From positions 1-27,109 of IMG/VR virus record IMGVR_UViG_3300049846_002136: a stretch of 27,109 nucleotides of DNA. One strand, 5' to 3'. The notes beneath the pieces are model-generated. The model was given only the letters and a program-made list of their open reading frames with translations, ran no database searches and was not told the origin of the DNA. Both the position numbers and the translations under genes were made by a program. Shown one piece after another: positions 1 to 27,109 of the stretch (position 1 is its first letter; the number at the start of each line of letters is the position of its first letter). The stretch is from a virus.

Positions 1-360
1 ACCTAACCATATATCCGCAGACCATTGCAAGTGCTGAAGCATTTGGTTCACATAAATTAAACCTAACCATATATCCGCAGACCATTGCAAGTGCTGAAGC
101 ATTTGGTAACCATCAGTTAAATTTAAAAATTCAACCTATTGGCATAACATCACAACAAGTTATAGGTTCTCATCAATTAAATTATCTAGAATCACCAAAT
201 ACGATTCCTTCAGCCGAAGCATTTGGTAACCATCAGTTAAATTTAAATATTATATTATATGATTTACCATCCCAAGAGGCATTTGGTTCACATAAATTAA
301 ACCTAACCATATATCCACAGACCATTGCAAGTGCTGAAGCATTTGGTTCACATAAATTAA
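1..360 (+). repeat. 60-bp coding repeats (20-residue units)
   Basis: Copies at 1-60, 61-120 and 301-360 are nearly identical over 60 bases, and shorter, more divergent copies lie between them. The period is a multiple of three and the frame is kept, so each unit encodes 20 residues of the structural protein. High identity at the DNA level points to recent duplication or gene conversion; the rest of the gene carries the same protein repeat with diverged DNA. Confidence 0.9.
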
Positions 361-2105
361 ACCTGACCATATATCCAATATCTATTAATTCCGAAGAACT
401 CGTGAATTCACCATTAATTGATGTAGGGCAAACTTTAATTTTACCTGTTGGCATAACATCACAACAAGTTATAGGTTCTCATCAATTAAATTATCTAGAA
501 TCACCAAATACGATTCCTTCAGCCGAAGCATTTGGTAACCATCAGTTAAATTTAATCTTATATGCGAATACGATTCCTTCAGCCGAAGCATTTGGTTCAC
601 CAAATATAAATTTACTAATAAATGTCAATAGCATAGGAAATGGCGAAACTTTTGGAAATCATATAGTAAATGTTGAAGATGTTTTTATATACCCATCATC
701 AATTAATAGTCAAAATTTTATAGGAAGCCATAGAGTAAATCAGGTTATCAGTAATGTAACAATTACATCAACTGAAGCATTTGGTTCACATGAAGTTAAT
801 TTAGATGTGTCCTTTATTGGTATACCATCTCAAGAAAACATTCCTGCTCATGTGGTTATTCCTGGTGAAGTTTATATTTTACCAATTCAAATAACATCAA
901 ATGAAAATTTTGGTATTCATCAAATTTCAAAAATAATTAGACCAAATAGCATAAACTCAGGCGAAGCATTTGGGGTACCATTATTAGATGATCTTGGTCA
1001 GTGTGTACGACCACCAACATTAGGTGAACTGGGTGTTATAGGATTACATAAAATAAATTTAAGGATCCGACCTGCTAGTATAAATTCAAGCGAAAGTTTG
1101 AATATGCCTAGTATTATGCGTGGTTCAGTAAATATAAATCCATTGGCGATTTATGATGGTTTTGTATCCAATGGTCATATTATAAACTCAATTTATATAA
1201 TATACACAAATGCGGTAGCAACCCAAGAATCAATACCGGCTCATGTAATTGTAAGTGGAACAGTTGCAATATATCCACAAAGTATTAATAGTTTAGGGAA
1301 TATACCAAATACTCATAAAATTAGACAAAGGATATATCCAATATCAATAACCTCGGGTGAAATTTTTGGCTTTCATACAATTGCACCAAAATATAAAATT
1401 AATGTTAATGGTTTTAATGATTTCACTATTTTTGGGACTCATACAATAGTAACTGGCCAGGTTAATATCAACCCAATATCAATACAGCCGGGTAATGTAG
1501 GGTTGCATAAAATTAATCAACAAATTAAGCCATCTTCAATATCATCGGAAGAATTTATTGGCACACATTTTGTTGTCGCTGGTAATAAAAATATACTGCC
1601 AATTTCTATAAACTCAAATTTAGTGTTTGGTTTACACACATTATATCAAGAAAGGTTTATTTTACCAATAAGTATACCATCCAATGAAATCATCGGAACA
1701 CATACAATTAATCCAGGAAATTATTATATTTTCCCGGATGGTATAGAATCACAAGAAACCTTCTTTGATGAAGAATATAATAATACTGGAATTCCATCAG
1801 AAGAAACTTTTGGTATTCATACAATAGTCCCAGGGGTTTATTATATTTTTCCAAATAGTATTGAATCCGAGGAATCATTTTTTGTAGATGAAGATGAGTT
1901 TATTGCAGATGGAATTCCATCGGAAGAGACCTTTGGTATACCAAATATAATACTCATAAACAAACACTACATATTCCCAATAGGAATAACATCAACTGAA
2001 CAAATAGGAATTCATTGGATAGTTAATCATGGTAATGCACCTAGATATACTATAACAGTTTCCAAAAGAAATTACAGATTTATAATTTATAAATATAGAA
2101 AGTAG
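3..2105 (+). CDS. Repetitive virion protein, 5'-truncated by window edge
   Basis: The reading frame is open from the left edge to the stop at 2103-2105, giving at least 700 residues. A GTG at 402 could be taken as a start, but the same frame and the same repeats run on upstream without a stop, so the real start lies outside the window. The protein is built almost wholly of units of about 20 residues, with a core like I-x-S-x-E-x-F-G-x-H followed by a short hydrophobic strand and I-x-P. Such regular beta-rich repeats suit an elongated fibre or solenoid on the virion. The place next to the scaffold and capsid genes, and the late promoters that follow it, support a structural role. I do not recognise a named T4 homologue. 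Asn, Ile and Ser are very frequent; no membrane segment is visible. Confidence 0.75.
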   Translation, partial: LTIYPQTIASAEAFGSHKLNLTIYPQTIASAEAFGNHQLNLKIQPIGITSQQVIGSHQLNYLESPNTIPSAEAFGNHQLNLNIILYDLPSQEAFGSHKLNLTIYPQTIASAEAFGSHKLNLTIYPISINSEELVNSPLIDVGQTLILPVGITSQQVIGSHQLNYLESPNTIPSAEAFGNHQLNLILYANTIPSAEAFGSPNINLLINVNSIGNGETFGNHIVNVEDVFIYPSSINSQNFIGSHRVNQVISNVTITSTEAFGSHEVNLDVSFIGIPSQENIPAHVVIPGEVYILPIQITSNENFGIHQISKIIRPNSINSGEAFGVPLLDDLGQCVRPPTLGELGVIGLHKINLRIRPASINSSESLNMPSIMRGSVNINPLAIYDGFVSNGHIINSIYIIYTNAVATQESIPAHVIVSGTVAIYPQSINSLGNIPNTHKIRQRIYPISITSGEIFGFHTIAPKYKINVNGFNDFTIFGTHTIVTGQVNINPISIQPGNVGLHKINQQIKPSSISSEEFIGTHFVVAGNKNILPISINSNLVFGLHTLYQERFILPISIPSNEIIGTHTINPGNYYIFPDGIESQETFFDEEYNNTGIPSEETFGIHTIVPGVYYIFPNSIESEESFFVDEDEFIADGIPSEETFGIPNIILINKHYIFPIGITSTEQIGIHWIVNHGNAPRYTITVSKRNYRFIIYKYRK
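139..555 (+). repeat. 108-bp exact direct repeat (139-246 and 448-555)
   Basis: Bases 139-246 recur without a mismatch at 448-555, an offset of 309 bases (103 codons). Both copies are in frame within the repetitive virion protein. This is a larger duplication laid over the 20-residue repeat and shows that the array is actively changing in size. Confidence 0.9.
2088..2095 (+). promoter_or_regulatory. T4-type late promoter TATAAATA
   Basis: A perfect TATAAATA lies within the last codons of the repetitive virion gene and would serve the 2158 gene. A second, CATAAATA, follows 15 bases later. Late promoters of this kind are read by host RNA polymerase carrying gp55, which is encoded at 9202. Confidence 0.5.
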
Positions 2106-2109
2106 ATTT

Positions 2110-2117
2110 CATAAATA
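2110..2117 (+). promoter_or_regulatory. T4-type late promoter CATAAATA
   Basis: CATAAATA lies between the stop of the repetitive virion gene and the start at 2158. The leader of about 35 bases contains a clear AGGAG ribosome site at about 2146. Confidence 0.65.
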
Positions 2118-2157
2118 AAAATGAAAATAATTATTCTAAGTAATAGGAGTTTAAAAA

Positions 2158-2565
2158 ATGGCAAATGCACTTTATGACTTTGGTCGACAAGCCTTTCTTG
2201 ATGGTGATATTGATTGGACAAATGATAACATTAAAGTTACTTTAGTTGATGCGGCTGATTATACAGTAAACTTGGCAACCCATCAATTTTATAGTTCAGT
2301 TACTTTGGCTGGCAGGGTTGCAACCTCTGGCAATTTAACATCAAAAACCTCAGTTGCCGGTGTTGCTGATGCCGCCGATGTTACATTTACTGCTGTTACT
2401 GGAGACCCTTCAGAAGCACTGGTTATATGGCAAGATACTGGAACAGAAGCAACATCTAGGCTTATTGCATATATTGATGTCGCAACTGGATTACCAGTCA
2501 CACCGAATGGTGGAGATATAACCGTCGTTTGGGATAACGGCGCTAATAAAATTTTTAAATTATAA
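2158..2565 (+). CDS. Small conserved phage protein, probable virion component
   Basis: This 135-residue protein begins MANALYDFGRQAFLDGDIDW and ends in a run typical of a family found in many unrelated tailed phages (ITVVWDNGANKIFKL). The family is usually annotated as a hypothetical or virion structural protein. It is rich in Ala, Val, Thr and Asp, has no signal peptide or membrane segment, and looks like an all-beta domain. The start is supported by an AGGAG site about 8 bases upstream. It has its own late promoter and a terminator directly after it, so it is probably a monocistronic late gene made in quantity. No enzymatic motif is visible; assignment as a virion or decoration protein is by context. 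Confidence 0.7.
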   Translation: MANALYDFGRQAFLDGDIDWTNDNIKVTLVDAADYTVNLATHQFYSSVTLAGRVATSGNLTSKTSVAGVADAADVTFTAVTGDPSEALVIWQDTGTEATSRLIAYIDVATGLPVTPNGGDITVVWDNGANKIFKL

Positions 2566-2588
2566 TATTAGTTTTATTTAATTTTAAT

Positions 2589-2619
2589 AGGGTAGTCATT
2601 ATTTGGCTACCCTTTTTTT
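2589..2619 (+). terminator. Rho-independent terminator
   Basis: AGGGTAG (2589-2595) pairs with CTACCCT (2607-2613) and is followed by a run of seven T. It closes the 2158 gene. Confidence 0.85.
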
Positions 2620-2640
2620 ATTTTATTGGTGCTTATTCAT

Positions 2641-2648
2641 TATAAATA
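2641..2648 (+). promoter_or_regulatory. T4-type late promoter TATAAATA
   Basis: A perfect TATAAATA directly after the terminator. Transcription should start near 2654, downstream of a possible TTG start at 2626, so the ATG at 2680 is the likely start of the next gene. Confidence 0.75.
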
Positions 2649-2679
2649 TTTCCATATACCACAATATATTAAAGGCTAT

Positions 2680-3036
2680 ATGGCAATCGATAGGCGCATT
2701 TCATTCAGCAAACAACCATACGAAGAATTTGATATTGACATCGACTTCGCCAATGCCTCACCATTATCCTCATTAAATCTAATATCGGCCACGGCTACAG
2801 CAATTAAATTTCCTAGAAAAATCCCAAACGATAAAACAAATGCAACTAGTGAAATTTTATTATCACCAAACGGTGTTGTGTTGGGCGATGCTGATGATTG
2901 TGGGTGTGGACAAATTGTTCGTTTTAGAATATATGGTGGTTTATCTGGTTATGATTATCAAATCACTATAAAGGCGGTATTTGATGACAATTCTAAACTG
3001 GAAGAGGAAATATTTTTAAGAATCCGAGAAGAATAA
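2680..3036 (+). CDS. Small probable virion protein
   Basis: The 118-residue product begins MAIDRRISFSKQPYEEFDID. The reading frame is open up to a TTG at 2626, but that codon lies upstream of the late promoter's expected start site, and the ATG at 2680 has an AAAGG site 4 bases before it. The protein is predicted to be beta-rich, with a Cys-x-Cys pair (DDCGCG) near residue 74 and alternating hydrophobic residues in its second half (YDYQITIKAVFDD), as in Ig-like virion domains. I do not recognise a T4 homologue. Late expression and its place between structural genes suggest a virion or assembly role. The start codon lies in the 3' arm of a CCATATA/TATATGG inverted repeat that also occurs at the 5843 gene. 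Confidence 0.6.
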   Translation: MAIDRRISFSKQPYEEFDIDIDFANASPLSSLNLISATATAIKFPRKIPNDKTNATSEILLSPNGVVLGDADDCGCGQIVRFRIYGGLSGYDYQITIKAVFDDNSKLEEEIFLRIREE

Positions 3037-3053
3037 CCATAAAATATTTAAAT

Positions 3054-3061
3054 TATAAATA
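3054..3061 (+). promoter_or_regulatory. T4-type late promoter TATAAATA
   Basis: A perfect TATAAATA lies in the gap between the 2680 gene and gene 22, about 43 bases before the gene 22 start. Confidence 0.75.
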
Positions 3062-3103
3062 TAAAAGAAATAAACTCTAAAATCTATTATCAGGAGATAT
3101 TTG

Positions 3104-4396
3104 ATGACTATTAGCGAAAATCTGAGAAAGCTATTAAGTGAAATGGCAGATGAAGATCTACCAACAACCGATCTGGGCTATGAAGAAGAAATTCCAGAAT
3201 CAGAAGATCTTGAAAAAAAGAAAGAAGATGAAGAAAGTGTTAGTGAAGAATTCAGTGATTCTGAATACGATGAATTACTACCAACTGACGATTTAGGTTA
3301 TGCCGAAGAAGTTCCAGATGAAGAGCTAGAAGCACTCGTCGGTGACGAAGAAATTCGTCCTGAAGGTGACCAATTTGATATTGGTGATCAATCTTCGGAA
3401 TTGCCAGATAATTGGATGCCAGAATCCGAAGATATTGAAAATGAATTAGAAGAAGAGGATGAAGAAGATTTGGAAAAAATGGTAGATGAGGCTATTCTTT
3501 CTTTTAGGCGTAATAAAAAACTTGCCACTATAAAAGAAGAAGAGGAAATTGATAGCGAAAAAGAAGAAGAAGATAAAAAAGAAGTAGCAGAAGAATCATC
3601 ATGTGATGATTCTTCTAATTTAGAGGAAGAAGATGAATCCACTGAAGAAGATGAAGAAGATAAGGAAATGACTGAATCTTTGAATAAACTATTTAAAGGT
3701 CAAAAATTAACTGAAAACTTTAAGAAAAAAACTCAAACAATCTTTGAGGCTGCAATTACCGAAAAAATAAACAAAGAGCGCAAAGTATTGCGGGAAGCAT
3801 ATAAAGTTGCAACTAAAAGAAAAGTTAAGCAATTTGAAAATAAACTGATATCAAAAGTATCTGATTATTTGGATTATGCCATAACTGAATGGATTAAAGA
3901 AAATAAGGTTGCTATAACCGAATCTCTTGAGCACCAAATTTCGGAAGAATTTATGAGTAATCTTAAAAAATTATTCGAAAGGCATTATATTTCTGTACCA
4001 AAATCAAAGAAAAATTTGGTTTCTCATTTAGAGAAGAAAGTGAAATCACTAGAAGATAGGCTAAATGAACAAACTTTAAAGAATATTTCTTTGGCAAAGG
4101 GTACTAAAAAACTTTATAAAGCACTTGTTATTAAAGAGGCATCTGTTGGCTTAACAGAATCACAAAAGGCCAGACTTGAGGCATTAACAGAAAATGTTAA
4201 TTTTACCAACAAAAAAGAATTAGTTGAAGCCGTGCAAACTATTAAGGAAACCTTTTTAGTACAGACTAAAACTAGTAATGCTAAAACCAATAAAAATATG
4301 ACATCTAGTGGCATTTCATTAAACGAAAACACAAATGCCAATGAAGATTCTGACGTTAATGGTTATCTGGATGCATTAAGGAAAAGAAATTTATAA
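3104..4396 (+). CDS. 22: Prohead core scaffold protein gp22
   Basis: The 430-residue protein matches the marine T4-like form of the prohead scaffold, which fills the procapsid and is degraded during maturation. The N-terminal half is extremely acidic, with long Glu/Asp runs (residues about 20-190). It contains an internal repeat, LPTTDLGYEEEIP near residue 20 and LPTDDLGYAEEVP near residue 60. The C-terminal half is helical and coiled-coil-like, with the typical order: a LFKGQKLTENF segment, a SDYLDYAITEWIKENK segment, then FMSNLKKLFERHYISVP. The ATG at 3104 is chosen over a TTG at 3101 because of the AGGAGA site at 3092-3097. It lies directly upstream of the capsid gene, as in T4. The acidic region is longer than I expect for T4 gp22. 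Confidence 0.9.
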   Translation: MTISENLRKLLSEMADEDLPTTDLGYEEEIPESEDLEKKKEDEESVSEEFSDSEYDELLPTDDLGYAEEVPDEELEALVGDEEIRPEGDQFDIGDQSSELPDNWMPESEDIENELEEEDEEDLEKMVDEAILSFRRNKKLATIKEEEEIDSEKEEEDKKEVAEESSCDDSSNLEEEDESTEEDEEDKEMTESLNKLFKGQKLTENFKKKTQTIFEAAITEKINKERKVLREAYKVATKRKVKQFENKLISKVSDYLDYAITEWIKENKVAITESLEHQISEEFMSNLKKLFERHYISVPKSKKNLVSHLEKKVKSLEDRLNEQTLKNISLAKGTKKLYKALVIKEASVGLTESQKARLEALTENVNFTNKKELVEAVQTIKETFLVQTKTSNAKTNKNMTSSGISLNENTNANEDSDVNGYLDALRKRNL

Positions 4397-4399
4397 ATA
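4392..4399 (+). promoter_or_regulatory. T4-type late promoter TATAAATA for gene 23
   Basis: A perfect TATAAATA overlaps the stop codon of gene 22 and stands about 42 bases before the gene 23 start, which has an AAGGAG ribosome site. Confidence 0.8.
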
Positions 4400-4440
4400 A
4401 AAATATTGGATAAGAATAAACATTTTAAGGAGTTAAAAAA

Positions 4441-5739
4441 ATGATCCTAAGTAACCCAGCAAATATTCCTGCTCTGATGAAGAAATGGGATAGAGTGCTA
4501 TCATTAAATGAATCAGGAGTATCTGCCGTAACAGATCGTTATAAGAAAATTGCAATGGCAGTTGTTCTTGAAAACCAAGCATTGGAAAACAAAAAAAGCT
4601 CAATGCAAGGCTATTCTAGCCCTGGAGCATTGAACGAAGCGGTTCCAAATAACAGCACTGGTGGATTTCCAAATGCTAACCCAAATCTAAAAGGATACGA
4701 TCCTGTATTGATTTCACTAGTTCGACGTGTTATGCCAAAATTGATGGCATTTGACGTTGCAGGTGTTCAACCAATGAATGCACCTACTGGTTTAATCTTT
4801 GCAATGAAAAGCAAGTATACCACACAAGGTGGCGTAGAAGCCCTCCATAACGAGGCCGATACTGATTTCTCTGGAACTGGAGCACATCTAGATCCACTAG
4901 ATCCAATCACTTTAACTATGGGTGGTGTTGGTACTGGATTAACAACCGCTGCTGGTGAAGATGATATCATTCCTCAAATGGCATTCAGTATTGATAAAAT
5001 AACAGTTGAAGCAAAAACCAGAGCACTAAAAGCAGAATATACCGTTGAACTTGCTGATGATCTTCGTGCAGTTCATGGATTGGACGCTGAAAGTGAATTG
5101 GCTAATATCCTATCATCTGAAATTCTTGCTGAAATTAACCGAGAATTTATTCGAACAATATATGTATCTGCTGTACCTGGTGCAACTTATGCAACACTTC
5201 CTGGAACAATTGATCTAGACAACGACACAGATGGAAGATGGTTAGTTGAGAAGTTCAAAGGTTTAATGTTCCTTCTTGAAAAAGAAGCAAACACAATCGC
5301 AAAAAGAACTCGGCGTGGTCGTGGTAACTGGATTGTTTGTACTTCAGATGTTGCATCTGCCCTTTCAAGTGCAGGTCTACTTGATACCGGAACAAATCTA
5401 AAAGATAACCTAAACGTTGATGATACTGGTGAAACTTTTGTTGGTGTTCTTAACAATCGTTTCAAAGTTTATATTGATCCATATGTTGTAAATTCTAACT
5501 TCTTGACAGTTGGATTTAAAGGATCAACTCCATATGATGCTGGATTGTTCTACTGTCCGTACGTGCCCCTACAAATGATGAGGGCAGTTGGTCAGGATAA
5601 TTTCCAACCAAAAATTGCATTTAAGACTCGTTATGGGATTGTGGCACATCCTTATAGTAATTTTGCTGGAAACAGCAATGGTGCTATCGTTGCCAACACC
5701 AACGAATATTTCCGCAAAATGGCAATTACTTCACTGTAA
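4441..5739 (+). CDS. 23: Major capsid protein gp23
   Basis: The 432-residue protein is the major head subunit of HK97-like fold. Recognisable T4-type stretches include GYDPVLISLVRRVMPKL near residue 84, GLIFAMKSKY near residue 117, and the C-terminal half with YVPLQMMRAVGQDNFQP and FKTRYGIVAHPY. It is shorter than T4 gp23 (521 residues), mostly through loss of insertions. A candidate maturation cleavage site for the prohead protease lies at Leu64-Asn65-Glu66 before Ala67, close to the T4 cleavage position and of the usual Leu-x-Glu type. A strong AAGGAG ribosome site and a perfect late promoter precede it, and a terminator follows. DNA codon use is less AT-rich than in the neighbours, as expected for a highly expressed gene. 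Confidence 0.96.
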   Translation: MILSNPANIPALMKKWDRVLSLNESGVSAVTDRYKKIAMAVVLENQALENKKSSMQGYSSPGALNEAVPNNSTGGFPNANPNLKGYDPVLISLVRRVMPKLMAFDVAGVQPMNAPTGLIFAMKSKYTTQGGVEALHNEADTDFSGTGAHLDPLDPITLTMGGVGTGLTTAAGEDDIIPQMAFSIDKITVEAKTRALKAEYTVELADDLRAVHGLDAESELANILSSEILAEINREFIRTIYVSAVPGATYATLPGTIDLDNDTDGRWLVEKFKGLMFLLEKEANTIAKRTRRGRGNWIVCTSDVASALSSAGLLDTGTNLKDNLNVDDTGETFVGVLNNRFKVYIDPYVVNSNFLTVGFKGSTPYDAGLFYCPYVPLQMMRAVGQDNFQPKIAFKTRYGIVAHPYSNFAGNSNGAIVANTNEYFRKMAITSL

Positions 5740-5770
5740 TTGATAAATTTTAATATTATGTTAAAATTAA

Positions 5771-5796
5771 AGGGAGCCTTCGGGTTCCCTTTTTTT
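5771..5796 (+). terminator. Rho-independent terminator with TTCG loop
   Basis: AGGGAGCC (5771-5778) and GGTTCCCT (5783-5790) form an 8-bp stem with one G-T pair, closed by a TTCG tetraloop and followed by a T run. It ends the gene 23 transcript. Confidence 0.9.
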
Positions 5797-5805
5797 ATAC
5801 TTTGT

Positions 5806-5813
5806 CATAAATA
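5806..5813 (+). promoter_or_regulatory. T4-type late promoter CATAAATA
   Basis: CATAAATA lies 30 bases before the ATG at 5843, directly after the gene 23 terminator. Confidence 0.7.
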
Positions 5814-5842
5814 ACCATATATTAAAATTAACAAAATCGTAT

Positions 5843-6400
5843 ATGGCAGTAAAATCAATTTCCACTAGAAACTTCCAAAATGGTCTCACCTTTTCAATGC
5901 AAATTGTTAGGCTAGTAGAATCATCTTTCTTTATAACCAAAGCAAGCATACCACAGATATCAAGCGAATCGCCTATACAGGAAACACTATTCAACCCTAT
6001 ACCTTTACCGGGCACCCAAGTAAATTATTCGGAATTGGAATTAACATTTTTGGTGCAAGAAGGACTACGAAACTGGTATGACATATTCATATGGATCAAT
6101 GGTTTAAATTTTCCACAATCATTTAGTCAATATAGAAAAATTAAAGATGCTAGGGATGTTGCCCTTGATGGTCAACCATATCCTCCTATATTTTCATCAA
6201 ATCAAGGAAATTTATATTCAGATATACATTTAAACATATACAGTAGTCAGGGTAATCCATTATTACAATATACATTCATCGATGCATTTCCGGTGACATT
6301 ATCTGGTATAGAATTAAGCGCAACGGATGAAACGACCACCATATTAACATCATCAACCACATTTAAATATAGTTATTTTGTAGTATCTGATGAATTTTAA
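5843..6400 (+). CDS. Tail-tube-like protein (gp19 type)
   Basis: The 185-residue protein has the pattern of contractile-phage tail-tube subunits. An N-terminal strand (LTFSMQIVRL) is followed by a Pro-rich loop (PIPLPGTQVNYSELELTF), a helix with Trp (LRNWYDIFIWINGL), a strand of the type DIHLNIYSSQGNPLLQYTF, the sequence DAFPVTLSGIELSA, and a closing strand with TTFKYSYF. It could be the tail tube gp19 itself or a related tail protein such as the gp54/gp48 class; the length fits gp19 best. No Shine-Dalgarno sequence precedes the ATG, and the start codon sits in the 3' arm of an inverted repeat shared with the 2680 gene. In T4, gene 19 lies next to 18 and 20, not after 23, so the position is unusual. 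Confidence 0.6.
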   Translation: MAVKSISTRNFQNGLTFSMQIVRLVESSFFITKASIPQISSESPIQETLFNPIPLPGTQVNYSELELTFLVQEGLRNWYDIFIWINGLNFPQSFSQYRKIKDARDVALDGQPYPPIFSSNQGNLYSDIHLNIYSSQGNPLLQYTFIDAFPVTLSGIELSATDETTTILTSSTTFKYSYFVVSDEF

Positions 6401-6426
6401 GTTGATTTGAATCAACACCAAAACTC

Positions 6427-6452
6427 TTAATGTTTAATCAAATCAACATTAA
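6427..6452. promoter_or_regulatory. Dyad TTAATGTT-N10-AACATTAA upstream of uvsY
   Basis: Perfect 8-base arms with a 10-base spacer lie just upstream of the uvsY promoter. The inner core TAATGT-N12-ACATTA recurs twice before gene 43. It is a candidate operator or activator site. Confidence 0.45.
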
Positions 6453-6459
6453 ATTGATA

Positions 6460-6488
6460 TTGACTAAAGCATTAAATTATGTTATGAT
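6460..6488 (+). promoter_or_regulatory. Sigma70-type promoter for uvsY
   Basis: TTGACT (6460-6465), a 17-base spacer, then TATGAT (6483-6488). Both hexamers match the consensus at five of six positions. The expected start site falls on or next to the uvsY ATG at 6495. Confidence 0.7.
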
Positions 6489-6494
6489 TTACAT

Positions 6495-6929
6495 ATGCAA
6501 TTAGAAGAAATAGAAAAATTATGGGCCCTAGATTGTAAAATTGATCGTACAGATCTAGCTACAGAAAGCCTTAAAATACCCGAAATACATAATAAGTATT
6601 TTAAAATATATTCTAGGGAAAGGCTTTTATTAAAAAATATGTTAGCCGAACATGCCATTTTACAAAAACAAAAATGGGAATATTATAATGGAAAATTAGA
6701 CTTTTCGGAATTAAAGGAACTCGGTTGGGATGTTTTTGATCGTAAAGTACTAAAATCGGATACAGATTTATATATTCAATCAGACAAGGACATTATAGAA
6801 TCTAATTTATCAATTTCATATCAAAAAGAAAAGGTTGAATATTTGGAACAAATTCTAGAAGGATTAAAATCTAGAACCTGGAATATACGAAACGCCATAG
6901 AATTTATAAAATTCACTAACGGAATTTAA
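6495..6929 (+). CDS. uvsY: UvsY recombination mediator
   Basis: The 144-residue protein resembles UvsY of marine T4-like phages: an N-terminal MQLEEIEKLWALDCKID, a central ESLKIPEIHNKYFKIY segment, a WEYYNGKLDFSEL segment and a C-terminal TWNIRNAIEFIKFTNG. In T4, UvsY loads the UvsX recombinase onto single-stranded DNA covered by gp32. It lies directly upstream of uvsW, as in T4. The predicted sigma70 start site coincides with the ATG, and no Shine-Dalgarno sequence is visible, so the message may be leaderless. UvsX is encoded at 22674. Confidence 0.88.
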   Translation: MQLEEIEKLWALDCKIDRTDLATESLKIPEIHNKYFKIYSRERLLLKNMLAEHAILQKQKWEYYNGKLDFSELKELGWDVFDRKVLKSDTDLYIQSDKDIIESNLSISYQKEKVEYLEQILEGLKSRTWNIRNAIEFIKFTNGI

Positions 6930-6941
6930 ATAATTTTCCAC

Positions 6942-6949
6942 CATAAATA
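6942..6949 (+). promoter_or_regulatory. T4-type late promoter CATAAATA for uvsW
   Basis: CATAAATA lies 21 bases before the uvsW ATG at 6971. It is overlapped by a 9-bp inverted repeat, TAAATATTG-gta-CAATATTTA (6944-6964). T4 uvsW is also a late gene. Confidence 0.65.
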
Positions 6950-6970
6950 TTGGTACAATATTTATTGGTA

Positions 6971-8461
6971 ATGCAAGTGGAAAAAATAGTTATTAAAAAG
7001 ATTGATGAAGTTTTTTTCAAAATTCACACAGAAAATTATATTAAATGTGAATTGGTGGATTATTTTAAGTTTCGCCCAGATGGCTTTCAGTTTGTTCCTG
7101 CATATAAACATAAATTATGGGACGGTTACATCAAATTGTTCAATGGTGTATCAAACACTCTACCTATAGGATTATTAAGTTACCTTGAGGAATTTGCTAA
7201 AGATAGAGATTATGCCATAGAATATGATTTTCCAATAAAAAAGGAAAACGAATTTGATGAATTTTATACATCATTAAATCTACCATTTGAGTTAAGAGAT
7301 TACCAAAAGAAAGGAATCGAACATAGTATAAATTCCGAAAGAACGTTATTATTGTCACCCACTGGTTCAGGTAAGAGTGTATCCATATATTCAATCACAA
7401 GATGGTTTAACCAAAAAACACTAATTATTGTTCCAACTCTTTCCTTAATTCAACAAATGAAATCAGACTTTAGGGATTATAGTGTTAATAACGAATATGA
7501 TGTGGATAAAGAAATTCATTTGGTATATGGTGGGCAAGATAAAAATGTGAACAAAAATGTAATTATTGGAACTTGGCAATCTTTATATAAACTACCAGAT
7601 TCTTGGTTTAATGATTTTAAAGTGGTAATATGCGATGAAGCACATTTGGCAAAAAGTGACTCAATAGTTAAAATTTTAAAGAAATTATCTAATTGCCCAA
7701 TTAGGATAGGAACAACAGGCACTTTAGATGGTACCAAAGTTAATCAATTAACATTAGAAGGATATATCGGACCTGTATATAATGTAACAACAACAAAAGA
7801 ATTGATCAATCAAAATTATCTATCCGAATTAACTATTGAGTGTATATGTTTACGATATTCGGAACTTATGTGTAAAGATTTTTATGATAAATGTTCTGTT
7901 TATGGTGTAGATGGAAGAAAAACAAAATCATTGGACTATAAGAAGGAAATTAAATATATACTCTCAATTGAAAAGCGGTATCAATTTATAGTCAACTTAA
8001 TAGATACAATAAAAAACAATACATTGGTGTTATTTGAATATGTTGATGATCATGGTAAAATCTTATTTGAAATTATTCAAAAGTCAATTCCTAATCGGAA
8101 TATATACTTTATATATGGAAATACACCGGCCGATGAACGTGAAGAAATTAGAAAATTAATAGAACAAGATAAAACCGCAATAGTGGTTGCATCTGTAAAA
8201 GTGTTTTCCACTGGTGTAAATATTAGGAATCTTGATTCTGTAATATTTGTGTCACCAAGTAAATCAAGAATACGAACCTTACAATCAATAGGGAGAGTAT
8301 TGAGAATTGGTGATCATTCAAATAAAGCCACATTATATGATATTGTTGACGATTTATCATTAAAAAGTAAAAAAAATTATGCCCTGAAACATTTTATTGA
8401 TCGTGCTAAGATATATGATGGGGAGAAATTTAATTACAATATTCATATGGTTAAGATTTAA
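6971..8461 (+). CDS. uvsW: UvsW helicase
   Basis: The 496-residue protein is a superfamily 2 helicase like T4 UvsW, which unwinds R-loops and branched DNA and shifts the phage to recombination-dependent replication. The N-terminal DNA-binding domain has the pattern FKFRPDGFQFVPAYKHKLWDG. Motif I is SPTGSGKS (129-136), motif II is DEAH (222-225), motif III lies near GTTGTL, and motif VI is QSIGRVLR (438-445). The end, DGEKFNYNIHMVKI, matches the T4 end in style. A TTG at 6950 begins the same frame but lies upstream of or at the late transcription start, so the ATG at 6971 is preferred. The ribosome site is weak. Confidence 0.95.
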   Translation: MQVEKIVIKKIDEVFFKIHTENYIKCELVDYFKFRPDGFQFVPAYKHKLWDGYIKLFNGVSNTLPIGLLSYLEEFAKDRDYAIEYDFPIKKENEFDEFYTSLNLPFELRDYQKKGIEHSINSERTLLLSPTGSGKSVSIYSITRWFNQKTLIIVPTLSLIQQMKSDFRDYSVNNEYDVDKEIHLVYGGQDKNVNKNVIIGTWQSLYKLPDSWFNDFKVVICDEAHLAKSDSIVKILKKLSNCPIRIGTTGTLDGTKVNQLTLEGYIGPVYNVTTTKELINQNYLSELTIECICLRYSELMCKDFYDKCSVYGVDGRKTKSLDYKKEIKYILSIEKRYQFIVNLIDTIKNNTLVLFEYVDDHGKILFEIIQKSIPNRNIYFIYGNTPADEREEIRKLIEQDKTAIVVASVKVFSTGVNIRNLDSVIFVSPSKSRIRTLQSIGRVLRIGDHSNKATLYDIVDDLSLKSKKNYALKHFIDRAKIYDGEKFNYNIHMVKI

Positions 8462-8464
8462 CAA

Positions 8465-8866
8465 ATGCCAGGTCAATTACCACCAAATAATAGAAAACGA
8501 AGCATAAAGGTTTTTAAACTCATATCAAATGAGGATATCATTGGATATCAATTTAATGAAGATGAAAAAAGACTATTGAATGTTATGGATCGTACTATTG
8601 AATTGATTGTTGCACCAAGACAATTAACAACCGAATCCACAGTAGATGGTATTTTTATGATAATGAAAGATTGGGCACCATATTCTAAAGATAGATTTAT
8701 TGTTATCAATAAAGATAAAATTATAGCCACATTCAATCCAACTGATGAATATTTGAATCATTATTTGACAAATTGTTATGATGCTGAATATTATATTAGT
8801 GATTATTACCATAAAAAATTGTTTATGGATCTATATAAATTTGACCAAAATGATAATTTTCAATAA
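8465..8866 (+). CDS. LSm-like small phage protein
   Basis: The 133-residue product follows uvsW after three bases, in the same operon. Residues about 15-30 read VFKLISNEDIIGYQF, the pattern of a small family in marine T4-like phages that resembles Sm/LSm folds, with the usual K-L-x-x-x-E-D-I-I. Further matching points are a Pro after a beta strand, a YSKD turn, and PTDEYLNHY towards the end. The protein at 18876 shares the same landmarks in the same order (LITGEDII, PDSK, PTD), so the two are probably paralogues. LSm proteins usually bind RNA; an RNA-binding role here is inference. No catalytic residues are visible. Confidence 0.6.
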   Translation: MPGQLPPNNRKRSIKVFKLISNEDIIGYQFNEDEKRLLNVMDRTIELIVAPRQLTTESTVDGIFMIMKDWAPYSKDRFIVINKDKIIATFNPTDEYLNHYLTNCYDAEYYISDYYHKKLFMDLYKFDQNDNFQ

Positions 8867-8903
8867 TTTTTTAACTTTTTTTAACTTTTTTTAAAAAAGG
8901 GGC

Positions 8904-8933
8904 TTGACAGATTAAAAAAAATAAGTTTATATA
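8904..8933 (+). promoter_or_regulatory. Sigma70-type promoter in the non-coding region
   Basis: A perfect TTGACA (8904-8909) stands 18 bases before TATATA (8928-8933). AT tracts in 10-base phase lie directly upstream and could act as an UP element. Nothing coding follows for about 260 bases. Confidence 0.65.
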
Positions 8934-9135
8934 TGGCTATTCCTCCTGTATTACTCCGTGTACTTTGTACACTCCGTAAACACATTATGTTACCTAATTA
9001 AATTCGCTTCGCTCATAAGCTCCTTTTAGTCGCTTGTCCTTATGTTTATTCCATTTGTTGTTCCTATTATGTACCACTAGTGTTGCGTCGGGGAAAGATC
9101 TATAAAGAATTTTTAAAAAGAATCACCTGATACAC

Positions 9136-9164
9136 TTGACAATCCTAATAATATCCAATAATAT
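9136..9164 (+). promoter_or_regulatory. Sigma70-type promoter for gene 55
   Basis: TTGACA (9136-9141), a 17-base spacer and TAATAT (9159-9164), with transcription expected near 9171, about 30 bases before the gene 55 start. Confidence 0.6.
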
Positions 9165-9201
9165 TAAGAATATGTCTAGTTATTAGAATTAAGGGTATGA
9201 T

Positions 9202-9786
9202 GTGAAACCTATTAAAAAGAAAAAAGTTCCAAGAAAGGATATAGAACATTATGTCGATAATGGTAAATTTTTGGAGATAATGAAAGAATTTGTTCAATCT
9301 AGGCAACCGATTATACAAAGAATAAAATCAGGAGAAATGCACCTGGTTTCCGAATTACCAAAAATACCAGATGAGATTGGTTTAATAATATACAATATTG
9401 CGAACAAATTGAGTAATAGCCCAAAATTTTCAAATTATCCATTTAAAGATGAAATGATTAGTGATGGCATAGAAAATTGTTTACAGTATATTGATAATTT
9501 TAATCCAGATAAATCAAATAATCCATTTGCATATTTTACCCAGATCATATATTGGGCATTTGTCAGACGCATTAAAAAGGAAAAACAATATCTGTATGTT
9601 AAATACAAATCAATTGAAAATTGTTTGGTTGAAAGTGAAGTATCTGATGATCCGGACATTCAAAGTACAGTTAATCAATATGGTAGTGAGTATGCGGATT
9701 TGAACATGAGAAATTACATTGAACAATTCGAATCAACATTTAAAAAATCTCCAAAATCAAAGAATGGTAAAAGTTTGTTAGATTAA
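9202..9786 (+). CDS. 55: Late transcription sigma factor gp55
   Basis: The 194-residue protein matches T4-like gp55, the small sigma factor that lets host RNA polymerase read TATAAATA late promoters with help from gp33 and the gp45 clamp. The diagnostic region is NPFAYFTQIIYWAFVRRIKK followed by the EKQYLYVKYKSIEN helix (about residues 110-145), which corresponds to sigma region 2. The start is GTG at 9202 with an AAGGG site six bases before it; the nearby ATGs at 9197 and 9200 run at once into a stop. It begins a run of tightly packed genes: gene 47 starts one base after its stop. The late promoters upstream in the window are its expected targets. Confidence 0.92.
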   Translation: MKPIKKKKVPRKDIEHYVDNGKFLEIMKEFVQSRQPIIQRIKSGEMHLVSELPKIPDEIGLIIYNIANKLSNSPKFSNYPFKDEMISDGIENCLQYIDNFNPDKSNNPFAYFTQIIYWAFVRRIKKEKQYLYVKYKSIENCLVESEVSDDPDIQSTVNQYGSEYADLNMRNYIEQFESTFKKSPKSKNGKSLLD

Positions 9787-9787
9787 C

Positions 9788-10852
9788 ATGAAAGTTGGAA
9801 TTATAGCAGATCAACATATTGGAATTAGAAACGATTCTCAAATATTTTCTAAGTATTGCATAGATTTTTTTAAGAATGAGTTTATTCCTAACATGAAGGC
9901 CCAGGGAATTACCAATATATTCCATTTGGGTGATGTTTTTGATAGAAGAAAGTACATAAATTTTAAAACTTTGAATGATTGGCGTGAGGGTTTTTTCGAT
10001 GTATTGTTAGAGAATAATTTGACTATGCACATTATAGTTGGTAACCATGATGTATATTATAAGAATTCAAATTATGTAAACAGTATGCAATTACTTTCCT
10101 CATATGAAAATTTATTGGTATATGAGAATCCAACAACACTTTCGATTAATGGATATAAAGTATTTTTATCTCCTTGGATTCCACAGGGGTTGGAATTGGA
10201 AAATATTGATGCCATCAATCAAACCAATGCAGAAATTTGTTTTGGTCATTTTGAACTTACTGGTTTTGATATGTTTGCTGGTCATGAAAGTTCTCATGGT
10301 TTAAGCCCTAGCCTATTAAATAAATTTGACATTGTGTTATCCGGGCATTATCACCATAGATCAACTAAAGGTAATATTACCTATGTTGGTTCCCCATATG
10401 GTATGACCTGGTCTGATTATGGTGATGCTCGTGGATATCATATTTTTGATTTTACGGATAGAAGTTTACAATTTTTTGAAAATAGTAAAAGTCTATTCAT
10501 GAAATGTCATTATAATGAACACATATCTTCGATTGATGATATTAATTCACATGATTTTTCAATATATACAGACAAATATGTTAAAGTTATTATAGAAAAT
10601 AAATCCAATCCCTTCCTATTGGAAAAATATTTGGAGAACATTTATTCTTCTTCTCCTTCTGATGTTTCGATTATTGATAATATTTTTGAAAAAAGTAATG
10701 AAAATATTATGGTTGATATATCAAAAGACACAAGGAGTTTACTTGTTGATTATGTGAGAGAACTACAAGTACACAATGAATCTGATATAATCTCCTTTTT
10801 AACACAATTATATGATGAAGCCATAAACTTAAAATTGGAAGGGGATTCATGA
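9788..10852 (+). CDS. 47: Recombination nuclease subunit gp47 (Mre11-like)
   Basis: The 354-residue protein is a metallophosphatase of the Mre11/SbcD type. The metal-binding motifs are all present: DQH at residues 8-10, GDVFDR from residue 48, GNHD at 85-88, GHFE at 153-156 and GHYHH at 186-190. With gp46 it forms the nuclease that resects DNA ends for recombination-dependent replication and degrades host DNA. Its stop codon overlaps the gp46 start (ATGA), so the two subunits are translationally coupled, as expected for partners in a fixed ratio. Length is close to T4 gp47 (339 residues). Confidence 0.96.
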   Translation: MKVGIIADQHIGIRNDSQIFSKYCIDFFKNEFIPNMKAQGITNIFHLGDVFDRRKYINFKTLNDWREGFFDVLLENNLTMHIIVGNHDVYYKNSNYVNSMQLLSSYENLLVYENPTTLSINGYKVFLSPWIPQGLELENIDAINQTNAEICFGHFELTGFDMFAGHESSHGLSPSLLNKFDIVLSGHYHHRSTKGNITYVGSPYGMTWSDYGDARGYHIFDFTDRSLQFFENSKSLFMKCHYNEHISSIDDINSHDFSIYTDKYVKVIIENKSNPFLLEKYLENIYSSSPSDVSIIDNIFEKSNENIMVDISKDTRSLLVDYVRELQVHNESDIISFLTQLYDEAINLKLEGDS

Positions 10853-12558
10853 TTAAGTTTACTAAAATTTTTTGGAAGAATTTATTAAGTACAGGCAACC
10901 GGGGAATTGAAATCCAGTTAGATAGGACTAATACCACAATTTTGTTTGGTGCATCTGGTTCCGGTAAATCAACATTATTGGATGCAATAACGTTTTGTTT
11001 ATTTAATAAACCATTTAGGAATATCAATAAGCCAAAATTAGTAAATGCTATTAATGAATCTGATTGTTTAGTTATAGTTGAATTTGAGGTAAACAATAAA
11101 TCATATAGAATCGTTAGGGGCATTAAGCCAAATATATTTCAGATTTTTGAAAATAATACACTATTAAACCAAGATTCCTCGAATCGTGATTATCAGTTAA
11201 TATTAGAACAACAAATTCTTAAAATTAACTATAGGACATTTTTACAAGTGGTGATGCTTGGTGCTGCAAATTTCACACCATTCATGCAATTGAAGCCTTC
11301 GGATAGGAGGGCCATTATAGAGGATTTATTGGATATTCAAATATTTTCTACAATGAATAATCTACTAAAAGAAAAATCAAGTATATGTAAACAATCTATG
11401 CATGATTTGGAGATAAAATTATTATCTGTAGATCAAAAAATGCAAATGGTAAAGAATCATATACATTCTTTGGAAAATATCAGAGATATGAGAATTGATG
11501 AGGTTCAGACTAATATTGAATCTGATAGTCAAATATTAAAATCCTTATATGATGATTTGAGGGGATTGGAACAGAAAAAATCAGAAATGATAACCAAAAA
11601 TTTAGCATCATTGGAATCTAGTATATTAAAATTCAACAATCTAAAGGGTTCTTTGGAGTCAGATAGAACACGCATTATGAATGATATCCATTTTATTCAA
11701 AGTAATTCAAATTGCCCAACATGTAAACAAGAAATTAATGATAATATTAGAAACGCTGAAATATTAAAAAAGACTGAAATATTAGAAGAAATAGATAAAG
11801 GAATTGATGTTGCGGTTGAGACTATAAAAAAATATGCAAAACTCAAATCAGAAACGATAGAAGTTAAAGAGCAAGTAAATGTTATTGACTTGCATATTAA
11901 GGAATTAATGACTTCAATAAAGTTTTATGAAAATTCAATAACAAACAGACAGGATGAATTGTTAAAATTGAAATCGGCTGATATTGAGATGCAAAATTAT
12001 AGAAATGAATTGAATGGATATATTGAAGAAATTTCAAAGTTTCAAGAACAGAAAGTAAAATTGTCCAAAGAACAACAGGTGATAGAATATTCTTCATTAA
12101 TATTAAAAGATTCTGGTGTAAAATCTAAAATATTACAAGAATATATACCTTATATCAACCAATACGTTAATGTGTTTTTAAATTCCATGTCCTTTTTTGT
12201 CTCATTTAAATTGGATGAAAACTTTGAAGAACAAATAAAATCCAAAGGCCGAGACTTTTTTAATTACGAGAATTTTTCAGAAGGCGAACGACAGAGATTA
12301 GATTTGGCATTATTATTCACTTGGAGGTGTATAGCAAAAGCAAAAAATTCAGTAAATACCAATTTATTGATTATGGATGAAGTTCTTGATTCATATCTGG
12401 ATACTTCAGCAACAGAAAATGTATTATCCATATTTAAAGAAGATTTGTTTAATGATACCAATATCATTGTTATAAGCCACAAAGAAAATATCATTGACAA
12501 ATTTGATAGAGTGATCAAATATACTATAGAGAAGGGATTTAGCCATGCGGAGTTATAG
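10849..12558 (+). CDS. 46: Recombination nuclease ATPase subunit gp46 (Rad50-like)
   Basis: The 569-residue protein is an SMC-like ATPase partner of gp47. The Walker A motif GASGSGKST is at residues 34-42, the zinc hook CPTC at 289-292 lies between two coiled-coil arms (about 170-285 and 295-410), the ABC signature FSEGERQR begins at 476, and Walker B LLIMDE is at 506-511, followed by a D-loop and a VISH switch. All elements for ATP-driven tethering and resection are intact. The start overlaps the gp47 stop by four bases. The length is close to T4 gp46 (560 residues). Confidence 0.96.
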   Translation: MIKFTKIFWKNLLSTGNRGIEIQLDRTNTTILFGASGSGKSTLLDAITFCLFNKPFRNINKPKLVNAINESDCLVIVEFEVNNKSYRIVRGIKPNIFQIFENNTLLNQDSSNRDYQLILEQQILKINYRTFLQVVMLGAANFTPFMQLKPSDRRAIIEDLLDIQIFSTMNNLLKEKSSICKQSMHDLEIKLLSVDQKMQMVKNHIHSLENIRDMRIDEVQTNIESDSQILKSLYDDLRGLEQKKSEMITKNLASLESSILKFNNLKGSLESDRTRIMNDIHFIQSNSNCPTCKQEINDNIRNAEILKKTEILEEIDKGIDVAVETIKKYAKLKSETIEVKEQVNVIDLHIKELMTSIKFYENSITNRQDELLKLKSADIEMQNYRNELNGYIEEISKFQEQKVKLSKEQQVIEYSSLILKDSGVKSKILQEYIPYINQYVNVFLNSMSFFVSFKLDENFEEQIKSKGRDFFNYENFSEGERQRLDLALLFTWRCIAKAKNSVNTNLLIMDEVLDSYLDTSATENVLSIFKEDLFNDTNIIVISHKENIIDKFDRVIKYTIEKGFSHAEL

Positions 12559-12559
12559 A

Positions 12560-13285
12560 ATGAAACAAAAAACAGATAATTCTACTTCAAATACAAAAGC
12601 AGATCATAATAATGATATTAGTGATTATTCTGGAGATGAAGTTGAAAAGAAACTTCAAAAGGGTATTTTAGTTAATGATTTTACTGAAAGTTCTGTTAAA
12701 TCCTTTAAAGATGATTTTGATGAGTTTAATTTTTCAAAAGCATATCCTTATATACCAATTTATATTGATTCCTTTGGTGGGGAAATATATTCTCTATTGG
12801 CGATGTTAGATATTATAGAATCTGCACAAAAGCCTGTTGTAACAATTGCAATCGGAAAGGCAATGTCATGTGGTGCATGTTTATTAGTCCTAGGTGGAAC
12901 AATTGGTTATAGATTTGCGACAAAGCATTCTACAATTATGCACCATACTGGTTCTGGAGTTTCATGGGGGAAATTACATGAACTTAAATCATATGCTGCT
13001 GAATTGGAGAGATTAGAACTACTAATTCTTAGTATGATGGATGAAAAATGTAATAAACCGTCGGGCTTTTTTGCCAACTATGCTAGAGATAAGGATCAAG
13101 CAGATATTTATTTTACAGCAAACGAGGCAAAAGAATTGGGGTTAATTGATATGGTGGGATATCCTTTGTTCATACCAAAAACCGAAATAGAAATGATGAT
13201 ACCACAAAACACCATGAATATTAAAAAACAAAAAGAAACAATAGCAATAAAACCAAAAAGAAAACCCACAAAACCAAAAAAGTAA
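12560..13285 (+). CDS. ClpP-like serine protease (S14 family)
   Basis: The 241-residue protein has a ClpP fold: YIDSFGGEIYSLLAMLDII (substrate strand and helix), GKAMSCGACLLVLGG with the nucleophile Ser103, the active-site His129 in IMHHTGSG, and Asp182 in QADIYFTANEAKELGLID. The triad is complete. The N-terminus is long, polar and probably disordered; the C-terminus is a Lys/Pro-rich tail. The ATG at 12560 with GGAG seven bases upstream is preferred over an in-frame ATG at 12545 inside gp46. No Clp ATPase is seen in the window. It could work with a host ClpX/ClpA or act alone. Phage ClpP-like enzymes serve as prohead proteases in other phage groups, but this one sits among recombination genes without a late promoter. 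Confidence 0.8.
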   Translation: MKQKTDNSTSNTKADHNNDISDYSGDEVEKKLQKGILVNDFTESSVKSFKDDFDEFNFSKAYPYIPIYIDSFGGEIYSLLAMLDIIESAQKPVVTIAIGKAMSCGACLLVLGGTIGYRFATKHSTIMHHTGSGVSWGKLHELKSYAAELERLELLILSMMDEKCNKPSGFFANYARDKDQADIYFTANEAKELGLIDMVGYPLFIPKTEIEMMIPQNTMNIKKQKETIAIKPKRKPTKPKK

Positions 13286-13294
13286 AATATTATT

Positions 13295-14890
13295 ATGAAA
13301 AATAAATGGTTCTATGAAAAAAATAATCATTTACTATGTGACGAAACTGTAAATTTAAAATTTGAAGAAGTTCTTGGTTTAACCAATGATGAATTTGAAT
13401 CTTGGATTAAACATATGCGTAGTCGTGTATGTGAGGTATGGGATACAACAGGAACACCACCCACAGTTGGATATTCAGAGGATGAAATAATAGATCAATT
13501 TAATAAGTTGGAGTGTTTTCCTGTTCATGAATTCATAAGTAAAGATTTATTGACAAATAGTGAAGATGTAATTAGAAACACTAGCATCATAGGAAATGCA
13601 GTTAATTCATGGTTTCCAACCATGATGGCAACAAAGATTAATTATACAAGCGATGTCAATTCAGGTGTATCGATATATGATCACTTTAAAGATGATGCTT
13701 TGTTGGATAAAGTTATAAAATATGGAAGAAGGCACTTTAAGCGTGATTCATTTTATCATTATTCCCAACAAGTTAAAGCAGGTGATTCTACATTTAACAT
13801 AAAATCAGATAATGCAATTAATTGGATTAAGGGTTTTGAATCTACTATTAGGTGTTATGGTAAATATGATTATTGGTTGGAGCCAATAGAATCGGATAAA
13901 GGTTACAGTGGCTATAATGATGAATTGAGATCCTCATCATTTTTACACCTAAGTTTAGATGAATTTGAATCTATCAAGGATTTAATTCCTGAATTGAGTA
14001 AATCTAATATTGAAATAAAGCCAGGAAACGCATATGCCATACGATTGTTTGATCGAAGTGTTAGAATTTTTCCATTAGGCTTTAAAGCCTTTAAAGTTTC
14101 TTGGTGCCAATATGCACACAATTATCCTGCATTAACTGCCAAATTTTTATATGAAAGGTATACCGAAGAATTTAAAAATGATGAAGAGGTTTATATTTGG
14201 GATCCTTCCTGTGGTTGGGGTGGTAGATTATTGGGCGCAATGTCAATAAGCCAGGATAGAAAGGTCCACTATATTGGTACAGATCCAAATACAGATCACA
14301 ACACAACAAATGGTAGAACAAAATACCACGAATTGGCTGATTTTTATAATAAAAAGACAAAACGTGCCAAAGGTCTTTTAGATTCTATTATTAATACATA
14401 TGAGATTCATCAATGTGGTTCAGAGGTTTTTCACAATACTGAGGCATTTAATAAATATAAGGGTAAAGTATCGGTTGCCTTTACTTCTCCTCCATATTTT
14501 GCAAAAGAAGCATATTCTCAAGATGAAACTCAAAGTTATAAAAAGTTTTCACAATATGAATCATGGAGAGATGAATTTTTACAACAAACCATTAAAAACG
14601 CATACGATATTTTAAGAATTGGTGGCTATCTTATATGGAATATAGCCGATGCTAAGTTTGGAAATTTAATTTTACCATTAGAGGGTGATTCTATAAAATT
14701 TGCATTAGAATGTGGATTTGATCATATCCACACATGGAAAATGTCCTTGGCGCAAATGCCAGGAGGTAACAGAGTTGACCCCGAAACTGGTCTACCAATG
14801 ACTAAGAACTTTTGTAAAATCCATAATTCTACTGGAAAATCATATTTATGGTTAAAGTATGAACCTATATTTGTTTTTAGAAAAAAATAA
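13295..14890 (+). CDS. DNA methyltransferase (N4-cytosine or N6-adenine type)
   Basis: The 531-residue protein carries an AdoMet-binding motif I, DPSCGWG (303-309), and a catalytic motif IV, TSPPY (397-401), in that order in the C-terminal half. TSPPY points to amino methylation of DNA, most often N4-cytosine. The first 280 residues are not recognisable and may hold target recognition or a phage-specific domain. They are rich in aromatic and acidic residues and have no membrane segment. The start ATG follows the ClpP-like gene by nine bases and has no clear ribosome site. No restriction enzyme partner is present, so protection of phage DNA is the likely use. Specificity cannot be read from the sequence. 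Confidence 0.85.
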   Translation: MKNKWFYEKNNHLLCDETVNLKFEEVLGLTNDEFESWIKHMRSRVCEVWDTTGTPPTVGYSEDEIIDQFNKLECFPVHEFISKDLLTNSEDVIRNTSIIGNAVNSWFPTMMATKINYTSDVNSGVSIYDHFKDDALLDKVIKYGRRHFKRDSFYHYSQQVKAGDSTFNIKSDNAINWIKGFESTIRCYGKYDYWLEPIESDKGYSGYNDELRSSSFLHLSLDEFESIKDLIPELSKSNIEIKPGNAYAIRLFDRSVRIFPLGFKAFKVSWCQYAHNYPALTAKFLYERYTEEFKNDEEVYIWDPSCGWGGRLLGAMSISQDRKVHYIGTDPNTDHNTTNGRTKYHELADFYNKKTKRAKGLLDSIINTYEIHQCGSEVFHNTEAFNKYKGKVSVAFTSPPYFAKEAYSQDETQSYKKFSQYESWRDEFLQQTIKNAYDILRIGGYLIWNIADAKFGNLILPLEGDSIKFALECGFDHIHTWKMSLAQMPGGNRVDPETGLPMTKNFCKIHNSTGKSYLWLKYEPIFVFRKK

Positions 14891-14925
14891 TCACAATAGA
14901 TATTGACAGATTTTAATATTGTGAT
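14890..14925. promoter_or_regulatory. Operator-like inverted repeat over an early promoter
   Basis: ATCACAATA (14890-14898) and TATTGTGAT (14917-14925) are perfect 9-base arms with an 18-base spacer. They enclose the -35 box and reach the -10 box of the promoter at 14903, a placement typical of a repressor site. Confidence 0.45.
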
Positions 14926-14930
14926 ATTAT
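14903..14930 (+). promoter_or_regulatory. Sigma70-type promoter for the winged-helix gene
   Basis: TTGACA (14903-14908), a 16-base spacer and TATTAT (14925-14930). A 7-base dyad, AAGAGTT-t-AACTCTT (14936-14950), covers the expected start of transcription. Confidence 0.7.
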
Positions 14931-14935
14931 TATTA

Positions 14936-14950
14936 AAGAGTTTAACTCTT
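14936..14950. promoter_or_regulatory. Palindrome AAGAGTT-t-AACTCTT at the transcription start
   Basis: Perfect 7-base arms around one central T, placed just after the -10 box. Candidate operator, perhaps for the winged-helix protein encoded downstream. Confidence 0.45.
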
Positions 14951-14976
14951 GATTATTAAATGAAATTGGAGAAATT

Positions 14977-15210
14977 ATGAATAGAAAGACTAAAACACAA
15001 AAAGAAACAATCCTAGGATTTTTAGCAACAGGGCGAAACCTATCAAGGGCCCGGGCAGAATCTTGGGGTGTGCAGAGATTATCTGCAAGAATATTTGAAC
15101 TACGTGAACAGGGTTATACAATTTATACTAATAATGTTAAATTAAAAAAGACTGGTAAAGTTGTTAAGGCATATAGGTTATATAATCCAGATAATATGTT
15201 CAATTTGTAA
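14977..15210 (+). CDS. Small winged-helix DNA-binding protein
   Basis: The 77-residue basic protein reads as a single helix-turn-helix domain: KTQKETILGFLATGRNLSRA, then ESWGVQRLSARIFELREQGY, then a wing TIYTNNVKLKKTGKVVKAYRL. This is the pattern of the small phage HTH family in which a Gly-x-x-R-L-x-x-R-I-x-E-L-R-x-x-G-Y stretch forms the recognition part. A GGAG site precedes the ATG. It has its own strong early promoter with two dyads around it and a hairpin after it, so it looks like a separately controlled regulator. Autoregulation is inference. Confidence 0.75.
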   Translation: MNRKTKTQKETILGFLATGRNLSRARAESWGVQRLSARIFELREQGYTIYTNNVKLKKTGKVVKAYRLYNPDNMFNL

Positions 15211-15238
15211 TAATATCTGAATATTGATGGATTTACTT

Positions 15239-15270
15239 GTGGTGGAACAATGTTCCACCACTTATTATTT
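15239..15270 (+). terminator. Strong hairpin before gene 45 (terminator or RNA control element)
   Basis: GTGGTGGAACA (15239-15249) and TGTTCCACCAC (15251-15261) are perfect 11-base arms around a single A. The following bases, TTATTATTT, are U-rich but interrupted. It could end the winged-helix transcript or shape the gene 45 leader, whose ATG is at 15283. Confidence 0.55.
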
Positions 15271-15282
15271 AATGGAAATATT

Positions 15283-15975
15283 ATGAAAATATCTCAAGAT
15301 ACAATAGCATTACTTAAAAATTTCAGTACAATTAATAATTCACTATTCGTTAAGGCTGGAAATAAATTATGGTCCGCATCATCAGATAAATCAATAATTG
15401 CATATGGTGAAATTGCGGAAACTTTTCCTGTAGATTTTGGTATATATGATTTAGGTAGATTTCTATCATTAATATCATTTTTCGATTCTCCTGAATTTAA
15501 TTTTAAGGATGATTATGTAATTGTATCTTCAAGTAATAGTGAAACAAAATATCGTTTTGCCGATTCTGCTATCATTTCTCATAGAAATGATTTTAATAAA
15601 GTTGAATCTTATTTAAAAAATAAAGCCCATACATTTGAATATCCAGTTTCTTTTCAATTAAAAAATGTAGATTTACAAGATTTCTTAAAGAAAAGTTCAA
15701 TCTTAAAATTGCCCGATATTGCAATCACCACCGATTCAACCCTTAATGTGATTTTAAAATCACATGATAAAAAGAATGATTTATCGGATAATCACATTCT
15801 TAAATTAGAAGAGACATCGACAACTAAATTTTCTGCATTTATTTCTGTAGAAAAAATCAAGATGATTGATGGGGATTATCAAGTTAAGATTTCCGAGAAT
15901 GTCATCAACTTTATTAACACAAAACACAACATTGAATATTGGGTCGCACCTGATGCTGATAGTGAGTTAAATTAA
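15283..15975 (+). CDS. 45: Sliding clamp gp45
   Basis: The 230-residue protein matches T4-like gp45, the trimeric processivity clamp for DNA polymerase and the mobile enhancer of late transcription. Typical stretches are MKISQDTIALLKNFSTINNS at the start and FPVDFGIYDLGRFLSLISFF near residue 45, with a second clamp domain in the C-terminal half. A TTG at 15250 would add 11 residues but begins inside the hairpin, so the ATG at 15283 is chosen. It heads the classical 45-44-62-regA order. The length equals that of T4 gp45 (228 residues) within two. Confidence 0.93.
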   Translation: MKISQDTIALLKNFSTINNSLFVKAGNKLWSASSDKSIIAYGEIAETFPVDFGIYDLGRFLSLISFFDSPEFNFKDDYVIVSSSNSETKYRFADSAIISHRNDFNKVESYLKNKAHTFEYPVSFQLKNVDLQDFLKKSSILKLPDIAITTDSTLNVILKSHDKKNDLSDNHILKLEETSTTKFSAFISVEKIKMIDGDYQVKISENVINFINTKHNIEYWVAPDADSELN

Positions 15976-16002
15976 TGTATTGTATTATTATGGAGATATG
16001 TG

Positions 16003-16941
16003 ATGACTTCTCAATTTTTATGGGTGGAGAAATATAGGCCACATAAAGTGTCCGATTGTGTTCTTTCTCCATCTATTAAAACCATTTTTGAAAATATTGT
16101 TAAACAAGGAAATATACCAAATTTGTTATTGACGGGTGGTCCTGGTATGGGGAAAACTACTGTCGCTAAAGCAATTTGTGATGAATTAGATTGTTCGTAT
16201 ATGGTTCTTAATAGTTCGGATGAACGTGGCATTGATGTTCTTAGGACTAAAATGAAAAATTATGCATCCTCTAAATCTTTAGATGGTAGTAGAAAGGTTC
16301 TTATATTAGATGAGGCGGATCACCTAACACCGGATGCCCAGGCAGCCATGAGGGGATTTATGGAGGATTTTTCTGTAAGTTGTTCCTTTATTCTTACTTG
16401 TAATTATCAAAATAAAATCATAGATGCCATACATTCTAGATGTTCTACTGTAAATTTTACTATATCAAAATCTGATGTTGATTATATTACTTTGGAAATT
16501 TATAAGAGAATAAGTTTTATACTGAATGCCGAAAATGTAAAATTTAAACCTGAAGTAATAGGCAATATCATTATAAATTATTTTCCTGATTTTAGAAAAA
16601 CCATTAATGAACTGCAAAAATTTGCATCTAATTATGGTGAAATTGATGAAGGTATTCTTTCAACGTTTACAAATGCAGATCTTACTTCTTTATTTGCTTC
16701 AATGAAGGGGAAAAAATATGACAGTGTTAGGAACTGGGTTGTAGAAAATTCTGATGTGGATACGCAATTATTATATCGTAAAATCTATGATGGCATTAAA
16801 TCTCACATTGAACCTGTTAGTTTTCCTGTTGCGGTTATTCATATTGCAGATTACCAGTATAAAAGTAATTTTTCAGTAGATCCAGAAATATGTTTACTTG
16901 CCTGTTTAACAGAATTAATGGTTAATTTAACTTGGAAATGA
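16003..16941 (+). CDS. 44: Clamp loader large subunit gp44
   Basis: The 312-residue AAA+ protein opens the gp45 clamp and loads it at primer ends. It has FLWVEKYRP at the start, Walker A GGPGMGKTT (45-53), Walker B with DEAD at 103-106, a sensor 1 region LTCNYQNKI and the Ser-Arg-Cys arginine-finger motif of clamp loaders. The ATG at 16003 is preferred over GTG at 16000 because GGAG at 15992-15995 is then at good distance. It is followed after one base by gene 62, as in T4. Confidence 0.96.
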   Translation: MTSQFLWVEKYRPHKVSDCVLSPSIKTIFENIVKQGNIPNLLLTGGPGMGKTTVAKAICDELDCSYMVLNSSDERGIDVLRTKMKNYASSKSLDGSRKVLILDEADHLTPDAQAAMRGFMEDFSVSCSFILTCNYQNKIIDAIHSRCSTVNFTISKSDVDYITLEIYKRISFILNAENVKFKPEVIGNIIINYFPDFRKTINELQKFASNYGEIDEGILSTFTNADLTSLFASMKGKKYDSVRNWVVENSDVDTQLLYRKIYDGIKSHIEPVSFPVAVIHIADYQYKSNFSVDPEICLLACLTELMVNLTWK

Positions 16942-16942
16942 T

Positions 16943-17329
16943 ATGTCAAATGAACACACATTTACATTTCTAAACTCAATTCATGAGGGCAATACGGATT
17001 TAATTGAATCTGGGCAATTAACTGAACGAGATTATAATCCTTATTTTATCAATAGATTTTTATCTTCGAATTTGGATACGATATTATATGCCCAAGAAAT
17101 GAATCAAAGATATCATATTAGTAATCATATGCAATATGACTATCTTAGGAATGTTGTCAGAAAACGAAGAAGAAAATGCTCTTGGGGGAAAAAGACAAAG
17201 ATTGATAATATAGAGCACATAAAACTTTATTATAATTGCAGTACAAAAGATGCAGTAAGATATCTTGATATCTTGAACAAAGAACAAATAAATACTATAA
17301 AGGCGGCTTGTTCTGCTATTAAAAAATAA
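16943..17329 (+). CDS. 62: Clamp loader small subunit gp62
   Basis: The 128-residue protein has the features of T4-like gp62: FTFLNSIHEGNTDL near the start, DYNPYFINRFLS, then QYDYLRNVVRKRRRKCSWGKK and a C-terminal helical stretch. It completes the 4:1 gp44/gp62 clamp loader. It is shorter than T4 gp62 (187 residues), as in marine relatives. Place and spacing directly after gene 44 support the call more than sequence alone would. Confidence 0.88.
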   Translation: MSNEHTFTFLNSIHEGNTDLIESGQLTERDYNPYFINRFLSSNLDTILYAQEMNQRYHISNHMQYDYLRNVVRKRRRKCSWGKKTKIDNIEHIKLYYNCSTKDAVRYLDILNKEQINTIKAACSAIKK

Positions 17330-17348
17330 TAAAATTTATGGCATTAAG

Positions 17349-17747
17349 ATGAATAATATTATAGATAGTTTACTTGAAGTTGAATTAAAAAACGAGGATG
17401 ATTTTTTAAAGGTTAAAGAAACTTTAACTAGAATAGGCATTTCATCTAAGTTAGATAAAAAATTATTCCAGAGTTGTCACATTTTACATAAACGAGGTAA
17501 ATACTATATTTGCCATTTTAAGGAATTGTTTCTTTTAGATGGCAAAAAATCAAACATATCTGAACAAGATATAGCCAGAAGAAATGCCATTGCCTTTGCC
17601 CTAGAATCTTGGGGCCTCGTGAAGGTATTAAACCCAGAAAAATATAAAGATTCTGCAATGAGTATTAGGCAGATAAAAGTTTTATCACATAAAGAGAAAG
17701 GTGATTGGGAATTGATAACAAAATACAACATTGGACAAAAGAGGTAA
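17349..17747 (+). CDS. regA: RegA translational repressor
   Basis: The 132-residue protein is close to T4 RegA: DFLKVKETLTRIGI, then LFQSCHILHKRGKYYICHFKE, then LESWGLVKVLNP. RegA binds the translation initiation regions of early phage mRNAs and shuts them off. The present form has about ten extra residues at the N-terminus compared with T4. It follows gene 62 in the T4 order. No clear ribosome site precedes the ATG, and the surrounding A/U-rich sequence would suit autogenous control, though no site can be proved by eye. Confidence 0.95.
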   Translation: MNNIIDSLLEVELKNEDDFLKVKETLTRIGISSKLDKKLFQSCHILHKRGKYYICHFKELFLLDGKKSNISEQDIARRNAIAFALESWGLVKVLNPEKYKDSAMSIRQIKVLSHKEKGDWELITKYNIGQKR

Positions 17748-17749
17748 AT

Positions 17750-18340
17750 ATGAATGAATATGATGAAAATGATATTGATGTTGAACAAATTGAATTGTCT
17801 ATGGATGATATTAATGCTTCGTTCGGGGGAGGCAATTCAATAATGATGTTTATTGAACCATTTCAATTAAAATATTTTAAAAAATATCAAGATGTACCAG
17901 AACCCAAATATGCAACCGAAGGTTCGGCTTGTTTTGATATTGCTGCATATTTAAATGACATTAAGATTGTTAGGAAAAATGGAGCAAATGAGGAAATTAG
18001 TAATAATTTTGTTTCATTAGAACAAGGAGATATTGCATTAATACCTACAGGTTTAATTTTTGATATTCCCGCCGGCTTTTCTGTAAGATTACACCCTAGG
18101 TCGGGTTTAGCATCGAGTGGCATAACTTTAGCCAATTGTGAAGGTATTATTGATTCTGATTATGTCGATGAGGTAATGGTGGCTTTAATTAATCATAGTA
18201 AACATCCTACCGTTATTTCTCATGGGCAAAGAATTGCACAAGGTGAACTGGTTGGTATTACTAAATTTCCAATTAATGAAATAAGTACACCACCGGTCCG
18301 CACAACAAGGAATGGTGGCTTTGGTTCAACGGGTAAGTAA
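17750..18340 (+). CDS. dut: dUTPase
   Basis: The 196-residue protein has all five trimeric dUTPase motifs in order: SACFDIAA (motif 1), HPRSGLASSG (motif 2), GIIDSDYVDEV (motif 3), HGQRIAQGEL (motif 4) and the C-terminal RNGGFGSTG (motif 5). It hydrolyses dUTP to dUMP and keeps uracil out of phage DNA. The start at 17750 has a GAGGT site in the end of regA; a TTG at 17705 lies inside regA and is not preferred. An insert between motifs 1 and 2 and an acidic N-terminal 25 residues make it longer than the usual 150 residues. Confidence 0.95.
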   Translation: MNEYDENDIDVEQIELSMDDINASFGGGNSIMMFIEPFQLKYFKKYQDVPEPKYATEGSACFDIAAYLNDIKIVRKNGANEEISNNFVSLEQGDIALIPTGLIFDIPAGFSVRLHPRSGLASSGITLANCEGIIDSDYVDEVMVALINHSKHPTVISHGQRIAQGELVGITKFPINEISTPPVRTTRNGGFGSTGK

Positions 18341-18874
18341 ATGTCAAAAATGAAAATCTCCGAAAATGGTATAAATTTAATCAAAAAATTCGAATCTCTT
18401 AGATTACATGCATATCTAGATTTGGGTGATAGTGGGATTGCAACTATTGGATATGGTACAACTTTTATCGATGGTCGCCCTGTGGTTATGGGAATGGTAA
18501 TTACGGAGCTTCAGGCGAACGAATATTTAATGAAAGATATTTTAAAATTTGAAAATTCAGTAAATAAATTGATAAGTGTTGAAATTTCTCAAAAAATGTT
18601 TGACGCATTAGTATCGTTTGTGTATAATGTGGGTACTAGTAATTTTGAAAAATCAACTTTGTTGAAATGTATAAACAAAGGTCAATTTGATTTAGCATCT
18701 GCCGAGTTTGAAAAGTGGAATAAATCTCAAGGGAAAATCCTAAAGGGACTCATTAGAAGAAGAACTGAAGAGGCTAAATTATTTTCTGAAGGAATTTCGG
18801 AAATAAAAAATATTGAAGAAGTATCTCTTGATTTTGAAGAAATTGAAAAGTTGTCTAAAAACGAAAAGGAATAA
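18341..18874 (+). CDS. Lysozyme (glycoside hydrolase 24 type)
   Basis: The 177-residue protein is a T4/P22-type muramidase that cleaves peptidoglycan. The catalytic region reads KFESLRLHAYLD then IATIGYGTT, with the general acid Glu18 and Asp27 and Thr35 as likely partners. Further family signs are FDALVSFVYNVG near residue 88 and a C-terminal GLIRRRTEEAKLF. No signal peptide or transmembrane anchor is visible, so a holin elsewhere should release it. It starts directly at the dUTPase stop, inside the replication operon and without a late promoter of its own. The last 30 residues are acidic and not part of the fold. Confidence 0.9.
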   Translation: MSKMKISENGINLIKKFESLRLHAYLDLGDSGIATIGYGTTFIDGRPVVMGMVITELQANEYLMKDILKFENSVNKLISVEISQKMFDALVSFVYNVGTSNFEKSTLLKCINKGQFDLASAEFEKWNKSQGKILKGLIRRRTEEAKLFSEGISEIKNIEEVSLDFEEIEKLSKNEKE

Positions 18875-18875
18875 A

Positions 18876-19169
18876 ATGTCAGATATATTATGTATGAGAT
18901 TAATTACGGGTGAGGATATTATTGCAAATGTTACAAATACTGATGGTGTTATTTGTGCTGAACATCCTATAGTAATTATTACTAGACAATCTCAAACCGG
19001 TGAATTAAATTTAATGATTGCACCGTTGATTGCAATTAAACCTGATAGTAAAATATTTTTAGATCCAAGTTCCATAGTTTATACATATTCAGCTCCTACT
19101 GATTTGGAGTCAAAGTATAGGGAAATTACAACGGGACTAATAACCTCCAGTGGTTTAATTACCGGATAA
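18876..19169 (+). CDS. LSm-like small phage protein (paralogue of the 8465 product)
   Basis: The 97-residue product begins MSDILCMRLITGEDIIANV, the signature of a small Sm-like family that is common in marine T4-like phages. An earlier in-frame start at 18813 lies inside the lysozyme gene and is not preferred; the ATG at 18876 has AAAGGA six bases before it. The landmarks EDII, a Pro-initiated strand, PDSK and APTD match those of the 8465 product in order and spacing. RNA binding is likely by family, but the RNA partner is unknown. Its stop codon is the first base of a run of paired TAATGTA motifs before gene 43. Confidence 0.65.
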   Translation: MSDILCMRLITGEDIIANVTNTDGVICAEHPIVIITRQSQTGELNLMIAPLIAIKPDSKIFLDPSSIVYTYSAPTDLESKYREITTGLITSSGLITG

Positions 19170-19221
19170 TGTAAAATATTCTATACATTACTTGATTTAA
19201 TGTAAATTATAATGTACATTA
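19167..19221 (+). promoter_or_regulatory. Tandem TAATGTA-N10-TACATTA dyads before gene 43
   Basis: Two dyads with identical 7-base arms and identical 10-base spacers lie at 19167-19190 and 19198-19221, 31 bases apart. The second spacer contains TATAAT (19208-19213), a possible -10 box without a good -35. They could be operators or two RNA hairpins in the gene 43 leader. Confidence 0.5.
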
Positions 19222-19252
19222 AGTTCACCCGTTTATCATTTTTTATTAACTT

Positions 19253-20719
19253 ATGTCACAATTTTATACTCATTTTACCACTAAAGGCAATAACATCTTA
19301 TATATCGGAAGGGAGAATGGAAGAAAATTTATAAGAAAGGTTCCATATAAGCCAAGTCTATTCATAGAATCAAAATCACCAACAAAATATATAAGTCATG
19401 ATCAAACTAAATGGTTAAGTAGAATTAAGTTTGATTCAATATCAGATGCCAGGGAGTATATAAAATTATACGATGGTATTGATGGTCATGAAATATATGG
19501 CATGAGGAATTTTGAATATGCATTCATCTCAGATCAATATCCAAATGATATTGATTATGATTTATCTTTTGTTAAGATTTTATATTTTGATATTGAAACC
19601 AAGTGCGAATCTGGGTTTCCCAGCATGGAAACATTTGATCAACCTGTAATTGCAATTACTTGCCAAGTTGGCTCAAAATATACAGTATTCGGTCTAGGTG
19701 ATTTTACTAATAACTCATCCGACAATATTACATATATTAAATGTGGTTCTGAATCGGAACTTTTAATAAAATTTGTGGACTATATTAAAGTTGAATCGCC
19801 TGATATTTTATCTGGCTATAATATTGCATTTTTTGATATACCATATTTAATTGGTAGAATGGATCGAGTTATTGAACGTGATTATGCAAAGCGAATATCT
19901 CCTTGGCATGATATGCGAAGTAGGGTTATGACCATAAACCAAAAGACATATACAGTATATGATTTTTTAGGTTTGGTGACATTAGATTATATGGAAGTTT
20001 ATAAAAAGTTTTCCTCAGGTAGACCGGAAAATTATAAATTAGATACCCTAGCCAAAGAAGAATTGGGTGAATCCAAAGTTCAATTTGATGGAAATTTGAG
20101 AACACTATACACAACCGATTGGCAAAAATTTATAGAATATAACATCCATGACGTTAGAATTGTTTCAAGATTAGAGGAAAAATTAAAATTGATAGAAATG
20201 ATTCTAACTATTGCTTTTGATGCAAAGGTTAATTTTATGGATGTATTTAAGCAAGTTAGATTGTGGGATATTATTATTTTCAATCACCTAAAGAAAATCA
20301 AAGGAGTCATTCCTCCTAAATCTGAATCAGATAAGGATGTTCAATATGCGGGTGCTGCTGTTAAAGATCCTATAGTAGGAAAACATAATTGGTTGGTTTC
20401 CTTTGATGTAAATTCTCTATATCCAATGTTGATAGTTCAATATAATATTTCTCCTGAAAAATTAATAAAATCTAAAAGGATTGATTTAAACGTAGATGAG
20501 CTATTGAGTAATAGTCTTGAGTTGGAATATTTAAAAAACGATAATTTAAGTTTATGTGCTAATGGTCATTTTTTTAATAGAGATTCCCAAGGATTTTTGC
20601 CAAATATAATGGAAAGAATGTACGAGGATAGAAAAAAATATAAGAATGAAATGTCAAAATATAAATCTGAATTGGAACAAGTGAAAAAAGAATTAAAATC
20701 TAGAGGTATTGACATTTAA
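19253..20719 (+). CDS. 43A: DNA polymerase gp43, N-terminal part (43A)
   Basis: The 488-residue protein is the front part of a family B replicative polymerase. The exonuclease motifs are Exo I DIE (113-115), Exo II YNIAFFD (189-195) and Exo III YNIHD (296-300). Polymerase motif A, FDVNSLYP, is at 384-391 with the metal-binding Asp385. It ends after the first fingers helix, MYEDRKKYKNEMSKYKSEL and beyond, with a stop after GIDI. The rest of the enzyme is encoded at 21563. The ATG at 19253 has no ribosome site. The final codons overlap a sigma70-type -35 box for the inserted genes. No intein sequence is present at the break. Confidence 0.94.
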   Translation: MSQFYTHFTTKGNNILYIGRENGRKFIRKVPYKPSLFIESKSPTKYISHDQTKWLSRIKFDSISDAREYIKLYDGIDGHEIYGMRNFEYAFISDQYPNDIDYDLSFVKILYFDIETKCESGFPSMETFDQPVIAITCQVGSKYTVFGLGDFTNNSSDNITYIKCGSESELLIKFVDYIKVESPDILSGYNIAFFDIPYLIGRMDRVIERDYAKRISPWHDMRSRVMTINQKTYTVYDFLGLVTLDYMEVYKKFSSGRPENYKLDTLAKEELGESKVQFDGNLRTLYTTDWQKFIEYNIHDVRIVSRLEEKLKLIEMILTIAFDAKVNFMDVFKQVRLWDIIIFNHLKKIKGVIPPKSESDKDVQYAGAAVKDPIVGKHNWLVSFDVNSLYPMLIVQYNISPEKLIKSKRIDLNVDELLSNSLELEYLKNDNLSLCANGHFFNRDSQGFLPNIMERMYEDRKKYKNEMSKYKSELEQVKKELKSRGIDI

Positions 20720-20737
20720 GTTCAATTGCACTATATT
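20709..20737 (+). promoter_or_regulatory. Sigma70-type promoter between the polymerase halves
   Basis: A perfect TTGACA (20709-20714), a 17-base spacer and TATATT (20732-20737). The -35 box is formed by the last codons of 43A. It should drive the two inserted genes, 43B and perhaps uvsX. Confidence 0.7.
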
Positions 20738-20765
20738 GATATTATGAATTTTTATGGAGTAAAAC

Positions 20766-21128
20766 ATGAATCGATTTATTAATGAATATACTACTGTAAC
20801 ATTAGATGAAATATTTTCTTTAGGAAAGGGCGATGCTACTATAAAATCTTTATTATTATCAAAATTTGTTAGTGATGAAAATTTGCATTCTTGGGGTGAT
20901 GATTTTTATTATGAAGTAAGTGGAATTTCTCCAGATAAGAATATTTTATTATATGTTTGTGGCACAATTGCTTTAATTAAGGTTCCAATTAAAAAACACA
21001 ACATTAAATCAAAAGCCCCCAAGGTAAACGATAAGCAAAAGCCAAAGTCAACTGCCCCCAAAAAGAAAGATACAAAGGGCAAACAAAATAGTAAAAATAC
21101 TAATAAGGGAAAGAGCAAAGGAAAATAA
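20766..21128 (+). CDS. Unknown small protein with basic tail, inserted in gene 43
   Basis: The 120-residue protein is not recognised. Residues 1-78 form a compact domain (TTVTLDEIFSLGKGD near the start, YYEVSGISPDKNILLYVCGT later), and the last 40 residues are an almost pure Lys/Ser/Asn/Pro tail, probably disordered and able to bind nucleic acid. Its N-terminal domain aligns with that of the next gene in hydrophobic pattern and at VTLxxxxxxG, SGI/SGV, and a final GxxxxxxxP. A GGAG site precedes the ATG. Nothing in it resembles a homing endonuclease. Being placed between the two halves of DNA polymerase, it might assist polymerase assembly, or simply be cargo of an insertion. Confidence 0.6.
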   Translation: MNRFINEYTTVTLDEIFSLGKGDATIKSLLLSKFVSDENLHSWGDDFYYEVSGISPDKNILLYVCGTIALIKVPIKKHNIKSKAPKVNDKQKPKSTAPKKKDTKGKQNSKNTNKGKSKGK

Positions 21129-21130
21129 TT

Positions 21131-21559
21131 ATGAAAAAATATGAAACTATCAATTCTTCGGTGTCCGTTACTTTAGAGCAATTGGTTATCTTTGGAATGA
21201 GTGAGAATCCTTATGCAGAGTTGTGTAAACATTTAATTGCAATATCATGTAAAGATGATGCCGGGTATTTTCATACCAATGAAACTGTTATTCGTATATC
21301 GGGTGTACAAAATGGCAATTTGGTGTTTGATGTAAATGGGCTACAAAAAGTTATTGAAGAACCCCCTTTACTTCCAGTTGAAGTTGAGTTAGAATCTAGA
21401 TGGAAGGGATTAAATTCTAAGGTGCCAACACAAATTTTTTCAAATGATGAATTGCTATCTGTTACAAAAAAGATCAGTCATAAGGATGACTTGAATCCTA
21501 AGAGAAGGGGAATTTTAACGCAAATTTTAGGATTAATCAACCCGTTTAGATCTAAGTAA
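21131..21559 (+). CDS. Unknown small protein, probable paralogue of its upstream neighbour
   Basis: The 142-residue protein starts two bases after the previous stop and ends three bases before 43B, so the three are one translational unit. The domain at residues 8-75 (SVTLEQLVIFGMSENPY, then ETVIRISGVQNGNLVFDVNG) follows the same pattern as the 20766 product. The C-terminus differs: it is amphipathic, with PKRRGILTQILGLINPFRSK at the end, which might bind a membrane surface or a protein. No family is recognised and no catalytic motif is visible. Confidence 0.6.
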   Translation: MKKYETINSSVSVTLEQLVIFGMSENPYAELCKHLIAISCKDDAGYFHTNETVIRISGVQNGNLVFDVNGLQKVIEEPPLLPVEVELESRWKGLNSKVPTQIFSNDELLSVTKKISHKDDLNPKRRGILTQILGLINPFRSK

Positions 21560-21562
21560 AAT

Positions 21563-22657
21563 ATGGAAAATTACTCAAAATTGAGCACAGATGCACTTTT
21601 AGAAAAAAAGAAAAATCTAGAAAGATTGGTATCTAAGTATTCAAATATGCAAAATGGAAAAAAGGTACAATTAAATTCTGCATATGGGGCCTTAGGTAAT
21701 GCTTATTTTAGATATTTTGATGTGCGATTGGCTGAGGCTGTGACCCTATCAGGTCAATTAGCGATTAAATGGGTTCAACGTGATTTAAATCTATATCTCA
21801 ATAAATTATTAAATGCATCTGATAAAGATTTTATAGTCGCCTCCGATACAGATTCAGCATATATCACTTTAAATGAAGTTGTAAATAAAACTTTTGATAA
21901 TCAAATAATAGATCAAGAAAAAATAGTAGAGTTTATTGATGTGTTTTGTGTTGAGGGGCTACAAAAAGTAATAAACAATTCATTTAACTCTTTATATGAA
22001 TATACTAATGGGTTTTTGCCTAGATTAGAAATGAAACGTGAATGCATTGCAAATACTGGAATATGGATAGCAAAGAAAAGATATGTAATAAGTGCATTAG
22101 ATGTTGAGGGTATTAGGTATAGTGCTCCAGTAATTAAGGCCACTGGTCTTGATGTTGTAAAAAGTTCAACTCCTGCTTTCATTAAAATATATCTGAATGA
22201 GGCATTAAAAATACTTTTGCAGGGCAAGGAATCTGATTTACAAAAGCATATGAAAGCGGTTAAGAATATTTTCTTTGATGCCGATATAGATAATATTTCT
22301 TTTCCCAAGTCCGTATCTGGGGTTAAAAAATATTCAAATAGACAAACAATATATACTAAAAGCACCCCAATAAACTCTAGGGCTGCTATACTTTATAATT
22401 ACCTTATCACCAAACATGGCTTGCAATCTAAATATGAACCCATAACCGAAGGCGAAAAAATAAAATATGTTTATCTAAAAGAACCAAATCCAATAGGAGA
22501 AAATGTTATTGGTTATATTGATAAATTGCCAGATGAATTTGGGTTATTAAAATATGTTGATTATGATTTGCAATTTAATAAAATATTCAAAAAACCCATA
22601 GAGGATATAGCAACTATTATTGGTTGGTCACTGGAGAAAAAAAGTACATTGTTTTAG
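21563..22657 (+). CDS. 43B: DNA polymerase gp43, C-terminal part (43B)
   Basis: The 364-residue protein holds the rest of the family B polymerase. It begins with a short helical stretch that belongs to the fingers, followed by motif B, KVQLNSAYG (34-42), motif C, SDTDS (94-98), the KKRY motif in the palm/thumb border, and the thumb up to a C-terminal EKKSTLF that resembles the clamp-binding end of T4 gp43. The catalytic Asp residues of motif C are therefore on a different chain from motif A. The two parts together have 852 residues, near the usual length, so little was lost at the break. There is no ribosome site of note; translation is probably coupled to the preceding gene. Confidence 0.94.
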   Translation: MENYSKLSTDALLEKKKNLERLVSKYSNMQNGKKVQLNSAYGALGNAYFRYFDVRLAEAVTLSGQLAIKWVQRDLNLYLNKLLNASDKDFIVASDTDSAYITLNEVVNKTFDNQIIDQEKIVEFIDVFCVEGLQKVINNSFNSLYEYTNGFLPRLEMKRECIANTGIWIAKKRYVISALDVEGIRYSAPVIKATGLDVVKSSTPAFIKIYLNEALKILLQGKESDLQKHMKAVKNIFFDADIDNISFPKSVSGVKKYSNRQTIYTKSTPINSRAAILYNYLITKHGLQSKYEPITEGEKIKYVYLKEPNPIGENVIGYIDKLPDEFGLLKYVDYDLQFNKIFKKPIEDIATIIGWSLEKKSTLF

Positions 22658-22673
22658 TATTAGGTACAAACAA

Positions 22674-23741
22674 ATGAATGACATGTTTAAAGACATTTTG
22701 AAAAGTTTAGGTAATGAATATGCTGCTCCTGCATCCCAGGGGACGTATGCTGATATAGACCAATTTATTGATACTGGTAGTTATGCACTCAATGCACTGT
22801 TTAGTGGTAATATATTTGGTGGATTTCCATCAAATAAAATTACAGCCTTAGCTGGAGAAACCACAACAGGCAAAACCTTTTTTATGTTATCTATTGTAAA
22901 GCACTATTTGGAAATGAACCCTAGTGCTATTGTTGTGATTTTTGAAAGTGAAGGTGCTATTACTAAGGATATGTTGACATCTAGAAATATTGATGTAAAT
23001 CGTATTTTAATGGTACCAGTGGAAACAATACAACAATTCAAATCACAATGTTTACGTTTGGTTGATAATTATCTTGAAGAAAAGAAAAAAGAAAAAAATG
23101 AACAAAGAAAGATGATGATTTGTTTAGATAGTTTGGGGATGTTATCTACAACAAAAGAAGTTTCTGATACGGAAAGTGGAAGTGATAAAAAAGACATGAC
23201 TCGTCAATCCGAAATTCGTGCTGCATTCCGCGTTTTAACATTGAAATTAAGTAAAGCAGGTATACCAATGATATTAACAAATCATGTATATCAAAATGTT
23301 GGTCAAATGTACGGACCAAAGAATACAGTATCTGGTGGTGGTGGGTTATTGTATGCCTCTAACAATATAATTATGCTATCAAAAAGCAAAGAAAAGGATT
23401 CAGATGGCTTGCAAATTGGGGTAAAAATTAAATGTACTGCATTTAAATCAAGATTGACAAAAGAGGGTTCCGTTGTTGATGTGTTATTAAATTTTCAGAC
23501 AGGTTTAGATCGTTATTATGGTTTGTTTGATATTGCAATAGAATCGGGCACATTCGAAAAGATATCAACCAGAGTCAAATTGCCTGATGGTACAACTTGT
23601 TTTGAGAAGAATATTAAGGAGGATCCTAAAAAATATTTTACTGAAGAAGTTTTACAAAAACTCAATCAATATATACAATCAAATATGGTATATGGTGGTG
23701 TGCCTGTTGAGACATTTATTGATGATATTTTAGATAACTAG
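22674..23741 (+). CDS. uvsX: UvsX recombinase (RecA-like)
   Basis: The 355-residue protein is the strand-exchange recombinase of T4-like phages. It has a Walker A motif GETTTGKT (61-68), a Walker B-like strand MMICLDSLGML, and the conserved block GIPMILTNHVYQNVG, then MYGPKNTVSGGGGLLYASN. The reading frame extends back to 22620 inside 43B, but the ATG at 22674 with AGGT upstream gives the normal N-terminus. UvsY (6495), UvsW (6971), gp46/47 and UvsX together make up the recombination-dependent replication set. It follows 43B by 16 bases, as uvsX lies near 43 and 41 in T4. Confidence 0.95.
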   Translation: MNDMFKDILKSLGNEYAAPASQGTYADIDQFIDTGSYALNALFSGNIFGGFPSNKITALAGETTTGKTFFMLSIVKHYLEMNPSAIVVIFESEGAITKDMLTSRNIDVNRILMVPVETIQQFKSQCLRLVDNYLEEKKKEKNEQRKMMICLDSLGMLSTTKEVSDTESGSDKKDMTRQSEIRAAFRVLTLKLSKAGIPMILTNHVYQNVGQMYGPKNTVSGGGGLLYASNNIIMLSKSKEKDSDGLQIGVKIKCTAFKSRLTKEGSVVDVLLNFQTGLDRYYGLFDIAIESGTFEKISTRVKLPDGTTCFEKNIKEDPKKYFTEEVLQKLNQYIQSNMVYGGVPVETFIDDILDN

Positions 23742-23761
23742 AATTTTTTTGGAATGAAGTT

Positions 23762-24034
23762 GTGGAGAATAAAAAGTACCAAATATTAGACCATAATGGA
23801 AGTGGTATAAAAGTATTCATATTGTCAGGAGAATGGCAAGGTGTTACTATATTATTTGATAACTTCAATAAAAATGGTGATAAGGGAACATATACATATG
23901 AATTTTTTGGTTTACCCTCTAATAAACTACATTTATTAAATTCTTACTTGAATGAAGAACAAGAATCATCTATACTATTTACTATAAGAGAAATTGCATC
24001 CGGTTTATTTCAAATATTAGCATCACATGAATGA
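23762..24034 (+). CDS. Small hypothetical protein between uvsX and gp41
   Basis: The 90-residue product starts with GTG at 23762, eight bases after GGA. The N-terminal half is beta-like (YQILDHNGSGIKVFILSGEW), the C-terminal half mainly helical. It overlaps the start of the helicase gene by eight bases, so the two are translationally coupled. No family is recognised. Its position suggests a replication-related accessory function, but nothing in the sequence proves one. Confidence 0.6.
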   Translation: MENKKYQILDHNGSGIKVFILSGEWQGVTILFDNFNKNGDKGTYTYEFFGLPSNKLHLLNSYLNEEQESSILFTIREIASGLFQILASHE

Positions 24035-24668
24035 TAGAATTGAGATTTTAATACTAAAGGGGCTTATACATGATGAAGAGTATTGTAGAAAGGTTTTGCC
24101 TTTTATAAAAGAAGAATATTTTGATAATTTTTCATATCTGTGTATTTTTAAGTTAGTATCAAATTTTATTAATAAACACAATGCACTCCCCACAATAGAG
24201 GCGATATCTATTATGGCTTCTGAGGAGGCCCTGAATAGTGAACAATATAAGACTATACAAGAATTGATTATTACATTATCCGTTTATGATAAGCAATCAT
24301 TAGATTGGTTTGTCGATCAAACTGAAAAGTTCTGTAAAGATAGATCAATCATAAATGCATTCAAAACTGGTATTAGTATTATTGATGGCAAAGATAAGAC
24401 AAGAAATATCAGTATACTTCCAGATTTAATGAAAGATGCCTTATCCGTATCATTTGATACTTCTGTTGGACACTCTTATGTTGATGATGCTGAGTCTAGA
24501 TTTGATTTTTATCATTCTAAAGTTGAGCAATTGCCATTCGACATTGAAATTTTGAATAAGATTACAAATGGTGGTGTTCCAAAGAAATCACTCAATTTGG
24601 TTATGGCCGGTTGTGTACATCCTGATACTAAAGTTAAGATTAGGATTAGGAGATGTAATGCCAATTAG
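24027..24668 (+). CDS. 41: Replicative helicase gp41, N-terminal part fused to a short N-intein
   Basis: The 213-residue protein consists of 195 residues of gp41 and an 18-residue intein start. The extein part has the DnaB-like N-terminal helices and the linker up to SLNLVMAG, which is the first strand and beginning of the Walker A motif. The next residue is Cys196, followed by VHPDTKV, a normal intein block A with the C-x-x-x-x-T spacing. The intein part then stops after RRCNAN. The last 23 bases overlap the 3' end of the HNH gene on the other strand, so the final residues are probably not original intein sequence. On its own this protein lacks a complete P-loop and cannot be an active helicase; it must be spliced to the product at 25494. 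Confidence 0.9.
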   Translation: MNDRIEILILKGLIHDEEYCRKVLPFIKEEYFDNFSYLCIFKLVSNFINKHNALPTIEAISIMASEEALNSEQYKTIQELIITLSVYDKQSLDWFVDQTEKFCKDRSIINAFKTGISIIDGKDKTRNISILPDLMKDALSVSFDTSVGHSYVDDAESRFDFYHSKVEQLPFDIEILNKITNGGVPKKSLNLVMAGCVHPDTKVKIRIRRCNAN

Positions 24669-25440
24669 ATTTTTTTGATTTACATCTATATATAACTGCT
24701 CCGGGTGTTATTAAGTTTTTTTCTGCCGCCTCATGTATTGAATTATAAGTAATTATGCCATCGGATACCATTTTCCTTCTAGGAGATGGTTTTCCTTTTT
24801 TGCCCAGGTGTGGTTTTATTGGTGAACCCAGAACATATCCTTCTTTTTTATATTTTTCAACGTCTTCTATTTTTGCTCTAATGAAAGTATTTGAACCTGG
24901 TATATGCATACATTTTTTTCCTTTATGGGCCTTTCCTCCCATACTACCTCTAATTAATCTTCCTTCCTTTGTTGTCCAAAAATGCCAAGGATTATTTTTA
25001 GATTTTATAGAGGCCTTTCCACCAATTGATGCATACATCTTTGTATTTTTTGGATTAAATATCCCAACTTTAGTTTCCATTTGAGTTTTAATGCCCTTTA
25101 ATTTCCATAATTTTTTTGTTTCAGTATCAACACCATGCATTCCTATTTTATTATCAAAACAAAATTTTCCAATCTTTTTTCTATACTCTCTGGATAATTT
25201 CCCTCCTAACATTTTCATTGCTCTAAGATCATTTACGTTATTATGTATTTTCCATAATAAAAAGTGTGCTAATATGTGTTCTTTTATGGTTAAATATGCA
25301 ATGTTGTCTTCTTCATTTGTTCCATTCATATGTTTTGGTATGATGTGATGATTATGATATATTTCTCCAATAATACTAAAATTTCGTTGACTACCCATCT
25401 CACATATAGTATGATAAACTTTAGAATATATTTGTTTCAT
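24646..25440 (-). CDS. HNH homing-type endonuclease, antisense within the split helicase
   Basis: The 264-residue protein has an HNH nuclease core: His31-His32 in HHIIPKHMNG, Asn46 in DNIAYL, and His55 and His59 in EHILAH. The middle contains Gly-Gly-Lys repeats with aromatic residues (GGKASIKSKNNPWHFW, then GGKAHKGKK), as in NUMOD-type DNA-binding modules of homing enzymes. The C-terminus, DGIITYNSIHEAAEKNLITP followed by YRCKSKKSNWHYI, is an IENR1/NUMOD1-like DNA-binding domain. It lies between the two halves of the split intein but in the opposite direction, so it is free-standing and not a domain of the intein. It converges with gp41N and diverges from gp41C. A perfect late promoter reads into it. 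A frame-intact gene suggests it is still active. Confidence 0.9.
   Translation of the reverse strand: MKQIYSKVYHTICEMGSQRNFSIIGEIYHNHHIIPKHMNGTNEEDNIAYLTIKEHILAHFLLWKIHNNVNDLRAMKMLGGKLSREYRKKIGKFCFDNKIGMHGVDTETKKLWKLKGIKTQMETKVGIFNPKNTKMYASIGGKASIKSKNNPWHFWTTKEGRLIRGSMGGKAHKGKKCMHIPGSNTFIRAKIEDVEKYKKEGYVLGSPIKPHLGKKGKPSPRRKMVSDGIITYNSIHEAAEKNLITPGAVIYRCKSKKSNWHYIS
25387..25415 (+). promoter_or_regulatory. Sigma70-type promoter for gp41C, inside the HNH gene
   Basis: TTGACT (25387-25392), a 17-base spacer and TATGAT (25410-25415), the same hexamers and spacing as at uvsY. It lies within the first 18 codons of the HNH gene, on the other strand, and would start RNA near 25422, about 72 bases before gp41C. 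Confidence 0.65.
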
Positions 25441-25477
25441 ATTTATTACCGGTCCCTGCCAATATAACGTTAATTTT

Positions 25478-25485
25478 TATTTATA
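25478..25485 (-). promoter_or_regulatory. T4-type late promoter for the HNH gene
   Basis: TATTTATA on the + strand reads TATAAATA on the - strand, 38 bases before the HNH start codon at 25440. It is the only late promoter found on the - strand. Confidence 0.75.
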
Positions 25486-25493
25486 GTTTTTTT

Positions 25494-26681
25494 ATGCTTA
25501 ATGAGAGCTGGATAGAAAAAGAAGTAGCATTTAAAGAAATTGATAGTTTATTACAAGCCGGATATGAAGTTGAAATTGATTCACCTGATGGGTTTGTTGG
25601 TGTGAATTGCTTTGTCGATAAAGGTGAGTGGGTTGAATATAAATTGACACTCTCCGATCATAGAGAAGTCTCGGTTAATGAGAACCACTTATTTGAAACG
25701 ATAAATGGTTGGGAATTTGCTAAAGACTTATGTGATGGGGAACATACATTCTTAACAAACACCGGTTATGTGGTTGGTAAAGTTAATAAAAGTGGAAATA
25801 TAATACCTATAGTTGATATTAATGTTAATCATAAAAATCATAGATATTACGCCAATGGAATCTCATCCCACAATACTGCTGTAGGTAAATCTACATTTTT
25901 ATCTCATTTGGCTTGTTCATATTTTATGCAAGGTTATAATGTATTCTATGGTACATTTGAAATGTCAAGGGAAAGAACGGCAGCCAGATTTGATGCCAAT
26001 TTGTTAAATATACCAATAAATGATCTTAATGATTTACCTAAGTCGTCATTTGACAACGCCATGAAAAAAATTATGCTAAAGACTCCAGGTAAACTTATTG
26101 TAGAAGAATATCCAACATCTTCGGTTAATATGCTTCATGTTGCACACACTTTAGATGAATTGCAATTAAAGAGAAATTTTATCCCTGATGTAATTATATT
26201 GGATTATCTTAATATAATATTAAGTCACCGCATAAAAGTATCAAATAGTGGTACATATGCTTATATTAAATATGTTGCAGAAGAAATGAGAGCCATGGCA
26301 GTATTAAGAAATGTTCCAATATGGACTGCCACGCAATTAAATAGAGAAGGATTTAGATCATCTGATGTTGGTTTAGAAAATACATCAGAAAGTTTTGGTA
26401 TACCAGTGACGGCTGATTTAATGGTTGCATTGATTTCTACAGAAGAATTAGAAGCACAAAATCAAATTTTACTAAAACAATTAAAAAATAGGTATAATGA
26501 TTCGGCTAAAGATAGAAGGATAATATTAGGAATAGATAGGCCTAGAATGAGATTTTATGAAGTTTCGGAAGCCGCACAAAATCAAATTAATCAAGATGTA
26601 AGTGATTTGATGAAGAGTGAAAATAGCAATAATATGATTCCTATGAGTTCAAATAAATTCTCTGATTTTAACTTTTCTTAA
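25494..26681 (+). CDS. 41: C-intein fused to C-terminal part of helicase gp41
   Basis: Residues 1-127 are an unusually long C-intein: block B VNENHLF with His65, block F IVDINVNHKNHRYYANG with Asp108 and His116, and block G ISSHN ending in His126-Asn127. The +1 residue is Thr128. The extein then runs TAVGKSTFLSHLA, completing the Walker A motif begun by gp41N. The rest is the RecA-like helicase core with Walker B VIILDYLNI, WTATQLNREG and ESFGIPVTADLM, as in T4 gp41. Ligation would give a 463-residue helicase, near T4's 475. The ATG has no ribosome site; the promoter at 25387 probably serves it. Confidence 0.92.
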   Translation: MLNESWIEKEVAFKEIDSLLQAGYEVEIDSPDGFVGVNCFVDKGEWVEYKLTLSDHREVSVNENHLFETINGWEFAKDLCDGEHTFLTNTGYVVGKVNKSGNIIPIVDINVNHKNHRYYANGISSHNTAVGKSTFLSHLACSYFMQGYNVFYGTFEMSRERTAARFDANLLNIPINDLNDLPKSSFDNAMKKIMLKTPGKLIVEEYPTSSVNMLHVAHTLDELQLKRNFIPDVIILDYLNIILSHRIKVSNSGTYAYIKYVAEEMRAMAVLRNVPIWTATQLNREGFRSSDVGLENTSESFGIPVTADLMVALISTEELEAQNQILLKQLKNRYNDSAKDRRIILGIDRPRMRFYEVSEAAQNQINQDVSDLMKSENSNNMIPMSSNKFSDFNFS

Positions 26682-26682
26682 T

Positions 26683-27109
26683 ATGGATTTTCCAAACAAA
26701 CAGTATGGCATAATTTATGCAGACCCGCCTTGGTCTTATAGGGATAAGTGTTCAGCCGGAAATCGAGGTGCATGTTTCAAATATGATCTAATGTCTGATA
26801 AAGATATATATGCCCTGCCGGTTCAACAAATATCATCAAACAATTGCGTATTATTTTTATGGGTTACGATGCCAAAATTGGCCGAAGGGTTGAATACCAT
26901 AAAAAATTGGGGATTTGAATATAAAACTTGTGCATTTACTTGGGTTAAACTCAACAAGAAATCAAACACAAAGTTTATGGGTATGGGAAATTGGACCCGC
27001 TCTAATAGTGAATTGTGCTTATTAGGCGTAAGGGGTAAACCAAAAAGAGTATCCGCATCTGTGCGTCAAATTATAGAAAGTCCAATAGAGACCCATAGTA
27101 AAAAACCAG
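26683..27109 (+). CDS. MT-A70 family adenine methyltransferase, 3'-truncated by window edge
   Basis: The frame opens with ATG at 26683, two bases after the gp41C stop codon begins its exit, and runs to the right edge with no stop (142 codons). It begins MDFPNKQYGIIYADPPWSY, with the DPPW catalytic motif at residues 14-17. It continues through NCVLFLWVTMPKLAEGL and GMGNWTRSNSELCLLGVRG, all typical of MT-A70-like N6-adenine DNA methyltransferases carried by phages. It is the second DNA methyltransferase in the window. With no restriction partner, it probably modifies phage DNA against host restriction or marks it. The AdoMet-binding C-terminal part lies outside the window. Confidence 0.92.
   Translation, partial: MDFPNKQYGIIYADPPWSYRDKCSAGNRGACFKYDLMSDKDIYALPVQQISSNNCVLFLWVTMPKLAEGLNTIKNWGFEYKTCAFTWVKLNKKSNTKFMGMGNWTRSNSELCLLGVRGKPKRVSASVRQIIESPIETHSKKP

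Follow-up and report, generated by a model that had tools for sequence, protein, structure and literature searches.

A T4-type DNA polymerase gene split in the fingers, with two small genes between its halves

Organization of the split gene 43

The window, by which we mean the whole 27,109-bp virus record that was analyzed (the genome of that phage is incomplete in it), contains four genes that, according to ORF calls and their translations, lie head to tail on the + strand. The first, 43A (19253-20719, 488 aa), encodes the N-terminal half of gp43, with the 3′-5′ exonuclease, palm motif A, and the first fingers helix. The last, 43B (21563-22657, 364 aa), encodes the C-terminal half, with the second fingers helix, motifs B and C, the KKRY motif, and the thumb. 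Two small genes, i1 (20766-21128, 120 aa, with a lysine-rich C-terminal tail) and i2 (21131-21559, 142 aa), stand between the halves, as an initial annotation of this DNA had reported, and a promoter-like site (20709-20737, + strand) overlaps the last codons of 43A. The gp43 split in the window is confirmed, and the interpretation that the annotation placed on it is supported, with three corrections that are given where they arise.

Pfam searches matched 43A to DNA_pol_B_exo1 and, over model positions 18-147, to DNA_pol_B; the DNA_pol_B match continues over positions 148-412 in 43B. Coverage of phrog_262 runs from 6 to 497 in 43A and from 498 to 847 in 43B, indicating that almost nothing of the enzyme is missing. 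43A contains the sequences FDIET (residue 112), NIAFFDIP (190), YNIHD (296), SFDVNSLYP (383), and DRKKYK (459), while 43B contains KKVQLNSAYG (33), DTDS (95), and KKRY (171). We take these to be the exonuclease motifs, motif A, and the first fingers helix in 43A, and motifs B and C and KKRY in 43B. With an exonuclease domain and motifs A, B, and C all present, the protein belongs to T4-type gp43 (family B DNA polymerase), and it is a split gp43, since the halves are separate ORFs, with the break in the fingers and motifs A and B on either side of it. The Pfam matches, phrog_262 coverage, and motif positions bear out the view that the exonuclease and motif A are on one chain and motifs B and C on the other, with the active-site motifs divided over the two. 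The combined length of 43A and 43B, which had been called normal, is 852 residues, near the 825-837 found in 70 of 71 unsplit neighbors (the other has 770). All 71 unsplit rows have FF or FLF within their last four residues. This ending is missing from the split 43B, which terminates in STLF in the window (22645-22657) and in KSLF in L003 (9333-9344), a relative with the same break. The C-terminal end of gp43 binds the sliding clamp in T4-like phages, and the missing FF or FLF could be a sign of altered clamp contact.

Alignment to the RB69 polymerase located the break. 43A reaches RB69 residue 504 and 43B starts from residue 529, in agreement with a split in the fingers; the RB69 loop at about 504-529 is what we take to be the tip of the fingers hairpin. 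By the same alignment, 43A R460 corresponds to RB69 R482 and 43B K34 to RB69 K560, two residues that contact the incoming nucleotide. Thus, nucleotide-contact residues would come from two chains. In the unsplit enzymes, exactly 24 residues separate RxxYKxxM from IQMAK (71 of 71 rows). In the split enzymes, RxxYKxxM is followed by 21 residues in 43A, and IQMAK in 43B is preceded by 28 residues in the window and 27 in L003; these lengths (21+28 and 21+27) were counted by hand on the window and L003 sequences. The fingers hairpin is therefore longer by 24-25 residues (48-49 in all), and the added helix may help the two halves pair.

Relatives and the origin of the break

Whether relatives share the break had been proposed as a check. 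Our first scans examined 82 loci with a 43A match, comprising 80 of the 424 found and two from a scan with 43B. The polymerase was in one frame at 78 of these loci, split at two (L003 and L004), and cut off at two. Further scans revealed a split polymerase in three more contigs. All five relatives carry i1 and i2 at the corresponding place, although 43A is cut by the contig end in two of them. The same arrangement in five further contigs (two apparently from one phage) rules out a sequencing or assembly error, already considered unlikely in the initial annotation.

The five relatives form one cluster, with 96-100% DNA identity to L095 (99.99% for L003), and thus count as one lineage beside the window, making two lineages in all. 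Identity between the window and the relatives is 65% in both 43A and 43B, but 32% in i1 and 31% in i2, lower also than the 39-84% of other window genes matched in G001. Within the relatives' cluster, dN/dS is 0.04-0.09 for 43A, 0.007 for 43B, 0-0.03 for i1, and 0.056 for i2, with few changes underlying the values for i1 and i2. An intact gene 43 elsewhere had been named as the finding that would speak against the split. None turned up: the two halves are the sole PolB matches in the window, and likewise in the longest relative record (156,877 bp). Neither record is known to be complete, and this phage might therefore carry a second polymerase outside the window. In that relative record, gp41 is contiguous (its two gp41 matches abut) and the polymerase is split. 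Since gp41 is whole in the relative but split in the window, the two lineages have the polymerase split in common but not the break in gp41.

The gp41 helicase gene of the window (24027-26681) looks split by a split intein. Its N half (24027-24668) ends with an 18-residue intein part that has Cys first, its C half (25494-26681) starts with a 127-residue intein part ending in HN before Thr, and the extein halves abut at phrog_19 361/362. The 18 residues fit the N parts of 15-37 aa given for atypically split inteins (PMC13014065). A 264-aa ORF on the minus strand between the gp41 halves (24646-25440) has weak HNH and I-TevI DNA-binding matches, under curated cut-offs, and is probably a homing endonuclease; the + strand ORFs at 24646-25440 are likely shadows of it. 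Unusual among the replication genes is a Clp-protease-like gene (12545-13285; Pfam CLP_protease, E 9e-26) directly after gp46 (identified by PHROG).

We built a tree of 32 polymerases, with six split rows that include Aeromonas phage 31 and Acinetobacter Acj9 and ZZ1. The window clade (support 100/100) groups with unsplit cyanophage-like rows, apart from the splits of phage 31, Acj9, and ZZ1, in a tree where, by the tool's own warning, long branches meet (Straboviridae rows, namely Aer31_split and five more, versus Cygsa01/UTK0005; these rows were kept). An AU test rejected all six split rows as one clade (p-AU 2.5e-102), but did not reject the three Straboviridae split rows as one clade (p 0.069). 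These results support at least two origins at the same loop, and we do not claim three. As the window clade is not grouped with the Aeromonas and Acinetobacter split rows, the tree argues against common descent with the split gp43 of Straboviridae, and the split apparently arose separately in the window lineage. The genes between the halves had been described as an insertion. Genes do lie there, but with no close unsplit relative found, we infer the insertion itself.

Genes and signals between the halves

The small genes i1 and i2 of the window have no match beyond chance in Pfam, PHROGs, or NCBIfam, and their L003 counterparts have none beyond chance in Pfam or NCBIfam. A tblastn search of i1 and i2 against 50,697 phage records yielded nothing significant. 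In the scans made, both genes were located solely between 43A and 43B, with one copy each in G001, and a relative of i2 was encoded in none of 46 candidate stretches of genome contigs. The i2 model (mean pLDDT 63.5, with block means of 71-85 over residues 1-70) has a predicted β-α-α-β-β N-terminal domain, for which a fold search against PDB and BFVD returned nothing at E ≤ 0.001, while the i1 model is unreliable (mean pLDDT 43). Helices and strands are predicted in a similar order in i1 and i2, although the i1 model is poor. Paralogy of the two is unproven (profile comparison probability 4.5%, P 0.009). Within the relatives' cluster, i1 has 4-9 synonymous versus 0-1 replacement changes and i2 has 5 versus 1, which suggests, on small numbers, that both genes are constrained.

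The initial annotation had placed a promoter in the last codons of 43A. The sequence TTGACA-17-TATATT is indeed present at 20709-20737, and the corresponding site at the end of 43A reads TTGACG-17-TATGAT in L003 and the other relatives. Its role as a promoter is a suggestion that draws on the consensus and on conservation in one other lineage. Promoter-like sites are no commoner in the window than chance predicts (77 found versus 78.7 expected), and this site is one of two that match at 11 of 12 positions. A TTGACG-17-TATAAT sequence (11/12) lies inside the lysozyme gene (18600-18628), with a similar site in L003 at 4915; its offset in L003, worked out by hand, is about equal, and the recurrence is probably due to protein conservation. 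Because this lysozyme-gene site also recurs, conservation of the first hexamer at the end of 43A carries little weight, as that hexamer is part of the coding sequence. The second hexamer is located in noncoding DNA, and matches of its quality are seen at 1.2% of L003 positions. In both lineages, GGAG precedes i1. The 43B start follows the i2 stop by 3 nt (window) or 5 nt (L003), with no clear Shine-Dalgarno. We regard the site as a likely promoter for i1, i2, and 43B, with translation of 43B likely coupled to that of i2.

These observations bear on the possibility that the polymerase uses i1 and i2 as small subunits, which would clip or chaperone the two fingers helices or regulate the enzyme. 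Such a role would explain why the two genes stay between 43A and 43B, and it would fit their apparent constraint and the close spacing of 43B behind i2 in both lineages. However, i1 and i2 diverge faster than 43A and 43B, unlike core subunits; in Aeromonas and Acinetobacter phages, the gap of the split gene holds different genes or no gene at all; and neither a fold match for i2 nor a family match for either protein emerged. We therefore consider a working role unlikely. About as unlikely is a four-gene machine in which i1 and i2 are small subunits on the lengthened fingers helices that hold or regulate the halves. If that were true, an enzyme known as a single chain would have turned into an obligate complex whose new partners sit at the dNTP-binding fingers.

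Stops occur in all three frames across the gap, and so the halves are not rejoined by simple read-through or a single frameshift. Between 20400 and 22000, no Rfam family matched at E ≤ 1, and the gap gave no covariance match to a group I or group II intron. The gap contains no HNH or GIY-YIG gene, as i1 and i2 match nothing notable in Pfam, PHROGs, or NCBIfam, and thus does not resemble an interruption by a homing endonuclease of the seg43 or mobE type. When we read the ends by eye, there was neither an intein N part at the end of 43A nor a C part at the start of 43B. In 43A, 21 residues follow the first fingers helix motif; in 43B, 28 residues precede motif B and do not include the HN found where an intein ends. 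This agrees with the initial statement that gp43, in contrast to the intein-split gp41, lacks an intein. Together, Pfam, PHROG, NCBIfam, Rfam, and the reading of the ends provide no evidence for an intron, intein, or homing endonuclease in the gap.

It is thus highly improbable that the 0.84-kb gap is excised from RNA, as an intron or some other element, so that one intact polymerase is made. There are precedents in the group I intron within 43B of phage 25 and a putative one within gene 43 of phage JSE (PMC2993671 and the phage 25 record). Here, however, no Rfam family matches, 43A has its own stop and 43B its own start, and the fingers hairpin amounts to 21 residues in 43A plus 27-28 in 43B, against a total of 24 in unsplit enzymes. 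Most improbable of all is joining by protein trans-splicing, for which there are reported parallels in Aeromonas phages with a split intein in PolB (Aes123 PolB1, PMC11923092) and in phage MIJ3, with a split PolB and an intein (PMC6892783), and for which the split intein of gp41 is a parallel within the window, since neither end of the gap carries intein sequence.

A probable two-chain polymerase compared with known splits

The explanation that we favor, with a probability of roughly 0.8 and on sequence evidence, is a genuine two-chain T4-type PolB that assembles non-covalently, with i1, i2, and 43B expressed from their own promoter. We infer that the halves are translated separately and that the two proteins, 43A and 43B, come together as an active enzyme with no ligation step. 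Because the break falls at the fingers tip, at a distance from the catalytic aspartates, the folding units within each half would remain whole. The two fingers helices, which come from different chains, would form an antiparallel hairpin with extra length from both halves. The promoter beginning inside the end of 43A would drive i1, i2, and 43B, with the start of 43B probably coupled to the end of i2. Most likely, the small genes were brought in as cargo or took the place of an earlier mobile element at the break; they would now be maintained as constrained phage genes.

The split in this lineage shows that a replicative polymerase has also been broken at the tip of the fingers outside Straboviridae, apparently independently, and thus this point seems to be repeatedly tolerated. 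The hairpin lengthened in both halves provides a testable idea for how a split enzyme coheres without an intein. Moreover, the window, in which gp41 is split by a split intein and accompanied by a probable endonuclease, and the relative, in which gp41 is whole and the polymerase split, allow two kinds of break to be compared side by side.

Among open-licence PMC papers, we found none on the gp43 arrangement of the window lineage. Split gp43 genes are, as had been pointed out, known from Aeromonas phages, and are annotated in phages 25 and 31 as well as in the Acinetobacter phages Acj9 and ZZ1. They are discussed in a review, which states that the phage 25 halves co-purify and are polymerase-active (PMC2988022). 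Two other papers state that ZZ1 gene 43 is split (PMC4177764) and mention split polymerases in OM43 phages (PMC10580990). As in the window, the polymerase of phages 25 and 31 is a T4-type PolB broken in the fingers between motifs A and B, with the halves ordered on one strand. However, a homing endonuclease gene separates the halves in phage 25, where 43B also contains the intron, and the window gap has neither. In phage 31, the gap is 49 nt long and free of genes, and the split has a separate origin on the tree.

Acj9 and ZZ1 are broken in the same fingers loop but belong to another lineage. Each has six annotated ORFs between the halves, nearly all without an assigned function. Thus, the initial annotation was correct that the cargo in the window is different, as i1 and i2 have no significant similarity to the Acj9 and ZZ1 genes (best E 0.21), but carrying cargo is not in itself new. 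Dassa and colleagues reportedly described, in 2009, fractured genes with split inteins. These resemble the window in that a core replication gene is in two pieces with DNA between them, and gp41 looks alike; gp43 differs in having no intein parts and no endonuclease in its gap. What sets the split gp43 of this lineage apart from the known splits is its separate origin, its other cargo, and a fingers hairpin extended from 24 to 48-49 residues.

Follow-up and report, generated by a model that had tools for sequence, protein, structure and literature searches.

How can a phage make a working gp41 helicase from a gene that is broken in two, with an endonuclease gene lying on the opposite strand between the halves? 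The question is raised by a 27,109-base viral record from a T4-like phage, which was analyzed at its full length and is referred to here as the window. Relatives of the window helicase occur in phages of marine Methylophilales and Pelagibacter as well as in cyanophages. A first-pass annotation had claimed that the upstream gene ends in MAG followed by a cysteine and intein block A, that a separate gene 0.8 kb further on supplies blocks B, F and G and then TAVGKST, and that both parts make up an 18+127 residue split intein with threonine as the +1 residue. All of these features were recovered (Table 1), with 825 bp separating gp41N and gp41C. We consider it highly probable that the gp41 locus carries a mobile class 1 intein whose atypical split is of the VidaL (S1) type and which would yield the helicase by trans-splicing. 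Fractured phage genes with a natural, atypically split intein are a known kind, to which the locus belongs.

Table 1. Features of the gp41 locus, with positions counted along the window.
Feature	Position	Strand	Description
gp41N ORF	24027-24668	+	213 aa; ends in MAG followed by CVHPDTKVKIRIRRCNAN (18 aa)
gp41 N-extein	24027..24611	+	195 aa, ending in LVMAG; phrog_19 positions 159-361
IntN	24612..24668	+	18 aa CVHPDTKVKIRIRRCNAN plus stop; Cys1, block A
HNH homing endonuclease gene	24646-25440	-	264 aa; antisense to gp41
Empty-site copy GCAGGGACCGG	25449..25459	-	downstream of the late promoter and upstream of the endonuclease start; possible operator for autorepression
Late promoter motif TATAAATA	25478..25485	-	T4-type core, ahead of endonuclease gene
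gp41C ORF	25494-26681	+	395 aa: 127 aa IntC (ending in SSHN), then TAVGKST
IntC	25494..25874	+	127 aa; block B VNENHLF, block F IVDINVNHKNHRYYANGI, block G SSHN
gp41 C-extein	25875..26681	+	268 aa; Thr+1, Walker A remainder TAVGKST, DnaB_C domain

The two exteins together account for a complete helicase. Aligned to the phage helicase profile phrog_19, the C part continues at positions 362-605 directly where the N part ends, with neither overlap nor loss. Three intein-less relatives (L007, L008 and L010; 67% helicase identity) carry the 195 + 268 residues of the window contiguously, so the insertion is exact and the Walker A motif (AGTAVGKST) is broken between Gly195 and Thr196, as had been proposed. 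The empty site in intein-less relatives reads GCCGGT/ACAGGA over the junction (slashes mark junctions throughout). The predicted ligated helicase of 463 residues agrees with the length expected in the first-pass annotation. That annotation had also named an intact second gp41 gene as a finding that would speak against splicing. No second gp41 was detected in the 27 kb record, a fragment of an incomplete genome, and each of 14 related contigs of 47-234 kb encodes a single gp41. The gene is broken at phrog_19 position 361/362 in the 12 contigs carrying the intein and unbroken in the 2 contigs without it. No clear Shine-Dalgarno motif precedes the IntC start, a situation shared by about half of the genes in the window.

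The DNA polymerase B of the window is likewise encoded by two genes, and no intein was seen at the ORF ends of its break. This second divided gene lends some plausibility to the idea that the two gp41 pieces assemble non-covalently and without splicing. The polymerase break, however, differs from that of gp41 precisely in having no visible intein. The gp41 break falls within Walker A, and its ends are formed by conserved intein sequence instead of free termini, which leaves non-covalent assembly with an almost negligible probability.

Evidence for a functional intein comes from the residues of both halves. Alignments of the gp41 intein family show conservation of Cys1, N62-x-x-H65 in block B, D108 and H113 in block F, the terminal H126-N127 pair and T+1, the set expected of a class 1 intein. 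Within IntN, conservation extends over about the first 13-14 residues only. The intein had a median dN/dS of 0.125 and the helicase extein one of 0.130 (147 and 82 pairs, respectively, which are not independent of each other). With values of about 0.13, intein and helicase both appear to be under purifying selection. These observations bear on the possibility that gp41 is a pseudogene, in which the endonuclease gene destroyed the helicase, with intein-like ends that are no more than dead relics. A gene inserted midway in an essential gene is what such decay might look like. Yet the conservation of the splicing residues across the family, the low dN/dS in intein and helicase, the single gp41 per contig in relatives of up to 234 kb and the complete lack of stops and frameshifts in both window halves make the pseudogene very unlikely.

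Each half has its own gene in the native record, and the intein is therefore naturally split. Structure predictions place the split close to the N-terminus of the fold. The contiguous intein L237 is predicted to adopt a HINT fold (pLDDT 95.8) with VidaL as the top PDB match (TM 0.89), and the other top PDB matches of this model are all inteins. The window IntC modelled alone (pLDDT 83) also has VidaL as top match (TM 0.66). Mapped onto the L237 model, the window split lies in the loop that connects strands 7-13 and 18-23. The helix at residues 24-32 of the model falls in IntC for the window intein.

The insertion is not restricted to the window. A profile scan of viral contigs recovered 158 related loci, 80 of them listed, and all examined loci among those listed share the same gp41 site, AG/C...HN/T. 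At least 62 distinct gp41 inteins were found including that of the window, 61 split and 1 contiguous. Recurrence of the insertion site in at least 61 further distinct inteins (60 split at the identical position, 1 contiguous) rules out chance. IntN measures 14-23 residues, mostly 16-18, in the 61 split inteins among the matches listed. More contiguous inteins (L237 and the L283-L289 group) came from a later scan, and the contiguous (cis) forms L109, L237 and L285 provide the unsplit sequence. All copies of the gp41 intein stem from metagenome assemblies; none were detected in 50,697 phage records, and scanning GTDB genomes revealed no cellular relatives.

The endonuclease gene is a nearly constant companion of the intein. 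An endonuclease match is present in 55 of the at least 62 distinct gp41 inteins, in every case (55/55) on the minus strand, and is missing from 6. Conversely, 75 of the 80 best endonuclease relatives adjoin a gp41 intein and 4 adjoin gp41N at a contig end. The protein matches PF01844, phrog_655 (2e-18) and phrog_12434, and residues 216-262 form an I-TevI-type DNA-binding stretch at the C-terminus. The coding sequences interlock: the final 23 bp of the gp41N ORF, stop codon included, are shared with the endonuclease ORF, which in turn terminates within IntN at codon 12. The endonuclease stop codon begins at IntN nucleotide 34 in most relatives.

Removal or bypass of the interruption at the RNA or translation level, through a group I intron, frameshifting, read-through or bypassing, would instead produce the intein as one chain. 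HNH genes with I-TevI-like DNA-binding ends are common in group I introns, and contiguous inteins of the gp41 allele do exist. No Rfam intron match was found, though, in the window, in L005, L111, L086 and L147 or in the gap of L002, and just 53 nt upstream of IntC lie outside the endonuclease ORF. Gaps between the halves range from an overlap to 1.6 kb and nearly always contain in-frame stops. Since the gaps differ in length and contain stops, and the relative frame of the halves is not constant, the loci share no recoding geometry, and removal at the RNA or translation level appears exceedingly unlikely. The specific candidates of a group I intron core around the endonuclease gene (no Rfam match) and of a frameshift or read-through (relative frame of the halves variable) were both rejected. 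Trans-splicing between the two gp41 products remains the preferred reading and is predicted for the window.

Expression of the endonuclease is likely separate from that of the helicase. An exact TATAAATA motif precedes the endonuclease gene on the minus strand at 43 of 47 distinct loci, compared to an expected 0.4 in the 47 loci given their own background or 2.3 in dinucleotide shuffles. The other exact copies in the window, at 2088, 2641, 3054 and 4392, are all on the plus strand in the structural-gene region, and genes start 47-70 nt downstream of those at 2088, 3054 and 4392. Based on the exact motif, the endonuclease gene is predicted to be transcribed late, against the helicase gene, and is probably expressed from its own T4-type promoter. 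The leader between promoter and start codon may hold a further control element. GCAGGGACCGG matches the empty insertion site in its codon pattern, GCN GGN ACN GGN (A-G-T-G). The leader pattern GCNGGNACNGG, which retains the conserved A-G-T-G codon positions, occurs at 29 of the 47 loci including the window against 0.017 expected, an excess that is post hoc, since the pattern was picked after viewing the leaders, and that comes from related loci. Searching the endonuclease leaders for the empty site by 20-nt identity showed no excess. Most leaders without GCNGGNACNGG form a hairpin instead, with covariation in 8 of 10 pairs. We propose that the endonuclease might repress itself through the target-site copy in its leader, by analogy with I-TevI, which represses itself through a homing-site-like operator at its late promoter (PMC2988022). 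Among the T4 homing endonuclease genes, segD alone is antisense to its neighbours, and no promoter was found for segD (PMC2988022).

Comparisons between pairs of related loci show that the element moves as a unit. DNA of L091 and L092 is 99-100% identical over IntN, endonuclease and IntC and 60-83% identical over most of the exteins. The first 30 nt 3' of IntC are 97% identical, unlike the rest of the helicase flanks. L078 and L083 are 97-100% identical inside the element and 62-87% outside, and L115 and L117 show a looser version of the L091/L092 pattern with a longer flanking tract. The window helicase is nearest to intein-less genes (67%), and the window intein has matches of up to 67% identity in helicases that are themselves just 39-47% identical to that of the window. 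Homing, with the block of IntN, homing endonuclease gene (HEG) and IntC copied whole, would be expected to leave this pattern.

Different states of the element coexist at this one gp41 site, with an intact HEG, an HEG fragment (L078, L079 and L106), an HEG deletion, overlapping ORFs or a contiguous intein. L081, L100, L140 and L151 lack the HEG and retain the late promoter in the gap, as well as the leader hairpin in L140, hence these loci arose by HEG loss. The inteins of L081 and L086 are 99% alike, one with and one without the HEG, and the tree requires at least 5 changes for the HEG-less state. The two ORFs of L136 overlap, and the nearest relatives of L136 carry the HEG. Contiguous forms may be either ancestral or re-fused: the tree places L109 and L237 within the split group, with the alternative not rejected (p 0.26-0.49). 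Splitting of the intein might be reversible across the cis, split, HEG-less and overlapping states and the HEG might control itself via a copy of its own target site, a combined scenario which we regard as possible and put forward tentatively. Under a reversible split, the L136 ORFs would stand one frame step short of re-fusion.

VidaL (PDB 6VGV/6VGW) is the best PDB match of the window IntC, with E 1e-9 for the single sequence and E 2e-14 for a profile of four inteins. The comparison with known split inteins proposed at the outset singles out this type. Searches with the VidaL IntC identified its native loci in phage UvsX genes (L072 and L074), where the junctions read FAGESG/CLPKEAVVQIRLTKKG and HN/SGKSYF. 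The VidaL IntN read from these loci is the 16 aa CLPKEAVVQIRLTKKG, in agreement with the published length, and its split site lies directly after strand beta2 (PMC13014065). The window resembles VidaL in sequence homology, Cys1, a split after beta2 and insertion in Walker A; its 18-residue IntN falls within the S1 type (about 15-20 aa ending right after beta2), and the IntC starts correspond (EEKKV in VidaL, WIEKEV in the window). L072 also has a homing endonuclease gene between the halves, and L074 has none. The differences are the host, a UvsX recombinase with Ser+1 (GESG/C...HN/SGKSY) rather than gp41 with Thr+1, an endonuclease that, where present, is encoded on the sense strand and falls outside the HNH family of the window, and an intein identity of about 30%. 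VidaL homology together with the UvsX location indicates that the window has an intein of VidaL type, housed in another P-loop protein. An intein named VidaL_T4Lh-1 may occupy the gp41 site of the window. Pseudomonas jumbo phage MIJ3 has a VidaL-like arrangement in UvsX, and the text on inteins in the MIJ3 paper mentions a polymerase B intein alone (PMC6892783).

Other known systems share parts of this arrangement. Natural inteins with a short IntN of 15-37 aa include AceL-TerL, GOS-TerL and PolB16 OarG (PMC13014065, PMC11766414). PolB16 OarG shares the S1 split site, but is cysteine-less and located in a polymerase. The TerL inteins differ in being split after the first helix (S2) and in having a terminase host. 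Hence, of the atypical types named in the first-pass annotation, VidaL was appropriate and AceL-TerL is the more distant analogue, as AceL-TerL is split after alpha1 whereas the window has the alpha1 helix in IntC and gp41 as host. The gp41-1 intein (PDB 6QAZ) has the same host protein and weak similarity in sequence (E 3e-5) and fold. It is canonically split, however, and occupies a site farther downstream in gp41 (QTTRSGY/C, compared to MAG/C...HN/T in the window), and L237 and L285 carry inteins at both the gp41-1 site and the Walker A site. In 2009, Dassa et al. reportedly described fractured phage genes in which the parts of a split intein flank an endonuclease gene. The window shares with these systems a replication gene broken by a split intein with an intervening endonuclease. 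It departs from their canonical splits with a long IntN and their Vsr-like EDxHD endonuclease in that its split is N-terminal (S1) and its endonuclease gene is antisense and of the HNH family. I-TevI of T4 resembles the window endonuclease in its own late promoter, a homing-site-like sequence nearby and a related C-terminal DNA-binding stretch (PMC2988022). I-TevI is a GIY-YIG nuclease in a group I intron on the same strand as its host gene, unlike the antisense HNH endonuclease within a split intein.

We suggest that the locus produces two precursors, gp41N-IntN(18) and IntC(127)-gp41C. IntN would supply strands beta1-beta2 to the near-complete HINT fold of IntC. Cys1, the block B histidine, the terminal His-Asn pair and Thr+1 would perform trans-splicing, joining LVMAG to TAVGKST and restoring Walker A, and the ligated 463-residue protein alone would function as helicase. 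The HNH endonuclease, predicted to be made late, might cleave gp41 genes without the intein at their Walker A codons, after which IntN, HEG and IntC would be copied as one unit. In the literature and libraries covered, three aspects appear to be new: a large gp41 intein family sharing the Walker A site, an HNH gene that is antisense and has a predicted late promoter and a target-site copy, and the cis-to-split series at a single site.

The gp41 family touches on open questions about the origin of natural split inteins, the reason for splits near the N-terminus and the reversibility of splitting. A single gp41 site shows every intermediate, which makes the steps directly testable. The family also offers dozens of natural IntN fragments of 14-23 residues, short enough for peptide synthesis and related to VidaL, a tool used for protein labelling. 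Finally, the locus provides an example of a homing endonuclease gene that opposes its host gene and has its own predicted late promoter.

Leaders of the HNH homing endonuclease gene (HEG), which run from its predicted late promoter to its start, mostly contain a 37-nt hairpin where they lack a copy of the target site. The pairing is backed by covariation in eight of its ten pairs, with no G-U. Besides the L005 example (Table), the hairpin was found in the related loci L086, L093, L111, L128, L140, L147, L148 and L154, among others, and its occurrence is almost limited to such leaders, with two matches away from the gp41 intein. An Rfam scan of four loci for the hairpin gave no match.

The layout between the intein halves is variable. 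L120 has an unrelated gene between IntN and the HEG, and gaps of similar length (1.0-1.6 kb) occur in several relatives. An additional ORF lies between the HEG and IntC in L002. In the assembled L136 contig, close to its end, no gap is left between the halves: the ORF of IntN appears to overlap that of IntC in another frame, and a single frame step would make this intein contiguous.

UvsX of the cultured Pseudomonas jumbo phages MIJ3, PA5oct, Callisto, Paride, Ettore, Cassandra and Deifobo matches the VidaL-type IntC, and the IntC-bearing part is labelled RecA, UvsX or structural protein in these records. The MIJ3 sequence reads CLPETAKVKIRLSKKQS for the IntN half and has an endonuclease-like gene on the sense strand.

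Features of the window and related loci
Feature	Locus	Position	Strand	Remarks
UvsX intein locus	Pseudomonas phage MIJ3 (L076)	40227-47610
Overlapping IntN and IntC ORFs	L136	1-240
Extra gene	L120	4460-5233		257 aa
DNA polymerase B, first gene	window	19253-20719		488 aa
DNA polymerase B, second gene	window	21563-22657		364 aa
Open-ended repeat ORF	window	3-2105		700 aa; degenerate, IPSAEAFGSHKLNL-like
HEG-leader hairpin	L005	5929-5965	(-)
Hairpin match	L238	1411-1447	(-)
Hairpin match	L095	9315-9348	(-)

The repeat ORF of the window precedes structural genes. DNA polymerase B of the window appears to be divided over two genes separated by two small ORFs, and inspection of the ends revealed no intein motif.

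A further, canonically split intein is present downstream in gp41 of L003/L004, L237, L238 and L285; it occupies either the gp41-1 site, QTTRSG[YF]|C, or [DN]TSE|C. With this second intein, the helicase is encoded in three pieces in L003, L004 and L238.
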